Of a DNA stretch of 43,616 bases, positions 1-43,616 are shown piece by piece; positions within the stretch are counted from its first letter, which is position 1, and each line of letters starts with the position of its first letter. Origin of the DNA: Stenomitos rutilans HA7619-LM2 (GTDB lineage Bacteria > Cyanobacteriota > Cyanobacteriia > Leptolyngbyales > Leptolyngbyaceae); contig JAHHIE010000056.1 of the NCBI GenBank assembly GCA_019358945.1, forward strand, positions 1 through 43,616. The letters run 5' to 3'. The notes beneath the pieces are model-generated. The model was not told where the DNA came from. It saw nothing but the letters and a program-made list of their open reading frames with translations, and did no database searches. A program made the position numbers and the translations under genes.

Positions 1-123
1 ATACCGATTGACTTGGTCGTGAGAAAAGCTCTCACTGTGATCCGCAAAATTCGTCAAGGTATAGTTGATTTGGCTGACTAGCAAATATTGGCAGTAGTCC
101 AGCCGTGTCACGGTGTCTTTCAT
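1..123 (-). CDS. Transposase, N-terminal part (cut by window edge)
   Basis: Read on the minus strand, an ATG at 123-121 opens 41 codons without a stop and runs off the window. The product begins MKDTVTRLDYCQYLLVSQIN and continues into a stretch ending FSHDQVNRY. The D-Y-C-Q-(F/Y)-L-L-x-S-Q-I-N-Y-T-x-T-N and F-S-H-D-x-(V/I)-N-R-Y pattern matches, from memory, the N-terminus of a widespread cyanobacterial DDE transposase group (IS701/IS4-like). The catalytic residues lie outside the window, so activity cannot be judged. Only three bases separate the start codon from the palindromic element at 127-237, which leaves no room for an ordinary promoter unless that element supplies it. The exact IS family is uncertain. 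Confidence 0.75.
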   Translation of the reverse strand, partial: MKDTVTRLDYCQYLLVSQINYTLTNFADHSESFSHDQVNRY

Positions 124-126
124 ACC

Positions 127-237
127 TAGGACTTACGCACTTGCCCCCAAACCCCCAATGCTGGGGGCTTTAATTGGTTCTATTCCCCCAGCATTGGGGG
201 CTAGGGGGCAAAGGTGACCGCTTTTGCGTAAGTCCTA
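127..237. mobile_element. Palindromic MITE-like element with 13-bp perfect terminal inverted repeats
   Basis: The ends are TAGGACTTACGCA (127-139) and its exact complement TGCGTAAGTCCTA (225-237). Inside is a second, G/C-rich inverted repeat made of GCCCCCA and TGGGGGC runs around a short AT spacer (about 143-211). There is no coding capacity. Short non-autonomous elements with ends of this kind are common in cyanobacterial genomes and are thought to be moved by transposases supplied elsewhere; that role is inference here. It directly abuts the start codon of the transposase fragment on the left. Confidence 0.7.
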
Positions 238-402
238 TTAATCCGCAATCCTTAGGTTATGGCTTGAAATCAGCTACCCTGCATGTTCGTGTAAATCTTG
301 AGTTTTTTGTAGTTTTTCCTGGACTGACTTCTATTTGCGTTACACATAATGAACGTGAGGCAAACCAGACTGTCTGCCCACTGCACCCACTTCTATGAAC
401 TA

Positions 403-774
403 ATGTTTGATTTCAGCAATCTGCTTGAGTTTTCCCATCACTACTGTGTGGCAATCTGTGCCGCTTTAGTACCGGCTAACGTACTGGCAACACTGTGCGC
501 GATCGTGCTGGTTGGGTTAAAGCGTCCGGTCGTTCAGGTTTGGCAGGCATCAGGGTTAGGCAGCGTCTTTGCCCTTTTGATGGTGCTCCATGTATTGACC
601 TGGTTTATCATCGGCGTTGTGATGCTACCGACGTTTGTCCTGTTGCTATTAGGAGCATCTTGCCTCAGCATCAACCTATGGGCCGTGCTACATCCTGGCA
701 GTATGCGGAAGTTGCTGGTAAATCTCAGTCGTCGTGTGCAAGTGCTGCGAGCGAGTGCTGCATCCCTTTCCTAA
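403..774 (+). CDS. Small conserved membrane protein
   Basis: This 123-residue protein starts at the ATG at 403 (MFDFSNLLEFSHHYCVAICA). The in-frame ATG at 349 would add 18 polar residues without membrane character and is less likely. Three hydrophobic segments are visible: about residues 12-38, 52-77 and 79-100, followed by a basic C-terminal tail (MRKLLVNLSRRVQVLR). I recognise it only as a conserved hypothetical membrane protein of cyanobacteria; no enzymatic motif is present. It lies 83 bp upstream of the universal stress protein gene on the same strand, so the two may be co-transcribed. No convincing Shine-Dalgarno sequence precedes the start. Confidence 0.7.
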   Translation: MFDFSNLLEFSHHYCVAICAALVPANVLATLCAIVLVGLKRPVVQVWQASGLGSVFALLMVLHVLTWFIIGVVMLPTFVLLLLGASCLSINLWAVLHPGSMRKLLVNLSRRVQVLRASAASLS

Positions 775-857
775 GCCTGGGACTGCTTGGTTCTGGACCA
801 TTCGCTTTGCAGCGAACGCTCGTAAGATGGATCTGTTGGGTGAATGGAGCAAAGCGC

Positions 858-1349
858 ATGAGTTTTTACAAGATTGTAGTCGCTCTCGATGACTCCACCT
901 TGAGCAAGGCTGTCTTTGCGCAGGCTCTTGCACTGGCCCAGAGTACCTCAGCAAGTTTGTTATTGTTTAGCGGTGTGAGCGATGCGGTGCTTGTGCAACC
1001 GCCCAACTTACCCGCCGAGGTTGGTTTGCTTGCACCCGATACAATGAGTGGCACCTATCTGGCACAGCAGCCGAGCCTTGAAGCTCATAAAGAGGCTGTG
1101 AAGGCGTTGCTTCAGCAATACAGTGAAACCGCTCGTCAAGCAGGAGTGCACTTTGAGACAACGCTGGAAGTCGGCGATATTGAAGCCCTGCTGTGTGTAA
1201 CCGCTCAAGCTTGGGGCGCAGACTTGATTGTAGTTGGGCGACGAGGGCGCAAGGGTCTTTCAGAAGCCTTGCTGGGTAGCGTAAGTAACTATGCCGTGCA
1301 TAATGCTCACTGTTCTGTTTTGGTGGTTCAGGGTGAAGCAGCCCCTTGA
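858..1349 (+). CDS. Universal stress protein, UspA family
   Basis: The 163-residue protein begins MSFYKIVVALDDSTLSKAVF, the standard Usp opening strand with the acidic pair that contacts nucleotide. Near the C-terminus GRRGRKGLSEALLGS fits the G-x2-G-x9-G-(S/T) ATP-binding signature, followed by the dimerising strand HCSVLVVQG. It is a single-domain, soluble, ATP-binding-type Usp of normal length (about 140-165 residues). The open frame extends upstream to 495, but residues before 858 resemble nothing in the family and overlap the preceding membrane-protein gene, so the ATG at 858 is chosen. Usp proteins act in general stress survival; the specific trigger here is unknown. Confidence 0.92.
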   Translation: MSFYKIVVALDDSTLSKAVFAQALALAQSTSASLLLFSGVSDAVLVQPPNLPAEVGLLAPDTMSGTYLAQQPSLEAHKEAVKALLQQYSETARQAGVHFETTLEVGDIEALLCVTAQAWGADLIVVGRRGRKGLSEALLGSVSNYAVHNAHCSVLVVQGEAAP

Positions 1350-1528
1350 GTCTGGCATGGGTTACAAGACTGTGCGATCGACTATGAGCCATAGCCTACC
1401 AACCTACTGCTTCTCATAAACTTGCTCTCAAACCTCTGCTTTTGATTCGATGCGTGGAGGGTTTAGAACGAGAATACAACGCTCTATTCTTTTCTCGATG
1501 TTTCCTTTGCCCCCGTTCTTAAGACTAC

Positions 1529-2374
1529 ATGACTGATTCTTCTGAAGCCAATCCATCTGAAGTTAATCCAACGAAACGTGCTGACGATGCCTCTGATGCG
1601 GCTAATCTTGGGAAGGAGACGATTTCAGACGAGGCATCCTGGTTAGAAGTTGAGGCGGTGCTGGAACGACCCTATAAAGCAGTAAACGATCGTGACCCCT
1701 TGGAGGAACATCGTTTAGGCCAACCTCATGCTCATGGCTTACCGCGCACGCTTGATCCATCAGTGCCGCTGATTATGGTGGAAACTGCATTTTTAGCGAG
1801 CGCTGCCAGCCTGGTCTTTTTGGTGAACTACTACTTTCCGATCGGCCCCTTATTGCGACTCTTTTTCTCGATCCCGATCGCGCTGCTTTATCTACGCTGG
1901 GGCAGTCGTTCATCCTGGATGGGTGCGTTGATTTCTGGTTTGCTGCTGAGTGTGCTGATGGGGCCAGCGCGTAGCATTCTTTTTGTGATGCCCTACGGTT
2001 TAATGGGTGTGCTGTTTGGCGTACTTTGGCGGCGAGGCGCTCAATGGGGTGTTTCGATCGCGATTGGTAGCCTGTTGGGATCACTTGGGTTTTTCTTTCG
2101 CATCTGGCTCGTTTCGCTGCTGCTAGGCGATGATCTTTGGCTGTATGCTACCACCCAGACGACAGATTTGCTGGAGTGGCTATTTATCAAGCTGGGTTTT
2201 TTAGCTCAGCCCAGTTTAGAGCTAGTACAGGCCGCGATCGTCGGCATGATTATTTTGAACAATATTGTGTATGTCTTTGTGGTCCACCTTGTAGCGTGGC
2301 TACTGCTTGATCGTCTGGGAAATCCCATTCCTCAACCGCCTCAGTGGGTTCAAGTGCTCATGGACTATGAGTAG
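1529..2374 (+). CDS. DUF2232 family membrane protein
   Basis: This 281-residue protein has a polar, acidic N-terminal tail (about residues 1-75) followed by a membrane domain with roughly six hydrophobic segments between residues 85 and 270. The membrane part resembles the DUF2232 family, whose fold has been likened to substrate-binding S components of ECF-type vitamin transporters; that is family knowledge and has not been shown for this protein. Its stop codon overlaps the ATG of the following CobT-like gene by 8 bp, implying translational coupling. The pairing suggests a role linked to cobamide metabolism, possibly uptake of a precursor, but the substrate is not visible in the sequence. 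Confidence 0.8.
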   Translation: MTDSSEANPSEVNPTKRADDASDAANLGKETISDEASWLEVEAVLERPYKAVNDRDPLEEHRLGQPHAHGLPRTLDPSVPLIMVETAFLASAASLVFLVNYYFPIGPLLRLFFSIPIALLYLRWGSRSSWMGALISGLLLSVLMGPARSILFVMPYGLMGVLFGVLWRRGAQWGVSIAIGSLLGSLGFFFRIWLVSLLLGDDLWLYATTQTTDLLEWLFIKLGFLAQPSLELVQAAIVGMIILNNIVYVFVVHLVAWLLLDRLGNPIPQPPQWVQVLMDYE

Positions 2375-3581
2375 GGAGTTGGAAGTCGGGAGGCGGGAGG
2401 CGGAGCGGCTGGTAGGACAACTGCCATTGAACCGAGTCTATAACCAGGTAGAACAGGGAACGCAATGGTTACAGCGGCGTCGGGGCCAGCGACCGCATTT
2501 TGCTTGCATCTTGGGCTTTACAGAAACAGGGTTGGTGCCAGGAATCTCGGCAGCGGGCGCAACGCCTATAGATCGCCAGTACACCGCGCTCGCGGATGCC
2601 GAGTTTTTGCATAATGGCCCACAAGCTTCTCCAACCTATCCGTTGCCGCCACTGGATGTGGGCGCATCACCCGTTTTCATTGCGCGCGCGATCGTAGCTG
2701 GGCAGCAGATGCCACTCTCGCTGTTCAATGCGGGGTTGCCGATTTTGCCAACGGTGCCAGCGATCAATCTGAGAGGGACTCCAGCCAGGTGTTTGAGTTC
2801 TGGTCACGCCATGACGTTAGCCACCGTAGAGCATTTACTGCAACAGGGCTTACGATGGGGCGAAATGCTCGGAGCGACAACGGATTTTCTGATCCTGGGT
2901 GAATGTGTGGTGGGTGGGACGACGACAGCGCTGGGCGTTTTGACAGGCTTAGGCTTTGCAGCAACAGGCAAAGTCAACAGTAGCCACGCGGCCTGCAACC
3001 ATCGCCAAAAATGGGCACTTGTAGAAAAAGGCTTACAACGATCCGGGGTGTGGAAAGCCAGATCACATCCTTTCTTGCCAAGCGCCTCGCTTTCCCAACC
3101 GTCCCCTCTCGAAATTGTGGCGGCGGTAGGCGATCCGATGCAGATCGTAGTGGCGGGCATGGCGATCGCGGCCAGCCGATCCTGCGGTGTGTTACTGGCT
3201 GGCGGTACCCAAATGCTAGCGGTCTATGCGCTGCTGCGGGCGATCGCACAAGCGCACAACCTTATATGGCAACCTGAGCAAATTGCCGTTGGCACAACTC
3301 GCTGGGTCGCAGATGATGCGACTGGCGACACGGTGGGCTTAGCAAACCTGGTGGGTGATGTGCCGCTGATTGCGACGCAGCTTAATTTTGCGACATCACG
3401 CTATCAACAGCTCCGGGCGTATGAGCAAGGCTTTGTCAAAGAAGGAGTTGGTGCGGGCGGTTGTGCGATCGCGGCACATCTATACCAGAACTGGGGGCAA
3501 GCGCAACTTGTAGCCGCGATCGACACGCTGGTAGAGCGCCACCAGCAAATCAGCCAACCATCCCCCCAACGGCCAAACTAG
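2367..3581 (+). CDS. cobT: CobT-like nicotinate-nucleotide phosphoribosyltransferase (TIGR00303-type)
   Basis: The 404-residue protein resembles the archaeal/cyanobacterial type of nicotinate-mononucleotide-dependent phosphoribosyltransferase, which activates the lower-ligand base during cobamide assembly. Recognisable blocks are LGFTETGLVPGISAAGATP near the N-terminus, a GGTTTALGVLTGLG glycine-rich loop in the middle, and FVKEGVGAGG near the C-terminus with a conserved glutamate. The start is taken at ATG 2367, overlapping the DUF2232 stop. The first dozen residues (MSRELEVGRREAERL) are unlike the family and are encoded by a heptanucleotide repeat array at 2374-2401. The ancestral start was probably close to the VYNQVEQG segment. 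The family assignment is firm; the actual base used in this organism is not shown. Confidence 0.85.
   Translation: MSRELEVGRREAERLVGQLPLNRVYNQVEQGTQWLQRRRGQRPHFACILGFTETGLVPGISAAGATPIDRQYTALADAEFLHNGPQASPTYPLPPLDVGASPVFIARAIVAGQQMPLSLFNAGLPILPTVPAINLRGTPARCLSSGHAMTLATVEHLLQQGLRWGEMLGATTDFLILGECVVGGTTTALGVLTGLGFAATGKVNSSHAACNHRQKWALVEKGLQRSGVWKARSHPFLPSASLSQPSPLEIVAAVGDPMQIVVAGMAIAASRSCGVLLAGGTQMLAVYALLRAIAQAHNLIWQPEQIAVGTTRWVADDATGDTVGLANLVGDVPLIATQLNFATSRYQQLRAYEQGFVKEGVGAGGCAIAAHLYQNWGQAQLVAAIDTLVERHQQISQPSPQRPN
2374..2401 (+). repeat. Heptanucleotide tandem array overlapping the DUF2232 stop and the CobT N-terminus
   Basis: Four degenerate 7-bp units can be read: GGGAGTT, GGAAGTC, GGGAGGC and GGGAGGC. 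They start at the last base of the DUF2232 stop codon and code for residues near position 3-12 of the CobT-like protein. Arrays of this kind (short tandemly repeated repetitive sequences, STRR) are a known feature of filamentous cyanobacteria. Confidence 0.65.
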
Positions 3582-3666
3582 CTGTAACAGCCACCTGCAG
3601 TTGCCTCACCACAACCCCACACCCGGCCTCTAAGGACTGTGCTTAGCCAAGCAATCACCGCTGAAA

Positions 3667-4041
3667 CTAGCTGTGAATCCGTCTCGAAAGCAATTGCTCT
3701 TCTAGAGCTGCAATGCGGTTGTAAGCAGCCGTTAGTTGCGCCGTCAGACGCTGTACTTGCACCTCAGGTGCAAGCTGCCTTTCGCCACTATGAGCCACTG
3801 CATCCACTCCGCTATAATCGGCTAAAACATCCTTGTGTTCCATACTGGCATCCAGACCGGCATAGGTTTGATAGGAGCGATAGCTGTTGGTTGGTTCGCT
3901 GTCAGAGCGTTGCAGTTGATCCGCTCCAAACTTGCATTCAGTTGCCACATCCGACAATTGAGTGCTTAGTTGCTCAATGAGTTGATACAGCGCATCAACC
4001 TTTGTACTCATGATATTAATCTGCTGTTGCAGGGTATCCAT
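3667..4041 (-). CDS. Small coiled-coil protein, function unknown
   Basis: The 124-residue minus-strand product starts MDTLQQQINIMSTKVDALYQ and has heptad-like hydrophobic spacing in two stretches. The first is about residues 1-40 (IEQLSTQLSDVATE) and the second about 92-118 (VQRLTAQLTAAYNRIAALEEQL). A polar linker with several tyrosines lies between. There is no signal peptide, membrane helix or catalytic motif. An alternative start is the ATG at 4011. It converges with the CobT-like gene. The frame on the opposite strand lacks protein-like character and was rejected. The regular coiled-coil pattern supports this being a real gene, but the function is not recognisable. Confidence 0.6.
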   Translation of the reverse strand: MDTLQQQINIMSTKVDALYQLIEQLSTQLSDVATECKFGADQLQRSDSEPTNSYRSYQTYAGLDASMEHKDVLADYSGVDAVAHSGERQLAPEVQVQRLTAQLTAAYNRIAALEEQLLSRRIHS

Positions 4042-4516
4042 TCAGTGCCCCAATTTGACCTGGTCTTCTGAAGTCATTCTAAGTAGTTAATTGCTCATAC
4101 GGGGGGTTACTCCTGAATCATTTAAGCTTTGAGCACAACAGTTGGAGTGCAGAATAGGCTGCGTTTAATCGTGATTAAACGTTCTAAAAATACGATTTGA
4201 TCAAGCGCTAAATGGCTTAGGCCCTACGCCTTTCAATGTGTTTGACCAAGAAATGACCAATCGCTGCAAGCAGTCTCGAATCAATTTTGTCTCCGTATCG
4301 ACAAGCTCTAAGCATTGCCTAGACCGAGAGCAAATGGTTCTTGACGGACCACGTTTCTGTGCTGCCACTCATGGAGGCTTGCTATAGTTGGTACAATGCG
4401 TCGATCAATCAATAATTTGGTTAGAAAATGAGTTGCGATCCCCATAAAGTTTCTCGCAGATTTTAGTTGAAAGGCGCTTAAAGAAAGAATCCATTCAGTT
4501 AGGTTTTCCATCAGAA
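4042..4516. other. Intergenic region between divergent genes, with one palindrome
   Basis: No supportable gene is seen in these 475 bp between the minus-strand coiled-coil gene and the plus-strand bilin lyase. A minus-strand open frame at 4308-4511 lacks a recognisable family and a ribosome site. The only notable structure is the palindrome at 4162-4181, listed separately. Confidence 0.6.
4162..4181. promoter_or_regulatory. Palindrome in a divergent intergenic region, possible operator
   Basis: The arms CGTTTAATC (4162-4170) and GATTAAACG (4173-4181) are exact complements around a 2-bp centre. Such a compact AT-rich dyad is typical of a binding site for a dimeric regulator rather than a terminator, since no T-run follows. 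It lies about 120 bp upstream of the minus-strand gene at 4041 and 335 bp upstream of the gene at 4517. The cognate regulator is unknown. Confidence 0.4.
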
Positions 4517-5167
4517 ATGCTCACCATTCAAGATTTTTTTACAACCTGTACAGGGCTTTGGACAACGGAGAGAACCTACCATTCCACTCTTCGCAGTGAT
4601 GTGGAGCGATCCTACACAGAGTTTCGCGTTGCTCTACTGACTGCTGACGAAAAACAACAGACCTTGCGATCGCAACCATCTGCCACCATCCAGGCATTGT
4701 CGCTTGATGCCGCGAAATTAGCAGACGACACAACCCTGTGCCCTGGCTTTGCGATCGCGTTTGAAACCCGCTCTGAAACTGGTGAGCAGGTTTCGATGAG
4801 TTTAAAGGCGCTCTTTGTCCCCGATCATGACACTACAACTCCGCAGCCCGTCGAATTGCCACCACCCCCACTAGCAGCTCAAGTGCTTGACGAGCCGATA
4901 GGAGACCTCATTCAGGGCTTTTATCTGCGCGATAAAGGGTATTCTGAAACAGGTGCGATCGCGGGACGGTTTACCTATCAACCCACACGCCAAACGCTAG
5001 AGATGACCACTTACTATCGGCAATCGGTGGCGGTTGATCAAATGCGGCTGCTTGCGCCTGATTTGCGTCTCCGCACGATCGTGACCTATCAGCGTCCCGA
5101 AGCCAACGAGCCACCCACTGTAATCGATCTCGTTGGCTTTGGGGTTGAGCGCAAGCAATCTGCATAA
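4517..5167 (+). CDS. CpcS/CpeS-family phycobiliprotein lyase
   Basis: The 216-residue protein has the layout of S-type bilin lyases, lipocalin-like proteins that attach phycobilins to cysteines of phycobiliproteins. It opens with MLTIQDFFTTCTGLWTTERT, matching the family start (E/Q-F-F, G-x-W, x-R-T). It later carries D-K-G-Y-S-E-T-G-A-I-A-G-R-F and M-R-L-L-A-P-D-L-R-L-R-T, which align with the conserved 'GY.E...V.GRY' and '(F/L).SPNLRLRTS' blocks. A proline-rich insertion (about residues 110-125) and a longer C-terminus make it slightly larger than typical members (about 180-200). Which phycobiliprotein it serves cannot be told. It is followed after 4 bp by the solute-binding lipoprotein gene. 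Confidence 0.82.
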   Translation: MLTIQDFFTTCTGLWTTERTYHSTLRSDVERSYTEFRVALLTADEKQQTLRSQPSATIQALSLDAAKLADDTTLCPGFAIAFETRSETGEQVSMSLKALFVPDHDTTTPQPVELPPPPLAAQVLDEPIGDLIQGFYLRDKGYSETGAIAGRFTYQPTRQTLEMTTYYRQSVAVDQMRLLAPDLRLRTIVTYQRPEANEPPTVIDLVGFGVERKQSA

Positions 5168-5171
5168 TGCC

Positions 5172-6386
5172 ATGACCCGTTTCATGCCGCCGTCCCCCTC
5201 TCTGTGCAGTCGCCGTTCGTTTTTAACGGGCGCGATCAGTGTTACGCTGAGCCAGTTCGTCATGGGTTGCTCTGGTCAAAAGGCCCAAACGTTGAGCCTT
5301 CAGGTGCTAAATGGTTCGATTCCACCGCAAATTGTGGGGGCATTCCACAAGCACTTGAGGGAGTCATCGTCGTCTGGGTCTCTGAGCCTTGCGATCGAAC
5401 CGCAGTTGCAACCACTCTTCGAGAAGCTGCAGACCTGGAAGCGACAAGGCCAAGCCGAAGCGCCTGCGTCTGGGGCCTTCGGTTGGATCCCCTTCCTTGG
5501 CAAGCGCTCTCATCCAGCAGCAGACCTGGTAACGTTGGGCGATTACTGGCTAGACAAAGCCATTCAGCAAGGGCTGATCCAGCCGTTGGATCCCAAGCAA
5601 CTACCGGGCTGGGAGGCACTACCGCGAGCATGGAAGACGCTGGTGACGAAGCGTGACTCGGTAGCTTCTGCGGCCAAAGTTTGGGGAGCACCTTATCGTT
5701 GGGGTAGCACTGTGATTGCCTATCGCCAAGACATCTTCAAAGAGAAAGGGTTAAAACCGCCAACTGACTGGGCTGATTTGTGGCGATCGGACTTAAAAGG
5801 GCATATCTCCTTGCTGAATCAGCCCCGTGAAGTTATTGGTCTGACTCTCAAAAAGCTAGGGCAATCTTACAACACTCCCCACCCAGAAGCGGTGCCTCAA
5901 CTCAAAGCGGCATTAACAGCACTAAACCAGCAGGCCAAGCTGTATAGCTCTAATGCCTATCTACAGCCGCTGCTGCTCGGTGAAACGTGGGTCGCCGTTG
6001 GGTGGTCAACAGATATTCTGCCGTTGGTGCAGCGCAGCCCAACTATTGCTGCCGTTGTGCCGAAGGCTGGTACCGCACTGTGGGCCGATCTTTGGGTACG
6101 CCCAGCTGTAGCTGCCCCTGCTTTATCCACCCTCGCTGCAGATTGGATTAGCTTTTGCTGGAGACCCGAAATTGCCAGCCAGCTATCCCTACTCAGCCGC
6201 GCAGCGTCTCCTGCGGTGTTGGAAACCTCGATCGCGGACTTGCCGCCAGCACTCCGCCAGAATACAGTACTGCTGCCAGACGCGGCGATTCGAGAAAAGA
6301 GTGAATTTCTGCAATCGCTCGATCGTGCTACGGCTGACCAGTATCAAGCCCTTTGGCTCCACCTGCGCCAGGGAGCAACTGGTTAG
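5172..6386 (+). CDS. Periplasmic solute-binding lipoprotein, PotD-like (extracellular binding protein family)
   Basis: Starting at ATG 5172, the 404-residue protein has a Tat-like motif SRRSFLT at residues 13-19, a hydrophobic stretch, and a lipobox VMGC with lipidation cysteine at residue 33. The mature part has the features of spermidine/putrescine-type extracellular binding proteins: LGDYWLDKAIQQGLIQPLD, WGAPYRWGSTVIAYRQD and WADLWRSDLKGHISLL. These blocks are characteristic of cyanobacterial PotD-like proteins, but the ligand cannot be deduced. No ABC permease or ATPase for it is nearby. The first ATG of the open frame (5133) lies inside the upstream lyase and was not chosen. Its 3' end overlaps the convergent gene at 6328 by 59 bp. 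Confidence 0.82.
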   Translation: MTRFMPPSPSLCSRRSFLTGAISVTLSQFVMGCSGQKAQTLSLQVLNGSIPPQIVGAFHKHLRESSSSGSLSLAIEPQLQPLFEKLQTWKRQGQAEAPASGAFGWIPFLGKRSHPAADLVTLGDYWLDKAIQQGLIQPLDPKQLPGWEALPRAWKTLVTKRDSVASAAKVWGAPYRWGSTVIAYRQDIFKEKGLKPPTDWADLWRSDLKGHISLLNQPREVIGLTLKKLGQSYNTPHPEAVPQLKAALTALNQQAKLYSSNAYLQPLLLGETWVAVGWSTDILPLVQRSPTIAAVVPKAGTALWADLWVRPAVAAPALSTLAADWISFCWRPEIASQLSLLSRAASPAVLETSIADLPPALRQNTVLLPDAAIREKSEFLQSLDRATADQYQALWLHLRQGATG

Positions 6387-7041
6387 TACCACCCCTTAAG
6401 CCTGCTTTGCCGGAAGAGTCGAGCAAAATGTTACAGGCAATAGAGTTTTCAGGCTGAACTGATGCAGTCTCTGAAAGACTTGTATTAAGGGGATCAGTTT
6501 CGCTCAGACGCGCGGTGATCTGACGGCGTTGCAAGCTATCAATGTTGATCGCACTAAAGTCGCAGGTAGAGGCACCTAACAATGTGGCCTGCCCGTCAAA
6601 CACCCGCACGTTATAGCCATAATCACGACCTGCTTCCCCAAAGGTGTGAATGAATGCATAGCGATCGAGATAGTCCAGCAAGCTCCAAGACTGACGATTA
6701 ACGACGAGATCCACGCGACCGGGTTGATCTCCACTGTTGGGATATGCCAACCAATTCTCTAGCAAATTGCCGCCATAGGTATCTTCGTTGGCAATTTGTT
6801 CCTGAAGCCACCAGAGGCTTGGAATACTCAGTTGCGTCAGAGAGATGCGGGTTGCCGTCACGACGAAAGCAGGCGCACTATTGGGTTGCAGTGCTTTTAC
6901 ATCCAAAGGGGCTAGATTGGGCTGGAGATCAGTTTTAGCGGGTGCTAGAACGGGATCTACCGCGATCGCAGGGGTGTGCATCACCGCTATTGCCCCCAAG
7001 CTCATGACCCATGCCAGCGCTATGCTGGAGGCATACGGCAT
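6328..7041 (-). CDS. Exported protein of unknown function
   Basis: Taken from the ATG at 7041, the product is 237 residues with a signal peptide (MPYASSIALAWVMSLGAIAV, cleavage probably after TPAIA). The mature part has a compact central domain rich in aromatic residues (about residues 60-150), including SLWWLQEQI, ENWLAYP and SWSLLDYLDRYAFIHTFGEA. A polar, probably unstructured C-terminus with a Gly-rich end (GLRGG, LLPGAGGAKG) follows. I recognise it only as a conserved hypothetical cyanobacterial protein. The frame remains open up to 7164 but that would overlap the ComFB gene. It begins 43 bp after the ComFB gene on the same strand, so the two probably form an operon. The last 59 bp overlap the convergent lipoprotein gene. 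Confidence 0.7.
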   Translation of the reverse strand: MPYASSIALAWVMSLGAIAVMHTPAIAVDPVLAPAKTDLQPNLAPLDVKALQPNSAPAFVVTATRISLTQLSIPSLWWLQEQIANEDTYGGNLLENWLAYPNSGDQPGRVDLVVNRQSWSLLDYLDRYAFIHTFGEAGRDYGYNVRVFDGQATLLGASTCDFSAINIDSLQRRQITARLSETDPLNTSLSETASVQPENSIACNILLDSSGKAGLRGGTNQLLPGAGGAKGLDTGQP

Positions 7042-7084
7042 CCAATGATCAAACCGCTTAACCTGTGCGATGATCGACCACGAT

Positions 7085-7588
7085 CTACAAATAGTAACGG
7101 CTGTCTTGCCACTCGTTGCGTTGTGCTGCTGCATTGCCTCGTTTACGCCAGGTAACTTCTCCACGAGCTGTACGGATCAGGGCATTTTCTACCGCATCCA
7201 CCAGAGTACGCCAGGAAAGCTCCTCTTGCCCTAACAACTCCTTCAGTTCTTCCAGTACAAGCTGCGACTCTTGCTCAGTTCCAATTTTCAGCGGCACCAT
7301 CGCCCGGAGCGGGTCACGCTGCACGGCGGCAATCGCCTGACGCACGGCTGAGACAATCTGGCTATCTAGCTCTCTGCGTGCACGGGCACCTTGCTGCTCC
7401 CACCCTTTTTCACTCGTGGCATAAAGGGCAGGTAAGCGATTCAACGCATACGCAATGACTTCAGGTTTATTCACGTACCGACTCACTTTAGCAGGCAGCT
7501 TTTGAAACTGCCGTTCCACCTCTTCAACCACTAGCGACTCCATGACATTACGGTAAGTTTGAGCCGGATTGTGTTGCGTAGTACTCAT
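7085..7588 (-). CDS. ComFB-domain protein (cyclic dinucleotide receptor family)
   Basis: The 167-residue protein carries the late-competence ComFB domain in its first half: NVMESLVVEEVERQF, then KVSRYVNKPEVIAYALNRLP and ALYATSEKGW. The second half is an unassigned helical tail with acidic (EELKELLGQEEL) and basic (TWRKRGNAAAQRNEW) patches. In cyanobacteria, ComFB/CdgR proteins have been reported as c-di-GMP and/or c-di-AMP receptors that affect cell size, motility and competence. I infer nucleotide binding from family membership only. The tail after the domain may be an output or partner-binding region. The downstream exported protein gene is probably in the same transcript. Confidence 0.85.
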   Translation of the reverse strand: MSTTQHNPAQTYRNVMESLVVEEVERQFQKLPAKVSRYVNKPEVIAYALNRLPALYATSEKGWEQQGARARRELDSQIVSAVRQAIAAVQRDPLRAMVPLKIGTEQESQLVLEELKELLGQEELSWRTLVDAVENALIRTARGEVTWRKRGNAAAQRNEWQDSRYYL

Positions 7589-8016
7589 GACGATTTTCAG
7601 GAATGAAAGGGTTGAACATGCTTCTAAAAGTACTCAAGATGCATTCAGTGATTTTTCAGCGTTCTGAAGCGAGGTGACGATCGATCAATTCAATATAGCC
7701 AATCAGTATACCGCAATTTCCACAGAGGCGCAGACCTGGCAAAGCCGTGTATTTCCCTATACAAGGCGATGCTCCAAGTAATTTGATGCTTTTGCTCCGA
7801 AACTAAGGGTTTTCAGTAGACTTCCTGCATGAATCAGATTTTGCCCCCCCATCCCCCCAAATTTGGGGGGCATCAGTTTTAGCTTCCCCCAAACTTGGGG
7901 GACGGGAGGGGGCTTTTAAGTATTCGCGCAGGAGGTCTAGTGCTTCTGCCTAAGTTTTGCTGTGAAAGTACGCATGCCAAAAGATGCCTTGTGCCTTTCT
8001 TTAAAAGAAATTAACC
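7589..8016. other. Intergenic region with a palindromic repeat element
   Basis: These 428 bp hold no gene. The ComFB promoter must lie at the left side. The right half is occupied by the palindromic element at 7817-7939. Nothing else with clear structure was seen. Confidence 0.6.
7817..7939. mobile_element. Palindromic MITE-like element, different family from that at 127-237
   Basis: The left end TAGACTTCCTGCATGAAT (7817-7834) is complementary, with three mismatches, to the right end at 7922-7939 (reading TAGACCTCCTGCGCGAAT on minus). The core holds two nested G/C palindromes, CCCCCCAAATTTGGGGGG and CCCCCAAACTTGGGGG, which can fold into hairpins. There is no open frame. These ends are familiar from many cyanobacterial intergenic regions. 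The element lies about 80 bp past the stop of the minus-strand cytochrome gene. Confidence 0.65.
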
Positions 8017-8604
8017 TTAGCTCACTGTTTTTGCAATCGTCTTGTAAGAGCGACGCAGGAAAGCACGCAAGTATTTTCGCTGATCCAGGCCATGCAACAG
8101 AATGAACGCCAGGAAGGTATAGCTCAACCAAAAGTGGGCACTACGCCCCAGTTCTGCCAGGGCTTTATCGGCACCGATCAACGGCGGCATCACAAGATTG
8201 GTACCGAAAATGACGATATCTTTTGCGTTGGCGTTGGAGAATAGGTAGCCACTTAACGGCACCAGCAGCATGAATGTATAGAGGGCTGCGTGTAGGGCCG
8301 TCATGCGCCACCAGTGCGGTGTTGTTTTGGGCAAGCGGCGACGATACTTATGCAACACAACCACTAAAAGCACTGAGATTCTGGCTAAAAGCAAACTCAT
8401 CACGAGAACACCCAGCGTCTTATGGATCGTGTAGAGAGAGCCACGATAGGTCACCTCTCTGGGCAGGTCAGCCATGTAAATGCCGCCGATAAACAGCATG
8501 AGGTAAACTGCTGCCATCAGCCAGTGCAAAAACCACAAGCGCTGAGCCATGCTCTTTTTGCCCCTGGGTGCTTTCGTTTGCTTTTGGGGTTGAGCGACTG
8601 CCAT
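8017..8604 (-). CDS. Cytochrome b561 family membrane protein
   Basis: The 195-residue protein has four hydrophobic segments (about residues 26-46, 62-84, 102-124 and 155-172). Candidate haem-ligand histidines sit in the expected helices: LHWLM in helix 1, TIHKTLG at the start of helix 2, ALHAALY in helix 3, and AHFWLS/LLHGLD around helix 4. The MAQRLWFLHWLMA opening and KTLGV in helix 2 are typical of bacterial b561 (CybB-like) proteins, which carry electrons between quinones and periplasmic or unknown partners. The N-terminal 18 residues are basic and polar, giving an N-in start. It is monocistronic by appearance and lies 160 bp from the HtrA gene on the same strand. Confidence 0.88.
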   Translation of the reverse strand: MAVAQPQKQTKAPRGKKSMAQRLWFLHWLMAAVYLMLFIGGIYMADLPREVTYRGSLYTIHKTLGVLVMSLLLARISVLLVVVLHKYRRRLPKTTPHWWRMTALHAALYTFMLLVPLSGYLFSNANAKDIVIFGTNLVMPPLIGADKALAELGRSAHFWLSYTFLAFILLHGLDQRKYLRAFLRRSYKTIAKTVS

Positions 8605-8763
8605 GCTTTAAACCGTCCTTACGCTAAGTGCCTTTTCCCTGGATTTAATGACGCACCGTTTAGTTCCCTCAAAAAGACGAGCCGTCGTCAGCGATCGGCT
8701 TTCTCTGAAGACCGATCGCTGATGACGTTCTTAACCCAGTCGCCTTAATTCGAGACTGAGTGT

Positions 8764-9900
8764 TTAAGAGGGAAATGCGCCGGGATTGACTGTTAGGGTC
8801 AGGGACCGACCGCCGCGATCAATCTGAATCGGCAAATTGGCACCAATTTTGCTGGCTTCAATCACCTGCTGTACATCGTCTGCTGTTTTGACCGATCGCC
8901 CGTTCACCGCTTGAATTACGTCCCCAGCTTTGAGTCCGGCGCTGGCAGCAGGCGAACGGCGAGCAATGCCAACCACCACTACACCCTGATTGGCTTTAAC
9001 ATTTACCCCTAAATCAGCGTCCTGGTTTAAGGCGTCCTTGGTCGCCGTTGTCAGGTTGGTCATTTGCACCCCAATATAAGGATGATCGACTTTACCCGTG
9101 GCAATCAACTGGTTAGCCACTCGCTGGGCTTGATTAATGGGGATGGCAAAACCAAGTCCTTGAGCACCACCAATGATGGCAGTATTCATGCCAATCACTT
9201 GTCCCTGCCGATTTAGCAAGGGGCCACCAGAGTTACCAGGATTAATGGCTGCATCCGTCTGAATAAAGCTGACGCGCTTGTCAGGGGCACCAACCACGCC
9301 GCTCGATCGCCCAGTGCCGCTGATGATGCCAGCCGTTACGGTGTTATCTAGCCCTAGCGGGTTGCCGATCGCGATCGCCCATTCCCCTGGCTTGATCTGC
9401 TCAGAGTTTCCAATCGGCGCGGTCGGCAAATTGGTTCCCTGGATTTTCACCACAGCGACATCCGTTAGTTCATCTTTGCCCAGCACTTTGCCTGTAAATT
9501 CGCGCCCGTCTTTAAGCGTGACGGTAACGCTGGTGGCACCATCAACCACGTGAGCATTGGTCAGCACCAAACCATCTGCTTTAACGATGAATCCAGACCC
9601 TGTTCCTCGCACCATACGCTCATTGGACTGGGGCGATCGTCGCACCGTTCGAGAGGAATCAATCCGCACAACAGCAGGACCCGTTTTGTCGGCTACGGCT
9701 GAAATGAAGGTTTCATCGGTACCAGACACCGGAGCAGCGGGTGCTTGCGCGATTGGCCCTGAGGCAGCGGGTGCTTGCGATGGCTGTGATGGCACCGCAT
9801 TAGTCGGCACAAACTGTGTGCCCACCAACAGCCCACCAAGAGCACCCATAGATAATAACGACACGGACTTAAGCGATATGCGCGCAAAAGGTTGAGACAT
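8764..9900 (-). CDS. HtrA/Deg serine protease with PDZ domain
   Basis: The 378-residue protein has an N-terminal signal/anchor (about residues 11-28), an Ala/Pro/Gln-rich linker, a trypsin-like protease domain and one C-terminal PDZ domain (about 275-370). The catalytic triad is intact: H117 in LTNAHVVDG, D147 in DELTDVAVV, and S224 in NPGNSGGPLL. Cyanobacteria usually carry three such proteases (HtrA, HhoA, HhoB); which one this is cannot be fixed from sequence alone. It acts in the periplasm or thylakoid lumen on misfolded proteins. The start at 9900 is supported by an AAGGAAA ribosome site 7-8 bp upstream. Confidence 0.93.
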   Translation of the reverse strand: MSQPFARISLKSVSLLSMGALGGLLVGTQFVPTNAVPSQPSQAPAASGPIAQAPAAPVSGTDETFISAVADKTGPAVVRIDSSRTVRRSPQSNERMVRGTGSGFIVKADGLVLTNAHVVDGATSVTVTLKDGREFTGKVLGKDELTDVAVVKIQGTNLPTAPIGNSEQIKPGEWAIAIGNPLGLDNTVTAGIISGTGRSSGVVGAPDKRVSFIQTDAAINPGNSGGPLLNRQGQVIGMNTAIIGGAQGLGFAIPINQAQRVANQLIATGKVDHPYIGVQMTNLTTATKDALNQDADLGVNVKANQGVVVVGIARRSPAASAGLKAGDVIQAVNGRSVKTADDVQQVIEASKIGANLPIQIDRGGRSLTLTVNPGAFPS

Positions 9901-10172
9901 TGTAGGTTTCCTTAAAGAAAATAAGTCGTTTTAGGGCTACCCCGGTGCTGGTTCCAAGCATCCCGTTGCTGGACACAGCCTGCTAAGGCAAAGCTGCCAG
10001 CACAAGGAAACCATCACACCACGATGCCACAGCCAGTAATGGCAGCGATCGCAAACCCCAGATATGCTCAAGAAGCAAATGTTAAACCAGATCTGTGATT
10101 CAAAGTCGGCGCAGGAAGCCTGACAGCCGCAAATCAAACAGGGCGATTATCCGCTTACGCTGTGAGAGAAAG

Positions 10173-10205
10173 CGTTAGCTGCTAGCAATGGGCCAACAGC
10201 TAACG
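10173..10205. other. Stem-loop of unknown role upstream of the HtrA gene
   Basis: Perfect 9-bp arms CGTTAGCTG (10173-10181) and CAGCTAACG (10197-10205) enclose a 15-base loop. No T-run follows on either strand, so it does not look like a factor-independent terminator. It sits about 270 bp upstream of the htrA-like start. Confidence 0.35.
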
Positions 10206-10355
10206 ACTGATCGCTTCAGTTGTGTAACCGTCTCGCAAACTGAGTTTGGGTTCTAAAGTTGCTGTATCCAACTCTCCAAACTCATGCTCTTAGTGTGACG
10301 GGTGAATATGACAGAAACATGTCAGCAGTCGCCTCACTCAAAAACTCAATAGCAA

Positions 10356-10398
10356 AAGCCAGTCATCAGAAGGTGTTTAACCTGTTGACGACTGGCTT
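10356..10398 (-). terminator. Likely intrinsic terminator of the FHA-protein gene
   Basis: The arms AAGCCAGTCATCA (10356-10368) and TGACGACTGGCTT (10386-10398) pair over 13 bp with a single mismatch around a 17-base loop. Read on the minus strand the hairpin is followed by TTTTGC. It starts about 65 bp past the stop codon of the FHA-protein gene. Confidence 0.5.
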
Positions 10399-10462
10399 CT
10401 GACTTTCAACGTTTTACCTTAGAGGAGGCTTTCTACACCGCTCTCATCAATCTAGAACTGGG

Positions 10463-11005
10463 TTAGACCTGAGTGTCTTGATGGGCAGGCCGAGGGTTGC
10501 TGTAACCGGAGATGAAGAACTCCATGCGAGTATGGCTTAACTCAACCAAATCGCCATCGTTGAGAAAGCGTTGCTCTAAAGCAGCCAAACGGCGACAGTT
10601 GACAAACGTGCCATTGCTGCTGCCCACATCCATAATGTAGAATCCTCGATCGGGGCAATGCCCAATCACCGCGTGGCAGCGAGAAATCGATGAACTGTGG
10701 ATTGAAATCGCGCAGTTGGTGCTACGACCAATGAGCCAACTTGTGCCCACCGCCGTCACATGAGTTGCACGATCGTCCGGTAAATTTGTGGTTAAAAAAG
10801 CAGTGCGCCCAGTTGTCACTGCCTGAATATAAAAAGAGCTAATTTCACAGCGGCTAGAAGCACTTAGAACAGGTTCAATAATGGTTGCGACTTGGCTCAG
10901 GTTAGGGCCGCAATCTTCAAGTAAGCACTGAGAAAGTAAAGGATTCTTCTCTAAAAAGTTGAGTGTACGTCGATCAGTGTCGCTAGAGGGCTTCAGATTC
11001 AACAT
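10463..11005 (-). CDS. FHA-domain protein
   Basis: From the ATG at 11005 (ATAGGAATC-ATG, with a plausible ribosome site) the product is 180 residues. The ATG at 11038 has no such site. The C-terminal half is a forkhead-associated phosphothreonine-binding domain. It shows LIGRSTNC (strand 3-4 glycine-arginine), SISRCHAVI (the conserved S-x-x-H) and VGSSNGTFVN (the conserved G-S-x-N-G-T). The N-terminal half (about 85 residues) is not recognised. FHA domains dock onto phosphorylated Ser/Thr kinase targets, so a signalling role is inferred. It has no membrane segment. No kinase or phosphatase gene lies adjacent. Confidence 0.88.
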   Translation of the reverse strand: MLNLKPSSDTDRRTLNFLEKNPLLSQCLLEDCGPNLSQVATIIEPVLSASSRCEISSFYIQAVTTGRTAFLTTNLPDDRATHVTAVGTSWLIGRSTNCAISIHSSSISRCHAVIGHCPDRGFYIMDVGSSNGTFVNCRRLAALEQRFLNDGDLVELSHTRMEFFISGYSNPRPAHQDTQV

Positions 11006-11505
11006 GATTCCTATTTTGGAAAGACAACTTCTTTGCATTACGGTTAAATTTGGGCTATCAAACCCTAGAACCCTGATCAGTCTCGTACAGGTTACTGAAG
11101 ATGCTGTGTTGGTAAGTAATCCCCCTTAAGGGTGACGAAAGTAATTATGTAGACTAAACAACATTGCAAAAGAGGATGACAACCGTGAGGGAAGGCAACT
11201 TGTTAGAGCCTTTACACAGCCCTCTAAGATGCATGCTTTTGTTAAGTACTTATTAAATTTTCTTTCGAGCGGCTTAAATATTCACTTTTTTGTAAAGTTT
11301 TGGTGAATGCCCTCAGGTACGGGCTTTTAACCGTTGCTCTTGATAATAAGGTGTCTAATGGTAACGAGGTAGTGACGATCGTACCGACCTTAAAGCGTTA
11401 TCCAGTCTGTAGATTCTTGTAGAAAAAAGCGTCATTTACTTCATCTACTGCGGTTTTGGCTGGCATACAACACTCTTGCGGCTTTAAAACTTGCAAGAAA
11501 AACTA

Positions 11506-11585
11506 AAAGTACTACAGTACCTTTATGGACTTGTCTTTAAGCCTGCATAGCCGTGACTAAAGCACTACAGTGCATTTACGGACTC
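11506..11585. repeat. Two imperfect direct repeats with palindromic cores
   Basis: Two 27-bp copies, at 11506-11532 and 11559-11585, start 53 bp apart. The core is GTACT-AC-AGTAC in the first and GCACT-AC-AGTGC in the second: each is a perfect dyad, and the base change in one arm is matched in the other. The flanks (AAAG before, TTTAxGGACT after) are shared. The first core with its neighbours fits the published cyanobacterial LexA consensus RGTACNNNDGTWCB; the second breaks it at one position. Confidence 0.5.
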
Positions 11586-11597
11586 ATTCTTTCTGAG

Positions 11598-11694
11598 TAG
11601 GACTTGCGCACACTTAGAGGTTTGAACCAGGAATCAAGCATCCTAGCCAGTGTCATCGCTTAAACCTCAGAGGTTTTAGTCAAACGCGTAAGCC
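11598..11694. mobile_element. Degraded palindromic element related to the 127-237 type
   Basis: The left end TAGGACTTGCGCA (11598-11610) resembles the TAGGACTTACGCA end at 127. The right side at about 11683-11694 reads AGGCTTACGCGT on the minus strand, a mismatched partner. Inside, CTTAGAGGTT and AACCTCAGAG form a second imperfect inverted repeat. It looks like a decayed copy of the same class of element. Confidence 0.4.
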
Positions 11695-11726
11695 TGCTGA
11701 GAAAAAATTGATATTGAAACCGTCTT

Positions 11727-12926
11727 TTAAGCAAGATGGTACTTCAACCAGAACGCCAGTAGCGGCATGGTAATGCGGTAACCATAATCTGGCCCATACA
11801 CAAGACCTTTCTGCTCCAAACTTGCTAAAGCCCCTTGCAGCCCTCCGCCTCTAGAGAGTTGATGCTTCTGGATATAATCTCGCGAATGAGGGCTGTCTGT
11901 TGGGTCAAGCGCGAGGCTTTCAAGTACCCGTACCTGGCTGGGTGGTAGCAGCAAAATGAGTGACTCAAAGGTCAAGGACAGATCTTCCACAAGGGCCAAC
12001 GTGCTGCGATAAACATGGTGAGGATAGATCATGTGGGCCTTGAGTGGTTGCTTTTGAGCGTCCAGGGAAGCATTAGGGTTTGAGAGAGTAGAGCCATTGC
12101 GTCTGGGCAAGGATGACTCATGCTCGGTGCTATTTATCAGTAGTCGTGCCTCTTCAAACGCTCGATGGTCTAACCAAAGCCGTCTGGCGAGGGCGATCGC
12201 ATCGCCAACATGACCCTGTACATACGTTAAAAATAACTCCAGGGACTGACAGTCCGGATCAAACTGAAGTCCCTCAGCAGCTAAAGCCGTAACAAGCCAC
12301 GGACGCAGTTCTGCATCTTCAAGCGGCCCCAACACAATGACTTTTACGTCGCTATCTTGTACCCAACTTTCCGCCACTGTCGCAATGAGCGCATAGCTAA
12401 CCTGGGTTTGCTGCTGAATCTCCTGGCGTAAGTAGCTTTGCCACTTCTCTGAGCGATCCCAGGAGCGAATGTGAGAAAAGTTTAGAAAGACCATCACCAC
12501 TCGGCAATTAAGCCATTCCGCCATAACCTGTGGCAGTGCCAGCAAACTTTGGAACAATACCCATTCGTTTTTTGGGGTAGGGTGCCAGACCAACCGCGCT
12601 TGTCCACTAGATGTGATGTCCAAAATGATGGGCTGCTCCTGACTCCACTGCTGCATGAGTGCTAGCTCAGTGGGTGACTCAAAAGCAGCAACGATGCCTT
12701 CCGTGAGCAGTTGGAGAAAGCGATTGCTATCAGTCGCACGCAAGCAGTCAATTTCAATGGCCCTGGCTCCAACACTACGAGCGGCATGACGTAGCAGTGT
12801 ACGACGGCCACTACCAGGGACGCCTGCCAACAGTAAATCGCCATCGTCAGCAAGGATCTGGCTGACCTGCTTTAGCGCGGCTTGTCTACCAATAAGCTGT
12901 TGCGGTTTAAACGGATTCACAACCAT
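11727..12926 (-). CDS. AAA/STAND-like ATPase domain protein with degenerate nucleotide site
   Basis: The 399-residue protein opens with PFKPQQLIGRQAALKQVSQI, a typical start of AAA/STAND-type P-loop domains. It continues with AGVPGSGRRTLLRHAA where Walker A is expected. The invariant lysine and the following Ser/Thr are replaced by arginines (R41, R42). The expected Walker B strand, VVMVFLNFSHIRSW, lacks the usual acidic residues. The C-terminal third (about 320-399) looks like a winged helix: SQVRVLESLALDPTDSP, then GGGLQGALASLEQKGLVYG. A non-hydrolysing adaptor or DNA-binding protein is therefore plausible. It has no signal or membrane segment. It is divergent from the P-type ATPase gene, sharing a 186-bp promoter region. 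Confidence 0.7.
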   Translation of the reverse strand: MVVNPFKPQQLIGRQAALKQVSQILADDGDLLLAGVPGSGRRTLLRHAARSVGARAIEIDCLRATDSNRFLQLLTEGIVAAFESPTELALMQQWSQEQPIILDITSSGQARLVWHPTPKNEWVLFQSLLALPQVMAEWLNCRVVMVFLNFSHIRSWDRSEKWQSYLRQEIQQQTQVSYALIATVAESWVQDSDVKVIVLGPLEDAELRPWLVTALAAEGLQFDPDCQSLELFLTYVQGHVGDAIALARRLWLDHRAFEEARLLINSTEHESSLPRRNGSTLSNPNASLDAQKQPLKAHMIYPHHVYRSTLALVEDLSLTFESLILLLPPSQVRVLESLALDPTDSPHSRDYIQKHQLSRGGGLQGALASLEQKGLVYGPDYGYRITMPLLAFWLKYHLA

Positions 12927-12975
12927 TGTGAGAGAGAACTAACGTGCAAGCTAGTAAGGGCTAAGTGCGGGTCAG

Positions 12976-13055
12976 CCAGACTTAATATTGGTCTGGATTT
13001 GCACTATTTAGATTTACACTATTTAATAGTGCCAAATATGCACTTTAGACACTAT
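12976..13055. promoter_or_regulatory. Cluster of CACTAT boxes and dyads in the divergent promoter region
   Basis: A 15-bp tandem duplication (12996-13010 and 13011-13025, one mismatch) contains CACTAT at 13002 and 13017. An inverted ATAGTG follows at 13026 and another CACTAT at 13050. Just upstream, CCAGAC and GTCTGG (12976-12996) form a short stem-loop. The cluster lies 58-137 bp before the P-type ATPase start and 50-129 bp before the AAA-like gene start, a position expected for operator or activator sites. The regulator is unknown. Confidence 0.4.
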
Positions 13056-13112
13056 GATCAGGTGCTATAGGTGTTATAACACTCCTTACGCCCCTTCCTA
13101 CTAAGATTCACC

Positions 13113-15956
13113 ATGCTTGTAAATTCGTCTGCACCCGACACCGCGTCGCTCTGGCATACATTTGATACGCATCAAACGTTAGAGCAGTTTCAGACCGATC
13201 GCCAGGCAGGCTTAACGACACAGCAAGTCGCTGACCACTTGGAGCGCTATGGCCCGAATGAATTAGTGGAAACGGGAGGGCGCAGTGCCTGGGAGATCCT
13301 GCTAGACCAATTCACCAACATCATGCTGCTCTTGCTGATTGCAGTGGCACTGATCTCTGGCGGGTTAGATTTCTTTGACTGGCGGGCTGGAAAGCTCGAT
13401 CCGGGTGAGATTCCCTTTAAAGACACGATCGCCATTTTTGCGATCGTCATCCTGAACGGACTGTTGGGCTACTTCCAGGAGAGTAAGGCAGAAAAAGATC
13501 TGGCAGCCCTAAAGAAGCTGGCCTCGTCGCGAGTGCGTGTGATTCGAGACGGCAAGACGATCGAAATCGACTCAAAAGACCTGGTTCCGGGTGATGTCAT
13601 GCTCCTAGAGGCAGGGGTGCAAGTGGCTGCTGATGGTCGTCTGCTAGATGCCGCAAATCTTCAAATTCGGGAGTCTGCGCTGACCGGTGAAGCGCAAGCT
13701 GTGAACAAGCGGGTCGACGCAGAATTGCCACCCGATACCCCTCTGGGCGATCGAGTCAATCTGGTCTATCAGGGAACCGAAGTGCTGCAAGGGCGGGCCA
13801 CCGTTGTGGTTACAGGTACAGGCATGCAGACCGAGTTGGGCCGTATTGCCACATTGCTGCAATCCGTTGAAACAGAAGCAACCCCGTTGCAAAAGCGCAT
13901 GGCGCTCTTGAGCAAAGTGCTGGTTTCGGGTGCGTTGGCGCTAGTCGCGCTGGTGGTTATCGGTGGCATCATTCACCTGGGGTTAGAGAGTTGGAAAGAA
14001 TTGCTGGAAGTGTCGCTCAGTATGGCGGTCGCGATCGTTCCTGAAGGACTCCCCGCCGTCATTACCGTCACCCTGGCCCTGGGAACGCAGCGCATGGTGA
14101 AACGGAATGCGCTCATTCGCAAACTGCCTGCCGTTGAAACGCTTGGCTCGGTGACCACGATCTGTTCTGACAAAACGGGCACGCTGACGCAGAACAAAAT
14201 GGTGGTGCAGTTGCTTCACACCAGCAGCACCTCCCTACGTGTGATGGGTGAAGGCTACACCCCGATCGGTGAGTTTGTGCCTGTTGCGGCCCAAACCAGC
14301 GATGCACCTGTCAATCCTCAAGAGCAGCCAGAATTACTCAATCTCTTGACGGCTTGCACGATCTGTAACGATGCTGTGTTGCAGCAGGATGGAGGGCAGT
14401 GGATTATTCTGGGTGACCCCACCGAAGGCGCATTGCTCACCCTATCGGCAAAAGCTGGCTTTGAGAAAGACCAGTGGTTGAGCAAGTTGCCTCGCGTCGC
14501 GGAGTTTCCCTTTTCCTCAGAACGCAAGCGGATGAGCGTGATTGCAGAGGTAATGGATACAGACCCAACGTTGATGGGTAGCGCTTCACACTACATGATG
14601 TTTACCAAAGGGTCGCCTGAACTGATTCTAGAACGCTGCACTCAGATTCAAGTGGGTGATGCAGGACAGCCCATTACCGATGAGCAACGCCGTCAAGTGC
14701 TTGACCAAAACAATCAAATGGCAGGACGGGGCTTGCGCGTGTTGGGCTTTGCGTGTAAGCCCCTAACCGCAATTCCCGCTGAAGGTTCTGACGAAACGAC
14801 AGAGCGTGAACTGGTGTGGCTTGGCCTGGTGGCAATGCTAGATGCACCGCGCCCCGAAGTTCGGGATGCCGTTGCACGCTGTCGATCGGCGGGTATTCGG
14901 CCCATCATGATTACGGGCGACCACCAGCTAACAGCACAAGCCGTCGCCGAAGATTTGGGGATTGCGAAACCCGGCGATCGTGCCCTTAGCGGACGTGAAT
15001 TAGAACAACTTAGTCTGGAAGAGTTGGCCCGCCAAGTGGAAGATGTCAGCGTTTATGCCCGTGTAGCACCCGAACACAAGCTACGCATTGTGCAGGTGCT
15101 ACAGCAGAAGAAGCACATCGTTGCGATGACGGGCGATGGCGTTAATGATGCTCCTGCCCTAAAGCAAGCCGATATTGGGATTGCAATGGGGATTACGGGT
15201 ACAGACGTGAGCAAAGATGCCAGCGACATGGTGCTGCTAGACGACAACTTTGCCACGATCGTAGCGGCGACTGAAGAGGGCCGTGTAGTTTACACCAACA
15301 TCCGTCGCTTTATCAAGTACATTCTGGGTAGTAACATCGGCGAGCTTTTAACCATTGGGGCCGCTCCGTTGATCGGCTTAGGCGGCGTGCCACTATCACC
15401 CCTGCAAATTCTGTGGATGAACCTGGTGACCGATGGATTACCAGCTTTGGCACTCGCGGTCGAACCTGCAGAACCGGATGTCATGAAGCGTCCGCCCCAT
15501 GATCCAGGTGAAAGTATCTTTGCGCGTGGTTTAGGTGCATACATGATTCGGATTGGGATCGTGCTAGCCATTCTGGCGATCGGTCTGATGTCCTGGTCTT
15601 ACGGCTACGCTCATGCAAACCTCACAACCGAAGATCCAAATGGCGATCGCTGGAAAACAATGGTTTTCACCACCCTCTGTATTGCTCAGATGGGCCATGC
15701 GCTAGCCATTCGCTCTAATTCACGTCTCACGATCGAGCTTAATCCGTTTCAGAACCCCTTTCTTTTGGCAGCAGTGTTTCTGACTTCGCTGTTACAGCTA
15801 GCATTGGTCTATGTTCCATTCATGCGTAGCTTCTTCAACACTCACTTCCTGAGTGCCTCTGAACTGGGTGTGTGCTTGGGGGTTAGTGCCCTCATGTTTG
15901 TCTGGGTAGAGTTAGAAAAGCTGGTGTATCGGTGGTACGCCAAGACGAGGAAGTAA
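13113..15956 (+). CDS. P-type Ca2+-transporting ATPase (SERCA/PMR1 type, PacL-like)
   Basis: The 947-residue protein has the full type-II P-ATPase layout. It shows an N-terminal cation-ATPase domain ([13 protein letters not shown]), the TGEA actuator loop (ALTGEAQAV) and the M4 ion-binding motif [13 protein letters not shown] near residue 310. The phosphorylation site is [12 protein letters not shown] with D353. The hinge is [20 protein letters not shown] around residues 671-690, and M6 reads [21 protein letters not shown] in M4 and N-x-x-T-D-G in M6 are those of calcium pumps; Ca2+ export from the cytoplasm is the likely role. Length and motifs indicate an intact enzyme. Cyanobacterial genomes often label such genes pacL or pma1. 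Confidence 0.93.
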
Positions 15957-15958
15957 AA

Positions 15959-16030
15959 GTTTTGAGTTTTGAGTTTTGAGTTTTGAATGTCACCCTAACT
16001 CAAAACTTAAAACTCGTAACTCATAACTCC
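15959..16030. repeat. Heptanucleotide repeats in opposed orientation between ATPase and recF
   Basis: Four perfect GTTTTGA units occupy 15959-15986. Eleven bases later degenerate units on the other orientation follow (ACTCAAA, ACTTAAA, ACTCGTA, ACTCATA; 15997-16024). The two halves are complementary and could fold into a long hairpin in the mRNA. It starts just after the ATPase stop codon and ends 7 bp before the recF ATG, so it would influence any read-through between the two genes. Confidence 0.75.
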
Positions 16031-16036
16031 ATTCCC

Positions 16037-17248
16037 ATGTATCTGAAAACACTCCATCTCCGACAATTTCGCAATTATCTCGATCAGGCAGTGGAGTTGA
16101 ATGCGCCCAAGACCATTCTGTTGGGCAACAATGCTCAGGGCAAGTCTAACCTTCTAGAAGCTGTTGAGCTACTGTCAACGCTACGATCGCACCGTACCGC
16201 CCGCGATCGTGACTTAATCTACACAGGCAAGACCAGCGCTCAAGTCGCAGCCCAACTCGATCGCGACATTGGCCCGATCGACCTTTCCTTTACGCTGCGG
16301 CTCAACAGCCGACGTACCGTTGCCATTAACCGCGAAACAGTGCGACGACAGCTTGATTTTCTAGGCATTCTGAACATGGTGCAGTTCTCCAGCCTGGATC
16401 TCGACCTGGTACGTGGCGGCCCAGAACAGCGGCGAAATTGGGTTGATGCGCTGCTCATTCAGCTAGAACCTGTCTATGCCCACATTTTGCAGCAGTACAA
16501 TCAGGTGTTGCGGCAACGGAATGCGTTGTTGAAGCGGAGGCAGGAGGCAGGGGGCAGAGGACAGAAGGCAGAAGAGCCGAAACCGTTTGATCAAAATCTC
16601 GAACTCGAAACTCTACCCCACTCCCCACTCCCCACTCCCCACTCCCCACCCTCTCATGACGAACTCGCCCTCTGGGATGCCCAGCTTGCAGCAACAGGTA
16701 CACGAGTCATCCGGCGGCGGGCGCGAGTGTTACAGCGACTGGCTCCTCTGGCGCAGCGCTGGCACCATGCCATTAGCGGCAGTACAGAAGAGTTAGCCAT
16801 TAACTATGCTCCCAATGTGGCGTTAGCGAAAGACGAACCAGAGTTGGTGAAGCAAGCGTTTTTGGCGAAAATTCAGGAGCGGGCGATCGCCGAGCAATAC
16901 CAGAACACAACGCTCGTAGGCCCCCATCGCGATGATGTTGACTTTACAATCAATCAGACTTCTGCACGCCAGTACGGTTCTCAAGGGCAGCAGCGTACTC
17001 TAGTGCTGGCGCTCAAACTGGCCGAACTGAAACTGATTGAAGATGTGATTGGGGAACCACCCCTCCTCTTGCTGGATGATGTGCTAGCAGAACTTGATCT
17101 CAATCGTCAGAACCAATTGCTTGAGACCATTCAAGACCGCTACCAGACTCTCATCACAACCACGCATTTAGGGTCTTTTGACGCTCAATGGCTCTATTCA
17201 TCGCAGATTTTTTCAGTCAAGCAAGGGCAACTAATAGCGGGAGCCTAA
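16037..17248 (+). CDS. recF: DNA replication and repair protein RecF, with repeat-derived insertion
   Basis: The 403-residue protein starts [20 protein letters not shown], the classic RecF opening. It has Walker [19 protein letters not shown], the signature segment [20 protein letters not shown], and Walker [13 protein letters not shown] followed by TTTHL. RecF loads RecA at single-strand gaps as an SMC/ABC-like ATPase. Residues of about 167-206 (nt 16536-16655) do not belong to the family: they are translated from two heptamer arrays and are rich in Gly, Glu, Pro and His. The insertion keeps the frame and lies between two conserved blocks ([12 protein letters not shown] and [12 protein letters not shown]), probably a surface loop in the coiled-coil arm. 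Removing it gives a normal RecF length of about 363. Confidence 0.95.
16536..16650 (+). repeat. Two heptamer arrays inserted in frame in recF
   Basis: The first array has five units at 16536-16570 (GGAGGCA, GGAGGCA, GGGGGCA, GAGGACA, GAAGGCA). The second has five at 16616-16650 (four CCCCACT and one CCCCACC). They are separated by 45 bp of unrelated sequence. Such units are the STRR class of filamentous cyanobacteria, normally intergenic. Confidence 0.8.
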
Positions 17249-17301
17249 GCTTCGCTGGATGACCCAGATCAGAGGTTTTTGCAGTTCCTTTAAGCAACAA
17301 A

Positions 17302-17343
17302 AGAGACAGAATAGAGAAGAAAATGTCCTCTCAATCCTGTCTC
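17302..17343. terminator. Likely bidirectional terminator between convergent genes
   Basis: GAGACAG (17302-17308) pairs with CTGTCTC (17337-17343), and the stem continues inward with GAG/CTC and GA/TC pairs around AAATG. T5 follows on plus at 17350-17354. The hairpin lies between the recF stop (17248) and the 3' end of the minus-strand gene (17413). A wider perfect inverted repeat, GGTTTTTGCAG (17274-17284) and CTGCAAAAACC (17390-17400), encloses it. Confidence 0.5.
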
Positions 17344-17412
17344 CCGATGTTTTTGGCGTGCTCTGGTGCCTTCGTAGTGGCATTTCAACCTGCAAAAACC
17401 CTTTAAGCAGCT

Positions 17413-17751
17413 TTATTTGTAGGTGTAGGAACCAAGCTCACACAAATTGATTTGACGTTCATCGAGTTTAGACCCATCGGCAAACACACCCAAAATGTCG
17501 TAGGTACATGTGGTGCGGCCATCGGCGATCGTCACAGTGCCAGCTTCTCCAGGGCTGACAGATTCGCTGAGCAGGTTTTCGCCCCAGTTGGCGTCTGCTG
17601 AAGCTTCAACATAAAACTCGACTAAGGGGCTGTTGCTGCTGTTTTTGAGTGTAAAAGCGAGATCTTCTGCTAGAGCGCTCTGACCGAGCATGGACACGAC
17701 AGGTAGTGCTAGGGCTGTAGCAAGCAGGACTTTAGGCAAGGAAAGGTTCAT
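17413..17751 (-). CDS. Small exported protein with two conserved cysteines
   Basis: The 112-residue product has a clear signal peptide (MNLSLPKVLLATALALPVVS, cleavage likely after SALA). A small beta-rich domain of about 85 residues follows. The domain has FTLKNSSNSPLVEFYVEASAD, NWGENLL, a single cysteine in TTCTYDILGVF and another in DERQINLCELGSYTY, suggesting one disulphide. The same pattern (W-G-x-N-L-L, C-x-W/Y-D, N-L-C) occurs in small exported proteins of cyanobacteria and proteobacteria of unknown function. An AAGGAG ribosome site lies 9 bp before the ATG at 17751; a GTG at 17754 is also possible. It is convergent with recF. Confidence 0.8.
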   Translation of the reverse strand: MNLSLPKVLLATALALPVVSMLGQSALAEDLAFTLKNSSNSPLVEFYVEASADANWGENLLSESVSPGEAGTVTIADGRTTCTYDILGVFADGSKLDERQINLCELGSYTYK

Positions 17752-17864
17752 CACTTAAGACTCCTTGTGGGTGATCAGAGCGCAGAGTTAACACTACGGC
17801 TCTATCTACCAGTTAAGTAATGTTTGACACTAACAGCCTCGCTATTTGTACGGTGTCATCAAAA

Positions 17865-18621
17865 AATTATTAGAGGCAAACTTCCGCAAATTGCAGCTTG
17901 ACGTGTCAGAAGTTGGGGGGATTTTACAGCGGTTGTTGGTTGGGTAAGCCACATTCTGATAGCCATAAAGCGACCATCAAAAGCCAGGAACTAGCTGCTT
18001 CTGCACGCCCTACTGTCAAAGCACTGATTGCCTCCCAGCAAGACACTCAACGGGTGAATGCTTTGCGCTTGGCTTACCGATTGTGGCGTTTTACCATCGA
18101 CTCGCGCAACTTGGTTTTCATGGATGAAACGGGCCGCCATCTGGGCATGACTCGCTTGTATGGTCGTGCCCCCTCGGTGAACGCTTGTCTGACACTGAGG
18201 CTCCTGGCAAGGGGGGCAAGCCGATCTCGTTGCTTGGTGGCATGCGTCTTGTTGGGCTGATTGCGAACAGGAGTCTTGGTGGCAGCATCCATACTGACGT
18301 GTGCTTGTTCGACATCCAGGAGCTTCTGCCGCCACTGTGGGTAGGGGTGACCGTGCTGAGGGCTATACTCTGCCAGTGCATTATGCTGAGGTCGTGCAAG
18401 CGGCCATTGAATCAGTGGGAGCCAAGGTTGTGTTTTGGCCGCCTTATGCCCCCAACTTGTCACCGCTTAAACTCTGTTGGTCAAAACTCAAGCAGCTACT
18501 GCGTTCAGCAAAGGCTCGAACGCACGAAGCACTCGACCAAGCTTTAACCAGGACTATCAACGAGTGTCTTTCTGCTAACGATGCCCTTGGTTGGTTCAAT
18601 CACTCTGGCTTATGCATTTGA
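17865..18621 (+). pseudogene. IS630-family transposase remnant with frameshifts
   Basis: Three different plus-strand frames carry consecutive parts of one IS630-type transposase. About 17940-18170 gives ALRLAYRLWRFTIDSRNLVF, MDETGRHLGMTRLYGRAP. About 18210-18350 gives GKPISLLGGMRLVGLIANRS and TDVCLFDIQELLPP. About 18380-18621 gives LPVHYAEVVQAAIESVGAKV then WSKLKQLLRSAKARTHEALD, ending GLCI-stop. At least two frameshifts separate them. The first catalytic aspartate (MDETG) remains. The second (M-D-N-L-P-V-H in relatives) reads E-G-Y, and the catalytic glutamate of P-I-E-L-C-W is a lysine (PLKLCW). The element is therefore dead, and no terminal inverted repeats could be assigned. Confidence 0.8.
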
Positions 18622-18929
18622 TCACCGCTTTAAATGCGATCACCCTCTCTCCCATTGGTTAAGTTGAGATTATGAAAACCCAGCAACACCAACTCGCAAT
18701 TCTTGATCAATTGCAAATTCCTCATTAGTGCGATCGCTCCTCTTGCTAATTTGAATTGAGCGTTACCAAGCTGTTAATCGCGATCGCGGCATTACAAGTT
18801 GATGAAGCGAATGGTTGAAAGATCTTGATAGGTCGCAAAGGCTGTCTATCATCGTTCAAATAAGGCAGGTTAAGGTAAAAGGGCTTGTAGTCTGCCTTCT
18901 ATGAGTGAAACGGTTTATGTTGAAACCAG
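18622..18929. other. Intergenic stretch, no feature recognised
   Basis: These 308 bp between the transposase remnant and the MscS fragment hold one HIP1-type site cluster and a weak dyad (GCAATT ... AATTGC, about 18694-18716). I see no gene. Confidence 0.5.
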
Positions 18930-19541
18930 TTGCTGAATTGGAGCTACAGAAGCTTCAAGGGCAAACTGCATCTACCGATCGCGGTAGCTAACGACAGTGA
19001 TCCGGTTCTGGTGACGGAAACACTGCTCAACTCGGCTTATATGGAACCGAGGGTACTGCATAACCCATCGCCCAAAGTGATTTTCAAGGGCTTTGCAGAT
19101 ACTTCGATGGAGTTTGAGCTGTGGGCATGGGTGGCTCAAATGGATGAGGGCATTGAGGTAGTGAGTTCCCTAAATTTCATCATTGAATATAACCTGCGCC
19201 AGATGGGACTTGAAGCACCCCTAACTGACGAAGTAACTGACAAAAGCGTTGGTCAGACACCTTCTATCCGGGATGCTTTACGACAACTGCTTCACCTCAG
19301 CGACTGCTCTGATCTGGAACTGCGGAAGGTCATTGAAATAGGCTACCGCAAGATCCTAGCCAAAGCGGATGTGCTATTCAACGAGGGGACAATGGATAGC
19401 GACTTTTATTTGATTTTGTCGGGTTCGATTGAAACCACCGTTAATCAACTGAATCAAACCATTAAGGTGTATCACGCAGGGGAGATGCTGGTTCTAGTAC
19501 CCTACCACTCTAGCAAAGCGTCGATGGAAGACTCTCTTTGA
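18930..19541 (+). pseudogene. Fragment of a mechanosensitive channel with cyclic-nucleotide-binding domain
   Basis: The open frame has no proper start: it opens with TTG, and the first ATG falls inside a conserved block. Residues 12-95 (LHLPIAVANDSDPVLVTETL, PSPKVIFKGFADTSMEFELW, SSLNFIIEYNLRQMGL) match the cytoplasmic C-terminal domain of MscS-type channels. Residues about 110-195 begin a cyclic-nucleotide-binding domain (KADVLFNEGTMDSDFYLILSGSIETTV, then HAGEMLVLVP), but the phosphate-binding cassette is missing. The membrane part is absent upstream. Intact relatives of this MscS-CNBD architecture exist in cyanobacteria. Both ends are lost here, so this is a relic. Confidence 0.75.
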
Positions 19542-19573
19542 AGTTAACCATCTTTGAAGTTGAAAGGCAAATG

Positions 19574-19960
19574 CTATAGCTCTGTAGCCAGGATTTGAGA
19601 ACGGCTTTGCATCGCCTTCGCCATGCAGTAGTCACCGCTTTCCAACGGTAGACTGAAGGCATGAAAAAACTGTTTAAGTGTGCGACGATCGACACCCATT
19701 TCACACCCAACAATCTTGGAAACGGTGCGCGGACTTAGAAGTGCTCGATCGCCAAGTAGCCCATAAGTATGCCATTCTCCGTACTGGTTTTGCAGCACCT
19801 TCGTCTCCAGTAACTTTTTCCAACCGTGTTCGGTCAATACCACACCACGCTGACGCGATCGCCGTACTCCCATTCGCTTCACTATCAGTTGAGCGGAAGT
19901 GACTGACGGCGAAAGAGACATTGCGTCGGGAAAGTCAACTTGCTGTTGATTCATGAACAT
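19574..19960 (-). CDS. HTH-like protein resembling the N-terminal domain of cyanobacterial STAND/WD40 proteins
   Basis: The 128-residue product contains RRSRQRGVVLTEHGWKKLLE, LLSPRTVSKIVGCEMGVDRR and TLKQFFHAFSLPLESGDY. This series (R-G-V-V-L-T-x-x-G-x-x-K-L, T-V-S-K-(V/I)-x-G-C-E-x-G-V-D, T-L-x-x-F-F-x-A-F) is familiar to me as a helix-turn-helix-like domain at the N-terminus of large cyanobacterial NB-ARC/NACHT, pentapeptide or WD40 proteins. Here it ends shortly after the domain, so it is either a free-standing regulator or a truncated relic. No frame continues it downstream. A strong dyad sits 39-64 bp upstream of the start. An internal ATG at 19954 is an alternative start. Confidence 0.65.
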   Translation of the reverse strand: MFMNQQQVDFPDAMSLSPSVTSAQLIVKRMGVRRSRQRGVVLTEHGWKKLLETKVLQNQYGEWHTYGLLGDRALLSPRTVSKIVGCEMGVDRRTLKQFFHAFSLPLESGDYCMAKAMQSRSQILATEL

Positions 19961-19998
19961 TGCCTCGCTATTGTTTAGAGCTTGAGAACGAACTGATG

Positions 19999-20024
19999 CA
20001 ACTGATCATTAACTTGATCAGTTG
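19999..20024. promoter_or_regulatory. Perfect 10-bp-arm dyad upstream of the HTH-like gene
   Basis: CAACTGATCA (19999-20008) and TGATCAGTTG (20015-20024) are exact complements around a 6-bp spacer. The dyad lies 39-64 bp upstream of the ATG at 19960, where an operator overlapping a promoter would be expected. There is no T-run, which argues against a terminator. Autoregulation by the downstream gene product is inference. Confidence 0.45.
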
Positions 20025-20539
20025 GTCAAGCTACTCAGCAATGTAGTGAAAATCCAATTTTCTGTCACTAAGAGGAAGATAGGTTGCGAACTCGACGATA
20101 GTAGTGGCATCGGTCGTATCTCAGTCATGGATGATACTGGCAAATTTCCCAAAGCCTCATGAACTCTGTATGCAAGTGCTTTGTGCCGGTTGCCAAGAGG
20201 AAATAGTTCGAGTCTCCCTGTGAGCAGCTATCTGAGCTATACCTAACTTGTCCTGCTGTTCGCAGAGTGTCTTTGAAGGCGCAACAGCCTAAGATGTAGT
20301 GCCAGCGAAGCTATGCCGTCTGCAAAAGGAATGACAATTAATTGTTGAAAGGGAAAGTAACGATTCGCGAGCTTTTGGCATTTATTCATTTAAACTTACC
20401 TGACTGCACAATTGTGTCTTTCTGAGCTTAAAATGCTTGTCAAGTAAGCATTTTGGCTCCTAAGCAGATTTGACACTAAAAGTTTAAATGGGGCAATAGA
20501 CGTTTAATGGACAGCCTTTTGTCTTTACCCTTTCCTTTT
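20025..20539. other. Intergenic region, no gene; hairpin element at its right side
   Basis: These 515 bp hold no supportable gene. The only clear structure is the nested inverted repeat at 20387-20490, described separately. The stretch around 20260-20330 has the look of scattered small repeats common in cyanobacterial spacers. Confidence 0.5.
20387..20490. repeat. Nested inverted repeat; inner hairpin may terminate the glycosyltransferase operon
   Basis: Perfect 11-bp outer arms CATTTAAACTT (20387-20397) and AAGTTTAAATG (20480-20490) enclose a stem-loop with 9-bp arms AAAATGCTT (20430-20438) and AAGCATTTT (20446-20454). Read on minus the inner hairpin ends in TTTTAAG and lies about 86 bp past the stop of the last glycosyltransferase gene, so it may act as its terminator. 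The outer arms give the 104-bp unit the look of a small mobile element. Confidence 0.45.
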
Positions 20540-21595
20540 TCAACTCACTAACGCACGCAAACGCTTGAGCGTCTGCCCTACAAATTTGGGACGAAACTGG
20601 GGGGCAAAAAGCCATACAATTGCTGGCTCCGCTAATACACGCGGCATTAAACCCACCCAAACAAACCATAGGGTAAAAATAGTGCGCTTGGGCAGGTTGA
20701 AATCTGAATATCGCCACAGGGCGCGAATCCCGTAAAAACTCAGCACCAGCGAACGATCGGACGGCACAAGATGATGCTCTGGGTCGAGTTTGAGAGAGGC
20801 TAACCGCGACCAGGCTCGTCCAAAAAAGCGCAAGTTCAAATCTTCGGGCACCGTATAGCCTAGAGCGGTTGCTTTGCGAGTGAGCAGTTCGCACCGCTGC
20901 AAATCGTGCTGCACAAACCGACGAAAGCGATCGCTGCTTACCGTCACCAGCGCCCACTGATTGTTGGTGTGCAGTCGGTAAGCAGCTAATGGTTCGCTAA
21001 TCGCAACGACTTCGCCATAGAGCGGAATCAGCACTGATAAATAATCATCAGCGACCGATCGATACTCATCCGGTATGGGAGTCACTTGGGCCAAAGCATG
21101 ACGGCTGATCGCATTGCCACTGGTTGGCACACCGCGATAGCTGCCAATTTGCAACAGCCTTCGCCACACTTCGCCACTGGCTAAAGAAGAACCGCCCTGC
21201 GGGTAGGAAAAGCCTCGCGGTTGTCGATCGGCATCCACGACATCCAGACGATAATGCACTTTGGCAATGTCTGGTTTCCAGGCCGCGACGACGCACTCCA
21301 CGGCGTTAGGCAGCAGGTAATCATCGGCATCTAAAAAGATAATAATGTCGCCGTTACTGTGGGCAAAGCCATTGTTAAAAGCGGCTCCTTGCCTGCCATT
21401 AGGTTGAAAAAGGGGAAGAATACGATCACCGTACTCAGCAATTACACCACACGAGTTATCCGTCGAGCCATCATCCACCACAATCACTTCGATGTGTGGG
21501 TACGTTTGGTTTAACGCGCTGTCGATCGCCTCTTTGAGAAAGCGATCGTAGTTGTAATTGTTAACAATAATACTGACGAGCAAATTACGGTTCAT
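20540..21595 (-). CDS. Family-2 glycosyltransferase
   Basis: The 351-residue protein begins MNRNLLVSIIVNNYNYDRFL and has the GT-A donor site VIVVDDGSTDNS and metal-binding IIFLDADDYLLP (the DxD). It is an inverting GT2 enzyme acting at the inner membrane face in polysaccharide assembly; donor and acceptor cannot be told. It shares extended similarity, including the KVHYRLDVVD and PTSGNA segments, with the glycosyltransferase at 22635-23699, so the two are paralogues. No clear transmembrane helix precedes residue 290; a hydrophobic stretch (TIFTLWFVWVGLMPRVLA) lies near the C-terminus. An AAGGGG ribosome site supports the start. It is the last gene of the minus-strand cluster. Confidence 0.9.
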   Translation of the reverse strand: MNRNLLVSIIVNNYNYDRFLKEAIDSALNQTYPHIEVIVVDDGSTDNSCGVIAEYGDRILPLFQPNGRQGAAFNNGFAHSNGDIIIFLDADDYLLPNAVECVVAAWKPDIAKVHYRLDVVDADRQPRGFSYPQGGSSLASGEVWRRLLQIGSYRGVPTSGNAISRHALAQVTPIPDEYRSVADDYLSVLIPLYGEVVAISEPLAAYRLHTNNQWALVTVSSDRFRRFVQHDLQRCELLTRKATALGYTVPEDLNLRFFGRAWSRLASLKLDPEHHLVPSDRSLVLSFYGIRALWRYSDFNLPKRTIFTLWFVWVGLMPRVLAEPAIVWLFAPQFRPKFVGQTLKRLRALVS

Positions 21596-21634
21596 AAACG
21601 CCCCTTTTGTAGACAGTACTCAGTGAAGACGGCA

Positions 21635-22567
21635 CTACACAGCCAAAATGTCTTTGAATGGATCTTTGTAAACGTAATACCGCACTACAGACTTGACAAA
21701 AATTTTCAAGCTCTCTAATCTGCTCGTTTGCTGAAACCCATACTTTAAGTACAGCGCATTCAGCAGGTTTCGCTCTAGGGTAGACTGCGCTATTGGTTCA
21801 ACTGCAAGATTGTGAGCTTCTTGCACAATAGCGCTGCCATAACGCTTTATCAAATAAATGAAGACTGCTTGTGTGCCACGGTTATGTCTGGGTGCAAAAT
21901 TAATTTTTCTGTAGGTACGTTCAAATTCGGTAAAAACACAGAGCGGCGTTGGCTCAAAAACAATTTTTTCCTGAATTTTCAATGTTCTAAACAACTCCTG
22001 GTGCCAGGAATGCTCTACTTGAGCACCAACCTGTAAATCAGAAGAAATTGTTTGCGTACTCCAAAACAAACCACCGTTCGAGATCCCCTCGCAAAAAAAG
22101 AGACGGGCATACAATTGTTCTGGAGTGTAAACTCCCTGAGCAAACCATTTGCCTCTGGTTGTGGCATTCATAGGCATTGATTCGCCGTTCTTCTCCAGTC
22201 GCTTTTCCTGATTACGCAGCAAAATACTGACCTGATTTCTGTTAAGAGAGTCAATATTTTCTTCAATGAACTCAGGAAACAAATAGTTGTCGTCCTCAAG
22301 GACAAAGGCATAAGTTCCGTCAACATATGCTTCAGGACAAAAAGCAAAGTCGATATTTTTTGAGCGCCCCAAATTAGTGGGATGAGGTTTATAGAGTATA
22401 CGGCTATCTTGCAAGTCTTCAACAACCGATCGACCTTCTTGATCAGGAGAATCATCGTACACTAGTGCACACCAGTTTCGGTAGGTTTGCGACTGGAGGC
22501 TATTCAGTGCACGCTTCAGCAAGTCAGGACGCTTATAAGTTGGCACTCTAACTTCACACAACTGCAT
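21635..22567 (-). CDS. Family-2 glycosyltransferase, divergent
   Basis: The 310-residue protein starts MQLCEVRVPTYKRPDLLKRA (R-V-P-T-Y-K-R replaces the usual hydrophobic beta strand). It has ALVYDDSPDQEG at the nucleotide site and FVLEDDNYLFPEF in place of the DxD block. This fits GT2 enzymes of the EDDN type. It is not closely similar to its two neighbours, which are paralogues of each other. The DNA is AT-richer than most of the window and has almost no HIP1 octamers. An AGGAGGG ribosome site precedes the ATG. It is co-oriented with 40-70 bp gaps on both sides, consistent with an operon. The acceptor is unknown. Confidence 0.82.
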   Translation of the reverse strand: MQLCEVRVPTYKRPDLLKRALNSLQSQTYRNWCALVYDDSPDQEGRSVVEDLQDSRILYKPHPTNLGRSKNIDFAFCPEAYVDGTYAFVLEDDNYLFPEFIEENIDSLNRNQVSILLRNQEKRLEKNGESMPMNATTRGKWFAQGVYTPEQLYARLFFCEGISNGGLFWSTQTISSDLQVGAQVEHSWHQELFRTLKIQEKIVFEPTPLCVFTEFERTYRKINFAPRHNRGTQAVFIYLIKRYGSAIVQEAHNLAVEPIAQSTLERNLLNALYLKYGFQQTSRLESLKIFVKSVVRYYVYKDPFKDILAV

Positions 22568-22634
22568 TTCCGCCCTCCTAAAATCTATGCTTGCTTGAGA
22601 GTATGATGAACCGATCTATGCCTGACATTTGAAA

Positions 22635-23699
22635 TCAAGCCTGTGCTTCTAGCTTCCAAATTCGACGCACGGTATAAAAAAGCTTTTTCATCCAGGGTTT
22701 TCTACTGCCTGAAAAGATCAGATTATTTGACAGTGAAAGCGCCATCGATCGAGGGACAAAAAACATCATGGTAAACCAACTAGTCAGAAAAATTTTCTGA
22801 TACGCATAGCCTTCAGGGTCAGTTAGGCACGTTATCACGCCATTACAGCAAAGGAGAAAAAGATGATCACTAAAGGGATGCTTTTCAGGTTCCAGTTTGA
22901 GAGAGACCATGCGACCAACAAGAAATCTAATGTCCCGATTTTCAAGGGTTTTTGAATTAAGCTTTGCAATCTCTCGTCGCTTTTCATGCAGCTTCGCAGT
23001 GTTAATTAAATTGCGTCTAAATTCAATCATGTCAATTTGATTGTAAGCGGAGGCATTATTACCGTGCTTTCTGAGTAATCCTCCTGGTTGCTCCAACGAA
23101 TAAATTGAACCTAGTAGAGCAATCAAATGATTAAGATAAATATCAGGCGAGACGCGATACGGCGCTTCAGGAATCGGCATGAGTGCTTTTAATACCTGAG
23201 TTGAAAAGGCGTTGCCACTGGATGTAGGCCAGTAGTAGTTTGGAAACTTCAAAACCTGAGATCTGATATCTCCATTGGGTAACTTGCAATGTTTTGCTGG
23301 CATGACATCGCCTGTAGGCTGACCACTGCCATCCACAACCTGCAAGCGATACTGCACTTTTGCTGCTGTGGGATGAGCCTGAAAGACCTCAACAACTTGC
23401 TGAACAATGTGAGGCATGAGAGCATCATCACTATCTAGAAAGATAATAATTTCGCCTTTAGCAATGGCAAAACCTCTATTCCATGCTGAAGCTTGACCAC
23501 CATTTTCCTTCAGGATTGGAATGATGCGATCGCCAAACGTAGCAATAATATCGCGCGAATGATCTTTTGAGCCATCATCAACAACGATGACCTCAATGTG
23601 AGCATAGGTCTGCATTAAAACGCTCTCAATTGCTTCAGAGAGAAAGTGAGCATAGTTGTAGCTGCTGATAATAACGCTAACGAATGGATTAAGCTGCAT
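22635..23699 (-). CDS. Family-2 glycosyltransferase, paralogue of the one at 20540-21595
   Basis: Taken from the ATG at 23699, which has AGAGGAA 7 bp upstream, the protein is 354 residues. The ATG at 23729 would add ten residues but lacks such a site. Key motifs are FVSVIISSYNYAHFLSEAIE, VIVVDDGSKDHS and IIIFLDSDDALMP. Similarity to the 20540-21595 gene runs along most of the length: KVQYRLQVVDGSGQPTG, PTSSGNAFS and SLKLEPEKHPFSD align with counterparts there. So one arose by duplication with later insertion or capture of the middle gene. The AT-rich composition resembles the flippase and middle gene rather than its paralogue. Confidence 0.88.
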   Translation of the reverse strand: MQLNPFVSVIISSYNYAHFLSEAIESVLMQTYAHIEVIVVDDGSKDHSRDIIATFGDRIIPILKENGGQASAWNRGFAIAKGEIIIFLDSDDALMPHIVQQVVEVFQAHPTAAKVQYRLQVVDGSGQPTGDVMPAKHCKLPNGDIRSQVLKFPNYYWPTSSGNAFSTQVLKALMPIPEAPYRVSPDIYLNHLIALLGSIYSLEQPGGLLRKHGNNASAYNQIDMIEFRRNLINTAKLHEKRREIAKLNSKTLENRDIRFLVGRMVSLKLEPEKHPFSDHLFLLCCNGVITCLTDPEGYAYQKIFLTSWFTMMFFVPRSMALSLSNNLIFSGSRKPWMKKLFYTVRRIWKLEAQA

Positions 23700-23788
23700 A
23701 CTAGAGTTCCTCTGAAGATTACTTTTCAACTTAGGGTGGACTAATCTGAAGCATAAGTATTGTTCTTTTTGTAAGCAATACTGTTTAT

Positions 23789-25150
23789 CTAACTAGCTTC
23801 AGAAACAAGCATCTTCCACCGCTTCGACATGTAATAGCTATAAATCAATAATGTTATCAAAACAGTAATTGCAGTAGCCAAGCTAACACCAGCAGGGCCA
23901 ATCCAACGACCTAAAAGGATGGAAGCGGCGAGATTGAAAATACTTGAAGGTGGGCCAATAAAGGCTTGTATCTTAATTTCTCCTATCCCATTCATAAAAA
24001 TATTAAAGCTACTCATAATTCCATATAGGACTGTTGTCGTAGACATACTGATGAGTAAGTCCAGTTCAGGTGATATTTCTTTGGTAGTCAGAAACCTGAT
24101 GAACTGTTGACCAAAAATAACCATAAATAGGCTAGTTGTAATGCTCCAGGCTAAACCAAGCAAAACAGAATGCTTAAACGTTTTCGTCACCCATTTGAAC
24201 TCTCGCCTGGAAAATGCCTCTGTATAGGCTGACCAAAATGGAAAGACTAGCGTTCCCTGAATCGTACTAATAAGACTAAAGAGCTTCAGTGCAACGCCAT
24301 ATCTGGCAACATCAACAGCACCAAAAAGCTGCGCTACAACCAATAAATCTGTTTGTAGCAAGATGATGACTGTAATTTGACCCAACCAGAATTGAAACCC
24401 AACCTTTAATAAAGACCATGCCTGATCCCATTTGAAGTGGGTAAAACTTGGTCTCAACCACGGACGACTCCAGAAATATAAATGTATTCCAGCCGCCACA
24501 TTACCCAGCAGCGGTGTAGCAAAAACAGCAAGTGCTAAAGTCGGCAGATTAGCGTGCTGGCTCACAGCAGTAATTAAAGCAATCAGAGACGCGATCGTTG
24601 ATAGAGCTGCCCAAATATTAGATAAGTATCCTTCCTGATAGGCCGAATAAATATCTAAAGGGGCTGCCAATATCAGTTGAGCTAGAAAGATTGCCGCAAC
24701 CACCACCATTGCAGAACTAGCGTCTTCTTTAGCAAGAGGAGAAGAAACGTTAAAGACCTTTGACCAATCAATTTGAGGATGAAGAAACCAAAAGAGCAGT
24801 CCTACAAGTGCAACAATGACAAGGATGAGACCAAAGACGCTTGAAACTGCTGTTTTTGCCTTCTCCCTGTCGCCCTGCCCGTGAGCAGTTGCTAAGATAT
24901 TTCTCAAACTGTTTGCTAAACCAAAATCTGCCAGAATCACCCAGGCTAAAAAGCTGTTTAGGATTAGCCACATGCCATATCTTTCTGCTCCCAGATATTT
25001 AGAAGTTAAGGGTACTGAAATGAGGGCGATCGCCATTCTTAGCCCTCTAATCAATAGCCCGGATGTTCCGGTTAGCCCTGCTTTCATTAAACGGCTTTGC
25101 CCACGATTAGAAGGCTTGAGTTTTAGAAAAATTTTCTTGAGAGGCATCAT
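23789..25150 (-). CDS. Polysaccharide flippase, Wzx-like (MATE/MVF superfamily)
   Basis: The 453-residue protein is hydrophobic throughout, with about 12-14 membrane segments. It begins with a basic tail (MPLKKIFLKLKPSNRGQSRL) followed by LTGTSGLLIRGLRMAIALIS and VPLTSKYLGAERYGMWLILN. The R-G-x-x-x-x-(I/L) ... Y-L-G-x-E-x-Y-G-x-W pattern is characteristic of O-antigen/polysaccharide repeat-unit translocases. It would flip lipid-linked repeat units made by the neighbouring glycosyltransferases across the inner membrane. It is the first gene of the minus-strand cluster and has no strong ribosome site. Its composition is AT-rich. No polymerase (Wzy) is found next to it in the window. Confidence 0.88.
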   Translation of the reverse strand: MMPLKKIFLKLKPSNRGQSRLMKAGLTGTSGLLIRGLRMAIALISVPLTSKYLGAERYGMWLILNSFLAWVILADFGLANSLRNILATAHGQGDREKAKTAVSSVFGLILVIVALVGLLFWFLHPQIDWSKVFNVSSPLAKEDASSAMVVVAAIFLAQLILAAPLDIYSAYQEGYLSNIWAALSTIASLIALITAVSQHANLPTLALAVFATPLLGNVAAGIHLYFWSRPWLRPSFTHFKWDQAWSLLKVGFQFWLGQITVIILLQTDLLVVAQLFGAVDVARYGVALKLFSLISTIQGTLVFPFWSAYTEAFSRREFKWVTKTFKHSVLLGLAWSITTSLFMVIFGQQFIRFLTTKEISPELDLLISMSTTTVLYGIMSSFNIFMNGIGEIKIQAFIGPPSSIFNLAASILLGRWIGPAGVSLATAITVLITLLIYSYYMSKRWKMLVSEAS

Positions 25151-26276
25151 AGTTAAGACTTAAAATTCCTGAACTGGCTAGCTAAAAGCTCCAAGCTGAT
25201 GGTCAGACTACAACTTCAGATGAATGGTACTGACTTAACGATCTGAACCGACCCTAGCCCCAATTCATAGCCCTTTGGGAAGCAAGCTACAAGAAAAGGA
25301 GAACCGAACCATAAAGTTCTTCAGAACTTGGGACTTAAAGCCCTAAAGCCTTTCAGGTATACAAGAAAGGGTATACAAGAAAAGGTGGCTGGTTTTTGTT
25401 TATTTCAGTGCCGTTTGACTCCAGATGTCTCTTGTTTGTGCTGGCAACTGAATCCTGTATAGAGAAACAAATTGCAGCTAGAATAAATGTTAGAAAAAAT
25501 GTCTCTTTTTTAAGACCTTAAGGTGCTTATAGCGTATTGAAGTTTTTCTATAAAGAAGTGATTTTGAACAATACGCCGTTTCCATTTCGTTGTACAAAGT
25601 TTCTTCAAACGATCAGGAAAATCACTAGAGCAATTTGGTGACTTGCTCAAATTGTGCTGTCTAGCTACAACGTTGTAGTTTTTTATCGAGGCAAGTGGGG
25701 CAGTGGGTTTGTCGATGGGCCGCTGGTTGGTAAGTAATACCAGTTTTGAGTTTTGAGTAGCGCTGTGCGCCGACAAGCTAGAGAGTTTTGAGTGACCAAA
25801 CCTGCGTAGCATCGCTGGTTGGAGTACATCATCTGTAGTTCACTTAAAGGGAAATGGTCTAACTGAGCGTAATAAAACTGGGCGTGCTAGATAGGCTGAA
25901 AGCTAACCGCTAACGCTCTAGCTTGGTAAGTTTTTGATTTTTTGTCCGGATTTAGTTGAACAGCGTTGAAACGTGAATGGATGAGAACATGGCTGAGCTT
26001 GCGATCGCTAAGCTAGCCAACAAATGGGCCGAAATACCTGCTGCTGCTGTGATGATTTACTGAGATGGAACCATGAGTCTTATGTAAAACAAGTGCATGT
26101 TTCCGGTTGTAAAGCGTTTTGTGAGTAGATCGTTTTACGGGGCTACAAACGTTAGCCAAGCTGCTAGAAAAGACTTGATTTTGTTGAAACATCTCAATCA
26201 TTCGCCCGTCAAGTTGAATGCCGCCCCAACTGGTTTACTACTTTCTGGCTGTTCTACATTTCTGGGAGTGTACGAC
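25151..26276. other. Long non-coding region between the divergent arms of the polysaccharide locus
   Basis: I see no gene in this 1.1-kb stretch. It contains a palindrome AAGTTCT-TC-AGAACTT (25314-25329), a 14-bp tandem repeat starting GGTATACAAGAAA (25356-25369 and 25370-25383), and GTTTTGA heptamers at 25744-25758 and near 25786. The 100-residue minus frame at 25510-25812 is composed partly of repeat sequence and is not credible. Promoters for both arms should be here. Confidence 0.6.
25314..25383. promoter_or_regulatory. Palindrome and 14-bp tandem repeat upstream of the flippase operon
   Basis: A dyad with 7-bp perfect arms around TC (25314-25329) is followed after 26 bp by two adjacent copies of a 14-bp unit that differ only in the last base. 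They lie 164-233 bp upstream of the flippase start. A regulatory role is inferred from position and symmetry only. Confidence 0.35.
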
Positions 26277-27767
26277 GTGATTTCGACCCACATTCGCTTA
26301 ACGCCGTTGACCACTCGGTTTGCGCTGCTGGCATGCGTGCTTGCTGCGAGTCCGGCTTATAGCGCGACGCAAGGGTTGCCTGTCCAGTCGCCGTCTCAGG
26401 GAGGAGTCCCCAATTTCACTAGCCCGGCTCCGTTTGAAGAAAGTTCTTACACCCTGGGTGCGGGCGATCGCATCCAAATCGATATCTTTGATGTACCCGA
26501 ATATAGCGGTGAGAATGGCAAACGGCAAGTGCTGGTCGATGGCACGATCAACCTACCCCTTTTAGGAACTGTCTCAGTGCGGGGGATGAGCATCAAGCAA
26601 ACTGAAACCGAGCTTTCCAAGCGGTATGCCCGATTTTTCAAGCGGCCTTTTGTCACGGTTAGTTTGCTCGCTCCCCGTCCGCTCACCATTGGTGTGTTAG
26701 GCGAAGTCAGCCGTCCCGGTACGTATACCCTACCGCTAGCGAGTCAAGATGGTGGCACTCAGTTTCCTACATTGACCAAAGCGCTGCAAACAGCGGGTGG
26801 CATTACCCAGGCAGCGGATGTGCGTCAGGTGCAAATTCGCCGTCCGCAGCGGATCGGGTCGCCGCAAATCATTACCGTTGACCTGTGGAGCTATGTACAA
26901 AATGGCAGCTTGCAACAGGATGTGACGCTGCGAGATGGAGACTCCATTGCGGTTGTCGCTGCTGCTACCCCCAATCCAGCCGAGTCGTTGCAGTTGGCGG
27001 ATACCACCTTTGCGGGTGAAAAAGGCAGACCTGTGAATGTGGCGATCGTCGGTGAGGTGTTTCGTCCGGGTTCTTACCAGGTGACGGGCACCAACCCGCG
27101 TACTGGAGCGGCTGGGGCACCAGGCTCTACACCCAATACTACGAATACCGTTGATAAGCCACCTACCATTACGCAGGCGATTCAGATTGCTGGCGGCATC
27201 AAGCCCTTAGCCGATATTCGACGGATTCAAATTCGTCGCCCTACGCGATCGGGAGCCGAACAAACGATCGACATCAATCTGTTGCAGCTTGTTCAAACAG
27301 GCGATCTAAAACAGGACATAATCTTGCAATCTGGTGACACGATTACCATTCCAACGGCCACCAACCTTACGCCAGCAGAAGCCGCTCAGATTGCCAGCGC
27401 CAGTTTTTCACCCGATACGATTCGCGTCAATGTGGTAGGTGAAGTGCGTCAACCCGGTGTGGTGCAGGTACCGCCCAACACCCCTATGAACCAGGCATTG
27501 CTAGCAGCCGGAGGGTTTGATAATCGACGAGCACGCAAGAGCAGGGTGGAACTCATTCGTTTGAATCCTGATGGGACTGTGGTGCGACGCGATATTGCAG
27601 TTGATTTTGCACAAGGCATTAATGATCAAACCAACCCCGCGATGCGCAACAACGACATCATCGTGGTAAACCGATCGGGCTTAACCAGCGTCACCGACAC
27701 ACTCGGCACTATCCTCAGCCCCCTATTTTCAGTCTCCAGTTTCTTGAGGATTTTTGGTGTGCCTTAG
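26277..27767 (+). CDS. Wza-like polysaccharide export protein with SLBB domains
   Basis: The start is taken at GTG 26277, eight bases after a GGGAG ribosome site, giving 496 residues. A signal peptide follows (VISTHIRLTPLTTRFALLAC, cleavage near PAYSA). The frame stays open upstream to ATG 26097, but that stretch is not signal-like. The Poly_export domain (YTLGAGDRIQIDIFDVPEYS, GTINLPLLGTVSVRGMS) precedes three SLBB repeats marked by IGVLGEVSRPGTY, VAIVGEVFRPGSY and VNVVGEVRQPGVV. It forms the outer-membrane/periplasmic conduit for extracellular or capsular polysaccharide. The lipobox cysteine of E. coli Wza is not seen at this start. The next gene is its partner kinase, 111 bp downstream. 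Confidence 0.9.
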   Translation: MISTHIRLTPLTTRFALLACVLAASPAYSATQGLPVQSPSQGGVPNFTSPAPFEESSYTLGAGDRIQIDIFDVPEYSGENGKRQVLVDGTINLPLLGTVSVRGMSIKQTETELSKRYARFFKRPFVTVSLLAPRPLTIGVLGEVSRPGTYTLPLASQDGGTQFPTLTKALQTAGGITQAADVRQVQIRRPQRIGSPQIITVDLWSYVQNGSLQQDVTLRDGDSIAVVAAATPNPAESLQLADTTFAGEKGRPVNVAIVGEVFRPGSYQVTGTNPRTGAAGAPGSTPNTTNTVDKPPTITQAIQIAGGIKPLADIRRIQIRRPTRSGAEQTIDINLLQLVQTGDLKQDIILQSGDTITIPTATNLTPAEAAQIASASFSPDTIRVNVVGEVRQPGVVQVPPNTPMNQALLAAGGFDNRRARKSRVELIRLNPDGTVVRRDIAVDFAQGINDQTNPAMRNNDIIVVNRSGLTSVTDTLGTILSPLFSVSSFLRIFGVP

Positions 27768-27878
27768 TGTCATTCGCTGCCGCACCGCTAGCGCCCTGTT
27801 GATCTACGTGAACGCTGGCAGTTTCATCCACCGTCGATCGCTGCCCATGACGTAACGCAAGAATGCATACCGTGCCCT

Positions 27879-30215
27879 ATGACACCTAACCCCTTTCACC
27901 CGTCTGCCCTCTCTACCAATGGTTCACTGAAGCCGTCTGCTGCCTTTGCGCCCCAAAGCTTAGAGACTGATGAAGCCACCTTTGACCTCAACCAACCGTT
28001 GAGTATTGTGCGTCGTCGGCTGGGGGTTGTGTTGGGAGTGGCGATCGCGATCGCGACTATCTCCATTCCACTTTCCATCTGGGCTGCCAACCGAAAGCCG
28101 CCTCAGTATGCCGGGTCGTTTCAGCTTTTGGTCGAACCTGTCACCGCTGAAGAACAATTTAAGCGTCTGTTGCTCAACTCAGAGCAAAGTCCGGGCGAAT
28201 CGCTGCAAACGGCTCCAACGGCGCTCGATTACCCCACGCAGATTCAGGTGCTGCAAAGCTCTAAGCTGCTGGAGCCGATTGTCAAAGAGGCGCAAACTAA
28301 ATTTCCAGACATGACCTATGGTCGCGTGTCAAATAGCTTGACGATTGTTCGCGTACTGCCCAAAAATGCCAAAAAAGGGGATGAAGGCACCAAAATTCTG
28401 CAAATCACCTATCAAGATCCCGACCCAGCCGTCGCTGAGTACATGCTGAAGCTACTTTCGACGGGCTATTTGAACTACAGCCGTGACCAGCGGCAGACCA
28501 ATATTGGGCAGGGCGTGAAATTTATCAACGAACAGTTGCCCAAACTACGGCAGCGGGTGAATACCCTGCAACAGCAGTTGCAAGATTTTCGACAACGGTA
28601 TGTGATTGTCAACCCCGATACGCAAGGTCAACAGGCCGTCGGGCAATCGGGTAATCTAGAGCAGCAGCAGATGGATACAGCGGCGAAGCTGGCAGAAAGC
28701 CGCTCTAGATTAAGTTCACTGTCACGCAATGTCAATAATGCCGATGTAGCCTCAGCGCTGGCCGAAGCGCCTCAATATCAAGCGCTCTTGGGTAAATATC
28801 AAGAAGTGACGAGCCAAATTGCGTTGGAAACGGCTCGATCGCGCGAAACCAATCCCACCCTCCAGGCACTGCGCGATCGCCAGCAAAACCTGAAGCGCCT
28901 GCTCGAACAAGAATCTCAACGGGTGCTGGGTAAAGTGAATGATGAACTGGCCCTTCTGCAAGCACGCAATCAGGCGATCAGCCGCTCTAAGAACGAAGTG
29001 GATGCCCGCATTCGTCAATACCCGGCACTGGCCCGTCAATTTACCGACATTGAACGCGAACTGACCGTTGCCACGAATAGCTTAAATGAATTTCTGGCAA
29101 AACAAGAAGCTCTACAAATTGATGCGGCGCAAAAAGACGTGCCCTGGGAACTGCTATCTCCTCCGGCACTAGATAGAGACGAAACAGGTGAACCGCTCAA
29201 CGTGGCTTCCAGTGCACTGTTGAACTACATCGGTCTATCCATCTTTTTGAGTCTGGCCCTGGGGATCATCGCTGGCTTCCTGGCCGATACCAGCAGCAAT
29301 GCCTATCACACTGCTAAAGACATTCGGCAGGCAACCAGATTGCCTATTCTGGGGGTTATTCCCCTAGACCCCGATCGCTCCACGCCTCAGCCAGCCTGGT
29401 ACACAAAACTACCCTTACTGAAACGCAAACACCGTCATCCAACCCGCGAAGTAACACCCGTGATTGCCGATCCATCCACGCTAGACTTGCCAGAAATTCG
29501 AGCGATGTTTAGCGCTGATAGGCAACCTGCATCCAGCCTTGCCGCCTCACCGTTTGTAGAAGCGTTTCGATCGCTCTACAAAAACATCTGCTTGCAGCGT
29601 CCCGATGCCTCGGTGCGATCACTCACCATCAGTTCGCCCGAACCTGGCGATGGCAAAACGACGATCGCGGTCAACCTGGCACTGGCTGCTGCCGCAATGG
29701 GTCAACGAGTGCTTCTAGTCGATGCCGATTTGCGCCACCCTCAAGTGCATCACCAAATGGACTTGCCCAATCATTTGGGGCTGAGTGAAATTATGACCAC
29801 CAACACCAATGTGAGGGCGGCGCTCCAGCAATCCCCTCTGCGTGACAACCTGATGGTACTGACAGCAGGGCAAACGGTGGTTGACCCAACAGAGACGCTC
29901 ACATCGGGCAAAATGCGTCTGTTAATGGAGCGCTTTCGGATGGTGTTTGACCTGGTGATTTATGACACGCCCCCGCTGGTTGGGCTAGCCGATAGCAGCC
30001 TGATTGCCTCTCAAACCGATGGCTTAACGCTCGTCGTGCGGCTGGGCAAAACCAAGCGCCCCACCCTAAATCAGGCTCTAGAAGAATTGAAAATTTCTTC
30101 AACAGTGGTCTTGGGCATGGTGGCAAATGGCGGTAAAGAGGCGCTGGTTCCCTATGCTTATCACTATCAGGCCAAGGAAGCCTCGCAGAATGGTGCTGCC
30201 CCGGTTGAAGTGTAA
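27879..30215 (+). CDS. Wzc-like polysaccharide co-polymerase and tyrosine autokinase
   Basis: The 778-residue protein has two membrane helices (about residues 50-70 and 446-470) flanking a long periplasmic coiled-coil region. The GNVR-type end reads ALARQFTDIERELTVATNSL. The cytoplasmic bacterial tyrosine-kinase domain has Walker A SPEPGDGKTTIAVN (about 587-600), Walker A' RVLLVDADLRHP and Walker B LVIYDTPPLVGLADS. The C-terminal tail holds three tyrosines (VPYAYHYQAK), fewer than in E. coli Wzc. It controls polymer chain length and export together with the Wza-like protein. All nucleotide-site residues are present, so it should be active. No cognate low-molecular-weight phosphatase gene is in the window. 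Confidence 0.92.
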   Translation: MTPNPFHPSALSTNGSLKPSAAFAPQSLETDEATFDLNQPLSIVRRRLGVVLGVAIAIATISIPLSIWAANRKPPQYAGSFQLLVEPVTAEEQFKRLLLNSEQSPGESLQTAPTALDYPTQIQVLQSSKLLEPIVKEAQTKFPDMTYGRVSNSLTIVRVLPKNAKKGDEGTKILQITYQDPDPAVAEYMLKLLSTGYLNYSRDQRQTNIGQGVKFINEQLPKLRQRVNTLQQQLQDFRQRYVIVNPDTQGQQAVGQSGNLEQQQMDTAAKLAESRSRLSSLSRNVNNADVASALAEAPQYQALLGKYQEVTSQIALETARSRETNPTLQALRDRQQNLKRLLEQESQRVLGKVNDELALLQARNQAISRSKNEVDARIRQYPALARQFTDIERELTVATNSLNEFLAKQEALQIDAAQKDVPWELLSPPALDRDETGEPLNVASSALLNYIGLSIFLSLALGIIAGFLADTSSNAYHTAKDIRQATRLPILGVIPLDPDRSTPQPAWYTKLPLLKRKHRHPTREVTPVIADPSTLDLPEIRAMFSADRQPASSLAASPFVEAFRSLYKNICLQRPDASVRSLTISSPEPGDGKTTIAVNLALAAAAMGQRVLLVDADLRHPQVHHQMDLPNHLGLSEIMTTNTNVRAALQQSPLRDNLMVLTAGQTVVDPTETLTSGKMRLLMERFRMVFDLVIYDTPPLVGLADSSLIASQTDGLTLVVRLGKTKRPTLNQALEELKISSTVVLGMVANGGKEALVPYAYHYQAKEASQNGAAPVEV

Positions 30216-30297
30216 CCTCGGCTTAAGTTGCTCCTGTTGGAATGCCCCTTGGGTTGAAAGACCCCTTTAGTTAAAACGCCCTTTGGTAGAAATAACA

Positions 30298-32034
30298 ATG
30301 TCGGCCTCCCAAGCTATATCGGCTCCAACCACCGCTGATCTGTTTGCACTGTCTTTACTGGATCTGCCTTTACGGGATCTACAAGACAGGTTGCCTCAAC
30401 CCTCGCAGAAAGCCGTCTCGTTGGATTGGGGCGATGCGACCATTGCTCCCCCGATCGCTCCCCCTAAACTGCCCAGCTTTCTCAACCGCCGGACAGGCGC
30501 ATTAGCTGGAGCCGCGATCGCGACGGTTGCTGGTACCAGCCTGATTCACCTGGCTGACCAACCCAACACCTACGAAGGAAAATTTCAGCTACGGGTTGAA
30601 CCGACTGGTAACCCAACCGCATCTGCGGCTCCAACGGCTGCTAATCAGGCAGCACTAGCGTCACCCAGCCTTGATTACGCCAGCCAGGTACAGGTGCTAT
30701 GGAGTCCCAAGCTGCTTTCGCCCGTCGTGCAGCAACTCCAGACCCGGTACGCCGACCTGACCTACGAAACCCTCTCGCAGAAGTTAGAGATTGCGCACCG
30801 TGATGGCGAACCGACGCTAGAGATTACCTATCAGGATGCAGACCCTCAAAAAGTGCAGGCAGTGCTGCAAAAGGTATCGCACGCCTATCTGCAATACAGC
30901 CAGGAATGCCGCACCAGTCTCTGCCGTGAACTTACCTTTGTGGAGCGACGGTTGCCCCATCTGCAAGAGCAGGTGACGATCGCCCAACAAACGCTGCACC
31001 AGTTTCAACAGCAACACGACCTCACAGAACCCGCCGTACTGGGGCAGCAGTTAGCGCAACGCAGTGATGTGATCACCCAACAGCGGCACGATCTCCAAAG
31101 GCGTTTGACAGAAGCACGCACGCAGCTTGCCATTTTAGAAAAGCGGGCTGCCGAATACGTTGGTCAGCCGCAAACGGGCGTGATGGAGCAGGCGCTACAG
31201 CAGAACGATCGCTATCAGACGTTGTTGGCTCAATTTCGGACGATCGCAAACCAGATTACGGTTGAATTGGCCCGTCCGCAGCCCAACGCCATGCCGCTAC
31301 AAAGTCTGAAGCAGCGTTATCAGCAGGTAGCAGGGCAGATGACCGAAGCGGTACAGCAACCTATCATCGCCCGTCGCACGCAGGCGATCGCCGACTTCCA
31401 GGCTAACAAGACAACCGACTACACACAGGTCACGCAGCAGCAAACGCTTTTAGAATGGGCAACGGCTGCCAACCAGGTACAGATGTTGGAGGTGAGTCAG
31501 CAGGCGATCGAACAAACGGAGGCGCAAATCACCCAGCAGATCAAGCAGTGGGCGGCACTGTCACGACAATATGACGCACTTAATCTGGAGTTAAGGTTTG
31601 CCACAGATAATCTAAACCTGTACGTCGCCAAACGGGCCGAACTTCGACAAGTTGTGCCGCCAAAAACGGATTGGCAATTTGCCGAAGCTCCAGCCATTGA
31701 ACAGATTTCGCGCGGATTCTCGCTGTCCGATCCAGAGCACCGCCTGAGTTTGGGGCTGCTCCTATCATTCCTGCTGGTAGTATTCGTTATGTCCATCGCG
31801 GAACAGACTAAACCAAGGCAACGGCTTCGACGACAGCCCGCCATTCAGCCAGAATCCTGGCATCTGCACCCCTGGCAACCACCCCATGCCCCTACAAAGA
31901 TGGCGATCGTGTCAACCTTAACCCCTTCTGCGATCGCCCTGCCGCTCCAGTATCAGCAGACAACGCTGTTTCTGCTAACCGCCGTCTCCCGCCTTGAAGC
32001 CAGGGAACGAGTTGCCATGGTTAAGTCTCGGTAA
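30298..32034 (+). CDS. Wzz/Wzc-type chain-length protein lacking the kinase domain
   Basis: From ATG 30298 the protein is 578 residues. It follows the plan of the preceding kinase up to the second membrane helix: a helix at about 66-84, a long coiled-coil periplasmic region with LTFVERRLPHLQEQVTIAQQ, a GNVR-like ALSRQYDALNLELRFATDNL, and a second helix (LSLGLLLSFLLVVFVMSIAE) near residue 482. The two proteins also share F-Q-L-x-V-E-P and L-D-Y-x-(S/T)-Q-(I/V)-Q-V-L. After the second helix only about 75 residues remain, with no Walker motifs. It is therefore a paralogue that lost, or never had, the kinase. It lies 82 bp after the kinase gene and is probably co-transcribed. Confidence 0.85.
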   Translation: MSASQAISAPTTADLFALSLLDLPLRDLQDRLPQPSQKAVSLDWGDATIAPPIAPPKLPSFLNRRTGALAGAAIATVAGTSLIHLADQPNTYEGKFQLRVEPTGNPTASAAPTAANQAALASPSLDYASQVQVLWSPKLLSPVVQQLQTRYADLTYETLSQKLEIAHRDGEPTLEITYQDADPQKVQAVLQKVSHAYLQYSQECRTSLCRELTFVERRLPHLQEQVTIAQQTLHQFQQQHDLTEPAVLGQQLAQRSDVITQQRHDLQRRLTEARTQLAILEKRAAEYVGQPQTGVMEQALQQNDRYQTLLAQFRTIANQITVELARPQPNAMPLQSLKQRYQQVAGQMTEAVQQPIIARRTQAIADFQANKTTDYTQVTQQQTLLEWATAANQVQMLEVSQQAIEQTEAQITQQIKQWAALSRQYDALNLELRFATDNLNLYVAKRAELRQVVPPKTDWQFAEAPAIEQISRGFSLSDPEHRLSLGLLLSFLLVVFVMSIAEQTKPRQRLRRQPAIQPESWHLHPWQPPHAPTKMAIVSTLTPSAIALPLQYQQTTLFLLTAVSRLEARERVAMVKSR

Positions 32035-32107
32035 ACCCTTCTAAGCTGGAGAGACTATATTCATAGGACTGTCGCTTACCCAATCAACCACCGCTGTAAC
32101 ACGCCCT

Positions 32108-32932
32108 ATGCACAAACTGTTGACAGGCTCTCTGACGGTAGAACGACTGCGGCTAGCGATCGCCGATCTACCGCCAACCCTTCAGGGCGTGACACTGACC
32201 CAGTTTTCCGATTTTCACTTTGATGGCATTCGGCTTTCAGAGCGTATGCTGGCAGAGGCGATCGAGTCGAGCAATGCCCTGGAACCTGATTTAGTCGTGC
32301 TTACAGGTGATTTCGTCACGACCGATCCTGCCGCGATTCATCATTTAGTGCCCTGGCTGAAGGGATTGCAAAGTCGATCGGGCATTTACGCGGTGTTGGG
32401 CAACCACGATATTTGCTACCGACGATCGCGCCCCGAAGTCACCAAAGCCCTTACCAGCATCGGCATTCAGGTGTTGTGGAACGAGGTCGTGTATCCCTTT
32501 GGTGATGGACTGGCACTCGTTGGGCTAGCGGATTTCTGGTCAGCCTCGTTTAATCCCCTGCCCGTGATGGGCGCGATCGATCCCAATGTTCCTCGTATTG
32601 TCCTGGCCCATAATCCTGATACGGCAACTCGATTGCAAAACTGGCGGGTCGATTTGCAACTTTCTGGGCACACGCACGGCGGTCAGGTGGTCTTTCCAGG
32701 TGTGGGGAATGCTTCACAGCTTCTTTCTAAAACCTACCGGAAGCTGCCAAGACGTACCAGACGGTTCGTGCCCTGGATGAAAGAGTGCGATCGCGTCTCG
32801 AAACACTGGGAATGGGCACAGGGCTTACATACTGTTGGCAATAATCGCCTTTATGTCAACCGAGGCTTGGGCACATACCTCCCTGGTCGCTTGTTCTGCC
32901 CTCCCGAAGTAACTGTTATCACGCTTGTTTAG
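32108..32932 (+). CDS. Calcineurin-like metallophosphoesterase (YkuE/YaeI type)
   Basis: The 274-residue protein carries all metal-binding blocks of the family: D35 and H37 in SDFHFDG, D68 in TGDFVT, N99-H100-D101 in GNHD, H168 in LAHNPD, and H188/H190 in SGHTHGGQ. YkuE/YaeI-like enzymes hydrolyse phosphoesters, some of them lipid-linked; the substrate here is unknown. There is no N-terminal membrane anchor. It follows the polysaccharide genes by 73 bp on the same strand, so it may be part of that transcript, but a role in polysaccharide synthesis is speculation. The C-terminal VNRGLGTYLPGRLFCPPEV is typical of the subgroup. Confidence 0.9.
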   Translation: MHKLLTGSLTVERLRLAIADLPPTLQGVTLTQFSDFHFDGIRLSERMLAEAIESSNALEPDLVVLTGDFVTTDPAAIHHLVPWLKGLQSRSGIYAVLGNHDICYRRSRPEVTKALTSIGIQVLWNEVVYPFGDGLALVGLADFWSASFNPLPVMGAIDPNVPRIVLAHNPDTATRLQNWRVDLQLSGHTHGGQVVFPGVGNASQLLSKTYRKLPRRTRRFVPWMKECDRVSKHWEWAQGLHTVGNNRLYVNRGLGTYLPGRLFCPPEVTVITLV

Positions 32933-33091
32933 GAGCTATTAACGTTATTTAGCGGCGTGAAGACGTATCGAAAACAGGGTGCGTCTGCTACTTGCGCGTT
33001 TTATATTTCTCAGAGTAATTTAATGATACGCCGAGGTTCGCGTCGCGTCGCGATCGCTTGGTTGAAGGCGTGCGATTTACTCAGGGTCATC

Positions 33092-33955
33092 ATGTGTCAG
33101 CCGATACGACTTAGTTTCTTGCTGCTGTTTCTAGCATGGGCAGTTAGCCCTGCGATCGCAACGGCGCAACGTCTGCCTGTAGCAGCAACATCAACACCAC
33201 AATCCACGCCTCCCCGTTACAAAACAACCTGTTTTATCACCCGCTCTATAGATGTCTACCAAACGCCCAGTAAGGTATCGGCGCGCATCGGTACGGTGCA
33301 GAATCTTGGCGGGTTTACTCAACTCACCCTTGCAGAAGACAGTAGCGGCAGCAATCAATGGTTACATGTGGTCGAAGGAGATGTGCAGGGCAAGCGTCAG
33401 TCGCTCTCAGGTTACGTGTTGAACGATCGGGTCGCAACCCCAGCGAGTACCTCCAACGCTGTTCATGGCTGCATTGTTGAGCCAAGCTTTAAATCTCCCA
33501 CCGACACTGCTGGTAAGGGTTCAGACAACCCAAGTAATGCTCAGAGCCGTCAGCCTTTGACACGACCAAAGCCACCCCAGGTTACCTCGTCACCTTCAGA
33601 CGAGACAGAAGATTCATCAGTTTCATTTACCTGTTGGCTTAATCGCTCAGTCAACGTCTACAAACAGCCAAAATTGGCTGCCGAACGTATCGCTAAGATT
33701 GAAGTAGGAGAAAAAGAAGTAGACGTGAGCATAGCGGGTGCCATCGTAGAGGCGGCCTTTGGAGATCCAGGCTGGTTGCATGTTTATACGGTGAACAGAT
33801 CCGTCAACGGAAAAGACCAGGTTCAACGGCTGTCAGGGTATGTGTTTGATGACCAGCAGGCGGTTCCCAAGAATCAACCCAACGCGATCAAAAGATGTGA
33901 GGTGGTATCTCCTTTTTCTGCAGGTGGCAGTCCTCAACGCAGGCGACGGCACTAG
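33092..33955 (+). CDS. Exported protein with two cysteine-bracketed SH3-like domains
   Basis: From ATG 33092, with AGGG about 6 bp upstream, the protein is 287 residues with a signal peptide (MCQPIRLSFLLLFLAWAVSP, cleavage near ATA). The open frame extends to a GTG at 32957 but the signal fits the later start. Two copies of an 80-95-residue domain follow: TTCFITRSIDVYQTPS ... WLHVVEG ... LSGYVLND ... HGC, and FTCWLNRSVNVYKQPK ... WLHVYTV ... LSGYVFDD ... KRC. Each copy starts and ends with a cysteine, which suggests a disulphide. The V-Y-x-x-P ... W-L-H-V ... G-Y pattern resembles bacterial SH3 domains. A Thr/Ser/Pro-rich linker joins them. The C-terminus SAGGSPQRRRRH is shared with the next two genes. 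Confidence 0.8.
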   Translation: MCQPIRLSFLLLFLAWAVSPAIATAQRLPVAATSTPQSTPPRYKTTCFITRSIDVYQTPSKVSARIGTVQNLGGFTQLTLAEDSSGSNQWLHVVEGDVQGKRQSLSGYVLNDRVATPASTSNAVHGCIVEPSFKSPTDTAGKGSDNPSNAQSRQPLTRPKPPQVTSSPSDETEDSSVSFTCWLNRSVNVYKQPKLAAERIAKIEVGEKEVDVSIAGAIVEAAFGDPGWLHVYTVNRSVNGKDQVQRLSGYVFDDQQAVPKNQPNAIKRCEVVSPFSAGGSPQRRRRH

Positions 33956-34232
33956 CTTTCTAAACTGTCTGTTAAGCGACTGTGCAATCAGCCATAGCTG
34001 TCGCTTTGCTATGAGTAAATACGCACCTACGATCGCTGCCAATCAATTAGCATCCCAATGATTCAGAAACTTCATTCGCAAGCAGCCAAGAGGTCACTCA
34101 GCTAAATTATTACGATATAGATTGGTTATTCCTCCATCAATAACTTTGCCGTATGCTGAGACTGGCGTGTAAGCCAATTGCGTGAACACCCGATCGCCTT
34201 CACAACGTCAAGTGCTCTACCCCAGTCAAACG

Positions 34233-34784
34233 ATGCGTTACCTGATACAAAGCAGATTCTTACGGCTATTGTTCACAGGCATCTTGCTATTGCTTGTCAG
34301 TGGGTTCAACAGCCCGATCGCCTTTGCCGAAAATCTTCTGGTTGCCACTAATACAACGCCGCAACCGACTCTGCAAACCTTGCTGCCGACGGCAGAGCGC
34401 CCCCAAGGGGGTGTAGTAACCTGTGCGATCGCCCGCTCCATCATCCTCTACGAGCAGCCCAGTGAGACCGCCAAGCAGACGGCTACGGTGTTTACACAGG
34501 GTAAACAAACACAGCTTGTTCTTGCAGAGGGCGATGGCAATGAGACATGGCTGCATGTGGCGCAGGTCAATTACGCTTCTGGAGTGTCTCAACCGCTTTC
34601 AGGCTATGCTTTCAATGACCTAAAGGCAACTCCACAGCAGTCATCAAGTGCGATCGTCGCCTGTGCTGCATCTAAACCAGTTCCTTTGTCTATTCCAGCT
34701 TCCCAACCGTCTACTGAAGCCTGGACAACGACGATTAAAAGTTATAGTAGCTCCGGTGCTCCACAAAGACGTTACCAGCGATAG
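34233..34784 (+). CDS. Exported protein with one cysteine-bracketed SH3-like domain
   Basis: From ATG 34233 the protein is 183 residues. A GTG at 34182 would add 17 residues before the signal peptide. The signal is MRYLIQSRFLRLLFTGILLL with cleavage near IAFA. One copy of the domain follows: VTCAIARSIILYEQPS, WLHVAQVNYASG, PLSGYAFNDL and AIVACAA, again bracketed by two cysteines. The C-terminus SSSGAPQRRYQR matches that of the upstream gene. It is plainly a paralogue of the second half of that gene. It lies 277 bp after it, and the intervening DNA has no gene. Function is unknown; bacterial SH3-like domains often bind peptidoglycan or other surface polymers. Confidence 0.78.
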   Translation: MRYLIQSRFLRLLFTGILLLLVSGFNSPIAFAENLLVATNTTPQPTLQTLLPTAERPQGGVVTCAIARSIILYEQPSETAKQTATVFTQGKQTQLVLAEGDGNETWLHVAQVNYASGVSQPLSGYAFNDLKATPQQSSSAIVACAASKPVPLSIPASQPSTEAWTTTIKSYSSSGAPQRRYQR

Positions 34785-35113
34785 GCAGCGCTTAAGTTCG
34801 TTTTTCCCAGTTAGAGCGGCATCTTCTCAACTTGAATTATGGACTCTAAAGCTTCGATCGCCGCTACTCTTTCGATCTTTCTGGTTCAGAGTTCTCTAGC
34901 TGCCAGTCCTTTAATTCTGTGCAACACTGAATGGTCCGGAAGTTTGGATACTAGGCTTGGAGGATAACTGACACGGCTAGAGCATAGATTGCGAGAGAGT
35001 ATGGACTGCGTTGCCTATCGTTTGTGAAAAAAGCATAAGGCAGGAGAAAGCATAGCTATACCTTGGTTAAGGTACAATCTCGTCACTAGTTAAAAACAGG
35101 TGTTTTACTTAAG
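34785..35113. other. Intergenic region carrying a relic of a downstream gene start
   Basis: These 329 bp contain a short open frame at 34839-34967 whose first 27 bases match the start of the TIR-WD40 gene (35769) at 23 positions. The DNA upstream of both ATGs also shares TTAAG and an AGCxGCATC block at matching spacing. Otherwise no feature is seen. Confidence 0.55.
34839..34967 (+). pseudogene. Short open frame, probable remnant of a TIR-WD40-type gene start
   Basis: The 42-codon frame begins MDSKASIAATLSIFLVQSS, compared with MDSNASIAVDQSLTTSELQ for the TIR-WD40 protein. Nucleotide identity is 23 of 27 from the ATG and then vanishes. It lies 55 bp after the second exported paralogue, as the TIR gene lies 80 bp after the third. 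It may instead encode a small exported peptide, since LSIFLVQSSLAAS is signal-like; the relic explanation is preferred. Confidence 0.4.
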
Positions 35114-35689
35114 GTGAAACGATGTGTAATGCAGCACGACTTATTCTTGCCGATGTTGCTAGCTGTGGCATTTAGTATTTTGAGCGGTTGTGGTAGGGTC
35201 TCAAAGCCTGCTACTAAACTTTCTCCTAGCCCTATCTCATCTACTCCTGTAGCACCAATGGGATATCCAGGCTGGTACTGTGATCTGAATGGCACCGCCA
35301 AAGTATATAAAGAACCTAGTAATCGTTCTCAGCTACTTGCTGAAGTTGGCAAACCTGGTGAACCGTCTGTCATAAAACTTGCAGACGACGATCAAGCACC
35401 AAGAAGCACTGAGGGGTTGTGGTTTTACATTGTAAGTGTAGGCAACCGTTCTGACGCTTTTGCCAGAAGCCAGGGTTTGCCCTTAGGTTATTATTGGGAG
35501 TTCCACGAGACGGTTGCGATTCAGGGCTATCTCTTCAATGACATTGACACAAACGCTGCTAGCACGAACCCATCCAGAGTGGTTACAGAGTGTACACCAC
35601 CGCCACAGTGGCGGCGACCTTCCGTTGGTGCCCCTAAAAATTCGGGCAACCCACAAAAGCGATCGCCCTCAGCTAAAAACGCAAAGTAA
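35114..35689 (+). CDS. Lipoprotein with one cysteine-bracketed SH3-like domain
   Basis: The 191-residue protein has a lipoprotein signal (MKRCVMQHDLFLPMLLAVAF, lipobox LSGC). The GTG start at 35114 supplies the basic n-region; the ATG at 35129 is the alternative. The single domain is a longer variant of that in the two upstream genes: WYCDLNGTAKVYKEPSNRSQ, WFYIVSVGNR, IQGYLFNDID and VVTECTPPP, with both bracketing cysteines kept. The C-terminus ends with NSGNPQKRSP, matching the S-x-G-x-P-Q-(R/K)-R motif of its paralogues. A membrane-anchored form beside two soluble exported forms suggests different sites of action in the envelope. It lies 80 bp upstream of the TIR-WD40 gene. Confidence 0.78.
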   Translation: MKRCVMQHDLFLPMLLAVAFSILSGCGRVSKPATKLSPSPISSTPVAPMGYPGWYCDLNGTAKVYKEPSNRSQLLAEVGKPGEPSVIKLADDDQAPRSTEGLWFYIVSVGNRSDAFARSQGLPLGYYWEFHETVAIQGYLFNDIDTNAASTNPSRVVTECTPPPQWRRPSVGAPKNSGNPQKRSPSAKNAK

Positions 35690-35768
35690 TGTTCATGAAG
35701 CACTGTAGAAAACAGCGGCTGATTTAAGAATCCTTCTTTGTCCTAGCAGCATCGCCCCCAAACAACTC

Positions 35769-38585
35769 ATGGATTCTAATGCTTCGATCGCGGTTGATCA
35801 ATCCTTGACGACCTCTGAGCTTCAGCAGGGGCGGCGTAACATTTTTATTTCGTATTCTCGACGTGACAAGTTCTTTGTGCGGAAGCTGTACGATGCGTTT
35901 GTCGCCAGCAATCGTAGCGTCTGGGTTGATTGGGAAGACATTCCACCCTATGCCCACTGGCGCGAAGAAATTCGTACAGGCATTTTGTCAGCCGATGCAT
36001 TTTTGTTTGTGATCAGCCCTGATTCCATTGATTCGCTGGAATGCAATAAAGAACTAGAGTGCGCGATCGCCCAAAATAAGCGACTGCTGCCAATTGTTCA
36101 CCGTGATGTTGATAAAGCCGCACACACGACTATCAAATTAGAGCTTGGTGAGATTAACTGGTTTCCCTTTCGTGAAACGGATGATTTTGATCAGGCGTTT
36201 CAGGGCTTGTTAAAGGCGATCGACACCGATCTCAAGCATGTGCAACTGCATACACGGGTGGCGATACGAGCGGATGAGTGGCTACAACATCACCAGGAGC
36301 AGAGCTTTCTCTTGCGCGGCAGTTTTTTAGAAACCGTTGAACAATGGCTAGCGGAAGCAACGGAAAAGCAGCCGCTACCCACCGATCTCCAGCGGCAATA
36401 CATTAGCCTCAGTCGTTTAATGGAAACGGCACGGCAAAAGGTGCAGGCACGCCGACGAACCGCGATGTTTGCGATCGGCTTGCTTGCTCTCGTGTTGACC
36501 AGCGTTTCTGCGGTCATTGCCGAGTATCGTCGTCAGCAAGCGCTACGGGGCGAAATTGCAGCACTGGCCTCGTCATCAGATGCCCGCTTTGTCTCCGATC
36601 GCAAGTTTGAAGCACTCTTGCAAGGGCTACGTGCTGGCATAGCGCTGCAACAAGCAAGGTTTGCCAGGGGCGATCGCGCCCTCACAGATAACGTTACGCC
36701 CGTCCTGACGCAAGCTGTTTTCTGGGTGCAAGAGCAAAATCGCTTACAGGGACATATCGGTTGGGTGGGTGGGGTTAGCTTTAGCCCCGATGGACAAACC
36801 ATTGCGACTGCCAGCGGCGATCGCACCATCAAACTCTGGCAGCGTGACGGTAGGTTGATTAAAACGCTGAAAGACCATACCGATGCGGTCTCCAGTGTCG
36901 TCTTTAGCCCCGATGGTCAGTGGCTCGTCTCAGGCGGGTTGGATAAGACCGTGCGGCTGTGGCGATCGGACGGCACCTTAGTGAAAACACTACAGGTTCC
37001 AGCCGGAATTCGCACCGTTCGCTTTAGCCCGGATGGACAAGTGTTTGCCGCAGGTGGAGACGATAACATGAGCAGACTGTGGCGCACGGATGGCACCCTG
37101 GTTGCGACCTTAAAGGGGCATGGTCAGCGGGTGAACTGCGTGCGCTTTAGCCCCGATGGACAAACCATTGCCACTGCCAGCGATGACAACACCATCAAAC
37201 TCTGGCAGCGCGATGGCAAACTCATCAAAACCTTAAAAGGGCATCAGGCACAGGTCATTGCTCTGAGCTTTAGCCCCGATGGACAAGTGTTTGCGTCGGG
37301 TGCCTTAGATAAAACGATCAGGTTGTGGCGACGGGATGGCACGCTGATCAGAATCATCACCCAATTAAGCGATGGAGTCAGAGCGCTGAGCTATAGCCCC
37401 GATGGCAAACTGCTGGTTTCCGGGGGTGAAGATTACGCAGTCAAGCTGTGGCAACCCGATGGCACGCTGCTGACGACGCAGACCGGGCATCGGAATGCGA
37501 TCGCAGATCTCAGCTTTAGTCCCGATGGGGCAGTGGTTGCCTCTGCCAGCCACGACAGCACCATTAAGCTCTGGCGCACCAAGAATTCTCATATCACGGT
37601 GCTGCATAACCCCGTCACTAAAGACTCGAATGACTTCGATCGCATCCCCAACACTGCTCACTTTAGCCCCGACGGTCAGCGCATCATCGTTGCGAATACA
37701 GATGGGACGGTAAAACTGTGGCAGCGCGACGGGACGCTCATCAACACGGTTGCCCACCATGACGATCGCGCCAATACTGCGATCTTTAGCCCCGACGGTC
37801 AAATGCTTGCCTCAGCCAGCAACGACAATACGGTCAAGCTCTGGAAGCCGGACGGTAAACGCATCGCTACCCTGAAGGGAAAGAATTTTCAAGATGTTGC
37901 CTTTAGTCCCGACGGACAGACGATCGCCACTGCCGATGCCGTTGGCAAAGTGCAGTTCTGGCGGCAAGATGGCAGCTTAGTGCGATCAATCAAAGGACAC
38001 ACGGGCTATATCTACAGCGTTAGTTTTAGCCCCGATGGTCAACAGCTTGCGTCGGTTGGAGAAGACGGCACCATGCGCCTATGGAAACTGGATGGTAGCC
38101 CGATCATGACGCTCAAAGAGACGAGTGATAAAACCTCTGTCCTGTATAGGGTGAGTTTTAGCCCGGACGGTCAATACCTGGTAGCCGCAAGTGCCGATGG
38201 TACTGTCAAGCTCTGGAGACGGGATGGCACGCTGGTGACAACGCTGGGCGATCGCACCGCTCAAATGGGCGCTGTCACTTTTCACCCCCATGAACCTCTA
38301 CTGGCAGCAGCGGATGATAAAGGCACGATTTTTCTCTGGCGGCTGGACGGCACTCTGATGACCACCCTAATGGGGCATCAAAAAGGAGTATGGAGCCTAA
38401 GTTTTAGCCCCGATGGTAAAACGCTTGCCTCAGCCAGTGATGATACCCGTGTGATTGTGTGGAATCTGGATGACCTGAGCCTCGATCGTTTGATAAACCT
38501 TGGCTGTAGCTGGATGCAAGGATATCTACAGACCAACCCAATGGTTGCCGATCGCGATCGTCATTTGTGCGACAGATATCAGTGA
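35769..38585 (+). CDS. TIR domain - transmembrane - WD40 protein (14 repeats)
   Basis: The 938-residue protein has an N-terminal TIR domain (about 21-155): RNIFISYSRRDKFFVRKLYD, VWVDWEDIPP, and LECNKELECAIAQNKRLLPI, where E95 matches the catalytic glutamate of NAD-cleaving TIR domains. A helical linker (about 160-228) precedes one membrane helix (231-250, TAMFAIGLLALVLTSVSAVI). Fourteen WD40 repeats follow from about residue 325 to 905, most with FSPDG and (K/R)LW, enough for two seven-bladed propellers. The tail LGCSWMQGYLQTNP ... DRHLCD is common in cyanobacterial WD40 proteins. The TIR should face the cytoplasm; whether the propellers are periplasmic depends on topology. It may be a signalling or defence receptor. 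Repeat 13 (FHPHEP) is the most diverged. Confidence 0.92.
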   Translation: MDSNASIAVDQSLTTSELQQGRRNIFISYSRRDKFFVRKLYDAFVASNRSVWVDWEDIPPYAHWREEIRTGILSADAFLFVISPDSIDSLECNKELECAIAQNKRLLPIVHRDVDKAAHTTIKLELGEINWFPFRETDDFDQAFQGLLKAIDTDLKHVQLHTRVAIRADEWLQHHQEQSFLLRGSFLETVEQWLAEATEKQPLPTDLQRQYISLSRLMETARQKVQARRRTAMFAIGLLALVLTSVSAVIAEYRRQQALRGEIAALASSSDARFVSDRKFEALLQGLRAGIALQQARFARGDRALTDNVTPVLTQAVFWVQEQNRLQGHIGWVGGVSFSPDGQTIATASGDRTIKLWQRDGRLIKTLKDHTDAVSSVVFSPDGQWLVSGGLDKTVRLWRSDGTLVKTLQVPAGIRTVRFSPDGQVFAAGGDDNMSRLWRTDGTLVATLKGHGQRVNCVRFSPDGQTIATASDDNTIKLWQRDGKLIKTLKGHQAQVIALSFSPDGQVFASGALDKTIRLWRRDGTLIRIITQLSDGVRALSYSPDGKLLVSGGEDYAVKLWQPDGTLLTTQTGHRNAIADLSFSPDGAVVASASHDSTIKLWRTKNSHITVLHNPVTKDSNDFDRIPNTAHFSPDGQRIIVANTDGTVKLWQRDGTLINTVAHHDDRANTAIFSPDGQMLASASNDNTVKLWKPDGKRIATLKGKNFQDVAFSPDGQTIATADAVGKVQFWRQDGSLVRSIKGHTGYIYSVSFSPDGQQLASVGEDGTMRLWKLDGSPIMTLKETSDKTSVLYRVSFSPDGQYLVAASADGTVKLWRRDGTLVTTLGDRTAQMGAVTFHPHEPLLAAADDKGTIFLWRLDGTLMTTLMGHQKGVWSLSFSPDGKTLASASDDTRVIVWNLDDLSLDRLINLGCSWMQGYLQTNPMVADRDRHLCDRYQ

Positions 38586-38810
38586 CCTCTAGAGGCTGTC
38601 ATCAGTTATCAAGACATATGATTGGCAGCATCTCGCCCCCTGCTCCCGCTATCCCACGCGCTACAACGACCGCCCATAGCTTAAGAGAAACGGAAGAAGT
38701 TGAATGCAGATGTTGAAATACTTCTTTGGCTAGACCTCACTTCCAGGCTGTCAAGGTTAGATATTAAGCAGTTGAGTAAAAATTCTTTAAGCTTTAAGGC
38801 TCTTGCCACC

Positions 38811-39284
38811 ATGTTTACAAATAAGCCGACTCAAGCGTATCGGTTGCTTGCGGTTGATGATATCCCAGACAATTTGTTTCTATTGCAAACAATCTTAGAA
38901 GCTGAAGGGTTTGCTGTGGATGTCGCAACCAGCGGGAGCATTGCTCTCAATAAAGTCAAAGCTTCACCTCCCGATTTAATCTTGCTGGATGTCATGATGC
39001 CCGATATGACTGGCTACGAAGTGACGCAGCGCATCCGGCAGGATGAGAGTTTACCTGCCATGCCGATCTTGCTCATTACAGCTCACGATAAAGCAAGCGC
39101 TTTACAAGGGCTTGAGTTAGGGGCAAACGATTTCATTAGCAAGCCGATCGACCTTAATGAACTGCTCTCGCGCATTCGAGCCTATTTGCAGTTAGAGCAT
39201 ACTGTTGACGTAGAGCTTGGTGGCAAAACAGGGAACACCGTGAAAGCCACCAAGCACACTTGGCGAGCAACACAGAATCGATAA
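38811..39284 (+). CDS. CheY-like single-domain response regulator
   Basis: From ATG 38811 the protein is 157 residues. The open frame before it (from TTG 38700) is not receiver-like. The receiver domain is complete: LLAVDDIPDN with D16 and D17, phospho-acceptor D60 in LILLDVMMPDMTG, T90 in ILLITAHD, and K111 in FISKPID. A basic tail of about 28 residues follows without an output domain, so it must act by protein contact. No histidine kinase is in the window, so its input is unknown. It follows the TIR-WD40 gene by 225 bp and converges with the ABC transporter gene. Confidence 0.9.
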   Translation: MFTNKPTQAYRLLAVDDIPDNLFLLQTILEAEGFAVDVATSGSIALNKVKASPPDLILLDVMMPDMTGYEVTQRIRQDESLPAMPILLITAHDKASALQGLELGANDFISKPIDLNELLSRIRAYLQLEHTVDVELGGKTGNTVKATKHTWRATQNR

Positions 39285-39368
39285 GGTGAGATCGTCTTCG
39301 GCTGACTTTGTACCCACTCATGGCGACTGGCGCAGTCCCGCTAAAACGAGTGCTGACAAGGCGCTGTT

Positions 39369-41150
39369 TTAGGTGCTGGTTGCACCGAGTTGAAGCGCAT
39401 ACAAATTGGCATAAACACCCTGCTGCGCCACTAATTCAGCATGGGTGCCTCGTTCCACAATTTGCCCCTGCTGAATCACTAAAACCTGATCCGCTTGCGT
39501 GACAGTGCTAAGGCGGTGAGCAATCACGAAACTGGTGCGGCCTTTCAGCAGACGGGCGATCGCATCCTGCACCAGTGCTTCTGTTCGTGTGTCAATGCTG
39601 CTGGTCGCCTCATCCAGAATCAGAATGCGAGGATCAATCAAAACGGCGCGTGCAATACTAACCAGCTGCCGCTGTCCCTGACTCAGAGGCGCACCCCGTT
39701 CACCCAATTGAGTGGCGTAGCCTTGAGGCAGTGACGTGATAAATTCATGCACATTTGCCAGTTGAGCGGCATTTTCAATCTCAGCCTGCGTAGCGTGAGG
39801 TTTACCGAAGGCGATATTTTCAGCCACCGTGCCGCTAAACAGAATATTGTCTTGCAGAACAATGCCAATCTGACGACGTAAGCTGGCCTGCGTCACGCTA
39901 CGGACATCAATCCCGTCGATTTTGACTGCACCACCCGAAACATCATAAAAGCGTAAAAGCAGATTAATAAATGTGCTCTTCCCTGCACCTGTAGGGCCAA
40001 CCAGCGCAATCATTTGTCCAGGGTTCACCGTCAGGTCAACGCCATTGAGGACAAGCTTGGTGGGCGTATAGCCGAAAGACACCTGTTCAAAGGTGACGTT
40101 GCCCTGAATGGGAGGCATTTGGGTAGCATCGATCGCATCATTCAGTGACGATGGCTCATCCAGCAGGGAGAAGATCCGCTCCAAGCCGGCGATCGCCGAC
40201 TGTGCCTGGGTATAAAACTGGCTGAGAATCTGGATGGGACGAAAGAACTGCTGGACGTAGAGCAAAAAGGCCGTCACCACCCCGATCGTCGCGGCTCCCG
40301 TCACAGCAAGATACCCACCATAGGCAAGTACACCCGCCGTTGCCAACGTATTGAGAAAATCGATCGACGGTAGAAAGGCCGCCGTAATCGCCACAGCCTG
40401 CACATTAGCATCCCGATTTGCTGCATTCAGCAAGTCGAATTCTCGAATGTTTATCTGCACGCGATTAAAGGCTTGAGCTTCTCGCACGCTGCCAATATCC
40501 TCCTCCAGTCTGGCAGAGAGTTCGCCGATCGTCTGGCGCGTCACCCGGAAGCGGGCGCGTGCCCACCGTGCAAACAGCCCTGTGGTGAAAATCATCAACG
40601 GTACAACCAGATTGCTCAGCAAGCCCAGTTGCAGGTTAATGGTCAGCATCGCAATAACGATCCCGATCAAGCTAAACGTATTGCCTAGCATCTGCGCGAT
40701 CGTCTGCCCAAAGGCTTGATTGACCGTGTTGACATCGTTCAACAGACGGCTCATCAGATCCCCAGCTTCACTGCGATCGAAAAAGCCCAGTGGCAAGCTT
40801 TGAATTTTGGTAAAAATATCCTGCCGCAGATGGGCCAGCAGTCGCTGCATGATGAAGCCAACCCGCCAGATCTGCCCCCGAATGGCCCAAACGCCAATCA
40901 AATAGACTAATCCCAACAAGCCCAGCAGCAGCAGCAGCCCGGACAAATTGCCTTTTGCAATCAAATGGTCGATCGACCAACCCAGCAGAAACGGCCCAAC
41001 AACTTGTGTTATGGCTCCAACAGTAACCAGCCCGATCGCGATCGGTAGCTCTTTCTGGTAAGGGCGTAGATATTGCAAAAAGCGTCGTAGCGTCGAACCC
41101 TGCTGCGTTGCCTTCTGCTCTGATGCCACGATCGGGCCTGTACCTCTCAT
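39369..41150 (-). CDS. ABC half-transporter, fused membrane and ATPase domains (MsbA/MDR-like)
   Basis: From ATG 41150, with AAAGGC upstream, the protein is 593 residues. An ABC type-1 exporter membrane domain with six helices (about 30-320) is followed by the nucleotide-binding domain. That domain shows Walker A VGPTGAGKST, Q-loop IGIVLQDNILFSGT, signature LSQGQRQLVSIARAV, Walker B RILILDEATSSID and switch VIAHRLSTV. All catalytic residues are present. The protein should work as a homodimer exporting lipid or a hydrophobic compound; the substrate is unknown. No second half-transporter gene is adjacent. Frames opening upstream of 41150 (TTG 41180) are not supported. Confidence 0.93.
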   Translation of the reverse strand: MRGTGPIVASEQKATQQGSTLRRFLQYLRPYQKELPIAIGLVTVGAITQVVGPFLLGWSIDHLIAKGNLSGLLLLLGLLGLVYLIGVWAIRGQIWRVGFIMQRLLAHLRQDIFTKIQSLPLGFFDRSEAGDLMSRLLNDVNTVNQAFGQTIAQMLGNTFSLIGIVIAMLTINLQLGLLSNLVVPLMIFTTGLFARWARARFRVTRQTIGELSARLEEDIGSVREAQAFNRVQINIREFDLLNAANRDANVQAVAITAAFLPSIDFLNTLATAGVLAYGGYLAVTGAATIGVVTAFLLYVQQFFRPIQILSQFYTQAQSAIAGLERIFSLLDEPSSLNDAIDATQMPPIQGNVTFEQVSFGYTPTKLVLNGVDLTVNPGQMIALVGPTGAGKSTFINLLLRFYDVSGGAVKIDGIDVRSVTQASLRRQIGIVLQDNILFSGTVAENIAFGKPHATQAEIENAAQLANVHEFITSLPQGYATQLGERGAPLSQGQRQLVSIARAVLIDPRILILDEATSSIDTRTEALVQDAIARLLKGRTSFVIAHRLSTVTQADQVLVIQQGQIVERGTHAELVAQQGVYANLYALQLGATST

Positions 41151-41231
41151 GTGGTGCCTTTGCGACAGCTTGCATGCCAAACTTTCCCTAGAGTACAGCG
41201 ACTCAGGAAAGATGTGGCAAAGGTTTGGTTT

Positions 41232-41396
41232 TTAGCTATCAGCTATCAGTTATGGCTATCAGCTTTAAATTCCAGGCTGACCGCTCTCGTACCAGCTTTT
41301 ATCGAATCGCTGACCGCTTTTCTTGGATAGTTGACGGCTGATGGCTGTTTGAACTCAAAACTCAAAACTTCTCCACTGACCGCTGACTGCTGACCG
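41232..41396. repeat. Heptanucleotide repeat clusters abutting the porin stop codon
   Basis: Several 7-bp families occur in tandem. AGCTATC units lie at about 41234-41270. Two ACTCAAA units lie at about 41353-41366. CTGACCG, CTGACTG and CTGACCG occupy 41376-41396, only three bases from the porin stop codon. No gene lies in this spacer between the ABC transporter and the porin. Confidence 0.7.
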
Positions 41397-41399
41397 CTC

Positions 41400-43100
41400 T
41401 TAAAAAACAAACGTCGTGCGAATCACACCAATGAGAATGTCATCGTTGCTGCTGTTGTGATCCGGTGCTGTAAGCCAGATCAGTCCCGGTGTGATGGCAA
41501 TGTTGTCGGTCAGTTGGAACTGGTAAAAGCCTTCAACGTGGAGAGACGTGTCACTGTCTTCCAAAAAGTTCAGGCGGCGGCTGGCGTTGGTGACTTTAGG
41601 TTCCATCCCGACGATAATGCCTGCAATATTTCCCTTCCGAAAGAGATCGGGAAACGCCAGCGCCACTGCCCAGTTCCAGATGTCTACGCTGCCTCTAGTG
41701 CCGCTCAGCACATTGGCATTGGTATACCCAACCGAACCATTCAGCACAATTTTAGGACTGAATTTGAACGAGGCTTCGATCCCAAACGAGTCACTATTGA
41801 ACGCGCTACCCAGATTGCTGAGGTTGGCATTGTTGCTGCCGCCACTGCCGTTTGCTGTGAAGTCGTTGTTGTAAGCATGGATGTAGGTTAGCCCGATCGC
41901 CAGTGGCTCGAAGGGTCTAAACGTGAGTTGGGCGATCGCGCCAAAGGGGCCGTTAAATAAGCCACTATCGGAACCTGGATTTGAGGCATCATTTGCCAGA
42001 TAGCCCAAACTCAGCTCTAGCTTTTCACTAAATTCGTGCTTAATACCAATACCAGCACCGTTGAGCAAGTAGTAAATTGAGTTGCGGGTGCCAAAGTGAG
42101 ATAATGCACCACTGCCACCATCCCCATCCAAAAAGGGATTGATCGTGTCTGTAAAGTCATCGATCGCGCCTGCATTTGCTTCCAGCACAATGGAGGTCTT
42201 TTCGCCCAGCTTGAACTGGTACAGCAAGGCATCAATACCAATGGTGTTTGTGCCATCAGGAGAGGCAGCGAGCCGAAGATCGCCTTCTGGCGTGAATGTA
42301 GCGTTTGATGAGAAGGGCTGTAAATTGAGTGCTTGTAGCCGCACTCGCAGCAAATCTTCGCCGTTGAAGCTGGTGTCGAAGTTAAGCCGGATGCGATCGC
42401 CCAGAACGGTGTTCTTTTGCACCGCGTTACCGTTAACCGTATCCCCTGTCGCCACACCAGCTACCGCAAAGATGGCTTCGGCATTCAGTTTTGTGGTCGT
42501 TGAAAACTGTTGTTTTTCTAGCGTGGTAGTCCGGGCTTCCAACGTATCAATGCGACCGCGCAGGGTTGCCAGTTCCGTAGCGAACGTTTCCTGCAATCTC
42601 TGTAAGACGGCCAGATCTTCTTTTTTGACCAGGTCAGCCGTTCCTGCTGCAATGAGTTCGTTGATTCGATCCATGCAGGCATTCAAACCAGCCGCAAATT
42701 CGTAGCGAGTCAGTGCCCGATTACCCCGGTACGTTTTGTCAGGATACCCCACAATGCAGCCATAGCGTTCTACCAATGATTGCAACGCTTGAAAGGCCCA
42801 GTCAGTCGGTCTCACATCCGTTAACTGAGAAACAGAAGTGACCTGATCCACGGCATCGTCTGATTCACCAGGCGTGATGGTCGAACCAGCCTGAGCGATC
42901 GTCGCTGCCTCAGGGGTTGTAGATATAGGCTTCCCATCTGCCACGATCGTCCCCTCGAGCGGTGTCGCTGCCGGGGCCGTTGGTATGGCAGCTTGTTCAG
43001 GGGCGCGATCGGGTCGAGCCGTCTGTGCAGAAGCTGCCAGCACCACAGCACTCAGCAGGACTGGGCTAATCAGAAGGGAATGAATAAAGTATTTGAACAT
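41400..43100 (-). CDS. SLH-domain OprB-type porin (cyanobacterial iron-uptake porin family)
   Basis: The 566-residue protein has a signal peptide (about 1-25, cleavage near ASA) and a Pro/Ala/Thr-rich linker. One S-layer homology domain follows (about 90-145, with VSQLTDVRPTDWAFQALQSL and LTRYEFAAGLN), which anchors to peptidoglycan-linked polymer. Next come a coiled coil (about 160-205, ATLRGRIDTLEARTTTLEKQ) and an OprB beta-barrel ending in FVF, the terminal aromatic used for outer-membrane insertion. Proteins of this layout are the main cyanobacterial porins and are often annotated as iron-uptake porins. A Fur-like site upstream (43184-43195) is consistent with iron control. It is intact and of usual length. 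Confidence 0.92.
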   Translation of the reverse strand: MFKYFIHSLLISPVLLSAVVLAASAQTARPDRAPEQAAIPTAPAATPLEGTIVADGKPISTTPEAATIAQAGSTITPGESDDAVDQVTSVSQLTDVRPTDWAFQALQSLVERYGCIVGYPDKTYRGNRALTRYEFAAGLNACMDRINELIAAGTADLVKKEDLAVLQRLQETFATELATLRGRIDTLEARTTTLEKQQFSTTTKLNAEAIFAVAGVATGDTVNGNAVQKNTVLGDRIRLNFDTSFNGEDLLRVRLQALNLQPFSSNATFTPEGDLRLAASPDGTNTIGIDALLYQFKLGEKTSIVLEANAGAIDDFTDTINPFLDGDGGSGALSHFGTRNSIYYLLNGAGIGIKHEFSEKLELSLGYLANDASNPGSDSGLFNGPFGAIAQLTFRPFEPLAIGLTYIHAYNNDFTANGSGGSNNANLSNLGSAFNSDSFGIEASFKFSPKIVLNGSVGYTNANVLSGTRGSVDIWNWAVALAFPDLFRKGNIAGIIVGMEPKVTNASRRLNFLEDSDTSLHVEGFYQFQLTDNIAITPGLIWLTAPDHNSSNDDILIGVIRTTFVF

Positions 43101-43489
43101 GAATTAAGAGTCCTCACACGTTACCGAACAACCGTACAGACTAAGCCTGTACAGTGACTAGATTATCGCCGTAAACAAGAACGATAATCATTCTATTTTT
43201 TGTTTAAGCATGGCTCCGACAATAGATTAGAGCTTATGTTTTTGGCTTGCTATCCCCCGTCCCCCCTTAACGTATAAGTTTGGCTGACGCAAGTCACGCA
43301 GCTGAATAGGAATTATTAGCAACATGCTTTTTTACCGTTTAGGCGCTGTCCTTGTCAAGGTCTTCTTGATATTTATTTTCAATAAGCTTTTCAAGGTGCT
43401 GGTTAGGATGAGAGTGAACCTACTGGCCTCGAAACTAGAACGGCAACTGGCATGAGCTACAACGTGCATAGGTGCATGCAATGAAACTG
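43101..43489. other. Porin upstream region and IS flank, no gene
   Basis: The region holds the porin 5' leader and a Fur-like site. The minus-strand open frame at 43332-43598 has no family resemblance and spans the presumed IS end, so it is not called. Confidence 0.5.
43184..43195. promoter_or_regulatory. Fur-box-like sequence upstream of the porin
   Basis: GATAATCATTCT, within AACGATAATCATTCTATTTT, matches the GATAAT-x-ATT hexamer pattern of the Fur consensus (three tandem GATAAT-type hexamers). It lies 84-95 bp upstream of the porin ATG. Site assignment is by eye. Confidence 0.4.
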
Positions 43490-43616
43490 GATTAGAACTT
43501 ACGCATTGACAAAAAGAGTGAAATGTGGTGACTCTAGGATAGTCTCGTAGCCCGCAGAAACCAGTTGTGAGAGAACCGTCTAAGCCCTCAACCGCCAAGT
43601 GTACTTGCGCCCTGTA
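43490..43616 (+). mobile_element. Probable left end of an insertion sequence with truncated transposase start
   Basis: A TTAGAACTTACGCATTGAC end (starting near 43492) resembles the ACTTACGCA ends seen elsewhere in the window. From GTG 43567 an open plus-strand frame runs to the window edge (VREPSKPSTAKCTCAL). This resembles, from memory, the start of a cyanobacterial transposase, but only 16 codons are present. The call is tentative. Confidence 0.35.

Follow-up and report, generated by a model that had tools for sequence, protein, structure and literature searches.

The locus described here occupies positions 33092-38585 of a window, the whole stretch of DNA that was analysed, comprising positions 1-43,616 (forward strand) of contig JAHHIE010000056.1 from the cyanobacterium Stenomitos rutilans HA7619-LM2 (assembly GCA_019358945.1). 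Three adjacent genes, here called A, B and C, carry four copies of one cysteine-bracketed domain and are followed on the same strand by a gene encoding a protein with an N-terminal TIR domain, a membrane segment and WD40 repeats (TIR-TM-WD40) (Table 1). The sequence-only reading had placed this TIR gene correctly, downstream of the other three; the gap, however, is 79 nt (35690-35768) and not 80 bp. A scan for promoters and terminators found neither kind on the + strand of 32800-38800, and is thus uninformative on co-transcription of the locus. A possible mobile-element end, GGCTGTCATCAGTTA, at 38594 was not pressed, since such a match occurs in 14 of 100 shuffles.

Table 1. Features of the locus and its flanks, in positions of the window
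Feature	Position	Strand	Remarks
Calcineurin-like metallophosphoesterase gene, left flank	32108-32932	+	Present in five of six congeners
Block between metallophosphoesterase and response regulator	32934-38677		No counterpart in three comparable congeners
Gene A	33092-33955	+	Predicted exported protein, two domain copies; PF08239 E 0.0014, below cut-off
Domain copy A1	33221-33481	+	In gene A
Domain copy A2	33620-33907	+	In gene A
Gene B	34233-34784	+	Predicted exported protein, one domain copy (B1); alternative GTG start at 34182
Domain copy B1	34413-34673	+	In gene B
Near copy of the TIR gene start	34839-34861	+	Shares 21 of 23 nt with the beginning of the TIR gene (its nt 1-23); lies 54 nt past the gene B stop
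Gene C	35114-35689	+	Lipoprotein-like; single domain copy (C1), longer and more divergent
Domain copy C1	35270-35602	+	In gene C
TIR-TM-WD40 gene	35769-38585	+	938 aa; 14 WD40 stretches
Response regulator gene, right flank	38700-39284	+	Homology picks up again at 38678 (compared with G002) or 38681 (compared with G006)

The relatedness of the four domain copies was assessed with a shuffle test, in which none of 1000 shuffles reached the real score in any of the six pairs; z was 22-29 among A1, A2 and B1, and 6-7 between C1 and the others. The alignment of the copies has 12 invariant columns, among them those of the two cysteines and of the Y, P, W and GY residues. These results show that one domain is shared by the three genes, in two, one and one copies, as had been read from the letters. 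The cysteine bracket and the core motifs of that reading also stood, but all four copies open with C-x7-(V/L)Y-x2-P instead of C-x5-6, and the size of 80-95 residues fits A1, A2 and B1 (81, 89 and 81 residues from Cys to Cys) but not C1 (105 residues). The C-terminal tail, given as S-x-G-x-P-Q-(R/K)-R, is reduced to G-x-P-Q-(R/K)-R in the part common to the three proteins. An insertion, longest in C1, precedes the GY strand of the domain. By eye, the leaders of A (ATG 33092) and B (ATG 34233) are signal-peptide-like stretches and the N-terminus of C holds a lipobox-like ILSGC, which fits the two soluble exported forms and one lipoprotein predicted earlier.

Profile searches place the domain near, and below the limits of, a known family. 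The Pfam model SH3_3 (PF08239) scores 19.2 bits on A against a cut-off of 27 bits, so that at curated thresholds the domain belongs to no named family, in agreement with the sequence-only reading. The Pfam search gave no SH3 match in B or C at E≤1 and found no hydrolase domain in A, B or C, and an SH3_3 scan of the whole genome returned nothing at the A-C locus at E≤1. The predicted model of A1 (pLDDT 82, pTM 0.70) is all-beta, and its leading structural matches are SH3b domains of cell-wall enzymes. The best is 4krt, the endolysin of phage phiSM101 (Z 8.2, rmsd 1.8, 64 aligned); it is followed by 9ovi (Z 7.5), LytB (Z 7.3) and the cyanobacterial SH3b-NlpC/P60 enzymes 2evr and 2hbw (Z 7.0), values for which the aligner itself warns that a Z <8 may reflect merely a common arrangement, while eukaryotic signalling SH3 domains score Z 4.9 and lower. 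Foldseek returned no match to the A1 model at E≤0.001, and sequence searches of solved structures reached at best E 0.5 with A and E 0.29 with the four-copy profile as query. For C1 the model is poor (pLDDT 63), with a best Z of 7.0, to 4krt; an SH3 profile made from the same genome gives it an E of 0.2, and against four SH3 domains of that genome it scored above shuffles in none.

What the domain has in common with PF08239 and the SH3b domains of NlpC/P60 enzymes and endolysins is the order of core motifs (VY..P, TV..G, W-L-H-V, GY), the all-beta predicted fold and the SH3b best structural matches; it differs in its score below the curated cut-off, in the insertion before the GY strand and in that no accompanying hydrolase domain was found. 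Motif order and predicted fold indicate that it is a divergent relative of bacterial SH3 (SH3b) domains lying below the Pfam SH3_3 cut-off. The earlier description of the proteins as SH3-like and exported thus gains support from the A1 model, the sub-threshold PF08239 match and the predicted leaders.

The same genome encodes further exported SH3 proteins with the same Cys bracket, L075, L077 and L084. They resemble A, B and C in having a signal-peptide-like leader and a cysteine at each domain end, with two copies in L084, but their domains are shorter and have LNVR or VYKQ cores (C..VSVYKQ..TL..LA..SGYL..C in the first domain of L084/L105), and no TIR gene adjoins L084 in the 12 kb inspected. 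B1 aligned to that first domain with z 7.6 and to L077 with z 8.9 (0 of 1000 shuffles in both cases), and hhalign gave a probability of 91 between the four-copy profile and the four-row SH3 profile of this genome. The latter matched A1 at 1.9e-6, B1 at 1.8e-5 and A2 at 5.9e-4 when only four sequences were tested; against 4119 background frames, A reached no better than E 0.0015 and B E 0.12. In L084, the bridging domain itself matches SH3_3 weakly (L087, E 0.55) and its tandem neighbour clearly. With their export signals (leaders judged by eye) and a Cys at both domain ends, A, B and C have the layout of this class.

Searches with the four-copy profile in overlapping samples of 386 genomes of the phylum, 388 of the class and 42 of the order yielded no convincing relatives, and within these samples the family is known from this genome alone. 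Four profile matches were set aside as spurious: in G469 (E 7.1e-4), a DLSGYVLDD stretch within a 1961-aa frame that by eye belongs to an unrelated large protein; in G089 (E 0.008), a match with three stops in the matched stretch; in G015 (E 0.010), a frame that by eye resembles an unrelated protein of 145 aa; and in G421 (E 0.044), one that by eye resembles a TetR-like regulator. With tblastn, plasmids and phages had no match to A and plasmids none to B, and C found in plasmids merely one 37.5% stretch (E 0.4); in viruses, neither C nor the A1-B1 alignment had a match. Two scans of genome contigs with short peptide patterns, which distant relatives can escape and which perhaps left this genome out, found no relative.

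The site itself varies among congeners. It could be compared in three of six, and in these the same flanking genes stand 0.2-1.6 kb apart and the 5.7-kb block is missing: the interval is about 0.5 kb long and free of long reading frames in G006, measures about 0.19 kb in G003 and, in G002, spans 1.6 kb and contains other genes. Upstream lies a polysaccharide export cluster (26097-32034) with a Poly_export/SLBB gene, a Wzc-like gene and a third gene similar by eye (no Pfam match), which ends 73 nt before the metallophosphoesterase gene. This proximity would suit SH3b proteins that serve the cluster, for example as capsule-binding proteins; however, the cluster genes are collinear in four congeners (G006, G002, G001 and G003), all of which lack these SH3 genes, so the tie is not conserved and such a role seems very unlikely.

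In the TIR protein, residues 9-125 contain the matches to PADLOC TIR models and, below cut-off, to those of NCBIfam, E95 is presumably the catalytic Glu, judging from its motif, a single hydrophobic stretch lies near residue 233, and the WD40 stretches are consistent with two propellers. These features fit the description of a membrane-anchored TIR protein with two WD40 propellers. The cut-off for a Thoeris ThsB-type TIR was not reached (ThcB4 34.9 bits against 220), and PADLOC ThsB matches were weak. TIR-TM homologues are abundant, with nine matches in this genome and matches in 30 of 58 genomes. The TIR-TM part is 49-54% identical to L011, L090, L012 and L023, which group with the window copy in a tree at 98/92. 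Among cyanobacterial TIR-TM-WD40 proteins (L090-L095 of this genome; G001, G427, G009), WD40 repeats are common to the six own copies, and the difference lies upstream: three of the four nearest relatives have a papain-like protease gene directly upstream, twice with peptidoglycan-binding repeats, whereas an SH3 gene holds this place here; the fourth has neither. No protease remnant was found at E≤1e-4 in window reading frames of at least 40 codons.

Could the SH3 and TIR genes form a cassette, in which the SH3b proteins would attach to an envelope polymer or keep watch on it (or on phage damage to it) and pass a signal through the membrane to the TIR-TM-WD40 protein, the TIR domain then acting on NAD? 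Arguing for this are (i) the common strand and short gap of gene C and the TIR gene, (ii) the single block, missing from three congeners, that holds SH3 and TIR genes alike, and (iii) the 23-nt stretch behind gene B that nearly repeats the TIR start and whose score was reached by 1 of 2000 shuffles in one test and 0 of 500 in another. The 23-mer pattern has one further place in the 7.28-Mb genome with 3 mismatches and none with fewer; as the copy is not a genome-wide repeat, an SH3-TIR junction may have been duplicated a single time. Two of the TIR relatives, L090 and L098, are preceded by a papain-like protease with peptidoglycan-binding repeats, and PMC7159879 describes GTPases of conflict systems in which a membrane segment is followed by bacterial SH3 domains.

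However, three of the four nearest TIR relatives are paired with another gene, the 26% identity of B1 and C1 fits poorly with a duplication that preserved 21 of 23 nt, and the leader preceding the 23-mer shows no significant similarity (523 of 5000 shuffles). Nor did the envelope-sensing module proposed in the sequence-only reading withstand the check named beforehand, a conserved SH3-TIR neighbourhood: the domain profile has no match beside 29 TIR loci in 29 other genomes, taken from a larger number of TIR matches (about 1.5 kb each side, some cut by contig ends), or beside eight own-genome copies (6.4-8.1 kb upstream of each), and the pairing is absent from all of them. In G009, an SH3 protein (L108, 3112-3690) is encoded 6.6 kb upstream of a TIR gene; opposite-strand genes lie between, it resembles L084, and it was not taken as a pair. 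A functional link inside this one genome is possible, given strand, spacing and near copy; the full cassette we consider doubtful.

A strain-specific envelope or matrix SH3b set and an independently moving TIR-WD40 paralogue may instead be chance neighbours at one variable site, an account that we take seriously at somewhat under even chances. It agrees with the variability of the site among G006, G003 and G002, with the abundance of TIR-TM homologues and the confinement of the SH3 family to this genome within the samples searched, and weakly with third-position G+C (0.57 for the TIR gene, compared with 0.48 for A, 0.51 for B and 0.42 for C), but the 23-nt copy after gene B and the short C-TIR spacing argue against it.

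The reading that we favour, as moderately probable, is that A, B and C are strain-specific envelope-binding SH3b proteins, which may be coupled to the TIR protein. We infer disulfide, export, ligand and function as follows. The three genes would have arisen by local duplication and divergence within a 5.7-kb block that this genome either acquired or alone retained, and would encode exported, probably disulfide-stapled SH3b-type domains, in two soluble proteins and one lipoprotein, with the Cys pair connecting the first and last strands of the domain. Most likely they reside in the periplasm or outer envelope, where the SH3b surface may bind an envelope component, for instance a surface polysaccharide or the stem peptide of peptidoglycan. 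The TIR-TM-WD40 protein belongs to a separate, multi-copy receptor family and may have local partners in the SH3b proteins. An unlikely extension is that the TIR-WD40 proteins of this clade take exchangeable upstream envelope-binding partners, either a protease or an SH3b set, as a modular wall surveillance that swaps its probe.

We know of no ligand or signal established for bacterial TIR-WD40 membrane proteins, and found no title or abstract opening that addresses it. If the SH3b proteins merely decorate the envelope, they would represent a commonplace expansion of a known fold within one lineage; if it is true that they feed the TIR protein, they would open a direct route to the stimulus that such membrane proteins of bacteria perceive.

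Four copies of one Cys-bracketed domain (A1, A2, B1 and C1) had been recognised by the sequence-only reading in three adjacent genes for exported proteins, A, B and C, and pairwise comparison bears this out: no shuffle out of 1000 equals the real score in any of the six pairs, with A1, A2 and B1 mutually near and C1 remote from them. The coordinates and motifs of that reading are correct overall; what needs correcting is the motif spacing, here C-x7-(V/L)Y, the domain length given for C1, and the precise form of the tail. By eye, both A and B open with a signal-peptide-like leader, while the N-terminus of C shows a lipobox-like ILSGC.

Genes for the exported proteins and the adjoining TIR-TM-WD40 protein (window coordinates)
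Gene	Position	Strand	Domain copies
A	33092-33955	shared with B, C and the TIR gene	two
B	34233-34784	shared with A, C and the TIR gene	one
C	35114-35689	shared with A, B and the TIR gene	one
TIR gene	35769-38585	shared with A, B and C	

When the proteins were compared with Pfam, A matched SH3_3 with 19.2 bits (E 0.0014), where the cut-off is 27, B matched no family and C gave no SH3 match, in agreement with the view that the family is not a named one. The AlphaFold model of A1, made from the four-row alignment, is predicted to be all-beta (pLDDT 82, pTM 0.70). Foldseek returned no PDB match at E<=0.001, and its top rows are mostly SH3-like domains from cell-wall enzymes; in a second structural aligner the first twelve rows include SH3b domains of endolysins, LytB, NlpC/P60 enzymes and lysostaphin, with a best Z of 8.2, and these neighbours of the model are consistent with the SH3-like character proposed from the sequence. 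The C1 model is poor (pLDDT 63); similar domains surround it in the alignment list, none above Z 7.0.

The same genome holds 16 SH3_3 matches at E<=1, nine of which exceed the cut-off. Its exported SH3 proteins L075, L077 and L084 have a Cys bracket like that of the A/B/C domain, and the first domain at locus L084/L105 (C..VSVYKQ..TL..VTLAD..SGYL..C) resembles a shortened A/B/C domain; it is itself a weak SH3_3 match (E 0.55, L087) and adjoins a clear one. Profile-profile alignment between the A/B/C domain and these own-genome SH3 domains gave a probability of 91. Because the link is weaker against 4119 background frames (A reaches E 0.0015 and B 0.12), C1 alone has no link to the own-genome SH3 domains and the Pfam score is below the cut-off, the family is best called SH3b-like and kept outside PF08239. 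In NlpC/P60 enzymes of cyanobacteria and in related ones, SH3b domains are described as highly divergent (PMC2954226).

A search of cyanobacterial genomes with a profile of the four copies, as proposed from the sequence, gave few matches elsewhere, all weak and judged spurious: one other genome among 386 of the phylum, one other among 388 of the class and, at E<=0.1, two others among 42 of the order, where the phylum and class samples share genomes and no genome had more than 13 candidates scored among the matches listed. Within the own genome at E<=10 only the four copies were found, and protein A as query matched 1 of 39 genomes, its own. Neither two scans of genome contigs nor viral, phage and plasmid collections yielded a convincing relative.

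The block holding the four genes, 32934-38677, lies between a metallophosphoesterase and a response regulator gene. The aligned stretches of these flanks are about 0.5 kb apart in the congener G006 and about 0.19 kb apart in G003, and in G002 they are separated by 1.6 kb occupied by other genes. The profile detects no SH3 copy anywhere in these three genomes and no reading frame of TIR size lies in the gap, so the block is private to its own genome relative to the three of six congeners that are comparable; in G001 and G004 no place with both flanks was found, and G005 gave no metallophosphoesterase match at E<=1e-20. Directly past the TIR gene, at 38594-38608, lies GGCTGTCATCAGTTA; the core of this motif forms an inverted pair at the empty G006 site (6848 and 6951 of stretch L066), perhaps a small mobile element. 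The polysaccharide export genes 5' of the block (26097-32034: Poly_export/SLBB, Wzc-like and a third, Wzc-like by eye) keep their order in four congeners.

The TIR-TM part has nine matches in the own genome and matches 30 of 58 genomes, the own included. The eight other own copies carry WD40 repeats (six), TPR repeats (one) or CHASE2 and three TIR stretches (one, with CHASE2 as sensor domain, at L097 1336-4593). The domain profile was run on the window and 46 loci, a subset of all TIR matches found, namely the 30 best TIR loci including the window's own, 15 longer stretches surrounding TIR copies (eight own, seven from other genomes) and the L084 locus. Significant matches fell in the window genes only, with L084 the runner-up (E 0.1) and a best E of 0.18 in a separate check of the G009 TIR locus; the conserved SH3-TIR neighbourhood envisaged from gene order was thus not seen beside the other TIR loci examined. 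In the tree, the window TIR groups at 98/92 with L011 (G001), L090 (own), L012 (G427) and L023 (G009); its branch is long. A papain-like C1 protease lies directly upstream in three of these four partners, two of the proteases having three PG_binding_1 stretches each; the G009 partner has none upstream, and one is also present in G419, outside the group. Such a protease stands directly 5' of a TIR gene, on one strand, in four genomes (L090 1243-7428, L098 1238-7376, L099 5796-10200, L103 5836-10311). Large genes starting with a TIR domain occur in runs of three in G006 (L101 8306-18962) and two in G001 (L100 3-4505).

At 34839-34861, 54 nt past gene B, a 23-nt stretch agrees in 21 positions with the opening 23 nt of the TIR gene. 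In two comparisons with dinucleotide shuffles, such a score came up 1 time in 2000 and 0 times in 500; a genome-wide pattern search that allowed as many as 3 mismatches gave a single additional place, which has all 3. The stretch includes the 7 nt CGATCGC, part of a palindrome common in cyanobacteria. A simple old duplication explains this copy poorly, because the leader 5' of it is not significantly like that of the TIR gene (523 of 5000 shuffles) and the divergence between B and C is much greater than that of the 23 nt. The copy is modest evidence for a single copying of an SH3-TIR junction here. By eye, it begins a short signal-peptide-like frame of about 42 codons. Third-position G+C is lower in A (0.48), B (0.51) and C (0.42) than in the TIR gene (0.57), which hints weakly that their histories differ.

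Among the papers listed for TIR plus WD40 or bacterial SH3 in cyanobacteria, or for SH3 together with TIR, no title or abstract opening names the pairing. Conflict-system GTPases are described with bacterial SH3 domains beyond a membrane segment (PMC7159879), and TIR and WD40 are mentioned in bacterial conflict or regulatory systems (PMC10907252, PMC7517822). Conservation gives no support to a coupling between these proteins and the TIR protein, which remains a testable idea. On these results A, B and C form a genuine set of SH3b-like proteins, exported by prediction, unnamed and specific to the strain, for which the predicted fold and the export leaders suggest an envelope-binding role.
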